A stretch of 56,311 nucleotides of DNA from Oscillospiraceae bacterium. GTDB lineage: Bacteria; Bacillota; Clostridia; Oscillospirales; Oscillospiraceae. The notes under the pieces were generated by a model. It worked only from the letters and a program-made list of their open reading frames with translations, had not been told where the DNA came from and did no database searches. A program made the position numbers and the translations under genes. The stretch spans positions 1-56,311 of the forward strand of contig JAFTFT010000024.1 of assembly GCA_017458335.1 (NCBI GenBank), given 5' to 3'. Below, in pieces: positions 1 through 56,311 of the stretch. Position 1 is the stretch's first letter, and every line of letters starts with the position of its first letter.

Positions 1-1
1 A

Positions 2-105
2 AGGCCAGAGCTGAAAAAGCGTGGCAGACCCAGAAAAGAGCCAGTAGAGGATAAGCCAAAAAGACCTCGTGGCAGGCCGCCTAAGAACAAGGAAAAAGCC
101 ATTGA

Positions 106-118
<13 letters not shown>
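2..118 (+). CDS. C-terminal tail of an unknown AT-hook protein (partial)
   Basis: An open frame enters from the left edge and stops at TAG 116-118, giving 38 residues. It contains two Gly-Arg-Pro cores in basic surroundings (KKRGRPRKEP near residues 5-14 and RPRGRPPKNK near 22-31), the pattern of AT-hook minor-groove DNA-binding peptides. Nothing else of the protein is visible, so no function is assigned. It lies just upstream of recombinase-like sequence and shares its AT-rich composition, so it probably belongs to the same mobile element. The short length means chance cannot be excluded. Confidence 0.4.
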
Positions 119-650
<532 letters not shown>

Positions 651-680
651 ATATTCAATTGCTCCCTCAAGAGCTTGTAT

Positions 681-709
681 ATAATAGCACGGGGAAGATG
701 CATTGTCAA
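681..709 (-). promoter_or_regulatory. Sigma-A promoter of tRNA-fMet
   Basis: On the minus strand, -35 TTGACA (704-709) and -10 TATTAT (681-686) are separated by 17 nt. The -10 lies about 31 nt upstream of the tRNA 5' end. Confidence 0.85.
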
Positions 710-1047
710 GTGTTTTTTACAGAAAAAGCGATTCCAGCCGGGATTCCAGTCAATCTGCCGGTTTTGGTTGACAAAGACAGATCAAATCGTTAGAATATGC
801 AAAGGGTTTTATAAGGGGACTACTTATATGATCCGTGAATGAAAGCAGCTGCACGAAAGAAGGGGGACGGCAGAAGATCGGCAGATGCCAGCGCCAGGAC
901 CGGAAACGGTTGACGAGGATTGACAGTGATCGAAAGACTCGGCGGATGCTGTCACGGCTATTGTGAGTCGTCAGAGCGAAAACAAAAAACAGAATCAACA
1001 CTGTAACAGAATTTCGCCCGGCACAGGAAAGCTCAAATCAGAATGTT
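710..1047. other. Gene-free stretch upstream of nagB
   Basis: No convincing coding frame, RNA gene or terminator is seen here. A TTGACA occurs near 920 but has no good -10 partner. The nagB promoter was not located with confidence. Confidence 0.5.
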
Positions 1048-1060
1048 AGGAGATAAAGCA

Positions 1061-1852
1061 ATGAGAGTTGTTATTCAGGAAGATTACAATAAAATGTGCA
1101 AATGGGCTGCGGATTACATCGCGGCGAAGATCAACGCCCACAAGGAAGCAAGACCCTTTGTTCTGGGCCTGCCCACCGGCTCTTCCCCGATCGGGGTGTA
1201 TCAGGAGCTGATCAAGAAGAACAAAGCCGGCGAGCTGAGCTTTGCCAATGTTGTGACCTTCAACATGGACGAGTACCTTGGCCTGCCACATGAACATGAT
1301 CAGAGCTACTGGTATTTCATGCATGACAATTTCTTCGATCATCTCATCGATATGAAACCCGAGAACATCAACATCCTCAACGGCATGACCGACGACCCAG
1401 AAGGGGAGTGTGCCCGCTATGAAGAGAAGATCGCCTCTTACGGCGGAATCGACCTCTTTATGGGCGGTATCGGTGTGGACGGCCACCTTGCCTTCAACGA
1501 GCCCTTCACCTCTCTGAGCTCCAGAACCGGCGTCCGTGACCTGACCACGGACACGCGGATTGTGAACTCCCGCTTCTTCGGCAACGACCCGGAGAAGGTA
1601 CCGGCACAGGCCCTTTCCGTCGGCATCGGGACCGTAACGGACTCGAAGGAAGTCCTGGTGCTCATCAGCGGACACAACAAGGCACGCGCCTTGGCCGCGA
1701 CGGTCGAGGGCAGCGTCAGCCAGAAGTGGACCTGCAGCGCCCTGCAGATGCACAACGGCGCGATCATCGCCTGCGATGAGGCCGCCTGCGGCGAGCTCAC
1801 CGTCGACACTTATAAGTACTTCCTGGATATCGAGAAGAAGGAAAGACTCTGA
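1061..1852 (+). CDS. nagB: Glucosamine-6-phosphate deaminase
   Basis: A cytoplasmic enzyme that converts glucosamine-6-phosphate to fructose-6-phosphate and ammonia, feeding amino sugars into glycolysis. The 263-residue protein has family hallmarks: the phosphate-binding GLPTGSSPIG (36-45), NMDEY with Asp70, and GVDGHLAFNEP with Asp140, His142 and Glu147, matching the E. coli catalytic set Asp72/Asp141/His143/Glu148. I chose ATG 1061 (MRVVIQ) because AGGAG at 1048-1052 lies 8 nt before it; the in-frame ATG at 1043 lies upstream of that site. There is no adjacent nagA. It appears to be monocistronic, with the next gene on the opposite strand. Confidence 0.96.
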   Translation: MRVVIQEDYNKMCKWAADYIAAKINAHKEARPFVLGLPTGSSPIGVYQELIKKNKAGELSFANVVTFNMDEYLGLPHEHDQSYWYFMHDNFFDHLIDMKPENINILNGMTDDPEGECARYEEKIASYGGIDLFMGGIGVDGHLAFNEPFTSLSSRTGVRDLTTDTRIVNSRFFGNDPEKVPAQALSVGIGTVTDSKEVLVLISGHNKARALAATVEGSVSQKWTCSALQMHNGAIIACDEAACGELTVDTYKYFLDIEKKERL

Positions 1853-1951
1853 GAAAAGGCTTCCACGGCTTCCATATCTGATCATAACAGAAAGCAGCCA
1901 TCGGCACATGCATGCCGGTGGCTGTTTTGACAATGCGCAGAGGAAGGAGTC

Positions 1952-2905
1952 TTATGAATTCCGGACCTGCAGGTTCTCCATTTTTTCATTGAGCCAGTTG
2001 AGGATATCCTGCATGACGTCGTTGCGGTTGATCTCATTGAGCATCTCATGCCGCCCACCCGGGTAGAGGCGGATCATGACGTCCTTCAGGCCTGACCGGC
2101 AGAAAGCCTTGTAGGCCGTCTCAACCCCCGCACCGTAGTCGCCGACCGGGTCCTCGGCGCCGGACATGAAATAAATCGGGGCATCTTTGTTCATCCTGCT
2201 GATGTTTTTCTGATTGGTCAGGAACTTCAACCCGCCCATCATGTCGCGGTAGAGACTGGTCTTGCAGACAAAGCCGCAGAGGGGATCGGCGATATACCGG
2301 TCGACCGTTTCACTGTCTCTGCTCAGCCAGTCAAAGGACGTACGGGGATTTTCAATCCGCTTGCAGTAGGACCCGAAGGCCATGTCATTGAGCGCCTGAC
2401 CGCTGGAACGTGGACCTTTGAGCTTCGTCATAAGTTCGGCGGCCAGGTAGCCTCCGTTCACCAATGCGGGGGACTGGTGTCCGGTCCCGCTGAGGATGGC
2501 CGCGTCATAGAGATCGGGATGCAGGATCAGAAACGTGCGGGTCAGAAAGCTTCCCATGCTGTGGCCGAAGAACACATAGGGCAGGTTCGGAAACTGTTCT
2601 GTCACCTGCTCCCGGAGCTTTTTCATATCCTCGACGACATAGTTCCAGCCGTCTTTCTCGGCAAAAATACCCTGTTCCTCCAGGCGTGCAATGGACTTGC
2701 CGTGACCGAGATGGTCGTTTCCGACGGCGACAAAACCGTTTTCCGCCAGAAAGCGCATGAAGTCCTCATAGCGGTTGATGTGCTCGGCAATACCGTGCGC
2801 GATCTGGACGATGCCTCTGGGGGCCCCGTCCGGTGTGCAGATTCGGGCGTGAATCTGGTTCTTCCCCGTAGAGGACTCATAATAGAAATCCCGGAATTCA
2901 GGCAT
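1952..2905 (-). CDS. Alpha/beta hydrolase, monoacylglycerol lipase/lysophospholipase-like
   Basis: 317 residues with the serine aminopeptidase S33 (Hydrolase_4) fold. A nucleophile elbow GHSMG places Ser116, the acid is likely Asp252 in SGAEDP, and the base is His286 in GGRHEM. The N-terminal HGIAEHINRYEDF and VGNDHLGHGKS are typical of PldB/monoglyceride-lipase-type proteins acting on lysophospholipids or monoacylglycerols; the substrate is inferred only. The start is MPEF at 2905 because GGAGAGGAG lies just upstream on the minus strand. No signal peptide is seen, so it is probably cytoplasmic. It is divergent from dut. Confidence 0.88.
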   Translation of the reverse strand: MPEFRDFYYESSTGKNQIHARICTPDGAPRGIVQIAHGIAEHINRYEDFMRFLAENGFVAVGNDHLGHGKSIARLEEQGIFAEKDGWNYVVEDMKKLREQVTEQFPNLPYVFFGHSMGSFLTRTFLILHPDLYDAAILSGTGHQSPALVNGGYLAAELMTKLKGPRSSGQALNDMAFGSYCKRIENPRTSFDWLSRDSETVDRYIADPLCGFVCKTSLYRDMMGGLKFLTNQKNISRMNKDAPIYFMSGAEDPVGDYGAGVETAYKAFCRSGLKDVMIRLYPGGRHEMLNEINRNDVMQDILNWLNEKMENLQVRNS

Positions 2906-3007
2906 GGTTTTTTCTCCTCTCCTATGATATAGTAAGATGATTGATGACACAATTCTACTCTCAGAACTGTGATTCGTCAAGAAACATGCAGGACGGAGTG
3001 TACAGAG

Positions 3008-3442
3008 ATGACGATCAAAGTGAAAAAAGTCAGCCCGACGGCCGTGATTCCGACACACGGAAGCAGCTTCTCGGCGGGCTATGACCTCTATGCGGATCTT
3101 CCGGAAGCGCTGGTCATCATGCCGCATGCCACCGTGACGGTGGACACGGGGCTGAAATTCGAGCTGCCGGAAGGTTATTTCGCGGGGATTTTTGCCCGCA
3201 GCGGCATTGCCACCCGGGAAGGCCTGCGCCCGGCCAACTGTGTCGGGGTGTGCGATTCGGATTACCGCGGCAACTATATGGTCGCGCTGCACAATGACTC
3301 GGAGGAACCCCGGACGGTGACCCCGCACGAGAAGATTGCCCAGATGATCGTGATGCCATACCTTCCCCTGGAGTTTGAAGAGGCGGAGGAACTGAGCGAT
3401 ACGGTCAGAGGCGAGGGCGGTTTCGGCAGCACGGGAACGTGA
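3008..3442 (+). CDS. dut: dUTP diphosphatase (dUTPase)
   Basis: Hydrolyses dUTP to dUMP and pyrophosphate, keeping uracil out of DNA and supplying dTMP synthesis. The 144 residues match the trimeric dUTPase family in order: motif 1 AGYDLYA (23-29), motif 2 ARSGIA (63-68, usually GRSG), motif 3 GVCDSDYRGNY (80-90) with the uracil-contacting Tyr86 region, and motif 5 RGEGGFGSTGT (134-144), the P-loop-like C-terminal arm. I chose ATG 3008 because GGAG at 2995-2998 precedes it by 9 nt. The gene stands alone between two minus-strand genes. Confidence 0.95.
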   Translation: MTIKVKKVSPTAVIPTHGSSFSAGYDLYADLPEALVIMPHATVTVDTGLKFELPEGYFAGIFARSGIATREGLRPANCVGVCDSDYRGNYMVALHNDSEEPRTVTPHEKIAQMIVMPYLPLEFEEAEELSDTVRGEGGFGSTGT

Positions 3443-3519
3443 CTCCCGCGCCGCGGCCAATGCTGCAGCCGCCGGCGTGACCGCCCTGCCGGACAGCCGG
3501 GCGGGGGCGGCAGGTGCAT

Positions 3520-3550
3520 AGAAAAATACCCCCGCAGAAGCAGGGGTATT
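3520..3550 (-). terminator. Intrinsic terminator of ackA
   Basis: Hairpin with arms ATACCCC and GGGGTAT around a GC-AGAA-GC core. On the minus strand it is followed by TATTTTTC. It lies between the convergent dut and ackA genes and may work weakly in both directions. Confidence 0.8.
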
Positions 3551-3576
3551 CTCTTAGGAACTGCCGTCCCGGATAA

Positions 3577-4773
3577 TCAGGCGACGATGTCTCTGGTATC
3601 GCGGGCGATGACGAGCTCCTCGTTGGTCGGAATGACAAAGACCTTGACCTTGGAGTCGGGGGTGGAGATCATGATGTCCTCGCCGCGTTTGGAGTTGGCT
3701 TCCGAATCGATCTCGACACCGAGGTAGCCAAAGTAGCTGCTGATGGCGGCGCGGGTCTCGGCGCTGTTCTCGCCGACACCGGCGGTGTAGATGATGGCGT
3801 CGACGCCGTTCATCGCGGCGACATAGGAACCGGCGACCTTGGCCACCCAGTAATGGAACATGTCGAGCGCGAGTCTTGCGCGGTCGTTGCCCTTTTCAGC
3901 GGCGGCATCCAGATCACGGAAGTCGGAGGACACGCCGGAGACGCCCAGCACGCCGGACTTCTTGTTCAGAATGTTCAGCATCTCATCGATGCTGTAGCCG
4001 TACTTGTTCATCAGAAACTGGATGACACCGGCGTCCAGATCACCGCAGCGGGTGCCCATCGGCAGACCGACCAGCGGCGTGAAGCCCATGGAGGTATCCA
4101 CGCACTTGCCGTGATCGATGGCACAGATGGAGGAACCGTTGCCCATGTGGCAGGAGATGAGCTTCAGCTCTTCAATTGGCTTGCCCATGAGCTCTGCGCA
4201 GCGGGAAGAGACATAACGGTGAGAGGTACCGTGGAAGCCGTAGCGGCGGATGCCGTCGTTCTGATAATACTCATAGGGGAGCGCATACATGTAGGCCTTG
4301 CCGGGCATGGTCTGATGGAAGGCGGTATCGAACACGGCGACCATGGGAACATCGCCCATCACGGCCTTGCAGGCATTGATGCCGGTGATGTTGGCCGGGT
4401 TATGCAGCGGGGCAAACGGCGTGCACTCTTCCAGAGCCGCCATAACGGCATCGTCGATTTTGACAGAGCTGGCAAACTTCTCACCACCGTGAACGACGCG
4501 GTGACCGACGGCGTCGATCTCGCTCATGGAAGCGACAACACCGTACTCGGCGCTGGTGAGCTTGTCGATGACGGCGGCGATCGCTTCGGAATGGGTCGGA
4601 AGCGGGAGATCCTCATTGAAGACGGGCTTGCCGCCGACCAGCGGGGTGTGCTTCAGATGACCGTCGATGCCGATGCGCTCGCAGAGGCCCTTCGCCATGA
4701 CCTGCTCGGTCTCCATGTCGATCAGCTGATACTTCAGAGAAGAACTGCCTGCGTTGATGACCAGAATTTTCAT
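3577..4773 (-). CDS. ackA: Acetate kinase
   Basis: Interconverts acetyl phosphate plus ADP with acetate plus ATP, the ATP-yielding step of acetate fermentation. The full-length 398-residue protein has the ASKHA-fold signatures: N-terminal [17 protein letters not shown] near 91, DTAFHQ near 148 with the catalytic Asp, the HMGNGSS phosphate loop, and the family's GVLGVSG and YTAGVGEN motifs. The start has AGGAA upstream on the minus strand. The usual partner pta is not adjacent. It is divergent from tmcAL, an arrangement I recall from other Clostridia. Confidence 0.97.
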
Positions 4774-4821
4774 GTGATGTGTTCCTTTCTATTTTTCATA
4801 ACTCGTGGGAATACGTATCAT

Positions 4822-4835
4822 GGTACCATGGTACC
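4822..4835. promoter_or_regulatory. Perfect 14-bp palindrome in the ackA/tmcAL divergent region
   Basis: GGTACCATGGTACC is a perfect inverted repeat inside the 134-bp divergent intergenic region. It lies just downstream of a plausible minus-strand promoter for ackA (TTGCGC, 17-nt spacer, TAGAAT, about 4854-4882). The position suits a repressor operator, but no regulator is identified. Confidence 0.4.
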
Positions 4836-4907
4836 GTTATATGACGCGAACGTCTCTATTCTATACACTTTGATGAAAAAGCGCAAGTCTTTTTTCAGGA
4901 GAAGATG

Positions 4908-6209
4908 ATGAAAACAATCGGAATTGTGGCGGAATATAACCCCTTTCATCTGGGACATGCTCTGCAGATCCGGGAGAGCCGCAGAATCGTGGAGGCAGAG
5001 GGAGAAGAGACGGCCGTGGTTGCCGTCATGAGCGGCGACTTTGTCCAGCGGGGCGAGGCGGCGGTGTTCTCCAAGTACGCCCGGGCGGAAGCGGCCTGCC
5101 GGAGCGGTGCGGACCTGGTGGTGGAGCTTCCGCTGCCATGGGTTCTCTCCTCCGCCGAGGGCTTCGCCGAAGGTGCCGTGTCGATTCTGGCGGATCTTGG
5201 CGCGGAGGTTCTGTCTTTTGGTTGTGAGACAGGAGACAGCCGGTCCGGAAGCGAGGACCCGGGGGAGAAAGAAGCGGAAGCGGAAAGCGGGCCGCCGGCG
5301 GCACAGACACGGTTGCGGGAACTGGAGGAAGCGGCGGAACTGATCGCCGCGCCGGGCTTTACGGACGAGGTCCTGAAGCGGCTGAAGGCAGAACCGGGGC
5401 AGAGCTTTGCTGCGGCGCGCCAGGCCTGCGCAGAGGAAATACTAGGGAAAAAACTGTCCGTTCTGCAGCAACCGAACAGCATCCTGGCACTGGAATACCT
5501 GAAAGCGATCAGAGTGTTTCAGCTGCCTCTCACCCCCTTGGTGATTCCGCGCCGGGGCGCCGGGCACGACGAGCGGGGAGAGAACCCGATTCCCTCCGCT
5601 TCCGAGCTCCGGGACCGCCTCCGCGGCGGCCGCGGGATCGAGGGCTTTGTTCCGGAAGCGGCGGAAGAGATCTTCCGGAGAGAACGGCAGCAGGGAAGAT
5701 GCGCTGCGGACCCGTCGGAACAGGGAAGGCTCCTTCTTTCAAGACTGAGATGGCTCGGAGAAGAGGAGTTCCGGAATCTGCCGGATGCGGGAGACGGACT
5801 CGGAAACCGCCTGTACGGCGCCGTGAAGACCGAGACAAGCTATGAAGAGGTTCTGAAAGCGGCTTCGACCCGCCGCTATCCGCTGGCGAGGATCCGCCGC
5901 CTGTGCTTCTGCGCGGCGCTCGGTGTACCGGCCGGTGCCGCCGCTGGCAGACCGCCCTATGCCCGTATCCTGGCTTTGAACGAACGGGGAAGAAGGATCC
6001 TTCGCGATGTGGAAGAAAAGCGGGAACGCTCCGGAAACGGGATCCCGATCCTGAATAAGCCGGCGCATGTCCGGGAACTGGGCGGCAGGGCAGAGGCAAT
6101 CTTCCGCCTGGGGGCTCAGGCGCACGACTTTTATACCCTTCTCTTTCCGGAGGAAACCGAGCGCCGGTGCGGAGAGGACTGGCGGAGAGGTCCGACCGTT
6201 TGTTCATAA
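4908..6209 (+). CDS. tmcAL: tRNA(Met) cytidine acetate ligase (TmcAL/YlbM family)
   Basis: TmcAL activates acetate with ATP and acetylates C34 of elongator tRNA-Met. The N-terminus MKTIGIVAEYNPFHLGHALQ carries the nucleotidyltransferase HxGH motif (HLGH 14-17), followed by MSGDFVQRGE and the ADLVVELP strand typical of the family. At about 433 residues it is slightly longer than usual; an acidic low-complexity insert lies near residues 108-130. ATG 4905 and 4908 are both possible; AGGAG at 4897-4901 favours 4908. Its small substrate, acetate, is made by the divergent neighbour AckA. Confidence 0.9.
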   Translation: MKTIGIVAEYNPFHLGHALQIRESRRIVEAEGEETAVVAVMSGDFVQRGEAAVFSKYARAEAACRSGADLVVELPLPWVLSSAEGFAEGAVSILADLGAEVLSFGCETGDSRSGSEDPGEKEAEAESGPPAAQTRLRELEEAAELIAAPGFTDEVLKRLKAEPGQSFAAARQACAEEILGKKLSVLQQPNSILALEYLKAIRVFQLPLTPLVIPRRGAGHDERGENPIPSASELRDRLRGGRGIEGFVPEAAEEIFRRERQQGRCAADPSEQGRLLLSRLRWLGEEEFRNLPDAGDGLGNRLYGAVKTETSYEEVLKAASTRRYPLARIRRLCFCAALGVPAGAAAGRPPYARILALNERGRRILRDVEEKRERSGNGIPILNKPAHVRELGGRAEAIFRLGAQAHDFYTLLFPEETERRCGEDWRRGPTVCS

Positions 6210-6246
6210 TTTCAAAAAATGTACAAATTTGGCAGTATATTTCGTC

Positions 6247-6286
6247 AAAATGCGCAAGTGCATTTTCGGCGATGGTGTAGTATAAT
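6247..6286 (+). promoter_or_regulatory. liv operon promoter with 7-6-7 dyad
   Basis: -10 TATAAT at 6281-6286. In place of a good -35 there is a dyad AAAATGC (6247-6253), a 6-nt spacer, GCATTTT (6260-6266), centred about 36 nt before the expected start site. The geometry resembles a CRP/FNR-type or other dimeric regulator site. Confidence 0.5.
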
Positions 6287-6362
6287 GCGTGTATCACGAC
6301 GGAAAACATTCGTCTTCCAACGACGGACAATTCCGAAACAACAATAAGATGGAGGAACAACT

Positions 6363-7517
6363 ATGAAAAAGATTCTTTCAGTCGCACTGATTCTCTGCCT
6401 GGTTCTGGCCTTGGCACCGATGGCGTTCGCGGACAACCCGGTTGTCAAGATCGGCGTGTTTGAGCCCCAGTCCGGTGACAACGGCGCCGGCGGCAAGCAG
6501 GAAGTCCTCGGTATGCAGTATGCCAACAAGCTGACCCCGACCGTCGAGATTGGCGGAACGACCTATGATGTTCAGCTGGTCTACGCCGACAACGCCTCTT
6601 CCAACGACAAGGCCCCGACCGCTGCGCAGGATCTGATCTCCAACGGCGTTTCCCTGGTGCTCGGCTCCTACGGCTCCGGTGTTTCCATCGCTGCCAGCGA
6701 CACCTTTGCCAATGCGGGTGTCCCTGCCATCGGCGTCACCTGCACCAATCCTCAGGTTACGGCGGACTGCGAGGTTTACTTCCGCATCTGCTTCCTGGAT
6801 CCGTTCCAGGGCACTGTCCTTGCAAACTTTGCCAAGAATGAGCTCGGCGCGACCAAGGCCTACTGCCTGGCCAAGCTCGGCGACGACTACTCCGGCGGTC
6901 TGTGCAACTTCTTCATCGATGCCTTCGGCAAGGAGAACTGCGTGTATGAGCAGTTCCCGGAAGGCACCTCCGATTTCTCCACCTACATCACCAACGCCCA
7001 GAACCAGGGCTGCGACGTCTTCTTCTCCCCGGTGAGCACCGAGGCCGCTGCCCAGATCATCGCAAAGGCCGACACCCAGGCCCTCGGCATGCCGATCCTG
7101 GCCGGCGATACCTGGGACTCCAACGTCATCCTGAACGCCGCGAAGGGCACCGATGTCAAGATCTGCGTCACCACCTTCTATCAGGAAGGCGCGGATGCTG
7201 AGTTTGACGCGGGCATCAAGGAGTGGATCAGATCCGATGCCACCGCTCTTGCCAACAACGGCGGCAATGACGAGCTGGCTGCCGTTACGGTCATGGGCTA
7301 TGATGCCTACTATGTTGCCCTTGAAGCCCTCAAGGCCGCCGGTTCCGTCGATCCGGAAGATGTCCTCGAGGCCATTCCTTCCGTTGAGTATGTCGGCGTC
7401 ACCGGCAACATCGCCTTCGACGACATCGGCGATGCCCTCCGTGACAGCGCTTTCGTCAAGTCCTGCAATACCGAGACGGGTGTCTGGGACTTCGTTGCGG
7501 TCGCTTCGGTTGACTGA
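6363..7517 (+). CDS. livK: Branched-chain amino acid ABC transporter, substrate-binding protein
   Basis: 384 residues with the periplasmic-binding-protein type I (LivJ/LivK) fold: VKIGVFEPQSGDNGAGGKQEVLG near the N-terminus, ligand-pocket segments LVLGSYGSGVSIAASD and GVPAIGVTCTNP. It captures leucine-type amino acids or related ligands for the permease encoded next. The signal peptide is about residues 1-23 with an AFA/D signal peptidase I site. There is no lipobox: the only N-terminal Cys is preceded by LIL. Most monoderm binding proteins are lipoproteins, so the tethering is odd. First gene of livKHMGF. The exact ligand is not predictable. Confidence 0.93.
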   Translation: MKKILSVALILCLVLALAPMAFADNPVVKIGVFEPQSGDNGAGGKQEVLGMQYANKLTPTVEIGGTTYDVQLVYADNASSNDKAPTAAQDLISNGVSLVLGSYGSGVSIAASDTFANAGVPAIGVTCTNPQVTADCEVYFRICFLDPFQGTVLANFAKNELGATKAYCLAKLGDDYSGGLCNFFIDAFGKENCVYEQFPEGTSDFSTYITNAQNQGCDVFFSPVSTEAAAQIIAKADTQALGMPILAGDTWDSNVILNAAKGTDVKICVTTFYQEGADAEFDAGIKEWIRSDATALANNGGNDELAAVTVMGYDAYYVALEALKAAGSVDPEDVLEAIPSVEYVGVTGNIAFDDIGDALRDSAFVKSCNTETGVWDFVAVASVD

Positions 7518-7558
7518 TTATCGCCGCAGACTCTGACCGGCAAGTAAAAACAATAACG

Positions 7559-7593
7559 AGTGGAGTGCGGAGCGTCCTGCTCTACACTCCACT
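7559..7593 (+). promoter_or_regulatory. Intercistronic hairpin between livK and livH
   Basis: Perfect arms AGTGGAGTG (7559-7567) and CACTCCACT (7585-7593) without a following T-run. This is typical of 3'-stabilising hairpins that let the binding protein be made in excess over the permease. Confidence 0.55.
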
Positions 7594-7658
7594 TCGTGGT
7601 AAAATGCTCTGCTAGCTGCTCGCGCAGTATTCAACCATTTCGTAAGGAGGATTCCTCC

Positions 7659-8579
7659 ATGGCAAAGACCATATTGCCTTATGTTATTTCGGGAATCTCG
7701 GTAGGCGGCCAGTATGCGCTGATTGCCATCGGATATACGATGGTGTACGGCATCCTGCGGCTGATTAACTTCGCCCACGGCGATGTGTTCATGGTTGCGG
7801 GCCTGATGATGGTGTACATGGCCGCGTCCATGCCGCTGTATATCGCGATTCCGCTGATGATCATTCTGACTGTGTTCCTCGGCTTTATGATCGAACGCGT
7901 GGCATACCGGCCGCTGCGTACGGCGCCGCGCATGTCCGTCATGATCTCTGCCATCGGTGTCAGCTATCTGATCCAGAACCTTGCGCTGTACATCACCGGA
8001 GGCCTGAACAAGAACTATCCCGCGATCCCCTGGATCTCTGACCGGGTTACGGTTTTCGGGATGGAAACCTCCCGCGTCACCATCATCACGCCGTTTCTCA
8101 CCATCGTCCTGGTGGTGCTGCTGGTGCTGCTGATCAACCATACGAAGATCGGCATGGCCATGCGGGCGGTGTCTCTGAACTTTGAAACCTCACAGCTGAT
8201 GGGCATCCGTATCAACAACGTCATCTCTGCCACGTTCATCATCGGCACCTTCCTGGCGGCGGTGGGCTCGATGCTGTTTTTCACAAACTATCCCGGTGTG
8301 GTGCCGACCTCAGGCGCGATGCCGGGCCTGAAGGCCTTTGTGGCGGCGGTGTTCGGCGGGATCGGCTCGATTCCCGGCGCGGTGATCGGCGCGTTCATCA
8401 TCGGCATTGCGGAGAGCCTGATCAAAGGCCTGGACACGATCCTGATCGTGCACGGAACCATTACCGAGCAGATCGGCTTTGCCACCTTTTCCGATGCGTT
8501 CACCTTTGTGCTGCTGATCATTGTCCTTGTGTTCAAGCCAACGGGACTCTTCGGTGAGAAGACCACCGACAAGGTCTGA
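7659..8579 (+). CDS. livH: Branched-chain amino acid ABC transporter, permease LivH
   Basis: 306-residue integral membrane protein with about eight hydrophobic segments and family signatures GGQYALIAIGYTMVYGILRLINFAHGD (N-terminal half) and GIRINNVISATFIIG with the EAA-like cytoplasmic loop before it (MAMRAVSLNFETSQLMG). It forms the translocation channel with LivM. The start at 7659 is set by AAGGAGG at 7644-7650. It is co-transcribed with livK and livM; the gap to livM is 15 nt. Confidence 0.95.
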   Translation: MAKTILPYVISGISVGGQYALIAIGYTMVYGILRLINFAHGDVFMVAGLMMVYMAASMPLYIAIPLMIILTVFLGFMIERVAYRPLRTAPRMSVMISAIGVSYLIQNLALYITGGLNKNYPAIPWISDRVTVFGMETSRVTIITPFLTIVLVVLLVLLINHTKIGMAMRAVSLNFETSQLMGIRINNVISATFIIGTFLAAVGSMLFFTNYPGVVPTSGAMPGLKAFVAAVFGGIGSIPGAVIGAFIIGIAESLIKGLDTILIVHGTITEQIGFATFSDAFTFVLLIIVLVFKPTGLFGEKTTDKV

Positions 8580-8594
8580 GGGGAGGCGAGTGAA

Positions 8595-9761
8595 GTGAAA
8601 ACGATAAATGACTCCCGCAACAGACAGAAGACTTCCTGGGGCTCGCTGCTTCTGGTACTGGTCTTCCTCGCGATCGTGTTCTATCTCGACCAGAACATCA
8701 AGCCGACAAACAAGATGTTCATGCTCCTTACGGTCCTTCAGAAGGGTTCGGTCTACGCACTTGCCGCCGTGTCCATGAATCTGTTGAACGGCTACACGGG
8801 GCTCTTTTCCCTGGGACATGCCGGCTTCATGCTGATCGGCGCCTATACCTATGCGATCTTCACGATCCCGTCCTCCGCGCGCGACACGGTGTATCAGTAC
8901 TTTGACGCGGCGATCCGCTTCTCCTTCCCGGAGACCTTTTCCAATGTCATGGGGCCTGCCGGTACTGCACTGGGTGTTCTGGTGGCAGTGATCCTGGCCG
9001 GACTGATGGCGGCCTTCTTTGCCTACCTGATCGGCCTTCCGGTCCTGCGCCTGAAGTCGGACTATCTGGCCATCGCGACGCTGGGCTTTGCGGAAATCAT
9101 CCGTGCGGTGTTCCAGTGGCAGAAGCTCGGCCCGATCACCAACGGCTCAAACCTGCTGAAGAGCTTCGCGCGAACCAGCAAGTTCAAGCTGGAGGTCGGC
9201 GACACCAAGCTGGTTCTCTCAACCTTCGTACCGGTCCTGATTGCGACGGTTTCCATTATCATCATTGTGAAGCTGGTCAACTCCACCTACGGCCGCGCCT
9301 TCAAGTCGATCCGTGACGACGAGGTTGCCGCGGAGGCCATGGGCATCAATCTCGCCAGGCACAAAATGATTTCCTTCACGGTGAGCTCCTTCTTCGCCGG
9401 CGTTTCCGGCGCCATGATGGCAATGGTGCTGTCCATCGCCCAGGCGAGCAACTTCAAGTCCGCCATGACCTATGAGATCCTGTTGATGGTGGTGCTGGGC
9501 GGAATCGGCTCCATCTCCGGCTCGGTCATCGGCTCCTTCCTCTTTGTGGCGGCTTCCGAGTGGTGGCTGCGCGGCCTGGATTCCGGAACCTTCCTCGGCA
9601 TCAACGCGCCCGGCGTCTTCCGCAACGGCTTCCGTCTGGTCGTTTTCTCGATCATCATCATGATCGTGGTGCTCTTCTTCCGAAAGGGCATCATGGGTGA
9701 GAAAGAGATTTCGGATCTGTTCCGCGACCGAAAGAAAAAGGCAAAGGGGGCAGCGAAATGA
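8595..9761 (+). CDS. livM: Branched-chain amino acid ABC transporter, permease LivM
   Basis: 388-residue polytopic membrane protein, partner of LivH. It shows the conserved NLLNGYTGLFSLGHAGFMLIGAY and the cytoplasmic coupling loop RAFKSIRDDEVAAEAMGIN. It starts with GTG at 8595, preceded by GGAGG with an 8-nt gap. It ends in a basic tail (RDRKKKAKGAAK) and overlaps livG by 4 nt, implying translational coupling. Confidence 0.95.
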   Translation: MKTINDSRNRQKTSWGSLLLVLVFLAIVFYLDQNIKPTNKMFMLLTVLQKGSVYALAAVSMNLLNGYTGLFSLGHAGFMLIGAYTYAIFTIPSSARDTVYQYFDAAIRFSFPETFSNVMGPAGTALGVLVAVILAGLMAAFFAYLIGLPVLRLKSDYLAIATLGFAEIIRAVFQWQKLGPITNGSNLLKSFARTSKFKLEVGDTKLVLSTFVPVLIATVSIIIIVKLVNSTYGRAFKSIRDDEVAAEAMGINLARHKMISFTVSSFFAGVSGAMMAMVLSIAQASNFKSAMTYEILLMVVLGGIGSISGSVIGSFLFVAASEWWLRGLDSGTFLGINAPGVFRNGFRLVVFSIIIMIVVLFFRKGIMGEKEISDLFRDRKKKAKGAAK

Positions 9762-10609
9762 GAAAAGACAAGCCCTGCGTCCTCAAGGTCGAGGATGTCA
9801 CGATGCAGTTCGGCGGTGTGGTCGCCGTGAACAACTTCAGCATGGAAGAATACGAGGGCGAGATCGTCGCCATCATCGGACCGAACGGCGCCGGCAAGAC
9901 GACGGCCTTCAACGTCATCACGGGCGTCTATGCCCCTACCAACGGCCGCGTCTCCTTTAACGGCGAGCGCGTGATCGAAAACTATCCCCGCGGCAAGATG
10001 AAGAAGGCCTATCTCGGCCAGAACGCCGGCAAGTATACCGAGCATCTGGAACCGACGCCGGATAAGCTGACGGCCCTGGGAATGGCCCGAACCTTCCAGA
10101 ATATCCGTCTCTGGAAGAGCATGACCGTGTTTGAGAACGTCCTGATCGCCAAGCATCTGAAGCGCACAAGCAACGTTTTCTCCGCCACCTTCGGCGCAAA
10201 CCGAGTGGAGGAGCAGATGCAGCGGGACGAGGCCGATGCCCTCATCGAAACGGTGGGCCTCGCCGATGTGAGAGACGAACTTGCGACCAGCCTGCCCTAC
10301 GGCAAGCAGCGCCGCCTGGAGATCGCGCGTGCGCTGGCCACGGAGCCGAAGCTCCTGCTGCTGGATGAGCCGGCCGCCGGCATGAACCCGCAGGAGACAG
10401 TGGAGCTGACCAGATTCATCGGCGAGATCCGGGATCAGTTTCATGTCAGCATCCTGCTGATTGAGCACCACATGGATCTTGTCATGGATATCTCCGAGCG
10501 GATCTATGTTCTGGACTTCGGCAGCATGATCGCGAGCGGCACGCCGGCTGAAATTCAGCAGAATGAAAAGGTTATCGATGCCTACCTGGGGGTGACGGAC
10601 GATGCTTGA
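9758..10609 (+). CDS. livG: Branched-chain amino acid ABC transporter, ATPase LivG
   Basis: 283-residue nucleotide-binding subunit. Walker A GPNGAGKT (41-48), a signature-like LPYGKQRRLEIARAL, Walker B LLLLDEPAAGMNP with the catalytic Glu, and a switch His in IEHHMD. LivG signatures lack the strict LSGG, as here. It couples ATP hydrolysis to transport as a heterodimer with LivF. Overlaps livM by 4 nt and livF by 8 nt. Confidence 0.95.
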   Translation: MRKDKPCVLKVEDVTMQFGGVVAVNNFSMEEYEGEIVAIIGPNGAGKTTAFNVITGVYAPTNGRVSFNGERVIENYPRGKMKKAYLGQNAGKYTEHLEPTPDKLTALGMARTFQNIRLWKSMTVFENVLIAKHLKRTSNVFSATFGANRVEEQMQRDEADALIETVGLADVRDELATSLPYGKQRRLEIARALATEPKLLLLDEPAAGMNPQETVELTRFIGEIRDQFHVSILLIEHHMDLVMDISERIYVLDFGSMIASGTPAEIQQNEKVIDAYLGVTDDA

Positions 10610-11306
10610 AGTCAAAGATCTGCATGTTTCCTACGGCGGAATCCGCGCCCTGCGCGGCGTGAATCTGGAAGTCCCCGACGGAAGGATCGTCACCCTGATC
10701 GGCGCAAACGGCGCCGGAAAGTCAACCCTGCTGCGAACCATCTCCGGCCTTGTGAAGGCTGAGAGCGGATCAATCACCTACGACGGAAAAGAACTGCTCG
10801 GCATGCCCATCAACAAGATCCTGGAGCTGGGTATCGCCCAGGTTCCGGAGGGACGGCGCGTGTTCACCAACCTTTCCGTGCTGGAAAACCTGAAGATCGG
10901 CGCCTATCTGCGCAAGGACAAGGCCGGAATCCAGAAGGACATCGAATGGGTCTATGAACTGTTTCCGCGGCTGCAGGAGCGCTCCTGGCAGATGGCCGGA
11001 ACCCTCTCCGGCGGTGAACAGCAGATGCTGGCGGTGGGCCGCGCGCTGATGAGCCGCCCGAAACTGATGATGATGGATGAGCCCTCCCTCGGTCTTGCCC
11101 CTCTTGTGGTCAAGGGGATCTTTGAGATCATCCGGGAAATCAACCGCCAGGGCGTCACGGTCCTGCTGATCGAGCAGAACGCGAACATGGCCCTGAAAAC
11201 GGCCGACCTGGCCTACGTCCTGGAAACCGGAGAGATCACGCTCCACGGAACCGGGGCAGAGCTGCTCACGAATGAAGCGGTCAAACGCGCCTACCTCGGC
11301 GAATAG
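10602..11306 (+). CDS. livF: Branched-chain amino acid ABC transporter, ATPase LivF
   Basis: 234 residues with Walker A GANGAGKS (34-41), signature LSGGEQQMLAVGRAL, Walker B LMMMDEPSLGLAP with catalytic Glu, and the LIEQNANMAL switch region in which the usual His is Gln, normal for LivF. Last gene of the liv operon; an intrinsic terminator follows at 11364. Confidence 0.96.
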   Translation: MLEVKDLHVSYGGIRALRGVNLEVPDGRIVTLIGANGAGKSTLLRTISGLVKAESGSITYDGKELLGMPINKILELGIAQVPEGRRVFTNLSVLENLKIGAYLRKDKAGIQKDIEWVYELFPRLQERSWQMAGTLSGGEQQMLAVGRALMSRPKLMMMDEPSLGLAPLVVKGIFEIIREINRQGVTVLLIEQNANMALKTADLAYVLETGEITLHGTGAELLTNEAVKRAYLGE

Positions 11307-11363
11307 AGTCGGAAGAACATCCAGAACAGAACGAAACCGGGAGCCGAAACGCCCCGGCGGCAG

Positions 11364-11396
11364 ACAGAACCGGGAGAAGTTCCCGGTTCTGTTTTT
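11364..11396 (+). terminator. Intrinsic terminator of the liv operon
   Basis: Perfect 12-bp stem ACAGAACCGGGA / TCCCGGTTCTGT with a 5-nt loop, followed by a T-run. Confidence 0.92.
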
Positions 11397-11410
11397 AATG
11401 CTTCTTTTTC

Positions 11411-11439
11411 TTGACTATGCCGGGATTCGATGCTACAAT
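11411..11439 (+). promoter_or_regulatory. Sigma-A promoter of the cyclic-nucleotide-binding pair
   Basis: TTGACT (11411-11416), 17-nt spacer, TACAAT (11434-11439), about 50 nt before the first start codon. The two genes downstream are therefore transcribed separately from liv. Confidence 0.8.
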
Positions 11440-11488
11440 AACATGCGGTAGAATCTATAAATATATCAGTTTACAGGAGGAAATTGAT

Positions 11489-11965
11489 ATGAATGTCAAG
11501 TCTTTTAAGAAGGGCGCGGTCATTTTCCGGCAGGGCGACGCCGGTGACTGCATGTATGATATTCAATTCGGCAAAGTCGGCATTTTTGATCATTACGGCG
11601 AGCCGGATGAGAAGAAGATTGCCGATCTCTATGCCGATCAGATCTTCGGCGAGATGGGCCTCCTGGATCACGCCCCTCGCAATGCGACGGCTGTCGTGCT
11701 GGAGAACGAAACCGTTCTTTCCGTGATCTCGGAGGAGGAGTTCTTTGAGTACTTTGAGAAGGAACCGGTGAAGATTCTTGTTCTGATGCAGCAGATGTGC
11801 AACCGCCTGCGCCGTACCTCCAAGGACTATCTCGAAGCCTGCCGTACGGTTCACGATACGGTGGCCGCGGAAAAAGCCGGCAAACCGAAGAGCGGCGGCC
11901 TGCTTGCCAGCCTCCAGAAGCTCTGCGCGGCATATAAAGGCTACGACTACTTCGCTCATAACTGA
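11489..11965 (+). CDS. Stand-alone cyclic-nucleotide-binding-domain protein (first of a tandem pair)
   Basis: 158 residues consisting of one cNMP-binding beta-roll followed by a helical tail; no helix-turn-helix or other effector domain is present. The N-terminal FKKGAVIFRQGDAGDCMYDI is the classical first part of the fold. The phosphate-binding cassette IFGEMGLLDHAPRNATAVV (52-70) keeps both ligand-contacting residues, Glu55 and Arg64, so cyclic nucleotide binding is plausible. Start ATG 11489, with AGGAGG at 11475-11480. It is similar along its length to the next gene. Partner and output are unknown. Confidence 0.82.
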   Translation: MNVKSFKKGAVIFRQGDAGDCMYDIQFGKVGIFDHYGEPDEKKIADLYADQIFGEMGLLDHAPRNATAVVLENETVLSVISEEEFFEYFEKEPVKILVLMQQMCNRLRRTSKDYLEACRTVHDTVAAEKAGKPKSGGLLASLQKLCAAYKGYDYFAHN

Positions 11966-11982
11966 CGGAAGGGGGAAGAACA

Positions 11983-12441
11983 ATGAATACCTTAGTCTTC
12001 AAGAAGGGTGACGTTATTTTCCGGCAGGGGGATTTCTCTTCCGTGATGTATGACATCGCAAAGGGAAAGGTTGGCGTCTTTGCCGATTATGAGACAGAAC
12101 GGGTGCATCAGCTTGCCGAACTCAAGGCCGGGGACTTCCTCGGCGAAATGGGCATGATCGAGGTCTATCCCCGCAGTGCGACGGCCGTCGCGCTGGAAGA
12201 CGGCACGGTGCTCAATGAGATCGGCGAGAATGAACTGAATGCCTATTTTAATGACAAGCCCGAAAAGCTCCTGAAGATCATGAAGCAGGTCAGCGCCCGT
12301 CTCCGGGAGATAGACAAGAAGTATCTCAGCGCATGCCGCGTTGCCTTTGAGAGCGCGGCTGCGGAAGCGGAGAGCACCGGAAAGAGCGAGCAGCTGAAAG
12401 AAAAGATGGAAGCCATCTATGAGGAATACGAAAAACTCTGA
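11983..12441 (+). CDS. Stand-alone cyclic-nucleotide-binding-domain protein (second of a tandem pair)
   Basis: 152-residue paralogue of the preceding protein, 17 nt downstream. The same FKKGDVIFRQGDFSS start is followed by the cassette FLGEMGMIEVYPRSATAVA with Glu55 and Arg64 at identical positions. The tail is an acidic, probably coiled-coil helix (about 110-152) instead of a DNA-binding domain. The two may heterodimerise; this is inference. A terminator hairpin follows at 12455. Confidence 0.82.
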   Translation: MNTLVFKKGDVIFRQGDFSSVMYDIAKGKVGVFADYETERVHQLAELKAGDFLGEMGMIEVYPRSATAVALEDGTVLNEIGENELNAYFNDKPEKLLKIMKQVSARLREIDKKYLSACRVAFESAAAEAESTGKSEQLKEKMEAIYEEYEKL

Positions 12442-12454
12442 TAATCCCATTTTC

Positions 12455-12482
12455 AATCCCCACTCCCACCGAGTGGGGATTT
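12455..12482 (+). terminator. Terminator-like hairpin after the cNMP pair
   Basis: AATCCCCACTC (12455-12465) pairs perfectly with GAGTGGGGATT (12471-12481), followed by a short T-rich TTGATT. Confidence 0.7.
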
Positions 12483-12505
12483 GATTATGACGGCGGGTTC
12501 CCGGT

Positions 12506-12534
12506 TTGACAAGTGATCTAAAAGGTGGTACACT
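12506..12534 (+). promoter_or_regulatory. Sigma-A promoter of tsaE-tsaB
   Basis: TTGACA (12506-12511), 17-nt spacer, TACACT (12529-12534). The expected start site, about 12541, lies after the possible TTG codon at 12538, which rules that codon out and supports ATG 12568 for tsaE. Confidence 0.82.
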
Positions 12535-12567
12535 ACCTTGAAAACCCTGAAACAGAAAGCGGACAGT

Positions 12568-12993
12568 ATGAAAGAAATCATTACGCATCATGAAAAAGAG
12601 ACGGAAGCCTTCGGCAGAGAGCTGGCGAAGCTGATCTCCCCGCCTGCCGTGCTCTGCCTGTACGGTGAGCTGGGTGCGGGGAAGACGGCGCTGGTCAGAG
12701 GCCTGGCCGAGGGAATGGGGCTGAACTGTACGGTTTCCAGCCCGACCTTCACGATTGTAAATGAGTATCTCGGAGAGCGGGAACTCATTCATTTTGATAT
12801 GTACCGCCTCAATAGCGCGGATGAGCTGTTTGACATCGGCTGGGAAGACTATCTCAGACGAAACGCGGTGCTGGCCGTCGAATGGAGCGAGAATGTGGAA
12901 GACGCCTTTGACGGAAGCGAGATCCGCATCCGCTTTGAAAAGCTGTCGGATACCGAACGCCGGATCACGGTGGAGGGAGGAGACTTATGCTGA
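12568..12993 (+). CDS. tsaE: tRNA t6A37 biosynthesis ATPase TsaE
   Basis: 141-residue P-loop ATPase (YjeE/YdiB) that works with TsaB and TsaD in N6-threonylcarbamoyl-adenosine formation on ANN-decoding tRNAs. Walker A GELGAGKT (33-40), then the family's SSPTFTIVNEY and HFDMYRL. The start was chosen from the promoter position and from alignment with B. subtilis YdiB, whose N-terminus is equally short. Overlaps tsaB by 7 nt. tsaD and rimI are not in the cluster here. Confidence 0.93.
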   Translation: MKEIITHHEKETEAFGRELAKLISPPAVLCLYGELGAGKTALVRGLAEGMGLNCTVSSPTFTIVNEYLGERELIHFDMYRLNSADELFDIGWEDYLRRNAVLAVEWSENVEDAFDGSEIRIRFEKLSDTERRITVEGGDLC

Positions 12994-13688
12994 CACTCGC
13001 GTTTGAATCCTCTGCGAAGGCGGCTTCCGTCGCCCTTTGCGAAGACGGCCGGCTGATCAGCCAGGTGATCCAGTGCAGCGGGCTGACCCACAGCCGGACT
13101 CTGCTCCCGATGGCGGAGGATCTGCTCCGGAATTCCGAGACGGAGATGAAGCAGATCGACTGTTTCGCGGTGGCGCAGGGACCGGGGTCCTTCACCGGTA
13201 TCCGCATCGGGATCGCCACGGTGAAAGGCCTTGCCTGGGCAGCGGACAAGCCCTGCATCGGGGTCTCGACGCTGGCGGCGATGGCCTGGAACGGCGTCGC
13301 GGCCGGCGGGCTGATCTGCGCCGTCATGGACGCCAGACGCTCCGAAGTCTACAATGCCCTCTTCCGGATCGAGGACGGCAGACCCGTCCGGCTGTGCCCG
13401 GACCGGGCGATCAGTCTTTCCGCGCTGACGGAAGAACTGCGGGAGCGGGGGGAAGCGCCCTTCCTGGTGGGAGACGGTACGGAGCTGGCCTCGGCTTTCT
13501 TCCGGGAGCAGCATCTTGATCACCGCGTCCCGCCGGAAAATGTCCGCTGGCAGAACGCCTGGGGGGTGGCCATGGAGGCGGCAGGGAAGAAACTGTGTAC
13601 CTCACAGGAGCTGCTGCCGGTGTATCTCCGCCTCTCTCAGGCAGAGCGGGAGCGCCAGGCGCGTCTGAGCCTGAACACCAATCGGTAA
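12987..13688 (+). CDS. tsaB: tRNA t6A37 biosynthesis scaffold TsaB
   Basis: 233 residues of the ASKHA-like TsaB/YeaZ family: N-terminal LTLAFESSAKAASVAL and the diagnostic FAVAQGPGSFTGIRIGIATVKGLA. It is catalytically inactive itself but holds TsaD and TsaE in the threonylcarbamoyl transfer complex. It overlaps tsaE, so the two are probably translationally coupled. The C-terminal half carries the usual variable DARRSEVYNALF segment. Confidence 0.94.
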   Translation: MLTLAFESSAKAASVALCEDGRLISQVIQCSGLTHSRTLLPMAEDLLRNSETEMKQIDCFAVAQGPGSFTGIRIGIATVKGLAWAADKPCIGVSTLAAMAWNGVAAGGLICAVMDARRSEVYNALFRIEDGRPVRLCPDRAISLSALTEELRERGEAPFLVGDGTELASAFFREQHLDHRVPPENVRWQNAWGVAMEAAGKKLCTSQELLPVYLRLSQAERERQARLSLNTNR

Positions 13689-13739
13689 ATTCCCTGCTTT
13701 TCGTCTGGGAAGGCAGGTTTAAGAAAAGGAGTTTGGACC

Positions 13740-14369
13740 ATGAGCAATGTTTGCGTATTCGATCATCCCCTGATTCAGCACAAGCTGTCTATTCTGCGCG
13801 ATAAGAACACCAGCGTAAAGGAGTTCCGTGAGATCATCTCTGAGATCGCCATGCTGATGTGCTATGAAGCCACGAGAGATCTCCCCCTGGAGCCGGTCGA
13901 CGTCGAAACACCTGTTGCCGTGGCACACTGCAAACGGATTTCCGGCAAGAAGCTCGCGGTTGTCCCCATCCTCCGTGCCGGTCTCGGCATGGTGGACGGC
14001 ATGGTCAGCATGATGCCCAACGTCAAGGTTGGCCACATCGGCCTGTTCCGCGATCCGGAGACCCTGGAACCCGTCAAGTATTATTTCAAAATGCCGCCCG
14101 ATATCAAAGAACGTGACGCCATTGTGGTAGACCCGATGCTCGCGACCGGCGGCAGCGCGTCCGCGGCCATCTCCTTCCTGAAGGAAGCGGGCGTCCGGCA
14201 CATCAAGCTGATGAGCATCATCGGCGCGCCGGAAGGCGTACAGAAGATGCAGGAGGATCATCCGGATGTTGATATTTTTGTCGCGGCTCTGGACGATCAT
14301 CTGAATGATCACGGCTATATTGTTCCCGGCCTCGGCGATGCCGGTGACAGAATCTTCGGTACGAAGTAA
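13740..14369 (+). CDS. upp: Uracil phosphoribosyltransferase
   Basis: Salvages uracil with PRPP to give UMP. The 209-residue length is exact for the family. Visible motifs are [14 protein letters not shown], the PRPP loop [16 protein letters not shown], and the uracil-binding [18 protein letters not shown] at the C-terminus. AAGGAG precedes the ATG. A 12-bp tandem duplication (GAAGTAAGATCC) spans the stop codon at about 14364-14388. No uraA-type transporter is adjacent. Confidence 0.97.
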
Positions 14370-14400
14370 GATCCGAAGTAAGATCCATAGAAATCACACA

Positions 14401-14432
14401 TCGGGCGGCGGCAGCTGTCTGTCGCCGCCCGA
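14401..14432 (+). terminator. GC-rich hairpin after upp (weak terminator)
   Basis: TCGGGCGGCG (14401-14410) pairs with CGCCGCCCGA (14423-14432). No T-run follows, so it may stabilise the 3' end rather than terminate. Confidence 0.4.
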
Positions 14433-14456
14433 ACCATACACAGGGAGCTGACTGAA

Positions 14457-15320
14457 ATGAGCCAAACAAAAAGAACATTCCTCACCATCCTCACGATCCT
14501 GGTTCTCGGGATTGCGCTGGGCGTCGTGGTCTTTCTGATCCATCAGTCATACACCCTGACCGCGCCTCCGGCTCAGGCGGCGACCCCCGAGCCGACTCCG
14601 ACGCCGACGCCCACGCCGACCCCAAGCCCGACGCTGACTCCGACGCCCACGCCGACTCCGACGCCGACCCCGGAGCCCTATGATCCGCCGGAGGACCTGC
14701 TCCGCTACCATGAGCAGAATCCCCATGTGATCGGGCTTCTGGATATCCCGGGAACGAACATCCGCTACCCCATCCTGCAGCATCCCACGGAGGACAACTA
14801 TTACCTGAACATCACCATCGAGGGCTACAGCGGCTATCCCGGATCCATCTATACCAATCTGGAGGAAGGGCAGCACTTTGACACCTTCAACACGGTGATC
14901 TACGGGCACAATATGAGCGACGGAAGCATGTTCGGCACGCTCAACCAGTATGACAACGTCGAATACATGAAGCAGCATCGTGACATCCACATCTATACCC
15001 TGACAGAGAAACATGACTACAAGGTCTGTGCGATCGTGATCTACGATGACCGCTATATTACCTATACCTACAACGACATGATCGAGGCGGACCGCGCGGC
15101 CTACCTGCGCTCCCTTCAGGGCGGAACCTGGCTGGATGATGTGACGGTCACGACCGACAGCCATATCATCACCCTCTCAACCTGCATCGGCGGCATGCCC
15201 GAGAACAGGCGCCTTCTGATCGCCGTGGAACAGGGGGACGAAGAGCCGGATGTCAAGATCATCCTTCCGACGGCAAATGCGCAGACCGAGTTTGCCGCAA
15301 CGACCGCCGATCCCGAGTAA
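14457..15320 (+). CDS. Class B sortase
   Basis: 287-residue membrane-anchored transpeptidase. N-terminal membrane segment 8-28, then a Pro-Thr repeat spacer (about 43-75) and the sortase domain. The conserved order matches class B: WI-like VIGLLDIPGTNIRYPILQH, VIYGHNMSDGSMFGTL with catalytic His151, and ITLSTC with Cys243 followed by Arg251/252. It would cleave a sorting signal and attach a surface protein to peptidoglycan or to another acceptor. No LPXTG/NPXT-type substrate is visible in the window. The Pro-Thr tract comes from a CCGACGCC-type DNA repeat and may vary in length. Confidence 0.92.
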   Translation: MSQTKRTFLTILTILVLGIALGVVVFLIHQSYTLTAPPAQAATPEPTPTPTPTPTPSPTLTPTPTPTPTPTPEPYDPPEDLLRYHEQNPHVIGLLDIPGTNIRYPILQHPTEDNYYLNITIEGYSGYPGSIYTNLEEGQHFDTFNTVIYGHNMSDGSMFGTLNQYDNVEYMKQHRDIHIYTLTEKHDYKVCAIVIYDDRYITYTYNDMIEADRAAYLRSLQGGTWLDDVTVTTDSHIITLSTCIGGMPENRRLLIAVEQGDEEPDVKIILPTANAQTEFAATTADPE

Positions 15321-15326
15321 AGGCCT

Positions 15327-16589
15327 ATGTGTATGAAAGATTATTCATCCAAAACCAATGACTGCTTCGGTGCTGCCGACATTCTCCTCCCGGAGAACTG
15401 TGAGCTGCAGCGCTGGGCAGTCATCGCATGTGATCAGTTTACCTCCCAGCCCGCGTACTGGCAGCAGGTTGATGCCCTGACCGAAGGGGTCCCTTCGGCC
15501 GAGCATCTGATTCTGCCGGAGTGCCGTCTCTCCGGCTCCACGGAAGAGACGATCGCGCGCATCCATGAGACCATGAGAAAGTATATCAGAGAAGACCTCC
15601 TGCGGGCATACCCGGACAGCTTCCTCTATATCGAGCGCACGCTGCATAGCGGACAGGTCCGCCGCGGCCTCATCGGCATGGTGGATCTGGAGCAGTACGA
15701 CTACAGCGGAGAGGTCGACGCCGCGGTGCGTGCGACCGAGCAGACGGTATCGGAACGGATCCCGCCCCGCATGGCCGTCCGGAGAGGCGCAGCGCTGGAG
15801 CTTCCGCATGTCCTGCTCCTGTGTGACGATGAGCGCCAAGAGGTGATCGAGACGCTGACCAGGCGGAAAGAGCAGCTGAAAAAGCTGTACGACTTCGACC
15901 TGATGCTGGGCGGCGGACACCTGGCCGGCTGGCTGGTTGACGGGGAGGAAAAGCAGGCGCTCAAAGCCCGGATCGCTGCCTATGAGCACAGGGAGCGTCA
16001 GAAGCATCCTGACGCCCGGCTGCTTTACGCCGTGGGGGACGGGAACCACTCTCTCGCCACCGCGAAAGCCTGCTTCGAAGAGTTGAAGGCACAGCATCCG
16101 GATCAGGACTTCAGCCGCCATCCGGCCCGCTATGCGCTGTGCGAACTGAACAACATCCACGACCCGAGCCAGGTCTTCGAACCGATCCACCGCATCGTGA
16201 AGCACTGTGACACGGAGAAGCTGCTCCGTGACCTCTCAGTATGCTTCGACACGGCGGAGGGAACACCGGTCCCCTGGGTCAGCGGCGGTAAAAACGGCGT
16301 GCTCCGGATCCCGGAAGAAGGAGACCTGCTTCCGCTGGCACTGCTGCAGAGGGAACTGGACCGCTGGCTGACGGAGAACGACGGCGAGCTCGACTATATC
16401 CACGGCGACGCCGCGCTAGACGCGCTGGAACACGAGCAGGGAAGTGTCGGGTTCCGGCTCCCGGCCATTGACAAGGAAAGCCTCTTCCCGGGGATCCTCT
16501 CGGGCGGCGTGCTTCCGCGCAAGACTTTTTCCATGGGCGAAGCGGAGGAGAAGCGCTATTATCTGGAAGCGCGAAAAATCCTGCCCTGA
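15327..16589 (+). CDS. DUF1015 family protein
   Basis: 420 residues of the DUF1015 family, of unknown biochemical function, typically a single cytoplasmic protein. The recognisable segments are N-terminal WAVIACDQFTSQPAYW and the central YAVGDGNHSLATAKACFE. ATG 15327 and 15333 are both possible; the AAAGG before them slightly favours 15333. It lies 6 nt after the sortase gene, hence probably the same transcript, but no functional link is known to me. No signal peptide or membrane segment is seen. Confidence 0.85.
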   Translation: MCMKDYSSKTNDCFGAADILLPENCELQRWAVIACDQFTSQPAYWQQVDALTEGVPSAEHLILPECRLSGSTEETIARIHETMRKYIREDLLRAYPDSFLYIERTLHSGQVRRGLIGMVDLEQYDYSGEVDAAVRATEQTVSERIPPRMAVRRGAALELPHVLLLCDDERQEVIETLTRRKEQLKKLYDFDLMLGGGHLAGWLVDGEEKQALKARIAAYEHRERQKHPDARLLYAVGDGNHSLATAKACFEELKAQHPDQDFSRHPARYALCELNNIHDPSQVFEPIHRIVKHCDTEKLLRDLSVCFDTAEGTPVPWVSGGKNGVLRIPEEGDLLPLALLQRELDRWLTENDGELDYIHGDAALDALEHEQGSVGFRLPAIDKESLFPGILSGGVLPRKTFSMGEAEEKRYYLEARKILP

Positions 16590-16633
16590 GCGGAACTCCG
16601 CCTCTGCCGCTGATCCTTTGCGCAGAATTCCCC

Positions 16634-16661
16634 TTGACAAGTCCGTGTGGAATGGTATAAT
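16634..16661 (+). promoter_or_regulatory. Sigma-A promoter of the histidine operon
   Basis: TTGACA (16634-16639), 16-nt spacer, TATAAT (16656-16661). The leader to hisD is only about 45 nt, too short for a T-box or a peptide attenuator. Confidence 0.88.
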
Positions 16662-16713
16662 CCTGCTGTCAACGATTTAGCTCGGTAAAGTAATAAAGCA
16701 AGAGGACAATACA

Positions 16714-18036
16714 GTGAGCATAGCAGAGAAAGAAAATGTAATCCGGATTCTGGAATACCGCAGTGTGGAACAGGCGGAACTGACCAAGCCCCGCGGGAGC
16801 CATGCCGATGTTTCCGCCTCCGTGAGAGAGATTCTGGAAGCGGTCCGGACGGAGGGCGATGCGGCGCTTCTGCGCTTTACGGAGCGGTATGACCATGTGC
16901 GTCTGGAATCGCTTCAGGTGACGGAAGAAGAATGGGCCGATGGCCTGCGGGAGGTCGATGAGGCCTTCATGGACATCCTGCGGCAGGCTGCGGAGAACAT
17001 CCGCCGCTATCATGAACCCCAGCGGCGGCAGAATTACATGATCACCGGCGAAGACGGTGTGGTGATGGGAAAGATTTTCCGACCCATCGAAAAGGTCGGC
17101 ATGTATGTCCCCAACGGGACGGCGGCCTATCCCTCCACCGTCCTGATGGATCTGGTTCCGGCCCGGATTGCGGGATGTGAGGAGATCGTCATGGTGACGC
17201 CACCCGGCGCCGACGGCAGGGTGAACCCGTACATTCTTGCGGCGGCAAGGGTTGCCGGCATTCAGAAGATCTTCAAGATCGGCGGTGCGCAAGCCATTGC
17301 CGCGTTGGCGTATGGAACCGAGTCCGTGCCGAAGGTCTATAAGATCATCGGGCCTGGAAACGCCTATGTGGCGGAAGCCAAGAAGCAGGTACACGGTCTG
17401 GTTTCGACGGATACGGTGGCGGGCCCGAGCGAGGTGCTCATCATCGCGGATGAAAACAACGATCCCAGGATCCTGGCCGCGGATCTGCTGGCCCAGGCGG
17501 AGCATGACCCGGATGCCTCGGCAATGCTGGTGACGGGCTCCGTCTCCCTTGCCGGACAGGTGGCAGAGGAGCTGGAAAAGCAGCTGGCCGTTCTGCCGCG
17601 CCGGGAGATCGCAGGCGCGTCGCTGAAGAACAACGGGATGATCATCCTGACCGACGGCACCCTGGACATGGCGCTGGAGATCGCGAATCTCATCGCTCCG
17701 GAACATCTGGAGGTCTGCGTGGAAGAACCGATGCAGGTTCTGGGCCGGGTGCGAAACGCCGGCTCCATCTTCCTCGGCCGCTACAGTCCGGAGCCTCTGG
17801 GGGATTACATGGCCGGGCCGAACCACACGCTGCCGACGGGCGGCTCGGCGAAGTTTTCTTCACCGCTGTCCGTGGACGACTTTGTGACGGCGTCACAGTT
17901 TACCTGTTATACGAAGAAGGCCCTGGAAAAGATTGCCCCGTCCATCGTCCGCTTTGCCGGGGAAGAGGGACTGCAAGGCCACGCCCGGAGCATTCTGTCC
18001 CGGTTTGAGGAATGTGAGGGGAAAGCCGATGAGTAA
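16714..18036 (+). CDS. hisD: Histidinol dehydrogenase
   Basis: Catalyses the last two oxidations of histidine synthesis, L-histidinol to L-histidine with two NAD+. The 440 residues show the family signatures RPIEKVGMYVPNG, the conserved VAGPSEVLIIAD, LLAQAEHDPDASA with zinc/catalytic residues, LIAPEHLEV and GPNHTLPTGGSAKF. It starts with GTG 16714 after AGAGGA. First gene of the operon. hisG and hisZ, which normally precede it, are absent. Overlaps hisC by 8 nt. Confidence 0.97.
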   Translation: MSIAEKENVIRILEYRSVEQAELTKPRGSHADVSASVREILEAVRTEGDAALLRFTERYDHVRLESLQVTEEEWADGLREVDEAFMDILRQAAENIRRYHEPQRRQNYMITGEDGVVMGKIFRPIEKVGMYVPNGTAAYPSTVLMDLVPARIAGCEEIVMVTPPGADGRVNPYILAAARVAGIQKIFKIGGAQAIAALAYGTESVPKVYKIIGPGNAYVAEAKKQVHGLVSTDTVAGPSEVLIIADENNDPRILAADLLAQAEHDPDASAMLVTGSVSLAGQVAEELEKQLAVLPRREIAGASLKNNGMIILTDGTLDMALEIANLIAPEHLEVCVEEPMQVLGRVRNAGSIFLGRYSPEPLGDYMAGPNHTLPTGGSAKFSSPLSVDDFVTASQFTCYTKKALEKIAPSIVRFAGEEGLQGHARSILSRFEECEGKADE

Positions 18037-19096
18037 GTTTTTTACGGAGCGTTTCTCCGCGCTGGTGCCCTATACCCCGGGAGAACAACCGCAGGAGAGA
18101 CAGTACATCAAGCTCAATACAAATGAATCGCCGTTTCCGCCGTCGCCCGGCGTCCTACGGGCGGTGGAGGCGGAAGCGGGCCGGCTTCAGCTCTATTCCG
18201 ACCCCGAAAGCCGCCTGGTGACCAAGGCCCTGGCCAAACGCTACGGCGTGCGCCCGGACCAGGTCCTGGTGGGCAACGGTTCGGACGAACTGCTGAACTT
18301 CGCGTTCATGGCTTACTGTGACGAGGTCTGCCCCGCACTCTTTGCGGATATCACGTACGGGTTTTACCCGGTGTTTGCCGAGATCAACCGCATCCCCTGG
18401 ATCGAGGTTCCTCTGAGAGAGGATCTGAGCCTTGCCCCGGAGGACTATCTTGACTTGAACGGCACCGTTTTCATCGCCAACCCCAACGCCCCCACCGGCC
18501 TCGCTCTGCCTGTGTCGAAGCTCGAAGCGATGCTGAAGGCCCGGCCGGACCGCATCCATGTGATCGACGAGGCCTATGTGGACTTCGGCGCGGAGAGCAT
18601 GGTCCCGTTCGTAGACCGCTATGACAATCTCCTGGTGATCCAGACCTTCTCCAAATCCCGTTCCATGGCGGGGGCGAGACTGGGCTTTGCCATCGGCAAT
18701 GCGGAGCTCATCCGCGACCTGAATACCCTGAAATACTCCACCAATCCCTATAACGTCAACCGCATGAGTTCTGCCGCCGGCGTTGCCGCGCTGCAGGAAG
18801 ATGACTATTATGCCCGGAACGCACGTCAGATCATGGAGAACCGGGCCTGGACCATCGAGCGGCTGCGGGCACTCGGCTTTGAGGTCACGGACTCAAAGTC
18901 CAACTTCCTTTTCGCACGTTCGGAACGGATCGACGGCGGTGCCCTCTACCGCGGCCTGAAGCAGCGGGGAATTCTGGTGCGTCATTTCGATAAGCCGAGA
19001 ATTTCGGCCTGGGTCCGCATCACGGTCGGCACGAGAGCGCAGATGGAAGCGCTGCTTCGTGAGACAAAATCAATGCTGGAGGAGGCAGACGTATGA
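18029..19096 (+). CDS. hisC: Histidinol-phosphate aminotransferase
   Basis: 355-residue fold-type I PLP enzyme that transaminates imidazole-acetol phosphate with glutamate. IKLNTNESPFPPSP at the N-terminus, ANPNAPTG, VIDEAYVDF with the PLP-ring Asp and Tyr, and QTFSKSRSMAGARLGF containing the Schiff-base Lys. The start at 18029 follows GAGGGG and overlaps hisD; hisB overlaps by 4 nt. Confidence 0.95.
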   Translation: MSKFFTERFSALVPYTPGEQPQERQYIKLNTNESPFPPSPGVLRAVEAEAGRLQLYSDPESRLVTKALAKRYGVRPDQVLVGNGSDELLNFAFMAYCDEVCPALFADITYGFYPVFAEINRIPWIEVPLREDLSLAPEDYLDLNGTVFIANPNAPTGLALPVSKLEAMLKARPDRIHVIDEAYVDFGAESMVPFVDRYDNLLVIQTFSKSRSMAGARLGFAIGNAELIRDLNTLKYSTNPYNVNRMSSAAGVAALQEDDYYARNARQIMENRAWTIERLRALGFEVTDSKSNFLFARSERIDGGALYRGLKQRGILVRHFDKPRISAWVRITVGTRAQMEALLRETKSMLEEADV

Positions 19097-19683
19097 GAAC
19101 GGCAGAAACAGTTCGCAACACCGCCGAAACCCGGATCAGTCTCCGCCTGAATCTGGACGGCAGCGGCGAGAGCGGCATTGACAGCGGCTGCGGCTTCCTG
19201 AACCACATGCTGACGCTGTTTTCCAGACACGGCGGCTTTGACCTGGAGCTTCGCTGCAGCGGGGACACGGACGTGGACTACCACCATACAACCGAAGATA
19301 TCGGCATCTGCCTCGGCCGCGCCGTGCGCGAGGCGCTGGGGGATCTGCACGGGATCCGGCGCTACGGCAGTATGCTGCTGCCCATGGACGAGACGCTGAT
19401 CCTCTGCGCGCTGGACATCTCCGGCCGGGCGGGTTTCTATCCGGAGCTGAAGATCCCGACGGAGAAGGTGGGCGATTTTGACACGGAGCTCTGCGAAGAG
19501 TTCTTCACCGCTTTCTCCAGAGAAGCGGGCGTCACGCTGCACCTGCGCCAGATCGCGGGGAGCAATTCCCACCATATCATCGAAGGCTGCTTCAAGGCCT
19601 TTGCCCGTGCGCTCAGTCAGGCGGTGTCCATCGACGAAAAGAATGCGGACCGCGTGCCCAGCACCAAGGGGGTTCTGGGATGA
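19093..19683 (+). CDS. hisB: Imidazoleglycerol-phosphate dehydratase
   Basis: 196 residues, the usual monofunctional length. The two metal-binding repeats are evident: FLNHMLTLFSRHGGFDL with DYHHTTEDIGICLG, and FFTAFSREAGVTLHLRQ with GSNSHHIIEGCFKAFARAL. It dehydrates imidazoleglycerol phosphate with Mn2+. The histidinol-phosphatase function is supplied by hisJ at the end of the operon. Confidence 0.97.
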   Translation: MRTAETVRNTAETRISLRLNLDGSGESGIDSGCGFLNHMLTLFSRHGGFDLELRCSGDTDVDYHHTTEDIGICLGRAVREALGDLHGIRRYGSMLLPMDETLILCALDISGRAGFYPELKIPTEKVGDFDTELCEEFFTAFSREAGVTLHLRQIAGSNSHHIIEGCFKAFARALSQAVSIDEKNADRVPSTKGVLG

Positions 19684-20291
19684 TCGCGATTGTGGATTAC
19701 GGGGTGGGGAACCTCTTTTCTCTGCGATGCTCGCTGCAGAGCCTGGGCCTGGACACCGTCGTGACGGCCGATCCGAAAGCAATCCGGAATGCGGACCGGG
19801 TGATTCTCCCGGGCGTCGGGGCCTTCGGCGACGCGATCGACAAGCTCCGTGCCACCGGCCTGGATCAGACCGTCCTTGAGGAAGCAGCACACGGAAAACC
19901 GCTGCTGGGGATCTGCCTGGGGATGCAGCTGCTTTTCGAGAAAGGGTATGAGTTCGGCGAACATGACGGCCTCGGCCTCCTGCACGGCAGCGTGGTCCCC
20001 ATGCAGGGCACCATCCCGCCGGAGCTGAAGATCCCGCAGATGGGATGGAATGCGCTGATCCGGAAACGGAGCCACCCGCTTCTGCGCGAGGTGAAGGAAG
20101 GGGACTGTGTCTATTTCGTCCATTCCTACTATGCCGCCGACTGTGATGACAGCCTGGTGGCCACGACGGAATACGGAAAAGAACTGACCGCCCTGGTTGC
20201 GAAAGACAACGTGATGGGCTGCCAGTTTCACCCGGAGAAGAGCGGAAACGTGGGGCTGAAGATCCTGCGTGCGTTTTCGACCGTGACATGA
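19680..20291 (+). CDS. hisH: Imidazole glycerol phosphate synthase, glutaminase subunit
   Basis: 203-residue class I glutamine amidotransferase that supplies ammonia to HisF. The nucleophile Cys is in LLGICLGMQLLF and the catalytic His-Glu pair is in GCQFHPEKSG. N-terminal VDYGVGNLFS is diagnostic of HisH. Overlaps hisB by 4 nt; 15 nt separate it from hisA. Confidence 0.96.
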   Translation: MIAIVDYGVGNLFSLRCSLQSLGLDTVVTADPKAIRNADRVILPGVGAFGDAIDKLRATGLDQTVLEEAAHGKPLLGICLGMQLLFEKGYEFGEHDGLGLLHGSVVPMQGTIPPELKIPQMGWNALIRKRSHPLLREVKEGDCVYFVHSYYAADCDDSLVATTEYGKELTALVAKDNVMGCQFHPEKSGNVGLKILRAFSTVT

Positions 20292-20306
20292 GGCAGGTGA
20301 CGCGAT

Positions 20307-21089
20307 ATGATTCTGTATCCTGCGATCGACCTGTATGAGGGAAAAGCGGTGCGCCTGCGCCAGGGCAGATATGACGACATGACGGTCTATGACCGCGACC
20401 CGGCCTCCCTCGCGCTGCGCATGCGTGATGCCGGGGCAACGCACCTGCACATGGTGGACCTGGAGGGAGCCCGCAGCGGCAGCACGGCAAATCTTGCCCT
20501 GATCGAAAAAATCGCCGCCGCCTCGGGCCTGTTTATCGAGCTGGGCGGAGGCATCCGCAGCATGGAGACCATCCAAGGTTACCTGAACTGCGGCATTTCC
20601 CGGGCAATTCTGGGGACGGCCGCGGTGGAGAATGAGCGTTTGCTGCAAGAGGCTCTGGAGACCTTCGGCGGGCGGATCGCCGTGGGCGTGGACCTGAAAG
20701 ACGGCTTTGTTGCTGTGAGAGGCTGGGAAGAAAAGAGCAGCTGGACGGCGGAAGCGTTCTTTGCGCATCTCACGGAACTGCAGGTCCATACGGTGATCTG
20801 TACCGATATCTCCCGGGACGGCGTCCTGGCCGGCAGCAATCATGCCCTGTATGCGTCTCTGACGGAGCGTTACCCCATTGACCTGATCGCCTCGGGCGGG
20901 GTCTCCTCTCTGGAGGATCTCCGCGGCCTGCGGGCGCTGGGGATGTCCGGCGCGATCCTGGGCCGTGCTTACTACAGCGGCGCGGTCACTCTGGAAGACG
21001 CGCTCCGCGCCGCAGCCGGGGAAGACGGGACGGAGGCCGGGAACGACCCGGGGCAGGAAGCCTCACGGGGGAAGAGAGGTCTTTTATGA
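20307..21089 (+). CDS. hisA: Phosphoribosylformimino-AICAR-phosphate isomerase
   Basis: 260-residue (beta-alpha)8 barrel catalysing the Amadori rearrangement of ProFAR to PRFAR. The acid/base Asp residues lie in [14 protein letters not shown] and [11 protein letters not shown], and phosphate-binding loops in LGGGIRS and ASGGVSS. The C-terminus is extended by about 20 hydrophilic residues ([13 protein letters not shown]...) before hisF. Overlaps hisF by 4 nt. Confidence 0.96.
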
Positions 21090-21850
21090 TCACAAAACGG
21101 ATTATCCCTTGCCTGGACGTACGAAACGGCCGTGTCGTCAAGGGCGTGAACTTTGAAGGGGTCCAGGATGTCTCGGATCCGGTGGAGCTGGCTCGCCACT
21201 ACTCCGATGAAGGCGCGGACGAGCTGGTGTTCTATGACATCACGGCATCGGTGGAGGGCAGGCAGCTCTTCACGGATGTGCTGCGCCGGGTGGCGGAGCA
21301 GATTTTCATCCCGCTGACCGTGGGCGGCGGCATCAACACGGTGGAAGACTTCGACCGCGTCCTGAAGTGCGGTGCGGACAAGGTGAGCGTAAATTCCGGC
21401 GCAATCCGGAATCCCGCTCTGATCCCCGAAGCGGCCCGGAAGTACGGCAGCCAGTGTGTCGTCCTCTCCGCGGACGTGAAACGGGTGGAAGGCCGCTTCC
21501 ATGTGTTCTCCCACGGCGGAAGAATCGACACCGGCATGGACGCCCTGGAATGGATCCGGCAGGGCGTGGCGCTTGGCGCCGGAGAAGTGGTTCTGAATTC
21601 GATTGATACCGACGGTGTGAAACAGGGCTTCGATCTTGAGATGCTCAACGCCGTCACCGCGATTGTGGATGTCCCAGTGATCGCCTCGGGCGGAGCCGGA
21701 GGTGTGCAGGACTTTGTAACGCTATTCCGAGAGGCGCCCGGCGTAGATGCGGGACTTGCCGCGTCCATCTTCCACTTCGGCGAGGTGGGCATTCCGGCAC
21801 TCAAACAGGTCCTGGCGGAAAACGGAATCAATGTGAGGAGAATTGGATGA
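21086..21850 (+). CDS. hisF: Imidazole glycerol phosphate synthase, cyclase subunit
   Basis: 254-residue barrel that converts PRFAR plus HisH-derived ammonia to IGP and AICAR. It has the diagnostic [21 protein letters not shown] with catalytic Asp, [19 protein letters not shown] with the second Asp, and ASGGAGG. Start overlaps hisA and stop overlaps hisIE, each by 4 nt. Confidence 0.97.
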
Positions 21851-22488
21851 TCTCGATCGATGAACTGAAATTTGACAAAAAAGGCCTGATTCCCACTGTG
21901 GTTCAGGATTTTGAGAACGGGCGGGTTCTGACCCTTGCCTATATGAACCGGGAAAGCCTGGAAATCTCCCTGGAGAAGCACCTGACCTGCTTCTGGAGCC
22001 GCTCCCGGCAGGAACTCTGGCTCAAAGGAGAGACCAGCGGCAACTATCAGCATATCGTGTCTGTTACTGCGGACTGTGACCGGGACGCGCTGGTGGTGAA
22101 GGTTCGGAAAGACGGCCCCGCCTGCCATCTGGGCACGGAGTCCTGCTTCGAGTATCCGCTTCTGGTGGAAGAGGAAGACTTCTCGTTGGACACGCTCTAT
22201 GCCCTGCTGCAGGACCGGAAAGCGACGCTTCCCGAGGGGTCCTATACCAGCTATCTCTTCCAGAAGGGCCTGGACAAGATCCTGAAGAAGGTCGGGGAAG
22301 AGTGCACCGAGGTCATTATCGCGGCCAAGGGCGGCGAACGGGCCGAGACCGTGTATGAGGTCGCGGATCTATGCTATCATGTCATGGTCATGATGGTGGA
22401 GCTTGGCATCCGCCCGGAGGAGATCCGATCGGAGCTGGCTTCCCGCCATGTGATCGACCACAAGGTCAAGCAGGAGAAAATGGCATGA
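21847..22488 (+). CDS. hisIE: Bifunctional phosphoribosyl-AMP cyclohydrolase/phosphoribosyl-ATP pyrophosphatase
   Basis: 213-residue fusion. The HisI half (about 1-115) has [29 protein letters not shown] and the zinc-binding [12 protein letters not shown]...GPACHLG. The HisE half (about 120-213) has the MazG-like [12 protein letters not shown] and [13 protein letters not shown]. It performs steps 2 and 3 of the pathway. Step 1 (HisG) must be encoded elsewhere. Confidence 0.96.
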
Positions 22489-23249
22489 TGTTTTCCAATT
22501 ACCATACGCATACCACGTACTGCGACGGTGCGGACACCCCGGAGGAACTGGTTCTGGAGGCAATCCGCCTGGGTTGCCCGGAGCTCGGTTTCTCCGGGCA
22601 TTCGCATCTTACGGAGGATACCGGCAGTATGTCCGAAGCCGGAACGCTTGCCTACTGCCGGGAAGTCAACCGACTGAAGGAAAAGTATCGGGACCGCATT
22701 ACGCTGCGCCTCGGCATCGAGCAGGATATCTTTTCCGAGATCGACCGCAGTCTCTTCGATTATGTCATCGGCGCCGTACACTATGTCGAGAAAGACGGCG
22801 CCCTGTTTGCCGTAGACGACGGGAAGGAGACCCTGCTCCGGGCGGTGAACACGGCCTTCGGCGGCGACTTCTACGCCTGTATTGAGGCATATTATGAGCT
22901 GGTAGGGTCTCTGTACGAGCGTACCGGCTGCGATGTGATCGCCCATTTCGACCTGATCACCAAGTATAACGAAGGAAATGTCCTGTTTGACACGGAGCAT
23001 CCCCGCTATCTCGCGGCAGCCGACCGGGCGCTGGAACACCTGATCGCCTGCCCGGTCCTCCTGGAAGTCAACACCGGCGCCATGTGCCGCGGTTACCGTA
23101 CCGTGCCGTATCCCGCCCCGCGCTTTCTGCGGCGCTGGCTGGACGCCGGGAAAGAACTGATCTTCTCCTCCGACTGCCACGACCGCCGCTTTCTGCTCCA
23201 TGGCTTCGAGGCGCTGAAGGACATTCCGCACAGGGAGACGCTATGCTGA
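22485..23249 (+). CDS. hisJ: Histidinol-phosphatase, PHP family
   Basis: 254-residue PHP-domain phosphoesterase of the HisJ/HisK type. Metal-ligand motifs are YHTHTTYCDG near the start, GFSGHSHLTED, GIEQDIF, AVHYV, IAHFDLITKYN and SSDCHD. It removes phosphate from histidinol phosphate just before HisD. Its start (ATG 22485, AGGAGAA upstream) overlaps the hisIE stop. It ends 7 nt inside the next gene, so the methyltransferase is part of the same transcript. Confidence 0.92.
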   Translation: MMFSNYHTHTTYCDGADTPEELVLEAIRLGCPELGFSGHSHLTEDTGSMSEAGTLAYCREVNRLKEKYRDRITLRLGIEQDIFSEIDRSLFDYVIGAVHYVEKDGALFAVDDGKETLLRAVNTAFGGDFYACIEAYYELVGSLYERTGCDVIAHFDLITKYNEGNVLFDTEHPRYLAAADRALEHLIACPVLLEVNTGAMCRGYRTVPYPAPRFLRRWLDAGKELIFSSDCHDRRFLLHGFEALKDIPHRETLC

Positions 23250-24670
23250 CAAAGAACCAGAGAGCCGAAGTGCGGATCGAGAGCTGCACTCCAGAGGGAT
23301 ACGGAGTCTGCCGCCTGGAAGGACGGGCGGTATTTGTCGCCTCTGCCATGCCGGGCGAGCGCTGGGAAATCCTGATCCTCAAGGTGACGGCTTCAGCCGT
23401 CTGGGCAAAGGGGCTTCGGCTCCTGGAACCGTCCTCCTGCCGCTGTGAGCCGGACTGCCCAAACCTCTGCGGGGGATGTAGCCTTCGGCACATGCGCTAC
23501 GAAGAAGAGCTGAGGTTGAAGAAGGAACATGTGGACGACTGCCTGCGCCGCCTGGGGAAGCAGGCCGTCGGGACTGCGGTAATCCATCCGAGTCCCTTGA
23601 CCGAACGCTATCGGAACAAAGCCATCTTTGCGGTGGATACTGTGGAAGGAAAACCGGCCTTCGGATTCTACCGCCCGCGCACCCATACCCTGGTCCCGGT
23701 CCGGGACTGCCTGCTGCAGAGCGAAGAGTGCCTGCGGGCCGCCCGGGCGGTGACGGCGTTCATGGAACAATACGAAATCCCGCCCTATGATGAGCAGAGC
23801 GGGAAGGGAACCGTACGGCATATTTTCTGGCGGGAATCCAGACATGGCGACAGGGTGCTCTGCGTCGTGGCGGCGCGGGGCTTCGGGGGCCTCACGTCCG
23901 CTCTGACGGCATTTCTCCGGGAACAGTGTCCCTTCCTGACAGGCATCGTCCTGAACATCAACAAAACATGGGGGAACACCGTCCTGGCCGGGGAGTTTTA
24001 CACTCTCTGGGGCAGGCCGACCGTGAGGGAAAACCTGTGCGGCAACGAGTTTGAGGTGGCTCCCCAGGCCTTCCTGCAGATTAATCCCCCTCAGGCGGAA
24101 GTGCTGTACCGGAAAGCACTGGAATATGCGACAGATAACAGCACGGGAGAATCTGCCGGAAAAGCTCTGGCCCTGGACCTCTACTGCGGTGCAGGTACGG
24201 TTTCGCTCTGCCTGGCAGGTTGCTTCCGGAAGGTGATCGGGGCGGAGATTGTTCCCCAGGCCATCGAAAACGCCAGGGAAAACGCGGAGCGGAACGGCGT
24301 CAGAAACGCAGAGTTTGTCTGCGCGGATGCAGCGGAAATCGCAGACCGGCTGAAACGTGAGAGACTGCGGCCGAATGCCGTCATAGTGGATCCACCGCGG
24401 AAGGGCCTGGCAGAGTCCGTGGTGCGGGATATTGCGGCAATGCAGCCGGACCGAGTGGTCTACATCAGCTGCAATCCTTCCACTCTTGCGAGGGATGTGG
24501 AGCGTTTCACAGCCCTGGGTTACCGAATGATCGCCGCAGAGGCCTACGACATGTTTCCCCGGACTTCTCACGTCGAGACGGCAGTATTGATGTCCCAACA
24601 TAAGCCGGACGATTCTATCCGTGTAAATTTGGATCTGAAAGAGATTGACAAGACTCCCGGCGAGACATAA
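23243..24670 (+). CDS. 23S rRNA (uracil-5-)-methyltransferase, RlmD/RlmCD family
   Basis: 475 residues: N-terminal TRAM-like RNA-binding domain (about 1-60), four-cysteine Fe-S motif CEPDC-PNLCGGC (about 77-90), a central RNA-contact region, and a C-terminal class I SAM methyltransferase with LDLYCGAGTVSLCLA, VDPPRKGL and the catalytic Cys in VVYISCNPSTLARDV. It makes m5U in 23S rRNA; whether at U747, U1939 or both is not predictable, so no symbol is given. ATG 23243 overlaps hisJ. An RNA modification gene translationally coupled to a histidine operon is probably incidental. Confidence 0.92.
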   Translation: MLTKNQRAEVRIESCTPEGYGVCRLEGRAVFVASAMPGERWEILILKVTASAVWAKGLRLLEPSSCRCEPDCPNLCGGCSLRHMRYEEELRLKKEHVDDCLRRLGKQAVGTAVIHPSPLTERYRNKAIFAVDTVEGKPAFGFYRPRTHTLVPVRDCLLQSEECLRAARAVTAFMEQYEIPPYDEQSGKGTVRHIFWRESRHGDRVLCVVAARGFGGLTSALTAFLREQCPFLTGIVLNINKTWGNTVLAGEFYTLWGRPTVRENLCGNEFEVAPQAFLQINPPQAEVLYRKALEYATDNSTGESAGKALALDLYCGAGTVSLCLAGCFRKVIGAEIVPQAIENARENAERNGVRNAEFVCADAAEIADRLKRERLRPNAVIVDPPRKGLAESVVRDIAAMQPDRVVYISCNPSTLARDVERFTALGYRMIAAEAYDMFPRTSHVETAVLMSQHKPDDSIRVNLDLKEIDKTPGET

Positions 24671-24920
24671 GCTTCCCATATAATGATCAAAGCGTTTATT
24701 CAAAACAGGATGGCTTTTTTCCTCCTGATCCAGCTGACCTTGTGATTGGCATATTATGCGGGACTCGCCTTTTGTGCACGAACCAGAAAAGTCAGTATTC
24801 TGTTTTAAGAAAACGGGAGGGAGAATCTGATGTCATCGAGCAAAGATTACCCGGATTGTATATGGTAATCTGAGGCGGGATGTGGTATATTGAATGCAGT
24901 CCACTGAGAGGGGAATCGAT
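24671..24920. other. Intergenic region with extended -10 promoter
   Basis: No gene is seen. TGGTATATT near 24886-24894 is an extended -10 element that could drive the small gene at 24921; there is no good -35. Confidence 0.4.
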
Positions 24921-25112
24921 ATGCAGACAACAAGAATCCATTTTGAAGACTTGAGTTTTATCGACATTCGCGTTTCCGATATCCAGACGGATGAGTTCCG
25001 ACGCTGGCTGCGCTTTGCCAACCGGAATGACACCTACACCGTTCCGGGCCTGAAGCGGGTCATCCGACGCCGGGACATTGCCAGAACGGAGTTTATTCCG
25101 GATGAGGAATAA
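24921..25112 (+). CDS. Hypothetical protein, 63 residues
   Basis: A short hydrophilic, basic protein (MQTTRIHFEDLSFIDIRVSD...) with no family recognised and no signal peptide or membrane segment. It has a good GAGGGG ribosome binding site before ATG 24921 and ends 16 nt before the SDR start, so the two are probably co-transcribed. The run LKRVIRRRDIARTEF is strongly basic; nucleic acid or nucleotide contact is possible but speculative. Confidence 0.6.
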   Translation: MQTTRIHFEDLSFIDIRVSDIQTDEFRRWLRFANRNDTYTVPGLKRVIRRRDIARTEFIPDEE

Positions 25113-25128
25113 GCGGGGAGGGATGCAG

Positions 25129-25887
25129 ATGAGAATTGCCGTCATCACCGGTGCGTCCTCCGGTATCGGGCGCGAGCTGGTATATGCCATTGACAGAGAG
25201 AAGAAACTGGACGAAATCTGGGTGATCGCGCGGAGAGCGGACCGCCTCGAAGAGCTACAAAACAAGTGCCGGAATAAGATCAGGCCTCTTGCGCTGGATC
25301 TGGTGAAGGACGAGAGCATCGAGGCCTATCGGGCGCTGCTGGAGAAAGAGAAGCCGCAGATCCACCTGCTGGTGAACGCGGCCGGCTTCGGCGTGTTCGG
25401 ACCTTTTGACGAGAGCGATCTCCATAAGGTGCTGGACAGCGCCAGGCTCAACGCGCTCGCCCTGACCGCCATGTGCCATGTAAGTCTCCCGTATATGCAG
25501 AAAGGGGACAGCATCATCAACATGGGCTCCAATTCCGCGTGGCAGCCGGTGCCGTACCAGACGGTCTACGGCGCCAGCAAGAGCTATGTCCTGAACTTCT
25601 CCAGGGCGCTCGGCCGCGAACTGAAGAAGCGGAAGATCCACGTCATGTGCGTCTGCCCGGGCTGGATCAAGACTGAGTTCCAGGGCGTGGCGGAGCACGA
25701 CAAGTATATCCGCTATGTGGACCGCTGGTACGGCCCGGATGAAGTGGCGGCTCAGACCATGAAGGACCTGAAACGGAAAAAAACCGTTTCGATCCTCGGC
25801 GAACCGGTGCGCCGTCAGGTGCGCCTGGTCAAGTTTCTGCCGGTCAAGTATGTGATGAATACCTGGTGCAGACAGCAGGGGTTCTGA
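25129..25887 (+). CDS. Short-chain dehydrogenase/reductase
   Basis: 252-residue classical SDR. Cofactor motif TGASSGIGRE near the N-terminus with a following Arg-rich IARRADRL suggesting NADP(H), structural VNAAGFG (NAG-like), catalytic Ser in MGSNSAW, and YGASK. The C-terminal tail (RRQVRLVKFLPVKYVMNTW) is basic-hydrophobic and may touch membranes, as in some dehydrogenases acting on lipid-like substrates; that is inference. GGGGAGGG sets the start at 25129 (25123 is less well spaced). Substrate unknown. Confidence 0.85.
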   Translation: MRIAVITGASSGIGRELVYAIDREKKLDEIWVIARRADRLEELQNKCRNKIRPLALDLVKDESIEAYRALLEKEKPQIHLLVNAAGFGVFGPFDESDLHKVLDSARLNALALTAMCHVSLPYMQKGDSIINMGSNSAWQPVPYQTVYGASKSYVLNFSRALGRELKKRKIHVMCVCPGWIKTEFQGVAEHDKYIRYVDRWYGPDEVAAQTMKDLKRKKTVSILGEPVRRQVRLVKFLPVKYVMNTWCRQQGF

Positions 25888-25906
25888 GCGCGCTTCGAAT
25901 CGTGAC

Positions 25907-27064
25907 ATGACACGAACCAGACGGAAAGAACCATACGGGAACGGAAGCGGTCGAAGACGCCCTGAGCGGAGGGGAAAAGGGAAGAGCTTGACGGCTGCCC
26001 TGGTGCTTCTTGTGCTGCTGATCCTGCTGGCGGTCATGCTTTTGCTGCGTTATCAGGTGCCGGATCCTGCCGCCGTCCCGCAGACCTCTTCGGTACTTCC
26101 TTCCTCCGGAACCGAAGCCCGGCCGAGTGCGGAAGCCGATACGGGACAGAGCACATCCGCAGCTGCGGCGCCGACAATACCGGAGGCAATGCCCGACGCC
26201 GATACGGCGCAGGATCCCACCAGAGCAGGAGAGCCGTCTCTTCAGCCCGCTGTGAGTCCGCTCCCGTCCGAAAGCGAAGTGATTCAGCCTGTCGGAGAAG
26301 CCGCAGCCGTCCGGGCGGACAAGGCATATGACGAGCACACTTATCAGCTGGTGACCGACATCATCTACACCATGCGAAACCGCGGAGAGGAAGAAGAGCC
26401 TTCCATCCGCGCCCTGCTGACGGAACTGAAAGAGGCGGACCCCGACCTTGGCGCGATGTGGGAAGGAATTGTGGATTACTGGTTCTATGTCTGCCGTGAC
26501 TTTACCGTGAATGCCGGGCGCCTGCCCGACGGCTTACCGCAGGATGAAAGTCTTGGAATCGTGGTTCTGGGGTTCCAGCTCCTGAGCGACGGCGGGATGG
26601 CCCCGGAGCTGATCGGCCGCCTGGAGACCGCCCTGACCTGCGCCGGACAATACCCCGAGGCCAGGCTGATCGTGACGGGCGGCGGAACTGCCTCCGGAAA
26701 CCGCAGTGCAACGGAAGCGGACGTGATGGCGGCGTGGCTGGAGGAGCACGGGATCGAGAAGTCAAAGATCATCGTCGAAAACCGTTCCCTGACCACGGAC
26801 CAGAACGCCTCAAATACCTGCGCCATCCTTGCCGGGCAGTACCCGCAGATCCGCCAGCTTGCGATGGTCTCCAGCGACTATCATGTGGCGCTCGGGAGCA
26901 TGCTGTTTACGGAAGCGGCCCTGCTCTATGCCTATGAGCACGACTGTGACGCACCGTATCGGGTCGTATCGAATGCGGGCTTTGCTACTTCGGGCAATCC
27001 CGTCTACAGCAACCCCAGAATGTTCCCCTCCGATATGTGGATCCTGGCAGACCCGCACTATTAA
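25907..27064 (+). CDS. YdcF/SanA-like (DUF218) protein with membrane anchor
   Basis: 385 residues. A basic N-terminus, one membrane helix (about 28-47), a long Ala/Pro/Ser/Glu-rich linker (about 50-130), then a domain with the DUF218/YdcF pattern: GIVVLGFQLL, RLETALTCAGQYPEARLIVTGGG, ATEADVMAAWLEEHGI, IIVENRSLTTDQNASNTCAI and SSDYHVALGSM. This family is placed in envelope biology (SanA, ElyC) but its activity is unsettled. The linker implies an extracytoplasmic domain. The ribosome binding site is weak, so it may depend on coupling to the SDR gene 19 nt upstream. Confidence 0.8.
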   Translation: MTRTRRKEPYGNGSGRRRPERRGKGKSLTAALVLLVLLILLAVMLLLRYQVPDPAAVPQTSSVLPSSGTEARPSAEADTGQSTSAAAAPTIPEAMPDADTAQDPTRAGEPSLQPAVSPLPSESEVIQPVGEAAAVRADKAYDEHTYQLVTDIIYTMRNRGEEEEPSIRALLTELKEADPDLGAMWEGIVDYWFYVCRDFTVNAGRLPDGLPQDESLGIVVLGFQLLSDGGMAPELIGRLETALTCAGQYPEARLIVTGGGTASGNRSATEADVMAAWLEEHGIEKSKIIVENRSLTTDQNASNTCAILAGQYPQIRQLAMVSSDYHVALGSMLFTEAALLYAYEHDCDAPYRVVSNAGFATSGNPVYSNPRMFPSDMWILADPHY

Positions 27065-27087
27065 GAGAAAACCACACAGATGAAAAC

Positions 27088-27129
27088 CCGGCCGAAGACG
27101 CTGACGGATCGTCAGTTGCCTTCGGCCGG
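27088..27129. terminator. Hairpin between convergent ydcF-like gene and prmA
   Basis: CCGGCCGAAG (27088-27097) pairs with CTTCGGCCGG (27120-27129), with an inner CTGAC/GTCAG stem. It can serve both strands; the plus side continues ATTATTCAT. Confidence 0.65.
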
Positions 27130-27176
27130 ATTATTCATGATATGGATGATCCGATTCTGAACCTGATCCTGCACGG

Positions 27177-28100
27177 TCAGGCAAGCTCTGCCACGAAGCA
27201 GTGCCAGTCCTCTTCATACAGATGCCGGACGATCCGGAAGCCGGCTTTTTCGATGGCGGCCTCCACCTCGGCCTGTCGCCCCTCGATGATGCCGGAAGTG
27301 ATGAAGACGCTGTCATGGCGAAGAAAGGCGGGCACATGGACAGAGAGCGGGATGATCACATCGGAGACGATGTTGGCCAGGACAATGTCATAGCCTGTCC
27401 CGAACGTGCGGCGAAGAGAGGCATCCGCAATCACATCTCCCGCCACGATGCGGATACGGTCCGGCCCGAAGTTGTTCAGCGCTGCGTTCGCCGCCGCTAC
27501 ATCCGGGGCCTTGGGGTCGATGTCGCAGCCGAGACAGCTGTCACAGCCGAGGACCAGCGCCCCGATCCCGAGAATGCCGCTGCCGCAGCCCAAATCCAGA
27601 ACACGCTTCCCGCGACCGGCATAATCCTCCAGTGCCTGGAGACACATCCGCGTCGTGGCATGACTGCCCGTCCCGAAGATCAGGCCCGGATCAAGCCGCA
27701 GCGGCAGCCGTCCGCCGGCGGGGATCTCCTCCCATTCCGGCACGACCACAAGACGCTCGCCCACCTCGATGGGCTTATAGTATTCACGCCAGTTGTTCTC
27801 CCAGTCGCTGTCTTCGACGGTGGACACGGCAACGTCCGGATACCGGGTACGCACCTGCTGCAGAACGGCCTGTCCGTCTGCATCGTCCGTGACATAGAAC
27901 TTCAGGCGGCTGATCCCTGCAAACCGGTCTTCCAGCTCCTGATCCACATAGTCCCAGTACTGATGGTTGTTCTCCAGAAAGTTCCGGAAGTCCTCCTCGT
28001 TTTCCACAACAAAGCCTCCGACGCCGAGTCCTGCCAGCTCGTCACAGCGGGCGTCGATCTCCTCCGAGGGGGTATCCAGAACGCATTCCCAATATCGCAT
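27177..28100 (-). CDS. prmA: Ribosomal protein L11 methyltransferase
   Basis: 307 residues. N-terminal substrate-binding part with VVENEEDFRNFLE and DWENNWREYYKPIEVGERL, then SAM-binding domain with FGTGSHATTRMCLQAL, motif I VLDLGCGSGILGIGA, the acidic CDIDPKA and VLANIVSDVI (NPxY-like NI). It methylates L11. Start MRYWE at 28100 with AAGGAG upstream; the usual dnaJ/grpE neighbours are not here. Confidence 0.93.
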   Translation of the reverse strand: MRYWECVLDTPSEEIDARCDELAGLGVGGFVVENEEDFRNFLENNHQYWDYVDQELEDRFAGISRLKFYVTDDADGQAVLQQVRTRYPDVAVSTVEDSDWENNWREYYKPIEVGERLVVVPEWEEIPAGGRLPLRLDPGLIFGTGSHATTRMCLQALEDYAGRGKRVLDLGCGSGILGIGALVLGCDSCLGCDIDPKAPDVAAANAALNNFGPDRIRIVAGDVIADASLRRTFGTGYDIVLANIVSDVIIPLSVHVPAFLRHDSVFITSGIIEGRQAEVEAAIEKAGFRIVRHLYEEDWHCFVAELA

Positions 28101-28233
28101 GACTGATCTCCTTTTCGTGCTGATTTCAGATTGCCCTGATTCTACATCAAATCCGACGAAAAAACAATTCCTCTGTTGATTTATCAGACGGGGATCACGG
28201 ACGTCTGAGCCGCGGTGAAACAACATAACAGAG

Positions 28234-28267
28234 AAAACCGGGCAGCGTTGATCGACTGCCCGGTTTT
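28234..28267 (-). terminator. Intrinsic terminator of pnp
   Basis: Perfect 12-bp stem AAAACCGGGCAG / CTGCCCGGTTTT with a 10-nt loop. The minus-strand 3' side reads TTTTCTCTGTT. Confidence 0.85.
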
Positions 28268-28300
28268 GCGTACGATATGAAATTCCAAATTCAGAGGGAA

Positions 28301-30421
28301 TCAGTCCTCGCCGCGCTCCTTGAGAGCGGCCTTGCGGGAGATGTTCCAGCGGCCCTTTTCATCGATGCCGATGAACTTGACCCAGGTCTTGTCGCCGACG
28401 TTGAGCACGTCCTCCACTTTTTCGGTGCGCTTGAACTCAAGGTCCTTGATGTGGCACATGGCGTCCTTGCCGGGAACGAGCTCGATGAACGCGCCGAGGT
28501 TGGAGATGACGCGCTTGACTTCGCCGTAGTACAGTGCGCCGACTTCGGGCTCAAAGACGATGTCCTCGATGGTCTTGCGGGCAGCGCGGCAGGCTTCGAT
28601 GTCGGAGGAGGCGATGAAGATGCTTCCGTCGTCGTCGATGTCGATCTTGCAGCCGGTGTCGGCCGTGATCTTCTGGATGACCTTTCCGCCGGAGCCGATG
28701 ACCTCGCGGATCTTGTCCGGGTTGATGTGCATCTGGATCATCTTCGGGGCGGTCTTGGCCAGCTCCTTGCGCGGCTCGGGAATGGCCTTGAGGAGGATGG
28801 CGTCGAGAATCTGGAAGCGGGCTTCCTTGGTGATGGCGAAGGCTTCCTTCACGATCTCATGCTTCAGACCGTCGTTCTTGAGGTCCATCTGGATGGCGGT
28901 GATGCCCTGCTTGGTGCCGGCCACCTTGAAGTCCATCTCGCCGTGGAAGTCTTCCACGCCCTGGATGTCGATGAAGGTGGTGAAGTCGTCGCCGTCCTGG
29001 ATCAGGCCGCAGGAGATACCGGCAACCGGGGCCTTCAGAGGCACGCCGGCATCCATCAGCGCCAGCGTCGTGCCGCAGATGGAGCCCTGAGAGGTCGAAC
29101 CGTTGGAGGAGAGAACTTCAGAGACCACACGGATGGCATAGGGGAAGTCCTGCACATCGGGGATGACGCTCTCCAGTGCCTTCTCCACGAGGGCGCCGTG
29201 GCCGTATTCGCGGCGGTTGGTGCTGCGGCTGGCACGGGCTTCGCCGGTGGAGTAGGAGGGCATGTTGTAGTGATGCATGAAGCGCTTCTCTTCCTCTTCC
29301 CAGATGGTGTCGAGCTTCTGGGACTCGGAGAGCGTGGCGAGGGTCGCGATGGAGAGCACCTGGGTCTGGCCGCGGGTGAAGAGGCCGGAACCGTGCACAC
29401 GGGGGATTACGCCGACTTCGGCGGCGAGAGGACGGATCTCGTTCATGGCGCGGCCGTCGACACGCTTGCCGGCGAGCAGCCATTTCTTGACGACCTTCTT
29501 CTGCAGCTTGTAGAGGATCTCATCCATGTACTGCATGAGCTCGGGATGCTCTTCGCCGTACTTTTCCTCAACCATGGTGACCCACTCGTTGACGCGGGCT
29601 TCCCGGACGTTCTTGTCGTCGGTGTCCATGCAATGCTCCATGGACTCAAACTCATTGGCAACCAACTTCTCGAAGAGCTCTTCGTCGAAGGCGGCGTGCT
29701 CATAGCTGAACTTGGGCTTGCCGATCTCGCTGACCATCCGGTCGATGAGGTCGAGAACCGGCTGCAGATGCTCGTGCGCCTGGACGATGCCTTCGTACAT
29801 GACGTCGTCGGGAACCTGGTCGGCCTCGGACTCGATCATGACGATCTTCTTATGGGTGGCGGCGATGGTGGTGGTCATGCGGTTGCGCTTGCGCTCTTCC
29901 TGCGTCGGGTTGAAGAGATACTTCTCACCGTCCCAGCCGAGGACGATGCCGGCGATGGGCCCGTTGAAGGGAACGTCGGAGATGCTCACGGCGGCGGAGG
30001 CGCCGATCATGGCGGTGATCTCCGGGGAGCAGTCGCGATCGACGGACAGAACCTCGCAGGCGATGACGACGTCGTTGCGCAGGTCGGAGGGGAAGAGGGG
30101 ACGCATCGGGCGGTCGATCAGACGGGAGGCGAGAACCGCCTGCAGGCTGGGTTTGCCCTCACGGCGCATGAAGCTGCCGGGGATGCGGCCGACGGCGTAG
30201 AGCTTCTCGTTGAAGTCCACGGCGAGAGGGAAGTAGTCGATGCCGTCCTTGGGACGGGCGGAGGCGGTGCAGGTGACGAGCACGGTGGTCTCGCCGTAGG
30301 TGACGAGGACAGCCGCGTTGCAGAGCTCGGCCATCTTTCCGACTTCCATCGTGAGGGGGCGGCCTTCATAGGTCATTTCAAACTTGCGGTAATTCGGGAA
30401 CTGTTTCTTGGTGATGATCAT
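28301..30421 (-). CDS. pnp: Polyribonucleotide nucleotidyltransferase (PNPase)
   Basis: 706-residue 3'-5' phosphorolytic exoribonuclease, central to RNA decay. Two RNase PH domains (about 10-140 and 325-460) flank an all-alpha linker. The second carries [13 protein letters not shown] and [13 protein letters not shown] (about 555-615, [16 protein letters not shown]) and S1 (about 620-690, [26 protein letters not shown]) follow. Normal length, no missing domain. It lies 160 nt downstream of rpsO in the classical rpsO-pnp order. Confidence 0.98.
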
Positions 30422-30501
30422 GCGCTTAAACTCCTTCTAATCTGTGCGTTCATTCAGATTGCTCAATATATTTTTACTATACAGGGTTTTCATTGATAAA
30501 A

Positions 30502-30533
30502 AATGGAGGGACCTATTCACTTGTCCCTCCATT
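30502..30533 (-). terminator. Terminator/attenuator between rpsO and pnp
   Basis: Perfect 11-bp stem AATGGAGGGAC / GTCCCTCCATT. On the minus strand it is followed by TTTTTTATC. It ends rpsO transcripts; pnp then depends on read-through or on a second promoter. Confidence 0.88.
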
Positions 30534-30580
30534 AAACCTTCATATCCTTCAGAATGCTGTGGAAACGAAGCCGGAACCGA

Positions 30581-30847
30581 TCACTTGCGGATGTTCAGCT
30601 TCGCAATGATGGCACGGTAGCGCTCAATGTCCTTCTTGGCCAGGTAGTCGAGCAGGCGGCGGCGCTTACCGACCATCTTGTACATGCCAAGCCTTGAGTG
30701 GTCGTCATTGGGATGACGCTTCAGGTGCTCGGTGAGCTCGCGGATACGCTCGGAAAGAATGGCGATCTGGACTTCGGGAGAACCGGTATCGTTCTCGTGG
30801 GTGGCGTTCTGGCCGATGACTTCGGTCTTTTTCTCTTTGGTGATCAT
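30581..30847 (-). CDS. rpsO: 30S ribosomal protein S15
   Basis: 88-residue S15, exact family length, with the hallmark [30 protein letters not shown] and KRRRLLDYL. It binds 16S rRNA helices 20-22 early in 30S assembly. A strong promoter lies 109 nt upstream, leaving a roughly 100-nt leader that could hold an S15 autoregulatory structure. Confidence 0.98.
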
Positions 30848-30948
30848 GGTGTTGTTTCCTTTCTTGTTAATTCTGTCCTGCGACGCGGCAACGGGCGGAA
30901 AGGCTACCGCAGCGGCGGCATGACCCCGTAGCTGAGTACGCGGACGAC
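30848..30948 (-). promoter_or_regulatory. rpsO leader, candidate S15 autoregulatory RNA
   Basis: About 100 nt of transcribed leader, GC-rich, with complementary segments (for example GCCGCCGCTGCGG and CCGCCCGTTGCCGC tracts). S15 leaders regulate translation in several bacteria with unrelated structures; that this one does is inference from position and length. Confidence 0.35.
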
Positions 30949-30955
30949 GCGAGTT

Positions 30956-30984
30956 ATATTACCATCTGACACCGCGCCTGTCAA
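30956..30984 (-). promoter_or_regulatory. Sigma-A promoter of rpsO
   Basis: Minus strand TTGACA (30979-30984), 17-nt spacer, TAATAT (30956-30961). Confidence 0.85.
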
Positions 30985-31120
30985 GAGAAATGTTTCCGTT
31001 TTGTCCTTGAAAATGCACGCTTCCATGCCGATGCTTCCCACCCGGACGGTATCGGCCCGAATGAGATCCGCCGGGAGAGTTTTTTGTTGTGATTTTATAC
31101 GAAAAATAGCGGCTTTCCTA

Positions 31121-31149
31121 TTGCAATTTGACCAAAGGAATGTTAAAAT
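31121..31149 (+). promoter_or_regulatory. Sigma-A promoter of typA
   Basis: TTGCAA (31121-31126), 17-nt spacer, TAAAAT (31144-31149), about 35 nt before the start codon. Confidence 0.7.
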
Positions 31150-31182
31150 CCCTTTTCGTATGTAAAAAAGGAGAGGATTCCA

Positions 31183-33003
31183 ATGGACAAGCTTAGAAAC
31201 GTCGCCATCATTGCCCACGTTGACCACGGCAAGACCACGCTCGTGGATGAAATGCTGAAGCAGTCGGGCGTCTATCGTGAGAATCAGGAAGTCGTAGAAC
31301 GCGTGATGGACTCCAACGACCTGGAGCGTGAACGCGGCATCACCATCCTTGCCAAGAACACCGCGGTCTTTTACGGGGATACCAAGATCAACATCGTCGA
31401 TACCCCGGGCCATGCGGACTTCGGCGGCGAGGTGGAACGTATTTTGAAGATGGTCAACGGCGTCATTCTGTTGGTGGACGCCGCGGAAGGCCCGATGCCC
31501 CAGACCCGTTTTGTCCTGAGCCGTGCGCTGGAGCTCGGCCACCGCGTGATCGTCGTCGTCAACAAGATCGACCGTCCGGATCAGCGGATTCACGAGGTCG
31601 TGGACGAGGTTCTGGAACTGCTGATGGATCTGGACGCCACGGACGAACAGCTGGATTCCCCGATGCTGTTCTGCTCCGGCCGCAACGGCACCGCAAGCTA
31701 TTCTCCCGAAGTCGAGGGGACGGATCTGAAGCCTCTGTTTGAAACCATTCTGGAGTATATCCCCGCGCCGGAGATGAATCTGGACGCACCGTTCCAGATG
31801 CTGGTCAGCAGTCTGGATTATAATGAATATGTGGGCCGTATTGCGATCGGCCGGATTGAACGCGGCGTTATCCGCCAGAACCAGGAGATCGAGGTCTGCA
31901 ACTTCCACCATCCGGATGAGCCGACGCTCAAGGCCAAAGCCGTTTCCCTCTATGAATTCGACGGCCTCAACCGCGTGCCCGTGACCGAAGCCGGCGCCGG
32001 CAATATCATCGCCATGAGCGGTATCCCCGAGATTACCATCGGCGACACGGTCTGTGCGAGAGGCGCGGCCGAGCCGCTGCCCTTTGTCAAGATCAGTGCC
32101 CCGACGCTGGAGATGACCTTCTCCGTCAATGACAGCCCCTTCGCCGGACGGGAAGGAAAGTTCGTCACCTCCCGCCAGATCCGCGACCGCCTGATGCGCG
32201 AGACGCTGAAGGATGTGTCCCTGCGCGTCACCGATGTGGAGAACAGCACGGACAGCTTCAATGTCGCCGGCCGCGGCGAGATGAGCCTCTCCATCCTGAT
32301 CGAAACCATGCGCCGTGAAGGCTACGAGTTCCAGGTATCGCCCCCGCGCGTGCTGTACCAGGAGATCGACGGCAAGCTCTGCGAGCCGGTCGAGCGCGTC
32401 GTGGTGGACGTGCCGCAGGACTATATGGGCTCGGTCATGGAGAAGCTTGGCCAGCGCAAGGGCGAGTTCCTTGAAATGACCCCGGTGGGCACCCGCATGA
32501 AGATGGAATTTCTGGTTCCGTCCCGCGGCCTGTTCGGCTACCGGAACGAGTTCCTCACCGACACCAAGGGCGAAGGAATCCTCGCTTCCGTGTTTGAGAA
32601 GTATGAACCCTACAAGGGCGACATCGCCCGCCGCAGCACCGGCTCCCTGATCGCCTTCGAGACCGGCGAAGCGGTGGCCTACGGCATCTGGAACGCCCAG
32701 GAGCGCGGCGCCATGTTCATCACCCCGGGTACCAAAGTCTACGGCGGCATGGTGGTCGGCGTCTGCCCGAAGGCCGAGGACGTTCCCGTGAACGTCTGCC
32801 GCACCAAGCACCTGACCAACACCCGGGCCTCCGGCTCGGATGAGGCGCTCCGCCTGATCCCCCCCCGTACGCTCAGTCTGGAACAGTGCCTGGAATTCCT
32901 GGCGGACGACGAGCTTCTCGAAGTCACACCGAAGAATCTCCGCCTGCGCAAGAGCATTCTGGATCACAGCCTGCGCATGAAGACACTCATGAGAAACCGC
33001 TGA
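31183..33003 (+). CDS. typA: Ribosome-associated GTPase TypA/BipA
   Basis: 606-residue translational GTPase that acts in 50S assembly and stress or cold adaptation. GTPase domain (about 1-200) with AHVDHGKTT (G1), RERGITI (G2 region), [14 protein letters not shown] (G3) and NKID (G4), then EF-G-like domains and the BipA-specific C-terminal domain ([19 protein letters not shown]...). Full length. Monocistronic with its own promoter; it precedes the opp operon by 214 nt. Confidence 0.97.
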
Positions 33004-33095
33004 ACCTGAACGCTATACACAATACACAAAACATCCGGCCTGTGGCGCGTGAAAACCGCCATGGGCCACAAAATATTATTGCCGCGTCAAATGAT

Positions 33096-33124
33096 TTGCT
33101 TTTTTTGCTTTATTTCAGTATAAT
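33096..33124 (+). promoter_or_regulatory. Sigma-A promoter of the opp operon
   Basis: TTGCTT (33096-33101), 17-nt spacer, TATAAT (33119-33124), in an AT-rich stretch about 90 nt before oppB. Confidence 0.75.
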
Positions 33125-33216
33125 AGCAAATTAATAAAGCGGTGCTGAAGCAAAGAATGCTGAGGCGGAAGCTTCCCGTATCATATTAAAGAAAGAAGAG
33201 GTAAGGCGATTCCGGA

Positions 33217-34146
33217 ATGAATGTCAAGACACTGAAGTATATCCTCAAGCGCATTCTCCTCGCCATCGTAACTGTCTGGGTTGTCATCACGGTGACGTTC
33301 TTCGTGATGCACGCGGTCCCCGGAGGCCCGTTCATGGGAGAGAAGGCGATCTCCGCCGCGGCCCAGGCTGCCCTGGAGGCCAAATACGGTCTCGATAAGC
33401 CCCTGATGCAGCAGTATTTCACCTATCTGAAGGATGTTGTCACCAGGTTTGACTTCGGCCCGTCCCTGAAGCAGCGCGGCCGCATGGTCATCGACATCAT
33501 TGCCGACGGTATGAAGACCTCTGCCAGACTCGGCGTGGTGGCCGCATGTCTCGCCGCCCTGATCGGCATCCCTCTGGGGGCTGTCGCCGCCCTGCGGCGG
33601 AACCGGCTGATCGACAAGATCATCATGGTGCTGACCACGGCCTTCGTTTCCATGCCGTCATTTATTATGGGGTCACTGCTGCTGGTTATTTTTGCGATCC
33701 GGCTGCGTGTGCTGCCAGCCAACGGCTCGACGGCCGAAGGCCTGATCCTTCCGATCATCACCCTGGCGCTGTATCCGATGGCCTATATCACGCGTCTGAC
33801 ACGTTCGTCCATGCTTGATGTTCTGGGCCAGGACTATATCCGTACCGCAAAAGCGAAGGGCGTCTCCAGTGCGAAGATCATCTTCGGCCACGCGCTGAAG
33901 AACTCCCTGATCCCGGTGATTACCTACTTCGGTCCGATGCTGGCCTATATCGTGACCGGCTCTCTGGTGGTGGAGCAGATCTTTGCCGTACCGGGTATCG
34001 GCCGTGCCTTTGTCAGCAGCATCACCAACCGCGACTATCCGATGGTCATGGGCACGACGATCGTCCTTGCGGTTCTGATCGTCGTGATGAATCTGGTGAG
34101 TGACATTCTCTACAAGGTTGTCGACCCCAGAATCAATCTGGAATAA
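33217..34146 (+). CDS. oppB: Oligopeptide ABC transporter permease OppB
   Basis: 309-residue inner-membrane permease of the DppB/OppB family: six membrane segments starting YILKRILLAIVTVWVVITVTFF, HAVPGGPF, and the EAA loop DYIRTAKAKGVSSAKIIFGHALKN that docks on the ATPase. First of oppBCDFA; 12 nt before oppC. Peptides are the likely cargo, but nickel or other solutes use the same family. Confidence 0.92.
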   Translation: MNVKTLKYILKRILLAIVTVWVVITVTFFVMHAVPGGPFMGEKAISAAAQAALEAKYGLDKPLMQQYFTYLKDVVTRFDFGPSLKQRGRMVIDIIADGMKTSARLGVVAACLAALIGIPLGAVAALRRNRLIDKIIMVLTTAFVSMPSFIMGSLLLVIFAIRLRVLPANGSTAEGLILPIITLALYPMAYITRLTRSSMLDVLGQDYIRTAKAKGVSSAKIIFGHALKNSLIPVITYFGPMLAYIVTGSLVVEQIFAVPGIGRAFVSSITNRDYPMVMGTTIVLAVLIVVMNLVSDILYKVVDPRINLE

Positions 34147-34158
34147 GGAGGAGCGGAC

Positions 34159-35214
34159 ATGTCAAACAAACTTAGCATGCATGTGAACGTGGACGATTTC
34201 CTCCCCGCAACCGAGGAAGAAAAGCGCTACATGGTTCAGATGCGGCCTTCCTCCACCTTCTTTAAGGACGGCATGAAGCGCCTGCTGCGAAACCGCGTCG
34301 CGACCGTATCTCTGATCATCATCATTATCATCACGCTCTCCTCCATCTTTATCCCCATGTTCTGGCCTTATTCCTACGACAAGATGCTGGGGGTGAACCC
34401 GGGCAAACCCGTGGACTCTTCCTATAATAATCTGGCGCCCTTTACCTATGGGAAGACGGAGCTGAAGCAGATCGAAGCAGGGGAGCAGGTTTTCCCTCAT
34501 GTCTTCGGCACCGATTCCGCCGGGCGTGATTACTTTATTCGTGTGGTCTACGGTACGCGCATCTCTCTGGCGGTGGGCTTCTTCGCCAGTATCATAGTCC
34601 TGCTCATCGGCATGACCGTGGGCTCCATCGCGGGCTACTGCGGCGGAAAGGTCGACCTGATCATCATGCGCATCGTGGACATCATCTACTCGCTTCCGGA
34701 CATGCTGATGGTCATCCTTCTGGCCAGCGTCCTGAAGCAGACCCTGGGACCGGCTCTGGCGGGAACCGCGCTGGAGAAGATCGGCAGCAACATCATCAGC
34801 CTTTTCATCGTTTTCGGCGTCCTGTACTGGGTGTCCATGTCCCGCCTGATCCGCGGCCAGATTCTCTCCCTGCGTGAGCAGGAATACGTCCTGGCCTCTC
34901 AGGCGGCAGGAGCGAAGGGCAGCTGGATCATCCGCAAGCACCTGCTCCCGAACTGCATCTCGGTGGTCATCATCTCCACCGCCCTGCAGATCCCGAACGC
35001 CATCTTCACGGAGAGCTACCTCTCCTTCCTCGGACTCGGCGTGAACGCGCCCATGCCTTCTCTGGGCTCCCTGGCCTCCGATGCCCTGAACGGTCTGTCG
35101 TCCTATCCCTTCCGGCTGGTGATTCCGGCTCTGGTCATCTCGCTGATCGTCCTCTCGCTGAACCTCTTCGGCGACGGACTGCGCGACGCGTTTGACCCGA
35201 AGTTGAGAACCTGA
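34159..35214 (+). CDS. oppC: Oligopeptide ABC transporter permease OppC
   Basis: 351-residue OppC/DppC permease. N-terminal cytoplasmic extension, OppC_N-type first membrane helix (VATVSLIIIIIITLSSIFIPMF), long extracytoplasmic loop, HVFGTDSAGRDYF, and the EAA loop EYVLASQAAGAKGSWIIRKHLLPN. Pairs with OppB to form the channel. Confidence 0.92.
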   Translation: MSNKLSMHVNVDDFLPATEEEKRYMVQMRPSSTFFKDGMKRLLRNRVATVSLIIIIIITLSSIFIPMFWPYSYDKMLGVNPGKPVDSSYNNLAPFTYGKTELKQIEAGEQVFPHVFGTDSAGRDYFIRVVYGTRISLAVGFFASIIVLLIGMTVGSIAGYCGGKVDLIIMRIVDIIYSLPDMLMVILLASVLKQTLGPALAGTALEKIGSNIISLFIVFGVLYWVSMSRLIRGQILSLREQEYVLASQAAGAKGSWIIRKHLLPNCISVVIISTALQIPNAIFTESYLSFLGLGVNAPMPSLGSLASDALNGLSSYPFRLVIPALVISLIVLSLNLFGDGLRDAFDPKLRT

Positions 35215-35229
35215 GAGGAGGCGTGAGAT

Positions 35230-36246
35230 ATGGCCCTTTTGGAAGTAAACAACCTGCATACCTCGTTCTTCACCCCCGCGGGTGAGGTCCGTGCGGTCAA
35301 CGGCGTATCCTTCAGCCTTGAACGCGGCAAGGTCCTCGGCATCGTGGGCGAATCCGGTTCCGGCAAGTCCGTCACGGCCTATTCCATTATGCAGATTCTC
35401 GCCTCCACCGGCAGGATCGTCGACGGCTCCATCAAGCTGGACGGTCAGGAGCTGGTAAACGCCGGCGAGAAGGTCATGAAGACCGTCCGCGGCAACCGGG
35501 TCTCCATCATTTTCCAGGACCCCATGACCTCTCTGAACCCGACTTACACCATCGGCCACCAGCTGGTGGAGGCCATCATCCTGCACACCAGCCGGAACGC
35601 AAAACAGGCCTGGGACCGCGCGGTGGAGATGCTCCGCCTCGTGAACATCAACGAGCCGGAAAAGCGCATGACGCAGTATCCCTATGAGTTCTCCGGCGGC
35701 ATGCGCCAGCGCATCATGATCGCCATGGCGCTGGCCTGTGAGCCGGACATCCTGATTGCCGACGAGCCGACCACCGCGCTGGACGTGACCATTCAGGCCC
35801 AGATCCTCGACCTGATGAAGGATCTTCAGAAAGAACTCGGCATGGCCATCATCATGATCACCCACGACCTGGGTGTTGTGGCGCAGCTCTGTGATGAGGT
35901 TATCGTCATGTACGCCGGTTCCATCTGTGAGCAGGGGACCGCGGACGAGATCTTCTACAATCCGAAGCATGAGTATACCAAAGGCCTGATGCGCAGCATT
36001 CCGACCGCGGATACCGCCGGAACGAAGCTGAAGCCCATTTCCGGTACGCCTATCGACCTGCTGAACATGCCGGAGGGCTGCCCTTTTGCGCCGCGCTGCG
36101 ACAACGCCATGAAGATCTGCCTGCGCGAGCGCTGTGAGCGGATGCGGATCAACGAAGATCATATGGCGGCCTGCTGGATGAACGTGAAGGAACAGGCCGG
36201 CTCCGCACCGGCTGGGGATACGACGGAAGGCGGTGACAGAGCATGA
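35230..36246 (+). CDS. oppD: Oligopeptide ABC transporter ATPase OppD
   Basis: 338 residues. Walker [10 protein letters not shown]-loop [10 protein letters not shown], signature [15 protein letters not shown], Walker [13 protein letters not shown] with catalytic Glu, and a C-terminal oligo_HPY region with the Fe-S-type [15 protein letters not shown]...C cysteine cluster. Overlaps oppF by 4 nt. Confidence 0.95.
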
Positions 36247-37217
36247 GCGAAAACAGAATGGATAATCTGGTCGAAGTCAGCCATCTGAAGGAGTACTTCC
36301 AGATCAGCACCGGCATGTTCTCTTCCAAACCTCTGAAGGCGGTGGACGATGTGTCCTTCAACATCCGCCGCGGAGAGACCCTTGGCCTGGTGGGGGAATC
36401 CGGCTGCGGCAAGACCACGGTCGGCCGTACGCTCCTGCACCTGTATGAACCCACCGGCGGTGAAGTCCGTTTTGAGGGAAAGCCGATCCGAACGAAAGCG
36501 AACATCAATGAATTCCGCAGGAAGGCCACCATGGTCTTCCAGGATCCCTATTCCTCCCTGAACCCCCGCATGACCGTCTCCGACATCATCGGCGAGCCTC
36601 TGGACATCCATAAGATGTACCGGAACAAATCCGAGCGTGAGCAGCGGATCCTGGAACTGATGGACCGGGTCGGCCTCAACAGCGAGCATGCCTCCCGCTA
36701 TGCCCACGAGTTTTCCGGCGGCCAGCGTCAGCGCATCGGCATCGCCCGTGCCCTGGCCCTGAACCCGAAGTTCATCGTCTGCGATGAGCCGGTCTCGGCC
36801 CTGGACGTCTCCATCCAGGCCCAGGTGATCAACATGTTCGATGAGCTGCAGGACGAAATGGGCCTGACCTATCTGTTCATCGCCCACGATATCCTGGTCG
36901 TCCGCCACATCTCTGACCGTATCGCCGTCATGTATCTTGGGAAAATGGTGGAACTGGCGGACGCGAAGGAAATCTATGAGCACCCGCTGCACCCCTATAC
37001 CCAGTCCCTGATGTCCGCCGTGCCGCAGCCGGATCCGAAGGTCGCCCGCGCCAATAAGCGCATCGTCCTCTCCGGCGATATCCCGAGTCCGCTGAACGCG
37101 CCCTCCGGCTGCCCCTTCCGCACCCGCTGCCCCCGGGCGACCGCGGCCTGCGCCGAAGCCATGCCGGAGTTCAAGGAAGTCGCGCCCGGCCACTTCGCGG
37201 CCTGCGATAAGATTTAG
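36243..37217 (+). CDS. oppF: Oligopeptide ABC transporter ATPase OppF
   Basis: 324 residues. Walker [10 protein letters not shown]-loop [11 protein letters not shown], signature [15 protein letters not shown], Walker [13 protein letters not shown], and C-terminal [15 protein letters not shown] cysteine cluster. Forms the ATPase heterodimer with OppD. 65 nt separate it from oppA. Confidence 0.95.
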
Positions 37218-37282
37218 TATTCAACCGGCGGCCGGATTCCGGTCTGCCGTTTGAAAATATTCATCGAAAGGAAACCTGCAAA

Positions 37283-39259
37283 ATGAAGAAGATCCTTGCA
37301 CTGGTTCTCGCTCTCGCCATGGTGTTTGCCCTGACGGCCTGCGGCGGAACCACCACCCCCAAGGCATCGGAAGCCCCTGCGGCAACGGAGGCTCCCGCTG
37401 AAGAGAGCCCCGCTGCCGAAGAAGCCGCTCCCGCCGAGGAAGCCGCTCCTGCTGAGGAATCCACTCCTGCTGAGGAAGCCGCTCCTGCCGAAGAAGCTGC
37501 TCCTGCCGCTGAGGAAGCCGCTGCCGAAGAGCCCGCGGCCGAAGCCGGCGCCAGCTCCATCGCTGTCTGCCTCGCTTCCGAGCCTGACACCCTTGACCCG
37601 GCCCTGAACTCCGCTGTCGACGGCGCTACCCTCGTCAGCCACCTGTTCTCCGGCCTTGCCAAGTGGGCCCAGGATGACTCCGGCGCTCTCGTCATCGTCC
37701 CCGATGCCGCCACCGAGCTGGTGGAAGGTGTTGAGAACGAAGACGGCACCGTCACCTACACCTACACCCTGCGCGACGGCATGAAGTGGTCCGACGGCAA
37801 AGACGTCACCGCGGCCGACTTCGCCTTTGCCTGGCAGCGCGCTGCCTCCGTTGAACTCGGCGCCGACTACGGCTACATGTTCGAGGTCGTTGACGGCTAC
37901 GACGATGTCTGGGCAGAAGAGCCTCCCGAGGGTGCTCAGCTGAACGTCAAGGCTGTTGATGACAAGACCCTCGAGGTCACCCTGGCCAATGCCGTTTCCT
38001 ACTGGAACGAGCTTCTGGCCTTCCCGACCTATTTCCCCGTGCGTGAAGATGTTGTCTCCAACGAAGGCTGGGCCACCGATCCCTCCACCTATGTCAGTAA
38101 TGGTGCCTACACCATGACCGGCTGGAATCACAACAGCCTGATCACCCTGGAGAAGAACCCGAACTACGTCGATGCCGACAAGGTTCTCATGGACAAGATC
38201 GAGTTCTACCTGTCTGATGATGCCAACAACCAGCTGTCCAACTTCAAGAACGGCACCTGGCAGCTGATCGACGATGTTCCCACCAACGAGATCGCGGCCC
38301 TCAAGGCGGACTATCCCGATGAGTTCAAGGTGGAAGGCCAGATCGGTACCTACTATGTCTGCTGGAACGTCAATGAGCAGATCCTTCCCGAAGGCAGCGA
38401 GCTTGAGGGTGTTGACGCCGAGAACGCCAAGGCCGAGATCCGCAACGCCATCAGCCTGATCTTCGACCGCAATTACATCGTTGACGACATCGCCCAGGGC
38501 GGCCAGGTCCCCGCTTCCTCCTTCGTCGCCATGGGTATGACCAACCCCGACGGAACCCAGTTCTATCAGACTGCCGGCTCCAGCGAAGACTTTGACGGCT
38601 ACTACAACGTCTCTGCCGATGCCCTGGAGGACAACTTCACCCAGGCCATCGAAGTCCTGAAGAAGTATTATGACTATGACGAGACCACCGGCCAGTTCTC
38701 CGGTTTCCCGACCCTGACCTACCTCTACAACACCTCTGAAGGCCACAAGGCCATCGGTGAGTATCTGCAGAGCGCCCTGGCCGGCATCGGCATCACCATG
38801 AACCTGGAGAACCAGGAGTGGGCCACCTTCCTGAACACCCGTAAGAACGGCGATTACTCCATCGCCCGCAACGGCTGGCTCGCCGACTACAACGATCCGA
38901 TCTGCTTCCTGGATATGTGGACCACCGCTTCCGGCAACAACGATGTCCAGTTCGGCAAGGGCGCACACAAGGATGTCGCCGCTTACAGCCTGGATCTGAC
39001 CGACCTCGGTCTGGACGTCAAGGTGGAGAACGGCACCTGGGCCGAGACCTACGATGTCCTGATCAAGGCCATCAAGGGCTGCACCGACAACGAGGTACGC
39101 TATGAGCTCATGCACCGCGCCGAGGACCTCCTCATGAGCACCGGCTGCATCTGCCCGCTGTACTTCTACACCGACCTGTTCATGCTGAACAAGGATGTGG
39201 AAGGCTTCTTCTCCAACCCGCTCGGATACAAGTACTTCATGTACTGCACCGTAAAATAA
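37283..39259 (+). CDS. oppA: Oligopeptide ABC transporter, lipoprotein substrate-binding protein
   Basis: 658-residue SBP_bac_5 family lipoprotein. Signal peptide with lipobox LTAC/GG (Cys about residue 20), then an Ala/Glu/Pro-rich linker of degenerate AAPAEE repeats (about 29-85) and the binding domain starting ASEPDTLDPALNSAVDGATL. It captures peptides for OppBCDF. Last gene of the operon, followed by a strong terminator. The linker DNA (about 37380-37540) is an imperfect tandem repeat and may be length-variable. Confidence 0.93.
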   Translation: MKKILALVLALAMVFALTACGGTTTPKASEAPAATEAPAEESPAAEEAAPAEEAAPAEESTPAEEAAPAEEAAPAAEEAAAEEPAAEAGASSIAVCLASEPDTLDPALNSAVDGATLVSHLFSGLAKWAQDDSGALVIVPDAATELVEGVENEDGTVTYTYTLRDGMKWSDGKDVTAADFAFAWQRAASVELGADYGYMFEVVDGYDDVWAEEPPEGAQLNVKAVDDKTLEVTLANAVSYWNELLAFPTYFPVREDVVSNEGWATDPSTYVSNGAYTMTGWNHNSLITLEKNPNYVDADKVLMDKIEFYLSDDANNQLSNFKNGTWQLIDDVPTNEIAALKADYPDEFKVEGQIGTYYVCWNVNEQILPEGSELEGVDAENAKAEIRNAISLIFDRNYIVDDIAQGGQVPASSFVAMGMTNPDGTQFYQTAGSSEDFDGYYNVSADALEDNFTQAIEVLKKYYDYDETTGQFSGFPTLTYLYNTSEGHKAIGEYLQSALAGIGITMNLENQEWATFLNTRKNGDYSIARNGWLADYNDPICFLDMWTTASGNNDVQFGKGAHKDVAAYSLDLTDLGLDVKVENGTWAETYDVLIKAIKGCTDNEVRYELMHRAEDLLMSTGCICPLYFYTDLFMLNKDVEGFFSNPLGYKYFMYCTVK

Positions 39260-39275
39260 GAGAAGTTTCAAGCAG

Positions 39276-39311
39276 CACTCCGGGGTGAAAACAACCCCGG
39301 GGTGTTTTTTT
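39276..39311 (+). terminator. Intrinsic terminator of the opp operon
   Basis: 11-bp stem CACTCCGGGGT / ACCCCGGGGTG, 7-nt loop, then seven T residues. Confidence 0.93.
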
Positions 39312-39323
39312 ATGCAATTCCAG

Positions 39324-39352
39324 TGGACAAGGCAGAGGAACTCTGTTAAAAT
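39324..39352 (+). promoter_or_regulatory. Sigma-A promoter of the ABC exporter gene
   Basis: TGGACA (39324-39329), 17-nt spacer, TAAAAT (39347-39352), 39 nt before the start codon. Confidence 0.7.
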
Positions 39353-39391
39353 TAGATCGAAAATGCGTGGGCTAAAGGACCTGGAGAGTAT

Positions 39392-41500
39392 ATGACGATG
39401 AAAACAATTCACGTCCGGAATACCGATTCTGATCTGGACAGAGTCAAAGCTTTTCTGGAAGAGAACCTGGAACTCAACGACAGGGAAAAGCAGATGATCT
39501 CTCTACTGATCTGTGAGGAGCTGATCACCCGCCTTCTGCAGTCCGGCAACGATGAGGTCTCCGTATTTATCCGGGGACGGCTGTTTCCCCGTGTCGTTCT
39601 CGTCTCGCGGCTGCCCATGGACGACGACCGGACCCTGATGGATCAAAGCGAAGACGACCGAATCGAGACGGAAATCCGCCGGGATATCCTGAAACAGTAC
39701 GAGGCTTATATTGATCAGGAACAGCGCGGAGATCGGATCGTTTACAGTGTCCATTCCGGACGGAAAAACGGGGACGGCTTCAAGGAGGATATCCTCCGCT
39801 ACTATGAGCGGGAAGGCCAGCGGAAAAACAGAAAACCGACGGATCTGCTGCGCTTCCTGGCGAGGGAGAATCGCGCCATGGTCGGCCTGTCCGTGTTCAA
39901 CCGGACGGTCAAGCATCTCTGCGCTCTGCTGCTCCCGGTCTTTGCCTCCGGAATGATCGATACGCTGTCGGACTGCAAATCCTTTTTTGAAGCGCCTGTT
40001 CTGATGAATATCTTCGGGGCGATCCTTGCCCTGACCGTTAATCTGATCTGCGCAACCCTGGACGCCAGGGTGTACCAGCGCTTTGCCCGCGGGGTCGAAT
40101 CCGGCTTCAAGGTGGCGATTGTCCAGAAGCTGCAGATGCTCTCCATGAAGTATTACAGCCGGACGCCGAGCGGAAAGGTGTTCTCCAAGCTCGCCTCTGA
40201 CGTTCAGTTTATCAAGATGCTGATGTGTGAGCAGATGCAGACCGTTCTGCACCTGGGGATTGATATCGTTTTTGTGACCGTTGTGGCGCTGATCCGGATG
40301 CCGCTCATGCTGCTGTTCTATGCGATTGTGCTCCCCGTCTCGGTTTGGATCGTCCGTCGCCATATGACACCGATTCGTACGAGCCGGGCGGCGATGCGCC
40401 GGAAGACGGAAGTGGTGAACGCCGCCTTCAAGGAGATGATCGGCATGGAGCAGATCACCCGTGCCCACGGGGTGCAGCAGACGGAGTACCGGAATATTTC
40501 TTCCAAGGTGTGGTCGGTGGAAAGCGCCTCTGTTGAGCAGGACCGGCTTCAGGTCCGGCTCAACAACGCCATCTACGCGACATCTCAGGGCTTCCGCCTC
40601 CTGTGCATTTCCATCGCCGTTTATTTTGCCTTCAAGGGCCGGATCAGCGTGGCCTCCATTGTCCTGTTTGCGTCTCTGTTTGACGCGCTGAACAACAGCG
40701 TCCAGAAATACCTCGATGATGTCCCGCAGATCACCCAGGAGATGGAGAGCCTGACGAGCGTGGATGAACTGCTCAGTGAGAAAGACATTGAGAAAAACGG
40801 AAGCGAGCTGCTGCCGCTTCCCGTCCGGGGCGAGATCCGCTTCGAGCATGTGAGCTTCCGCTATGCGCCGGAACAGGGGCCGATCCTTTCTGATGTGGAT
40901 ATCCATATTCCGGCCGGGCAGAGCGTCGCCCTGATCGGCAAATCCGGTTCCGGAAAATCCACAGCTCTTGCCCTGCTTGTGGGGCTCTATTCTCCGCAGG
41001 AAGGCAGGATCACCATCGACGGAATGGATCTCGACGCACTCGACAAGAACCGCTTCCGGCGCTATATTGCCGTTGTTCCGCAATCATCGGTTCTGTTATC
41101 CGGAACGCTCTGGGATAACCTCGTCTATGGCCTGAAATATGTCTCCGAGGAACGCGTCATGGCTGCCTTGCGGGATGTCGGCCTCGAGGAGCTCGTCACC
41201 GGGCACCCGGACGGACTGCTCCGCCCGATTGCCGAAGGCGGAGAGAATCTCTCCGGCGGCCAGCGGCAGAGGATTTCCATTGCGCGCGCCCTGCTCAGGG
41301 ACCCCCGTATTATCCTGCTTGACGCGGCGACCAGCGCGCTGGATGCCGAGAGCGAGCGCGAGGTCCAGGCGGCCATCGAGGCCATCATGGGCAAGTGCAC
41401 CATCATCATGGTGGCGCACCGCCTGAATACCATCCGAAAGGCCGACGTGATCTACCGCTTTGAAGACGGTCATGTCACTCGCTGTGAGGAGGCACTGTGA
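39392..41500 (+). CDS. ABC exporter with atypical N-terminal domain and Ala at the Walker B catalytic position
   Basis: 702-residue half-transporter. Residues 1 to about 150 are a soluble domain that is not a C39 peptidase (no catalytic Cys motif). LDRVKAFLEENLEL...LLICEELITRLLQ resembles the first part of RsbW-like HATPase folds, but the N-box Asn is missing; this is tentative. A type I exporter membrane domain follows (about 165-430), then the nucleotide-binding domain with Walker A GKSGSGKS (516-523), LSGGQRQR and His676. Walker B reads IILLDAATSALD: Ala645 replaces the catalytic Glu (codon GCG at 41324). No partner half-transporter is adjacent. Its only downstream neighbour is a double-glycine-motif small protein, so peptide export is a reasonable guess. 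Confidence 0.85.
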   Translation: MTMKTIHVRNTDSDLDRVKAFLEENLELNDREKQMISLLICEELITRLLQSGNDEVSVFIRGRLFPRVVLVSRLPMDDDRTLMDQSEDDRIETEIRRDILKQYEAYIDQEQRGDRIVYSVHSGRKNGDGFKEDILRYYEREGQRKNRKPTDLLRFLARENRAMVGLSVFNRTVKHLCALLLPVFASGMIDTLSDCKSFFEAPVLMNIFGAILALTVNLICATLDARVYQRFARGVESGFKVAIVQKLQMLSMKYYSRTPSGKVFSKLASDVQFIKMLMCEQMQTVLHLGIDIVFVTVVALIRMPLMLLFYAIVLPVSVWIVRRHMTPIRTSRAAMRRKTEVVNAAFKEMIGMEQITRAHGVQQTEYRNISSKVWSVESASVEQDRLQVRLNNAIYATSQGFRLLCISIAVYFAFKGRISVASIVLFASLFDALNNSVQKYLDDVPQITQEMESLTSVDELLSEKDIEKNGSELLPLPVRGEIRFEHVSFRYAPEQGPILSDVDIHIPAGQSVALIGKSGSGKSTALALLVGLYSPQEGRITIDGMDLDALDKNRFRRYIAVVPQSSVLLSGTLWDNLVYGLKYVSEERVMAALRDVGLEELVTGHPDGLLRPIAEGGENLSGGQRQRISIARALLRDPRIILLDAATSALDAESEREVQAAIEAIMGKCTIIMVAHRLNTIRKADVIYRFEDGHVTRCEEAL

Positions 41501-41529
41501 CAGTACTGTGACGATCCCCGTGTTATACT
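41495..41529 (+). promoter_or_regulatory. Promoter of the small GG protein with Pho-box-like direct repeats
   Basis: CTGTGAC at 41495-41501 and again at 41506-41512 (11-bp period), then 11 bp and an extended -10, TGTTATACT (41521-41529). No -35 hexamer is present. Two 7-bp direct repeats with 4-bp spacing placed just before the -10 is the layout of PhoB-type response-regulator boxes. The first repeat overlaps the exporter's stop codon. Confidence 0.5.
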
Positions 41530-41571
41530 GCAGACACAATAAAAAATAAAATAAATCAGGAGGGACTAAAA

Positions 41572-41793
41572 ATGAAAGAACTGCTTGATGAGTACATGGA
41601 AGATGTTTCCGGCGGAGCTCTGGTCATAGACGACGAAAGACATGAGTACTGGCTGGTTCGCCGTGACGGCAGCGTGATTGCTCCTGTCCCGATGGAGAAG
41701 GGCGCGGAGTTTGCCAAAGCCTTCGGCACCAGTGATGAGGTCATGACAAAGGAAGAATACCGCAAAAAGTTCGGCAGAGAACTGAAGTGGTAA
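41572..41793 (+). CDS. Small protein with double-glycine leader motif, candidate exported peptide
   Basis: 73 residues, AGGAGGG before ATG 41572. The N-terminus MKELLDEYMEDVSGG fits the double-glycine leader consensus: Leu at -12, hydrophobic at -7, Val at -4, Gly-Gly at -2/-1. The 58-residue remainder (ALVIDDERHEYWLVRRDG...) is charged, has no Cys, and ends KKFGRELKW. It follows an ABC exporter gene by 71 nt but has its own promoter and terminator. A bacteriocin, signal or RiPP-like precursor role is inferred; an ordinary small cytoplasmic protein is the alternative. Confidence 0.65.
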   Translation: MKELLDEYMEDVSGGALVIDDERHEYWLVRRDGSVIAPVPMEKGAEFAKAFGTSDEVMTKEEYRKKFGRELKW

Positions 41794-41804
41794 CAGAAAC
41801 AGAA

Positions 41805-41841
41805 ACAGTCCCGAACGGCCAAACGCCCGGGGCTGTTTTTT
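41805..41841 (+). terminator. Intrinsic terminator of the small GG protein gene
   Basis: ACAGTCCCG pairs with CGGGGCTGT (one G-U pair), followed by a T-run. Confidence 0.88.
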
Positions 41842-41872
41842 GCTCTCGCTTCCCATAATGACGGAAAAGAGA

Positions 41873-41922
41873 ATCGGCCGTAAAAGCAGACAAAAGAACT
41901 TGCGTCTGTTTTTACGGCCGAT
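41873..41922 (-). terminator. Intrinsic terminator of the MATE gene
   Basis: Long interrupted stem: ATCGGCCGTAAAA and CAGAC on one arm, GTCTG and TTTTACGGCCGAT on the other. Confidence 0.7.
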
Positions 41923-41952
41923 ATCATGTTATTAGATCTGAAAAGTCTTTCC

Positions 41953-43356
41953 TCAGCGATAAACGTGTGCGGAAGAGAGCTTCCGGTGCATGGCTGCGGG
42001 AGAGGCTTCCTCCTGAGGCGCGGTCTGAGCGGCGCGGATGTGCCGCATCTCGCGGAAATAGAGCACCAGCAGCACCACATCCGCAAAGACCCAGGCGGCG
42101 GGGTTGGCGCAGCAGACGCCGTTGAACCCGATTCTTCCGACCAGCACGAACGCGACAAGAACACGTGCGATCAGTTCGGAAACGCCCGCCAGCATGGCCT
42201 CGCCGGAATAGCCCATTCCCTGCAGGCCGTTGCGGAAGATGAAGATCACGGCGAGCGTGGGATAGAACGCGCTCATGGCCACCAGATACTGCTGTGCCAG
42301 GCGAAGGACACGGATCTCGGACGCGTCCACAAAAAGCAGCGCGACTTTCTGCCCGGCAGCGTAGTTGAAGAGGAAGGCCGCAACGCAGTAGAGCATGGAC
42401 ACGACCGTCGTTTTCAGAACGCCGCGGCGGATACGGTCGATCTTTCCGGCGCCGAGATTCTGACCGCAGTAGGTCGCCATCGCGATGCCGCAGCTTTCAA
42501 GAGGCGCGGCGACAATGTTATGCACCTTTGATGCCGCCGAGACGGCCGCCACGGCGGTGGCACCCAGGCCGTTCACGGCACTCTGCATGATGATGGAACC
42601 GACGGCGGTGATGGCGAACTGTGCGCCCATCGGAACGCCGATCCGGAGCATGAGACGCATGCTTTTCCAGTCCGGACGCAGGTCCGAACGGTGGATGTCC
42701 ATGAACGGAATCTTTTTGATGATGTAGAGCACACAGGCAAGCCCGGCGGCCAGCTGCGACAGGATGGTTGCCCAGGCGGCGCCCTCCACGCCGGCATGCA
42801 GATATTTCATGAACAGGATGTCCAGAAAGACATTGATCACCACCGCGCCCACCAGAAAATGCAGGGGAGTGCGGCTGTCGCCGAGGGCGCGAAGTACGGA
42901 GGAGCTGAGATTGTACAGCATGGTTGCCCCGACGCCCATGAAAATGAGGAAGATATAGCGATAGGCATCGTCGAAAATCTCTTCCGGGGTGTTCATCAGG
43001 CGGAGCAGATCATCGGTCCAGAAGAAGCAGACGAACTGGATCAGGACGGAGATCCCGAGCCCGAGCCATACCAGCTGCGCCGTGCGTTTTTTAACGATGT
43101 CCGTTCTCCCGGCCCCGAAGCTCTGGGAGATCGGGATGGAAAGTCCGGAGCAGACGCCGAGGGCAAACCCGATGATCAGGAAATTCAGGGCCCCGGTGAC
43201 GCCGACGCCCGCAAAGGCGTTCAGGCCCAGAATACGGCCGACGAGGATGCTGTCGGCGAGGTTGTAAAACTGTTGAAACAGGTTCCCGATCAGCAGCGGA
43301 ATACAGAAGCGAAGAATGCATTTCAGCGGTGAACCTGTTGTCATATCTTTTATCAT
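41953..43356 (-). CDS. MATE family efflux transporter
   Basis: 467-residue polytopic protein with about twelve membrane segments in two homologous halves. MATE signatures: PLLIGNLFQQFYNLADSILVGRILG near the N-terminus and, in the second half, GVPMGAQFAITAVGSIIMQ. It probably extrudes cationic drugs or metabolites using a Na+ or H+ gradient. Start ATG 43356 (MIKDMTTGSPLK) was chosen because it directly precedes the conserved N-terminus. The leader contains a long-range hairpin (43374-43423). Substrate unknown. Confidence 0.93.
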   Translation of the reverse strand: MIKDMTTGSPLKCILRFCIPLLIGNLFQQFYNLADSILVGRILGLNAFAGVGVTGALNFLIIGFALGVCSGLSIPISQSFGAGRTDIVKKRTAQLVWLGLGISVLIQFVCFFWTDDLLRLMNTPEEIFDDAYRYIFLIFMGVGATMLYNLSSSVLRALGDSRTPLHFLVGAVVINVFLDILFMKYLHAGVEGAAWATILSQLAAGLACVLYIIKKIPFMDIHRSDLRPDWKSMRLMLRIGVPMGAQFAITAVGSIIMQSAVNGLGATAVAAVSAASKVHNIVAAPLESCGIAMATYCGQNLGAGKIDRIRRGVLKTTVVSMLYCVAAFLFNYAAGQKVALLFVDASEIRVLRLAQQYLVAMSAFYPTLAVIFIFRNGLQGMGYSGEAMLAGVSELIARVLVAFVLVGRIGFNGVCCANPAAWVFADVVLLVLYFREMRHIRAAQTAPQEEASPAAMHRKLSSAHVYR

Positions 43357-43373
43357 GGTTGAATCAGCTTTCC

Positions 43374-43423
43374 AATACCGGAAAATTCGAAAGGGTGAAA
43401 GACGAAAGATCGTCTCCGGTATT
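43374..43423 (-). promoter_or_regulatory. Structured leader of the MATE gene
   Basis: AATACCGGA (43374-43382) and TCCGGTATT (43415-43423) are exact inverted repeats enclosing an inner GACG...CGTC hairpin, immediately upstream of the likely Shine-Dalgarno region. It could control translation or be an operator. It matches no riboswitch class I recognise. Confidence 0.4.
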
Positions 43424-43556
43424 TTGAGGCTATATTTTAAACTTTTGAAGGAAAAAAACAAGAGCAAATCCAACCAAAGATTTGTGCACCTCAGACAAAA
43501 TCGACACAGTAAATTTGTGGAAAATGACAACAGGCCACCCTGCGTGCAGGTGTATT

Positions 43557-44789
43557 TCAGGGTGTTTCAATCGTTTCTTTCTGGTTCTCCCGGTAAATCT
43601 GTGCAAGCCCCCCGTGGGACGTTTCGCGATATTTCTCGTTCAGATCCAGGCCGGTGCGATACATGGTTGCCACCACCTCGTCAAACGAGATCTTCCTCGT
43701 TGCATAGAGAAAGCGGGACAGATTGACCGAACTCAGCGCACGCATGGCCGCCACCGCGTTGCGCTCGATGCATGGAATCTGCACCAGTCCGCCCACCGGG
43801 TCACAGGTGAGGCCCAGGTTGTGTTCCATGGCGATCTCGGCGGCGTATTCGATCTGGTCGATGCTCAGGCCCGAGAGCTGTGCAACGGCGGCCGCCGCCA
43901 TGGAGCACGCGCTGCCGATCTCCGCCTGACAGCCGCACTCTGCCCCGGAAATGCTGGCATTGGTCCGGATCACGTTCCCGATCAGGCCCGCGACGGCAAG
44001 CGCGTCGAGAATCTCCTCTTCCGGGAAGCCCCGATCCTTGTGCATGTAGTACAGGATGGAGGGCAGCACGCCGCAGCTGCCGCAGGTCGGGGCGGTCACC
44101 ACGACGTTTTCTGCTGCGTTCTCTTCGCTGACCGCGTAAGCATAGGCGGCGATCACCCGGTTCATCGTCACATCGGCGCTTTCGTTGTAACAGCGTTTGT
44201 GATACAGATACTTTGCCTTCCGTGTCAGGTTCAGTCCGCCCGGCAGGACGCCTTCCGTGTTCAGGCCCCGTTCCACGGCTTCCTGCATGGCGTGCCAGAC
44301 TTTTCTCAGATAATCCCGCAGCGTGTAACCTTCCAGAATGTAAATCAGCTGGATGATGCTGATCTTCTCCTGGTTGCAGAGGGTGACAATCTCTGAGAAG
44401 TTCTTCTGGGGATAGACTTCCTTGTCTTCCTCCGACGGTTCAAATTCAATGCGGATGGAGCCGCCGCCGATGCTGAAGATCCTTGTGGCGGCGATTTCCT
44501 TCCCGTCCTTGAAGGCCTTGAACAGCATGGTGTTGGGATGCGGAAGATCCTCTTCTTTTGTCTCACGGTCAAAGACGATCTTCGTTTTTTCCCCGGGCAG
44601 TCCTTCCCGGATGGCTTTTCCGGTTCCGTGGCCTTCTCCGGTGAAGGCCAGCGACCCGTACAGGGTTACCTCATAGGCGTCGGCATCCGGATAACGGCTG
44701 CCGAAGGTACGGGCGGCGTGAAAGGGGCCCACCGTGTGAGAACTGGAGGGGCCGTTGCCGATTTTATAGACGCTCGTAATGCTTTTCAT
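43557..44789 (-). CDS. sdaA: L-serine ammonia-lyase, iron-sulfur-dependent, single chain
   Basis: 410-residue fusion of the beta domain (about 1-150, NGPSSSHTVGPFHAARTF) and alpha domain (about 165-405). Fe-S cluster Cys residues are visible in APTCGSCGVLPS, GAECGCQAEIG and LTCDPVGGLVQIPCIERNA. Deaminates L-serine to pyruvate and ammonia without PLP. It lies 36 nt downstream of sstT, so serine import and catabolism are encoded together. The oxygen-sensitive cluster fits an anaerobe. Confidence 0.96.
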   Translation of the reverse strand: MKSITSVYKIGNGPSSSHTVGPFHAARTFGSRYPDADAYEVTLYGSLAFTGEGHGTGKAIREGLPGEKTKIVFDRETKEEDLPHPNTMLFKAFKDGKEIAATRIFSIGGGSIRIEFEPSEEDKEVYPQKNFSEIVTLCNQEKISIIQLIYILEGYTLRDYLRKVWHAMQEAVERGLNTEGVLPGGLNLTRKAKYLYHKRCYNESADVTMNRVIAAYAYAVSEENAAENVVVTAPTCGSCGVLPSILYYMHKDRGFPEEEILDALAVAGLIGNVIRTNASISGAECGCQAEIGSACSMAAAAVAQLSGLSIDQIEYAAEIAMEHNLGLTCDPVGGLVQIPCIERNAVAAMRALSSVNLSRFLYATRKISFDEVVATMYRTGLDLNEKYRETSHGGLAQIYRENQKETIETP

Positions 44790-44825
44790 CCTTGTACAGC
44801 AGCTCCTTTCCCTGGCTCCGCCCCG

Positions 44826-46046
44826 TCAGAGCGGAAGCTTCTTTCCCTGCTTTTTCCATTCCAGGAATTCCGCCGTTGCCGTAAAGATGACATCCCCGGA
44901 GGAATTCAGCGCGGTCTCCATCGAGTCCTGAATCACGCTGACCACAAAGCCGACGCCGACCATCTGCATGGCCACGTCCGGGGAAATCCCGAACAGGGAA
45001 CAGGCAAGCGGTATCAGCAGAAGGGAACCGCCGGCAACCCCGGACGCGCCGCAGGCAGAGAAGGTCGCCACGATGCTCAGCAGGATGGCCATCGGCAGGG
45101 AGGGCTTCATGCCCAACGAGAAGGCCGCCGTCATCGCAAAGGTCGTGATGACGGCCGCGGCGCCGTCCATGTTGATCGTGGCGCCCAGCGGGATCGACAC
45201 GGAATAGACTTCTTCATCGAGCCCGAGCTCCTTGCACAGTTCCATGTTGACCGGGATGTTCGCTGCGGAGCTTCTGGTAAAGAAGGCCGTCACGCCGCTT
45301 TGCCGGATGCATTTGAACACAAGCGGAAAGGGATTATGCCGGAGGGAAATTCCCACGATCAGGGGATTGACCACCAGCGCGACCAGAAGCATGGTTCCCA
45401 CCAGAACCAGAACCAGCTCCCCGTAAGAGGTAAGGATCTTCAGACCGCCTGTCGAAACCGCGTCAAAGACCAGACCGAGAATGCCGAACGGCGCACAGCT
45501 GATGATCCAGCGCACGACGGTGGAGATGCCGTCGGCAAGATCCGAAAGGATCGATCGCGTCTGCTCTCCGGCTTTTTTCAGTGCCAGGCCGAAGATCACA
45601 GCCCAGAAGAGAATGCCGATGTAGTCGCCGTCGGCCAGGGCATCCACCGGGTTTGCAACCACACTCGTCAGGAAGTTCATGAGGATCTCGGACATGCTGG
45701 TCGGCGCAACATAGCCCTGGGCGGCATTCATTCCGTCAAGCGAGATCGTGACGGGAAAGGCAAAGTTGACGAACACCGCAACCACGGCCGCACAGAGCGT
45801 ACTGAACAGATAGAGGAAAATGACGGTCCGGAACCGTGACATGTTTCCCCCTTTGGCATTCGCCAGGGAAGATGCCACCAGAACGAAGACCAGCAGCGGC
45901 GCGATCCCTTTCAGGGCGCCCACAAACAGCGTGCCGAGCACGCGGATCCACCGGAGTCCGGGAAAGGCCAGACCCAGAATCACACCGACAACCAGCCCGA
46001 TCAGGATTCTGACGATCAGGCTCATTGAATTCCATTTTTTCAGCAT
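44826..46046 (-). CDS. sstT: Serine/threonine:sodium symporter
   Basis: 406-residue member of the dicarboxylate/amino acid:cation symporter family, SstT branch. ILIGLVVGVILGLAFPGLRWIRVLGTLFVGALKGIAPLLVF at the N-terminus, the serine-rich FFTRSSAANIPVNM re-entrant loop and PLGATINMDGAAAV. It imports L-serine/L-threonine with Na+. GAGGTG precedes the ATG. It heads the sstT-sdaA operon; a TATAAT lies about 70 nt upstream. Confidence 0.94.
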   Translation of the reverse strand: MLKKWNSMSLIVRILIGLVVGVILGLAFPGLRWIRVLGTLFVGALKGIAPLLVFVLVASSLANAKGGNMSRFRTVIFLYLFSTLCAAVVAVFVNFAFPVTISLDGMNAAQGYVAPTSMSEILMNFLTSVVANPVDALADGDYIGILFWAVIFGLALKKAGEQTRSILSDLADGISTVVRWIISCAPFGILGLVFDAVSTGGLKILTSYGELVLVLVGTMLLVALVVNPLIVGISLRHNPFPLVFKCIRQSGVTAFFTRSSAANIPVNMELCKELGLDEEVYSVSIPLGATINMDGAAAVITTFAMTAAFSLGMKPSLPMAILLSIVATFSACGASGVAGGSLLLIPLACSLFGISPDVAMQMVGVGFVVSVIQDSMETALNSSGDVIFTATAEFLEWKKQGKKLPL

Positions 46047-46184
46047 GGCAGCACCTCTTCGTATAGTCTCTCAGGCTTTTGTCAGTCTGCAGGATACGGG
46101 ACACTTTGCCGATATTATAACATGGAATAAAGCCTGTGGGAATTCTTTTTTATCGACACCGATGGCATATGTTAGCAAATTAAA

Positions 46185-46207
46185 GGGGACGTAGCTTTTG
46201 TCTTGCC
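46185..46207 (+). repeat. Dispersed GGGACG repeat, copy A
   Basis: GGGGACGTAGCTTTTGTCTT-type sequence; one of six related copies in the window (also 46916, 46964, 53435, 55788, 55939). Confidence 0.7.
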
Positions 46208-46264
46208 AGGGCAATAGAAAACCACCTATACCTCGACATCTGACCAATCCCAACCACCGGCAAG

Positions 46265-46297
46265 AGAAAAGCCCCGGGTTCAACCCAGGGCTTTTCT
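46265..46297 (-). terminator. Terminator of the zinc-ribbon GG protein gene
   Basis: AGAAAAGCCC (46265-46274) pairs with GGGCTTTTCT (46288-46297), with an inner GGGTT/AACCC stem. The minus-strand 3' side is T-rich. Confidence 0.85.
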
Positions 46298-46312
46298 ATT
46301 GCGTAGCGTAAA

Positions 46313-46495
46313 TTATGACGGCCACGAATTGGTTTTCGAGCTTCCGCATCTGGGACAGGCCGAAGTACCCTGTTCGTTATACCAGACATTCTGGCAGTCT
46401 CTGCATGTATGTCTGAAAACCTCACGGAGGCTGATCCCGCCGATGATGTTTTCAAGCAGATCGTCATCAAGTGCCCGCGCTTTTTTGTTTTCCAT
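46313..46495 (-). CDS. Small zinc-ribbon protein with double-glycine leader motif
   Basis: 60 residues. ALDDDLLENIIGG (8-20) matches the double-glycine leader consensus: Leu -12, Leu -7, Ile -4, Gly-Gly -2/-1. The remainder is a rubredoxin-like zinc ribbon, CRDC near residues 31-34 and CPRCG near 47-51. AGGAGGG before the ATG, a TTGCGT-17-TAGAAT promoter and a terminator show a real single-gene unit. A leader-like motif in front of a zinc ribbon is unusual. It may be an exported metal-binding peptide or a small intracellular protein with a coincidental GG. Confidence 0.7.
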   Translation of the reverse strand: MENKKARALDDDLLENIIGGISLREVFRHTCRDCQNVWYNEQGTSACPRCGSSKTNSWPS

Positions 46496-46557
46496 CCGCT
46501 AACCCTCCTGTGATTCTTGAATGCTGTAGAACATAATCGTTCCTGTAACTGCTTCCC

Positions 46558-46586
46558 ATTCTATCACAGTCAGGTTTATCACGCAA
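46558..46586 (-). promoter_or_regulatory. Promoter of the zinc-ribbon GG protein gene
   Basis: Minus strand TTGCGT (46581-46586), 17-nt spacer, TAGAAT (46558-46563). CTGTGA adjoins the -10. Confidence 0.65.
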
Positions 46587-46644
46587 GCAATAAGGAATGA
46601 ACCGTATCAAAATAAAAGGGACCGCCGGAGCGATCCTTTTTATT

Positions 46645-46710
46645 TTATTGGCCTTCCCGATGGGAAAAGCTTTCATAGAACTCTTTCGGCATCTTCGGCG
46701 CCTTCTTTCT
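46645..46710 (-). repeat. Tandem mini-ORF repeat, copy 1
   Basis: Minus-strand frame ends KEFYESFSHREGQ and TAA. It is about 85% identical in DNA to copy 2 exactly 99 nt away. An ATG with a purine-rich upstream run is kept (15-codon frame MPKEFYESF...). Function unknown; probably the tail of a duplicated, decayed gene. Confidence 0.65.
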
Positions 46711-46743
46711 GAAATCTGTTGTTGAGGTTTCGAAATGTTACAC

Positions 46744-46809
46744 TCATTTGCCTTCACGGTGAGAGAAGCTTTCATAGAACTCTTTCAGCATTTTCAGCGC
46801 CTTCTTTCT
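46744..46809 (-). repeat. Tandem mini-ORF repeat, copy 2
   Basis: Minus-strand frame ends KEFYESFSHREGK and TGA. Most differences from copy 1 are synonymous (five of eight sense-codon changes), suggesting the copies were coding when they diverged. The upstream frame is closed by a stop about 28 codons before the end. Confidence 0.65.
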
Positions 46810-46915
46810 TTGGGTTATTTGTCCTGTCCCTCAGGACGATTGTATGATAACACAGAGAAACGCAAAAGGAAAATACCTATACTGTGCGGTTAACGATACG
46901 AAGAACATATGTAAA

Positions 46916-46943
46916 AAGACACAGGGACGTAGCTTTTGTCTTA
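46916..46943 (+). repeat. Dispersed GGGACG repeat, copy B
   Basis: GACACAGGGACGTAGCTTTT followed by GTCTTA. Arms GACA and TGTC-like ends make it imperfectly palindromic. Confidence 0.75.
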
Positions 46944-46963
46944 TCGCCCCGAGGCTTAGAGGT

Positions 46964-46993
46964 GGGACACGGGGACGCAGTTATTGTCTTGCC
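46964..46993 (+). repeat. Dispersed GGGACG repeat, copy C
   Basis: GACACGGGGACGCAGTTATT followed by GTCTTGCC; 21 nt after copy B. Confidence 0.75.
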
Positions 46994-47009
46994 GCTCGAC
47001 AAAACTGAC

Positions 47010-47037
47010 TTGACAATTCATCAAAAACCCCTATAAT
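47010..47037 (+). promoter_or_regulatory. Consensus promoter of a candidate small RNA
   Basis: TTGACA (47010-47015), 16-nt spacer, TATAAT (47032-47037). No coding frame of note follows; an intrinsic terminator lies about 100 nt downstream. Confidence 0.85.
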
Positions 47038-47043
47038 AGGAAA

Positions 47044-47147
47044 TGAAGAGCAAGACTTTACGGCTGCTCCTCATGCATCGTTTAGATAATCAGCAGTCGA
47101 AAGACCGCAAAACATCCGTCACTTTGCCGAGTGGCGGTTGTTTTTTT
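47044..47147 (+). ncRNA. Candidate antitoxin-like small RNA, about 104 nt
   Basis: Bounded by a consensus promoter (47010-47037) and a terminator (47116-47147). It has a 5' hairpin GAGCA...TGCTC (47048-47070). Its 3' part is antisense to the last codons and terminator region of the 34-codon mini-gene on the minus strand. Its 5' 35-40 nt closely resemble the leader of that mini-gene's transcript, as an inverted repeat in the DNA. The arrangement resembles type I toxin-antitoxin loci; function is inferred. Confidence 0.6.
47116..47147. terminator. Bidirectional terminator of the convergent mini-locus
   Basis: CCGTCACT pairs with AGTGGCGG (one G-T) around TTGCCG, followed on the plus strand by TTGTTTTTTT. 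On the minus strand the same hairpin is followed by ATGTTTTGC. Confidence 0.8.
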
Positions 47148-47223
47148 CGCTGCGGTCCTTCGTATGGGTTTCCCTGATGATAATAGTCACCGTGTACTTC
47201 CGCACATGAAAGGTAATTCGCAT
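47119..47223 (-). CDS. 34-residue basic peptide, candidate type I toxin
   Basis: ATG 47223 has an ideal AAGGAGG 8 nt upstream. The peptide begins MRITFHVRKYTVTIIIRE and ends NNRHSAK. The first 17 residues are beta-branched and moderately hydrophobic; the rest is strongly basic. There is no clear membrane helix, so toxicity is not evident from sequence. The Shine-Dalgarno can pair in a CTCC-GAAA-GGAG hairpin. Promoter TTGGCA-17-TATGAT lies 75 nt before the leader end. A longer frame starting upstream in another phase has a poorer ribosome site. Context, not homology, supports the call. Confidence 0.55.
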   Translation of the reverse strand: MRITFHVRKYTVTIIIRETHTKDRSEKNNRHSAK

Positions 47224-47304
47224 CGTCCATCCCTCCTTTCGGAGAGTAGGAACAGCCGCCAAGCCTGTATTTGCTCTTCATCCCATCCCTTTCGGGACAT
47301 CGTT

Positions 47305-47333
47305 ATCATATCAAAAAATGAAAAATGTGCCAA
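47305..47333 (-). promoter_or_regulatory. Promoter of the 34-residue peptide gene
   Basis: Minus strand TTGGCA (47328-47333), 17-nt spacer, TATGAT (47305-47310). It overlaps the broken end of a RelE-like toxin frame. Confidence 0.7.
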
Positions 47334-47449
47334 TCAGTGCATAAAGGGTTCTCTTCAAGCTCGTCCAGTATCCGGGCATATTCATTACGGAAACGTCTGG
47401 CGGCGGGAATGCTGACACGTGTGATGAATTCAACATACCACATAAACAT
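47306..47449 (-). pseudogene. Truncated RelE/ParE-like toxin
   Basis: A 47-codon frame whose first ~33 residues (MFMWYVEFITRVSIPAARRF...DELEENP) resemble the N-terminal half of RelE-type toxins common in Clostridia; such proteins are about 90 residues. After ENPL the sequence changes to unrelated residues and stops. No ribosome binding site is seen. The break coincides with the promoter of the mini-gene locus, so insertion or deletion at this point destroyed the toxin. The family call is from memory of the motif only. Confidence 0.4.
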
Positions 47450-47474
47450 CGGATTATTTCAACATAGCACATGA
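47429..47474. repeat. Two 17-bp direct repeats upstream of the type IIL gene
   Basis: TTCAACATACCACATAA (47429-47445) and TTCAACATAGCACATGA (47458-47474), 29-bp period, ending 19 bp before the -35 of the methyltransferase gene. Either an operator or a duplication of the toxin's start region. Confidence 0.55.
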
Positions 47475-47493
47475 TTTGTTTTATATATAAAAA

Positions 47494-47522
47494 TTGATTA
47501 TTATACTGGAATATATTATAAT
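47494..47522 (+). promoter_or_regulatory. Promoter of the type IIL restriction-modification gene
   Basis: TTGATT (47494-47499), 17-nt spacer, TATAAT (47517-47522), in very AT-rich DNA about 40 nt before the start codon. Confidence 0.7.
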
Positions 47523-47563
47523 ATATAAAAATACTGTTGCAAGAATAGGCGGGTGGTATTGGT

Positions 47564-50338
47564 ATGACCGACACGCAGCGTAAAATTGCGGCTAATAAAT
47601 TTGCGGAATTCTGGAAAGATAAAGGATATGAGAAAGGCGAAAGTCAGCCGTTTTGGCTCTCACTACTCCGTGAGGTCTTTGACGTGGCCGAGCCCGAGAA
47701 GTATATCAAGTTCGAGGATCAGGTCAAATTGGATACCTCAACCGGCTTTATTGACGGCTTCATCTCCGAGACTCATGTCATGATCGAGCAGAAGGGCGCC
47801 GGAAAGGATCTGAACAAAGCAATCAAGCAGTCCGACGGGTCTCTTCTGACGCCTTTCCAGCAGGCCAAGCGCTACTCGGCCGAGCTGCCCTATTCAGAGC
47901 GTCCCCGTTGGATTATTACCTGCAATTTCCGGGAGTTCTATGTCTATGATATGGAAAACCCGCGCGGCGAGCCGGAGAAGATCAAGTTGGCAGATTTGGA
48001 GAAGGAATACTACCGCCTGTCCTTCCTTGTGGATAAGGGAAGCGTACATCTGCAGCGTGAGATGGAGATCTCCATCAAGGCCGGCGAAGTGGTTGGGCTT
48101 CTCTACGATGGTCTGTTGAAGCAGTATAAGAATCCGGATGATCCGGAGACACTCAAACACCTGAACAAGCTCTGTGTGCGTCTGGTGTTCTGCCTGTATG
48201 CGGAGGATGCCGGTATCTTCGGGAAGCACCTGATGTTCCATGACTACCTGAAGCAGTTTTCCGCAAATCAGCTTCGCAAGGCACTGACACAGCTTTTCAA
48301 GGTTTTGAACCAAAAGCCCGAGGAGCGTGATCCCTATCTGGCAGACGATGATCCGATGCTTGCAGCCTTTCCCTATGTCAACGGCGGCCTGTTTGCCGAC
48401 GAGACCGTCATCATCCCTCCGTTCAACGACGAACTGAAAACGCTGCTGCTCCAGCGTGCCTCTGCTGATTTCGACTGGGCTGAAATCAGCCCGACCATCT
48501 TCGGCGCCGTGTTTGAGAGCACCTTGAATCCAGAGACTCGCCGCAGCGGCGGCATGCATTACACCAGCATTGAGAACATCCACAAGGTCATTGATCCGCT
48601 GTTCCTGAATGATCTCAAAAAAGAACTTGAAGAAATCAAGAGTGTCTCGGTCTGGAAAGAAAAAGAAAAGAAGCTTCTTGCCTATCAGAAGAAACTGGCT
48701 TCTTTGGAATTCCTGGATCCTGCCGCCGGCAGCGGCAACTTTTTAACTGAGAGCTATCTGAGCCTGCGCCGCCTGGAGAATGCGGTTATCTTCGAGCTGC
48801 ACCGTGGGCAGATCAGCATGGATGCCGTCACGGAACCGATCCTGGTCAGCATTTCCCAGTTCCACGGTATTGAGATCAATGATTTCGCTGTAACCGTCGC
48901 CAAAACTGCCCTTTGGATCGCAGAGAGCCAGATGATGAAGGAGACCAGCAAGATCCTTGTTATGGATCTGGATTTCCTGCCGCTGAAGACCAACGCGAAT
49001 ATCGTTGAGGGTAATGCCCTGCGCATCGACTGGGAGAGCGTGGTGGATAAGACCAGGCTGAACTACATCATGGGGAATCCGCCATTTGTTGGACAAAGTT
49101 ACAGGACCAAGGAGCAGGCGGCGGAAGTTAAAAACGTTTTTGGAGACAATCCCAAATCAGGTAAACTCGACTATGTTGCAGCCTGGTATAAGAAGGCGGC
49201 AGACTATATTGTGAATACAAATATCTGCGTTGCTTTTGTTTCCACCAATTCTATTTCTCAAGGTGAACAGGTCGCCATTTTGTGGCAGGAACTGAAAGGG
49301 ATAACCATCTTCTTTGCATATCGAACTTTTGTATGGACAAGTGAGTCGTTTGACAAAGCTGCTGTTCACTGCATCATTATTGGCTTTTCAGCAAAGGATA
49401 AATCTCCCAAATACATATTCGATAATAACATAAAAAAGCAGGCTAAACACATTAACGGCTATCTACTTGATAGTGAAGATGTTTTTATTAAAGCGAGAGG
49501 TGTGCCGAACAATCCCTTGCTTCCCAAAATGACACAGGGAAGCAAACCAGTCGATGGTGGGTATCTGATATACTCTAAGGATGAGTATGAAGCTTTTATC
49601 GAACATTATCCGGATAAGGCTTGGCTTTTAAAACAGTATATTGGCTCAAACGACTTCATCAATAATAAGATGAGATACTGTCTTTGGCTTAAAGGGGTGA
49701 ATCCTTCAGAGTATAGAAATATACCAGAAATTCGAGAACGTATTTCAAAAGTCGCTGAGAGCAGGAAAAGCAGCCCAACTCCGGGATTTCGAGCAGCGGC
49801 CGAAACGCCAATGCTTTTTGCAGAAATACGGCAGCCGGAAACACAATTTCTAGCAGTTCCGGAAGTCTCAACGGAACGAAGGAGATACATACCAATTGGC
49901 TATCTCAACAATAACGTCGTTCCGAGCAATAAGCTCTATGTTTTGCCTAATGCAACTCTCTTTATGTTTGGCGTTATGATATCTAATGTGCATATGGCAT
50001 GGATGAGGACAGTTTGTGGGCGGATGAAGAGTGATTATAGTTATTCTCCCGCCGTCTACAACAACTTCCCTTGGCCTACTCCCACTGATGAGCAGAAGGC
50101 TACGATCGAGCAGACGGCGCAGGCCATTTTGGACGCCCGCGTACTCTATCCTGATGCAAGTCTGGCAGATCTCTATGACGAGTTGACCATGCCACCTGAA
50201 CTGCGTAAAGCCCACCAAGCAAACGATAAGGCGGTTATGGCGGCCTACGGTTTCCCAATCAAGAACTTTACCGAGAGCGACTGTGTGGCCGCTCTGATGA
50301 AGCTGTATCAGGAACTTACTGCAAAGGAGGGCAACTGA
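47564..50338 (+). CDS. MmeI-family type IIL restriction-modification enzyme
   Basis: 924 residues, close to MmeI (919). The N-terminal nuclease part has FIDGFISETHVMIEQKGAG with Asp64, Glu75 and Lys77, a D-x10-E-x-K variant of the MmeI D-x9-E-x-K site. A helical linker follows, then the adenine methyltransferase core with LEFLDPAAGSGNFL (motif I, about 386-399) and NPPF (motif IV, about 505-508), then a target-recognition region and the family's C-terminal helices. One polypeptide would cut DNA and methylate one strand, giving host protection. No separate specificity or methylase gene is needed or seen. Codon use is more AT-rich in the recognition part (about 49080-50050), suggesting domain exchange. 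Confidence 0.9.
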   Translation: MTDTQRKIAANKFAEFWKDKGYEKGESQPFWLSLLREVFDVAEPEKYIKFEDQVKLDTSTGFIDGFISETHVMIEQKGAGKDLNKAIKQSDGSLLTPFQQAKRYSAELPYSERPRWIITCNFREFYVYDMENPRGEPEKIKLADLEKEYYRLSFLVDKGSVHLQREMEISIKAGEVVGLLYDGLLKQYKNPDDPETLKHLNKLCVRLVFCLYAEDAGIFGKHLMFHDYLKQFSANQLRKALTQLFKVLNQKPEERDPYLADDDPMLAAFPYVNGGLFADETVIIPPFNDELKTLLLQRASADFDWAEISPTIFGAVFESTLNPETRRSGGMHYTSIENIHKVIDPLFLNDLKKELEEIKSVSVWKEKEKKLLAYQKKLASLEFLDPAAGSGNFLTESYLSLRRLENAVIFELHRGQISMDAVTEPILVSISQFHGIEINDFAVTVAKTALWIAESQMMKETSKILVMDLDFLPLKTNANIVEGNALRIDWESVVDKTRLNYIMGNPPFVGQSYRTKEQAAEVKNVFGDNPKSGKLDYVAAWYKKAADYIVNTNICVAFVSTNSISQGEQVAILWQELKGITIFFAYRTFVWTSESFDKAAVHCIIIGFSAKDKSPKYIFDNNIKKQAKHINGYLLDSEDVFIKARGVPNNPLLPKMTQGSKPVDGGYLIYSKDEYEAFIEHYPDKAWLLKQYIGSNDFINNKMRYCLWLKGVNPSEYRNIPEIRERISKVAESRKSSPTPGFRAAAETPMLFAEIRQPETQFLAVPEVSTERRRYIPIGYLNNNVVPSNKLYVLPNATLFMFGVMISNVHMAWMRTVCGRMKSDYSYSPAVYNNFPWPTPTDEQKATIEQTAQAILDARVLYPDASLADLYDELTMPPELRKAHQANDKAVMAAYGFPIKNFTESDCVAALMKLYQELTAKEGN

Positions 50339-50339
50339 C

Positions 50340-50504
50340 ATGGCCAGAGCAAAGAAAGACGGCGAGAAGATTAGCTTGTACTTGGACCGTTCTATTATGG
50401 AAGGCCTTCGGGCTTACGCTGACGAGAAAGGGCAGACTCTTACAACGGCTATTGAAAGAATTATTAAGGCGCATTTAGACAGGGAGCACGAAGAAAACAA
50501 ATAA
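50340..50504 (+). CDS. Ribbon-helix-helix (CopG-like) small protein
   Basis: 54 residues, ATG 50340 with AAGGAGG at 50324-50330 inside the end of the upstream gene. The pattern KISLYLDRSIMEGLRAYADEKGQTLTTAIERIIK is beta-strand plus two helices, as in CopG/RHH repressors and antitoxins. It starts 1 nt after the type IIL stop codon, so it is translationally coupled. It could be the regulator of the restriction gene, or an antitoxin without toxin. Confidence 0.75.
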   Translation: MARAKKDGEKISLYLDRSIMEGLRAYADEKGQTLTTAIERIIKAHLDREHEENK

Positions 50505-50570
50505 TATACACCCCGCAGCTCACGAAGAATTGCTGGGTATACTCAGAAATCTGAAAGCGAGGTATGTCTC

Positions 50571-50888
50571 TTGGCAAGAGCAGCAACAAGGACAGCGAAT
50601 GTCTTCACGCGTGTTGATCCTGAAACAAAAGAACAGGCGGAAGCGATCCTGAATCAGCTTGGCATCCCCATGTCCAATGCAATCGGCATGTTTTTAAAAC
50701 AGGTTGTTATGCAGCGCGGAATTCCCTTTGAAATGAAACTTCCTGCCTCTGTACCCGCAGTGATTGGCAGCATGACGAAGGAACAGTTCGATATGGAACT
50801 GCAAAAAGGAATGGACGATATTGCCGCCGGTCGTGTTATTCCCGCTGATGCGGTTGAAGCGGAGATGAAGAGTTCGTATGGCGTATGA
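50571..50888 (+). CDS. RelB/DinJ family antitoxin, orphan
   Basis: 105 residues with the RelB/DinJ RHH pattern: ANVFTRVDPETKEQAEAILNQLGIPMSNAIGMFLKQVVMQRGIPFEM. It starts with TTG 50571; no in-frame ATG precedes the conserved part. The C-terminal toxin-binding region is present. No RelE/YafQ toxin gene follows; the next gene is another small antitoxin-like frame. A truncated RelE-like toxin lies 3 kb upstream on the other strand. Confidence 0.85.
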   Translation: MARAATRTANVFTRVDPETKEQAEAILNQLGIPMSNAIGMFLKQVVMQRGIPFEMKLPASVPAVIGSMTKEQFDMELQKGMDDIAAGRVIPADAVEAEMKSSYGV

Positions 50889-50914
50889 GCATGCTATGGT
50901 GAGGTGATTGTTCG

Positions 50915-51133
50915 ATGTCGGAAACAGTAATGAAGGCAGCCAGAATGATGAATCTTCTTCCGGCTGAAGAGCAGGAGTTTGCCTGTGAATTCATCAAGAG
51001 ATTGCTTCGTGCATGGGATCCTGATTATACCAAATTGACGGCTGATGAAGAAACCGCTCTTCAGGCTGCTGAGAAAAGCGGCTTCCTGTCGGAATCTGAA
51101 ATCGACTGGGACCATCTTGACCAGATCGCATAA
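50915..51133 (+). CDS. Small antitoxin-like protein, orphan
   Basis: 72 residues, acidic and helical: MSETVMKAARMMNLLPAEEQEFACEFIKRLLRAWD... ending in FLSESEIDWDHL. I recall similar short proteins paired with RelE/Txe-type toxins in Clostridia, but no family name is certain. GAGGTGA precedes the ATG. No toxin follows; a terminator closes the transcript at 51164. Confidence 0.6.
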   Translation: MSETVMKAARMMNLLPAEEQEFACEFIKRLLRAWDPDYTKLTADEETALQAAEKSGFLSESEIDWDHLDQIA

Positions 51134-51163
51134 TAACAGAATATGAATTTGAAATAAGATCCT

Positions 51164-51209
51164 CCTGAAGCAGCCAAGGCGAATGACCAAATCTGCTTCA
51201 GGCGGTTTT
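51164..51209 (+). terminator. Terminator after the small antitoxin-like genes
   Basis: CCTGAAGCAG (51164-51173) pairs with CTGCTTCAGG (51193-51202), followed by CGGTTTTC. Confidence 0.75.
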
Positions 51210-51284
51210 CTATGTCTTCCCGACCTTTCAATTCTGTGGTATACTTCATTTCACAGTCTGAGACGAATGAAAAGGAGAAAAAAG

Positions 51285-53426
51285 ATGAAAAAAGCAAGGA
51301 TTGCGATCCTACTTGTGATTGCCATGCTGTTGTCGCTTCCTGTCTGCGCCTGTGCGGAAGGGGACAACATGGCGGCGCTTTCGGAGACAGATCTCCAGGC
51401 GCTGGACCGGCTGGGAACAGAGCTGGAAGAGCCGGCCGCAATGCTGCTGCATTATGGAGAAGATGTGGCAGATATCTATTCTGGACTCAGATGGAGATCC
51501 ATTGCCGACACCTTCCCGGAGAAGTTCGACCTCCGTGACCGCGGCGTCGTTACCCCGGTCAAGAACCAGTCACCCTGGGGCACGTGCTGGACCTTTGCCA
51601 CCATGGCTGCGAGCGAATCCAGCATCCTGAGCGCAATGGGGCTGTCGGCGGAGGAATACTTCGAAAAGTATGGAGAGGAGATGGACCTGTCCGAGAAGCA
51701 TCTGGCGTGGTTTACAGCCAATGCGCTTCCGGGCGCGGAGGCATATCCGGAAGGGGAGTACCCCTATGATCTGAGCCAGGCGGGAGAGGGCGCCCATCCT
51801 CTGGAAGACACAGATGTCACAGCTTATAATTTCGGCGGCAACTATTATCTCTCCACCTCAAGTCTGGCCTCCGGAATCGGCGTTGTGAAGGAAGCCGTCG
51901 CACCCTATGGCGACAGCGATGGTGAGGCGAATCGCGACGGCGACTGGAGTCTGCCGGAGGAGCTGCGTTTTGTGCAGAGCTTTGAGCTCAAAAACGCCAA
52001 CATTCTTCCCGCACCTGCTGCAAAGGATGAAAACGGGAACTATGTTTATCGGCCGGAAGCAACGGAAATGATGAAGTCCGAACTCTTGAAGGGCCGCGGT
52101 GTAGGCATCAGCTTCGTTGCCGACCAGGCCATGCCGAATGACCCCGATGCCCGGCGTGCCCGCCTGCTCAGCCGCTATGGCACGGTTGATGGTGTGAGCG
52201 AAGAGGAACTTGCGGAATATGTCGACTTCCGTGTCGGCATCACGGACTCCGATGCTGCCACCGATGAGGAATTGCAGCACCTGATGCAGCTCGCCCTGAA
52301 AATCAATCAACTGGATGAGAATCCCTATGAAAACGCGGGTCTGGACCGGGACCAGACGATCCAGGTCCTGAAGTCCCGCTATTTTGGCCGTAATTATGAT
52401 ACCCTGGTGGAATATGAAGAGGAAGATGCGCTTACCTATCTGAACTTCATCGAAGAGAACGGCGAATACATCTATGCCCAGTATACCTATGATCAGAAGC
52501 CGGCCAATCATGCGGTCACCGTGGTCGGCTGGGACGACAGTTTCCCTGTCTCCTCCTTCCAGCCTGAGCATCAGCCGCCCGCCGACGGCGCATGGCTTGT
52601 CAGAAACAGCTGGGGAGAGGACTGGGGACAGGACGGATACTTCTGGCTCTCTTATTATGACAAGAGCCTTTGCGCTGTTGCCAGTTTCGACTTTGTGACC
52701 GATGATGAAAACAGCCTGATCAAGGAGCTTTCCCTCCTGGGATACGACAACATGCCTGCGGAAATTACCAGTTCAACCCTCTTTGAAGAGCCTGTTTACG
52801 CCGGCAATGTCTTTACCGCCGAGGCAGACAGCGTTTTGCAGTATGTGTCGGTGATGACCGGTGATCTGGATACAGAGGTTACGGTCTCGGTATATCTGCT
52901 GAATGACCGTGCGGCCAGTCCGACAGACGGTGTGCTCCTGGGAGAGAAAACAGAGAAATTCGCCTTTGCCGGGTATCATCGCCTTGAGCTGGAAGAGAAG
53001 CTTCGCCTTCCGGAGGGGGCAGGAATCGGCGTGACGGTCCTGGAGCGTGTGCCGGTGGAGAACGGTTTCCGGTATGCCCTGACCAACACGGGAAGCCTGA
53101 ACGAGCAGGGCGTGGAGACCTATGCCGAGCGTCATGCAGACACCGGAGAGAAGCTGAATCGCTATTGCCGTGGAATCGTGAACCCGGGCGAGAGCTTTGT
53201 GCGTTTCGGCAACGGCAGCTGGATCGACTGGAGTCTTGCCGTCGGGCAGTTTGCGGAGAAGGGCGACTGCGCCTGCATCGCTTATGACAATCTGCCGATC
53301 AAGCTTTACATGTACCCGACGGAAGAGGTGATGCGGGTGCATCAGCTGGACAATACCATCAATGCCCTGTCCGGCGATGCGGCAATCTGCCCGGAATGCG
53401 GCTTTACCCTTCTGGACTGCAGGTAA
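51285..53426 (+). CDS. Secreted papain-like (C1A) cysteine peptidase with C-terminal lectin-like domain
   Basis: 713 residues. Signal peptide 1 to about 22-25 (MKKARIAILLVIAMLLSLPV...). Peptidase domain with FDLRDRGVVTPVKNQSPWGTCWTFA (Cys101), NHAVTVVGWDD (His409) and VRNSWGEDWGQDGYFWLSYYD (Asn441). The Cys-His distance of about 308 residues is far longer than the roughly 130 of papain, so a large insertion (about 170-390) sits in the fold. The C-terminal part (about 470-670) fits the lectin-like domain often fused to bacterial C1 peptidases. No cell-wall sorting signal. ATG 51285 was chosen for AAGGAG just upstream. Confidence 0.9.
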   Translation: MKKARIAILLVIAMLLSLPVCACAEGDNMAALSETDLQALDRLGTELEEPAAMLLHYGEDVADIYSGLRWRSIADTFPEKFDLRDRGVVTPVKNQSPWGTCWTFATMAASESSILSAMGLSAEEYFEKYGEEMDLSEKHLAWFTANALPGAEAYPEGEYPYDLSQAGEGAHPLEDTDVTAYNFGGNYYLSTSSLASGIGVVKEAVAPYGDSDGEANRDGDWSLPEELRFVQSFELKNANILPAPAAKDENGNYVYRPEATEMMKSELLKGRGVGISFVADQAMPNDPDARRARLLSRYGTVDGVSEEELAEYVDFRVGITDSDAATDEELQHLMQLALKINQLDENPYENAGLDRDQTIQVLKSRYFGRNYDTLVEYEEEDALTYLNFIEENGEYIYAQYTYDQKPANHAVTVVGWDDSFPVSSFQPEHQPPADGAWLVRNSWGEDWGQDGYFWLSYYDKSLCAVASFDFVTDDENSLIKELSLLGYDNMPAEITSSTLFEEPVYAGNVFTAEADSVLQYVSVMTGDLDTEVTVSVYLLNDRAASPTDGVLLGEKTEKFAFAGYHRLELEEKLRLPEGAGIGVTVLERVPVENGFRYALTNTGSLNEQGVETYAERHADTGEKLNRYCRGIVNPGESFVRFGNGSWIDWSLAVGQFAEKGDCACIAYDNLPIKLYMYPTEEVMRVHQLDNTINALSGDAAICPECGFTLLDCR

Positions 53427-53434
53427 GCCGCCGG

Positions 53435-53460
53435 CACACAGGGGACGGTTCTCTGTGTTT
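53435..53460 (+). repeat. Dispersed GGGACG repeat, copy D
   Basis: CACACAGGGGACGGTTCTCT followed by GTGTTT; the ACACAG/CTGTGT ends form a palindrome. Confidence 0.75.
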
Positions 53461-53468
53461 GCTCTTTC

Positions 53469-53524
53469 AAAACCAAATCAGGCTGAATCACTTTTTTCGG
53501 TGATCCAGCCTGATTTGGTTTTTA
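53469..53524 (+). terminator. Strong terminator after the C1 peptidase gene
   Basis: About 22-bp stem (AACCAAATCAGGCTG / CAGCCTGATTTGGTT plus ATCAC/GTGAT with one mismatch) and a T-run on each side; bidirectional. Confidence 0.93.
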
Positions 53525-53610
53525 CTTCGTTATGACAGGGGATTACAGACCGGGTTGACGCGGCAGAATCGCATTGCAAAATTTCAGGATTAATGTTACT
53601 CTTCAGAGGT

Positions 53611-53635
53611 AAACTCTGTACTTACATGAGAGTTT
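53611..53635 (+). promoter_or_regulatory. Dyad overlapping the merR-type gene's leader
   Basis: AAACTCT (53611-53617) and AGAGTTT (53629-53635) are exact inverted repeats with an 11-nt gap, adjoining the GGAGG ribosome binding site; candidate autoregulatory operator or leader hairpin. Confidence 0.45.
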
Positions 53636-53648
53636 GGAGGAATTGCAG

Positions 53649-54512
53649 ATGGAACAGGAACAAAATAATAACCTGCTGCCAATTGGAAAAATGGCTAAGG
53701 CAAACCGGGTAACCATTGCCACCTTACGTCTATATGATGAAATAGATCTGCTCAAGCCAGCCTATACGGATCCGGAGACTGGATATCGCTACTATGATAT
53801 CCGGCAGACTTCGCGACTGGATTTCATCCGTTATATGCGGGATCTTGGACTGAGCCTGTCAGATATACATGATTTACTCCGCAAAGAGGACATTTCACTG
53901 ATCGAAGAAAAACTGATTGAAAAGGGTAATCAGATCCATAGGCAGTTTCGAGAACTGAAAGCAATGCATGAGGCCGTTGACAGGACAATTCAGTCAATTG
54001 AGCGGTTCCGGAAGTCTCCTGTCAGCGGAACCATCTCATTGGAGTTCATTGACCGGCGTTTCATTCTGTATGCCCCTTGCACCGAGAACTTCTATCAGGC
54101 GGGAATCGTGGCATATGAAAAGACGATACAGGACTTAAGAACAAGCCTGATGGAGAAAGAGCTCCCTCAGATTCTGTCGTATAGTCTCGGAACTTCCGTT
54201 TTGCAGAGCAATTTTGAGAAGGGGGCATTCATACCGGATAAGGTTTTTATTTTTGGAGACAGACAATTACAGGAATATGGAGACAATATTCAGATTCTGG
54301 ACAGCGGCATGTACGCCTGTATCTATCTTGACCGTTTTGACGATGAAGTGAAGTACGCAAAAGAATTGCTGACCTATTGCCGAGAGAATGAATATACGAT
54401 TTCAGGGGATTATATCTGCGAAGAGCTGACAGAATTCAATATTTTTGACAACAAACAGCGCAGTATGTTCCTCCGGCTTCAAATACCGGTTTCCTTTCAA
54501 AAAAAGCCTTGA
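53649..54512 (+). CDS. MerR family regulator, BmrR-like with effector-binding domain
   Basis: 287 residues. Winged-helix MerR HTH (about 10-80: [41 protein letters not shown]), a coiled-coil dimer helix (about 85-130), and a C-terminal GyrI/BmrR-like effector domain (about 140-285). Start ATG 53649 was chosen because GGAGG at 53636-53640 precedes it by 8 nt. Such activators untwist promoters with overlong 19-bp spacers when an amphipathic ligand binds. Exactly such a promoter starts at its own stop codon and drives the next gene. Confidence 0.9.
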
Positions 54513-54539
54513 CTCTCATCCAACCGTAGGCTGTATGAT
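54509..54539 (+). promoter_or_regulatory. MerR-type promoter with 19-bp spacer
   Basis: TTGACT (54509-54514, overlapping the regulator's stop codon), 19-bp spacer, TATGAT (54534-54539). A 19-bp spacer is the hallmark of MerR-activated promoters. Confidence 0.7.
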
Positions 54540-54570
54540 AATTTCATCACAAACAAAGGAGGTCCACAGG

Positions 54571-55593
54571 ATGGACAAAATTAAAGTCGTACAGTACGGT
54601 TGCGGTAAGATGAGCAAGTATACGCTTCGTTACCTCTATGAAAACGGTGCCCAGATCGTCGGCGCGATCGGCCGCGGCGCGTCTCTTGGCCAGGATGTCG
54701 GTGATTGGGCCAATTTGGGAGTTAAGACCGGCATTGTGATCTCCGATAATGCCGAGAAGGTCCTGGATGAGTGCAATGCAGATGTTGCAATCATCACCAC
54801 GCGCAGCTTTATCAGCGATATCTATGAAGCGATCGAGCAGTGCGTTACCCGCGGAATCAATGTGATCACGACCTGTGAAGAGGCGATTTATCCTTGGACA
54901 ACATCCGCGGCGATGATCAACAGAATCGATGCACTTGCCAAGGCCAATAACTGCACGGTCTGCGGCAGCGGCATGCAGGATATTTTCTGGATCAATATGG
55001 TGGGCCTGGTTGCAGGCGGTATGCATAAGATTGAAAAGATCAAGGGCGCATACAGCTACAACGTTGATGAATACGGAATTGCCCTGGCAGAAGCGCACGG
55101 CTGCGACCTGACTCCTGAAGAGTTCGAAGAGAAAATCGCTCATCCGGCCGAATTTGAGCCTTCCTACGCATGGAATGCTTCTGAAGCGATCTGCAATAAG
55201 CTCGGCCTTACCATCAAGAGCATCGAGCAGAAGCACGTCCCCTATATCATTGACAAAGACATCTACAGCTCCACTCTTGGCAAAGAAATCAAAGCCGGCA
55301 GATGCATTGGTATGTCTGCTGTTGTCACCATCGAGACGATGCAGGGGATTGTTGTGGAAGAGGAAACGATCGGCAAAGTCTACGGCCCCGATGACGGCGA
55401 TATGTGCGACTGGAAGATCACCGGCGAACCCGATACTGAATTCCACGTGGTAAAGCCGGCAACGGTTGAGCACACCTGTGCGACAATTGTGAACCGTATT
55501 CCGTCTCTCCTGCGTGCGCCTGCGGGCTATGTGACTGTCGATCAGTTTGATCAGAACGAGTACCTGACCTATCCCATGGAATATTACTGCTGA
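54571..55593 (+). CDS. 2,4-diaminopentanoate dehydrogenase-like NAD(P)-binding oxidoreductase
   Basis: 340 residues. N-terminal Rossmann motif [19 protein letters not shown], followed by [10 protein letters not shown] and the DapB-like C-terminal domain ([25 protein letters not shown]). The overall pattern fits the dihydrodipicolinate-reductase-like 2,4-diaminopentanoate dehydrogenase of ornithine degradation, but none of the other ornithine-pathway genes is nearby, so the substrate is unsure. AAGGAGG precedes ATG 54571. Probably controlled by the upstream MerR-type regulator. Confidence 0.8.
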
Positions 55594-55639
55594 GTTCAAA
55601 CAGCATCGGCAAATACAGCAAATACAGCATAGAAACAGG

Positions 55640-55690
55640 AAGTCCGGCAGGTAATCTCATCACTTCGATGACTTTACCTGCCGGACTTTG
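55640..55690 (+). terminator. Terminator after the dehydrogenase gene
   Basis: 15-bp stem AAGTCCGGCAGGTAA / TTACCTGCCGGACTT with an inner ATCA...TGA loop stem, then TTGTCTTTG. Confidence 0.85.
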
Positions 55691-55716
55691 TCTTTGCTTC
55701 CCGGCGGCTGCTTTCC

Positions 55717-55761
55717 AAAAGCGCTCTTGACTTGTTCTAAAAAGCGCTCTCAACGTGTTCT
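55717..55761 (+). repeat. Tandem 22-bp repeat
   Basis: AAAAGCGCTCTTGACTTGTT (55717 on) is repeated with three changes from 55740; a partial third AAGCGCTC follows at about 55773. Confidence 0.7.
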
Positions 55762-55787
55762 TCACGCAATTGAAGCGCTCAGCGTGG

Positions 55788-55816
55788 CAAAGACACAGGG
55801 CAAAGACACAGGGACG
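55788..55816 (+). repeat. Dispersed GGGACG repeat, copy E (tandem)
   Basis: CAAAGACACAGGG occurs twice in tandem, the second followed by ACGGTT. Confidence 0.7.
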
Positions 55817-55938
55817 GTTAATGCGAAAAATAAGCTGGTGAGTCCCCGGAGAAAGGCGTAAAAACTAAGCCCTGTCTCACAGAGCCCCAATTCTATGGCA
55901 GGGAGCTAAATTGCTCAGGCGACTTTCTTGGGAATAGG

Positions 55939-55968
55939 AAAGACACATGGACGCAGCTTTTATCTTGC
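55939..55968 (+). repeat. Dispersed GGGACG repeat, copy F
   Basis: AAAGACACATGGACGCAGCT followed by TTTATCTTGC, a diverged copy. Confidence 0.65.
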
Positions 55969-56311
55969 GCCGACCTAATCGATGCACCCAACCTAATAAA
56001 CTATGCAGCCGTTCTGCTTCCGCAGTTCGGCTGCTTTTCCGTTGTGGTGCCCAGCACCGTGATCGTCCTTCACCCGGCATCCAAGGGAGCATAGCTTTTG
56101 ACAGGATCATACTTCCCCCAGCAGGCCGGTGCTCTTTTGTTGTTTTTGATGATCAATTATGATATACTAATCACAGTAATTTCCGTTTTTAGGTAGGCGG
56201 AAGATCCACTGACATCGGGGTGTGCAATTGCTCAAATAGAGTCAGAATTGATTTCTTACAATTACATATTTGCCAGGAATCTTTACGCTTGTGAATTTTG
56301 ATTGTTCTGGC

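Follow-up and report, generated by a model that had tools for sequence, protein, structure and literature searches.

An ABC exporter from an Oscillospiraceae genome with a degenerate RsbW-like N-terminal domain and a private Walker B alanine

Homodimeric ABC exporters of the BmrA/MsbA type consist of half transporters in which a transmembrane domain (TMD) is joined to a nucleotide-binding domain (NBD) with canonical motifs, and their wild types keep the Walker B glutamate. Exporters of this type are not known to carry an RsbW-like N-terminal domain. In the PCAT/NHLM exporters, the TMD is preceded by some 150 additional residues, either with a C39 peptidase (TIGR03796) or without it (TIGR03797). 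RsbW-type domains are known from the anti-sigma kinases RsbW and SpoIIAB (PF13581, HATPase_c_2), and SpoIIE-type phosphatases work opposite these kinases in partner switching.

The gene considered here lies in the window, that is, the whole 56,311-nucleotide stretch of DNA that was analysed (Oscillospiraceae bacterium, assembly GCA_017458335.1, contig JAFTFT010000024.1). Its product is best described as an ordinary exporter scaffold preceded by a pseudo-RsbW regulatory domain, and the copy in the window, with an alanine private to it, is probably inactive; we regard this overall description as quite likely to be correct.

Exporter scaffold and ATPase motifs

The exporter gene (39392..41500, + strand) is an intact open reading frame of 702 amino acids, in which an extra N-terminal domain precedes the TMD and the NBD. 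Pfam recognises ABC_membrane at residues 166-436 (51.5 bits, cut-off 28) and ABC_tran at residues 499-648 (111 bits, cut-off 25), both above their cut-offs. Residues 1-163, searched alone, give no Pfam match at E<=5, a threshold at which the HMMER filters discard most matches above about 0.1. The best NCBIfam match of the exporter is TIGR02203 (MsbA), whose 306 bits are far below the cut-off of 602, and NHLM_micro_ABC2 (TIGR03797) is likewise not reached, with 287.5 bits against 709.4. The protein is probably one subunit of an MsbA/BmrA-like homodimeric exporter, with which it shares the TMD-NBD layout of a half transporter and the canonical motifs.

Indeed, Walker A (GKSGSGKST, residues 516-524, 40937..40963, + strand) and the ABC signature (LSGGQRQR, residues 620-627, 41249..41272, + strand) are intact, and the Q-loop (VVPQSS), D-loop (SALD) and H-loop (VAHRLN) are canonical. 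One difference from the BmrA and MsbA wild types lies in the codon GCG at 41324..41326 (+ strand), which places Ala645 in the Walker B stretch IILLDAATSALD where the catalytic Glu is expected. An earlier note on this DNA had reported both this codon and the integrity of the remaining ATPase motifs, and both readings are confirmed.

Ala645 among homologues and its expected consequence

In a search of the genus with a profile of the N-terminal domain, the domain was found in 9 of 102 genomes, the window's own included, and every time in an ABC exporter gene. Residue 645 is Glu in all eight homologues with the same domain (codon GAG in seven, GAA in one), of which two are nearly identical, so that about seven are independent. 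A scan of species genomes returned three loci, one of them a close relative in the goat-jejunum metagenome-assembled genome RGIG2509, which is 86% identical across residues 241-698 and whose Walker B reads LLDEATSALD. The earlier note had suggested looking for co-occurrence of the alanine with the N-terminal domain among homologues; since eight of eight have Glu, the two do not form a joint trait, and Glu in homologues is also what the note had named as speaking against its own reading. Among the copies found, Ala645 is private to one assembly.

The gene is otherwise under apparent constraint. At 209 sites invariant in the other rows of the alignment, the window copy deviates at three (L355I, F514L and E645A), with 0-15 deviations in the other rows (the nearly identical L049 and L050 were each excluded from the other's leave-one-out set), and dN/dS between the window and its nearest homologue is 0.21 in the N-terminal domain, 0.087 in the TMD and 0.089 in the NBD. 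As the exporter gene is constrained and the alanine private, Ala645 reflects either recent mutation or an erroneous consensus, which only the reads could tell apart. An error of consensus or assembly, with Glu in the organism's real protein, is somewhat unlikely; it would fit the presence of Ala in only one of nine copies of an apparently constrained gene and an assembly of 44 contigs that is 83.69% complete and 4.06% contaminated, but nothing in the rest of the open reading frame looks erroneous. That the exporter is truly being lost in the genus, with the catalytic base gone in the window and other copies interrupted, is a possibility to be held with some doubt. The gene is broken across reading frames in three of the eight homologous copies (L029, L045 and L048), which together with Ala645 gives a hint of recurrent loss, and the gene is scattered unevenly over the genus (9 of 102 genomes); against this, dN/dS is low and the frame splits may be assembly errors, the figure of three in eight standing without a baseline from other genes.

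The consequence of the alanine, if real, can be anticipated from a laboratory equivalent, the E504A mutant of BmrA. In the parts of two reports that concern this homodimer (PMC9284561, PMC11836358), ATP is described as bound at both sites, with hydrolysis strongly impaired and the transporter blocked in the outward-facing state. A review (PMC7756269) states that transport is blocked when the catalytic Glu of a canonical site is modified, and that where Asp, Met or Ser naturally takes its place, this is in the degenerate site of the two. Because E504A blocks BmrA and a change of the canonical Glu stops transport, a homodimer would be expected to stall when Ala occupies both of its sites. Thus, the window copy would bind ATP and close its NBDs and would then be arrested outward-facing, like BmrA E504A; it should then be a pump that is dead or acts as a dominant negative, and no novel type of channel. 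Normal ATP hydrolysis would be expected of the other members of the family, which have the catalytic Glu.

The earlier note had favoured other readings of the alanine, namely that the protein is regulated, that it acts as a gated channel or that it forms one half of a heterodimer, and these do not hold up against Glu in eight of eight homologues and a window gene that no other exporter gene adjoins. A functional natural variant acting as an ATP-gated or regulated conduit instead of a pump would agree with the intactness of all remaining ATPase motifs and has a precedent in CFTR, an ATP-gated channel in which, according to the same review (PMC7756269), one of the two sites has Ser. However, CFTR is altered at one site only, a change of the canonical-site Glu blocks transport according to that review, and the alanine occurs in one genome without co-varying with the N-terminal domain, which makes a conduit very improbable. 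An equally slight chance is given to a heterodimeric exporter in which a partner subunit supplies the catalytic site. Judged by position, the window's genome does contain three tandem exporter pairs, and one subunit of those pairs has Asp for the Walker B Glu (Walker B was read in seven of nine exporters, those other than L012 and L014). No exporter gene, however, adjoins the window gene within the window; in the surroundings of the homologues, some of them on short contigs, the sole other ABC match is a lone ATPase domain near L045; and the family would be expected to retain a degenerate half, yet all eight homologues have Glu. Ala645, whether mutation or error, does not amount to a new mechanism, and later work should not treat it as such.

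The N-terminal domain and its relatives on transporters

The useful part of the locus is the N-terminal domain, which points to a small unannotated pseudo-RsbW family on ABC exporters and SDF symporters. It covers residues ~1-125 (39392..39766, + strand) and is followed by a linker to the TMD (residues ~126-163, 39767..39880, + strand), in which a low-confidence model places a helix at residues 130-145. The alignment of the family shows invariant Cys41, Glu42, Glu43, Leu44, Leu48, Leu49, Gly52, Val58, Asp78, Ile95, Leu100 and Tyr103 in the domain, and Tyr138 in the linker. The domain goes unrecognised by the models of both Pfam and NCBIfam. In Pfam searches of all eight N-terminal domains, only single chance matches (E>0.1) were obtained and none to HATPase at E<=5. 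A C39 peptidase was considered and rejected, as already supposed in the earlier note: Pfam C39 is not matched in any of the eight members at E<=5 and, although Cys41 is invariant, there is no invariant His, in which respects the domain differs from the N-terminal region of PCAT exporters.

Relatives outside the genus were sought at increasing taxonomic depth. A single-sequence query matched 1 of 200 in the family; a two-row profile matched 3 of 394 in the order, two of them by chance; a search of the class matched 4 of 391, with L069 real and two due to chance; and a nine-row profile that includes L069 matched 6 of 394 in the order, among them L124, L125, L128 and two chance matches. In L069 (G972) a region resembling the domain stands before an SDF symporter (E 0.003), and L124 (G587, E 3e-14) and L125 (G579, E 2.4e-4) are further fusions to SDF (Na+:dicarboxylate) symporters. 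All three have a degenerate RsbW-like N-terminal domain that Pfam does not recognise, i.e. the same kind of domain before a transporter as in the window exporter, but on an unrelated transporter class and in genomes of three further families belonging to that order or class. L128, matched at E 0.008, has a Pfam-confirmed HATPase_c_2 domain; it was rejected as a transporter fusion, being a STAS-APH-HATPase_c_2 protein with a genuine RsbW-type domain. The weak matches L042, L043, L067, L068, L126 and L127 were judged by eye, from their open reading frames, to be chance.

The relation to RsbW emerges from profile comparisons with hhalign, for which the figures are single-comparison E-values from shallow profiles. 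Compared directly, the N-terminal domains matched an RsbW set (23 HATPase_c_2 domains of the genus) over the full domain at E 2.4e-4 with a modest probability of 44%, and matched L069 plus three HATPase_c_2 proteins at E 1.5e-7; the reversed controls of these runs gave E 0.017-0.42. The SDF-fused set works as a bridge, since it matched the exporter N-terminal domains at E 8.1e-12 and RsbW at E 1.6e-11, and the two sets combined matched RsbW at E 5.1e-9 with a probability of 96%, with reversed controls at E 0.086-0.31. The similarity spans about 110 columns.

RsbW-type domains fused to membrane transporters also occur in the window's genome itself, where two MATE transporters, L052 (G000:C25) and L122 (G000:C2), carry HATPase_c_2 above the Pfam cut-off. 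In contrast to the window exporter, the domain is C-terminal in these proteins and passes the Pfam cut-off, and direct comparison of profiles does not relate it to the domain of the window exporter: with the domains of 19 long-frame MATE-type genes, chosen by open-frame length and not each confirmed as MatE, the N-terminal domains gave no match (0.9%, E 0.063), and E 1.2e-4 with a probability of 55% was reached once the SDF-fused set was added.

A search of PDB sequences with the N-terminal domain profile returned nothing relevant, only two unrelated matches (E 0.26 and 0.42); with an RsbW of the genus as query, the same kind of search found B. subtilis RsbW at E 7e-4. An AF2 model of the domain from a two-row alignment was poor (pLDDT 44). 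In a fold search with this model, two chains of 8jzt (a SigF/anti-sigma complex) ranked first, with probabilities of 0.98 and 0.96, and chain G of 6m36, one or the other protein of an RsbV/RsbW complex, was fifth with 0.93. Acetyltransferases ranked in between these matches, and histidine-kinase ATPase domains ranked below them; the anti-sigma complex matches had E 0.019-0.14, and none reached E<=0.001.

As judged by the profiles, the N-terminal domain is distantly related to the RsbW-type HATPase_c_2 domain, and the suggestion of a degenerate HATPase/RsbW-like fold in the earlier note thus finds support in the comparisons with reversed controls, in the SDF-fused bridge and, weakly, in the fold search. 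It keeps the Glu of the N-box, which like the G-boxes is a motif of RsbW-type domains. Unlike the RsbW/SpoIIAB kinases, it lacks the N-box Asn and the GLG stretch, lies below Pfam detection and is fused to a transporter. The N-box Asn of RsbW aligns with Arg47, and with Arg, Cys, Tyr or His in the other exporter copies, and in the alignment no GLG stretch was found in the exporter N-terminal domains. With both features lost, the domain would not be expected to bind ATP as its relatives do, and it probably binds no nucleotide. On this sequence evidence, a real pseudo-RsbW domain, hitherto unannotated, is fused to the transporter, as a degenerate relative and not a working member of the group. 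A cytosolic domain derived from RsbW/SpoIIAB-type HATPase_c_2 (GHKL) proteins would thus sit before the TMD, where PCAT exporters have their C39 peptidase, and would best be understood as a pseudo-kinase module with a docking or regulatory function towards the pump. The statement in the earlier note that no exporter with this combination has been described is not contradicted by the open-access literature, where nothing relevant on a fusion of an RsbW-type domain with an exporter was found, which is weak evidence of absence.

Gene neighbourhood and possible regulation

Upstream of the window gene lies an opp-like cluster, recognised by eye, and downstream a MATE gene on the opposite strand. 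The open reading frame at 37283-39259 resembles a peptide-binding protein and has a long Ala/Glu/Pro-rich stretch near its N-terminus. The upstream opp genes are followed by a terminator-like hairpin (39274..39306, + strand) and by a promoter-like site (TGGACA-17-TAAAAT with TG before the second hexamer, 39324..39352, + strand), both from a consensus scan. Given these sites just upstream, the exporter gene may be monocistronic, although such sites are nearly as common in shuffled sequence (4 against 2.4 for terminators, 2 against 1.3 for promoters).

Several neighbours are shared between exporter copies and none is common to all. L046 and L048 have downstream genes in common, L049 and L050 share their flanks, and a YitT/DUF6198-like membrane protein is encoded no more than about 6 kb from the exporter in L044 (3877-4821), L045 (12019-12741) and L047 (11277-12002). 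Near the exporter homologue of L047 (G296), open reading frames at 1182-3576 and 9131-10468 resemble, by eye, an adenylate-forming enzyme, a sugar acyltransferase and a condensation-like protein.

In L048 (G284), the stop of the exporter overlaps the start of a gene (8865-12074) for a 1069-aa Reg_prop protein with a C-terminal SpoIIE phosphatase (156.9 bits). In L045 (G255), a Reg_prop protein encoded divergently beside the exporter (~8575-12015) has an HD-type output and is 52% identical to the L048 protein in the sensor part. A SpoIIE link is thus present in one of eight copies and a Reg_prop sensor in two of eight, figures without a background rate for comparison; on the window contig neither gene was found at E<=1e-4. 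Within the gene context, the SpoIIE sensor of G284 speaks most strongly for a regulatory role of the N-terminal domain. We tentatively propose that unrelated membrane transporters, ABC exporters as well as SDF symporters, have acquired degenerate RsbW-type domains that control them from the N-terminus, alongside the canonical-looking MATE versions, and that partner-switching signals, e.g. from a SpoIIE-phosphatase sensor via a STAS-type partner, gate transport directly and not via transcription. No STAS gene was recognised by eye beside the exporter homologues or the SDF fusions, some of whose neighbours were also scanned with Pfam. If the domain binds a partner, stress-type partner switching would be coupled directly to membrane transport, and the Glu-bearing homologues, one with an overlapping SpoIIE sensor gene, make this idea testable.

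The next open reading frame after the exporter, on the same strand (41572..41793, +), encodes 73 amino acids with a double-glycine-leader-like N-terminus (ELLDEYMEDVSGG). It matches no library family, and 16 of 102 genus genomes, counting the window's own, contain a homologue; its relatives (L139-L153) share a conserved core, and the GG motif is kept in all 15 that were read. The exporter might secrete this peptide, with the pseudo-RsbW domain replacing a leader-binding domain. Besides adjacency and retention of the GG motif, such a role would fit two distant peptide relatives near NHLM-like exporters, one of them in L152, where one exporter and one Nif11-leader peptide exceed curated cut-offs, and the co-occurrence of both genes in four genomes where 1.4 would be expected (P 0.03, with no correction for the size or relatedness of the genomes). 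In the three other genomes with both genes, however, these lie on separate contigs, for 15 of the other 16 places with the peptide no exporter of the window family was found in the surrounding stretch, and G257 (RGIG2509) is without the peptide. As the peptide gene adjoins an exporter of this family in the window alone, its role as substrate is speculative and rated improbable, and the open reading frame probably stands outside the exporter unit. At the L153 locus (8204-10734), several small open reading frames with differing double-glycine-type leaders lie beside a sigma-factor-like gene, recognised by eye, and an ABC exporter.
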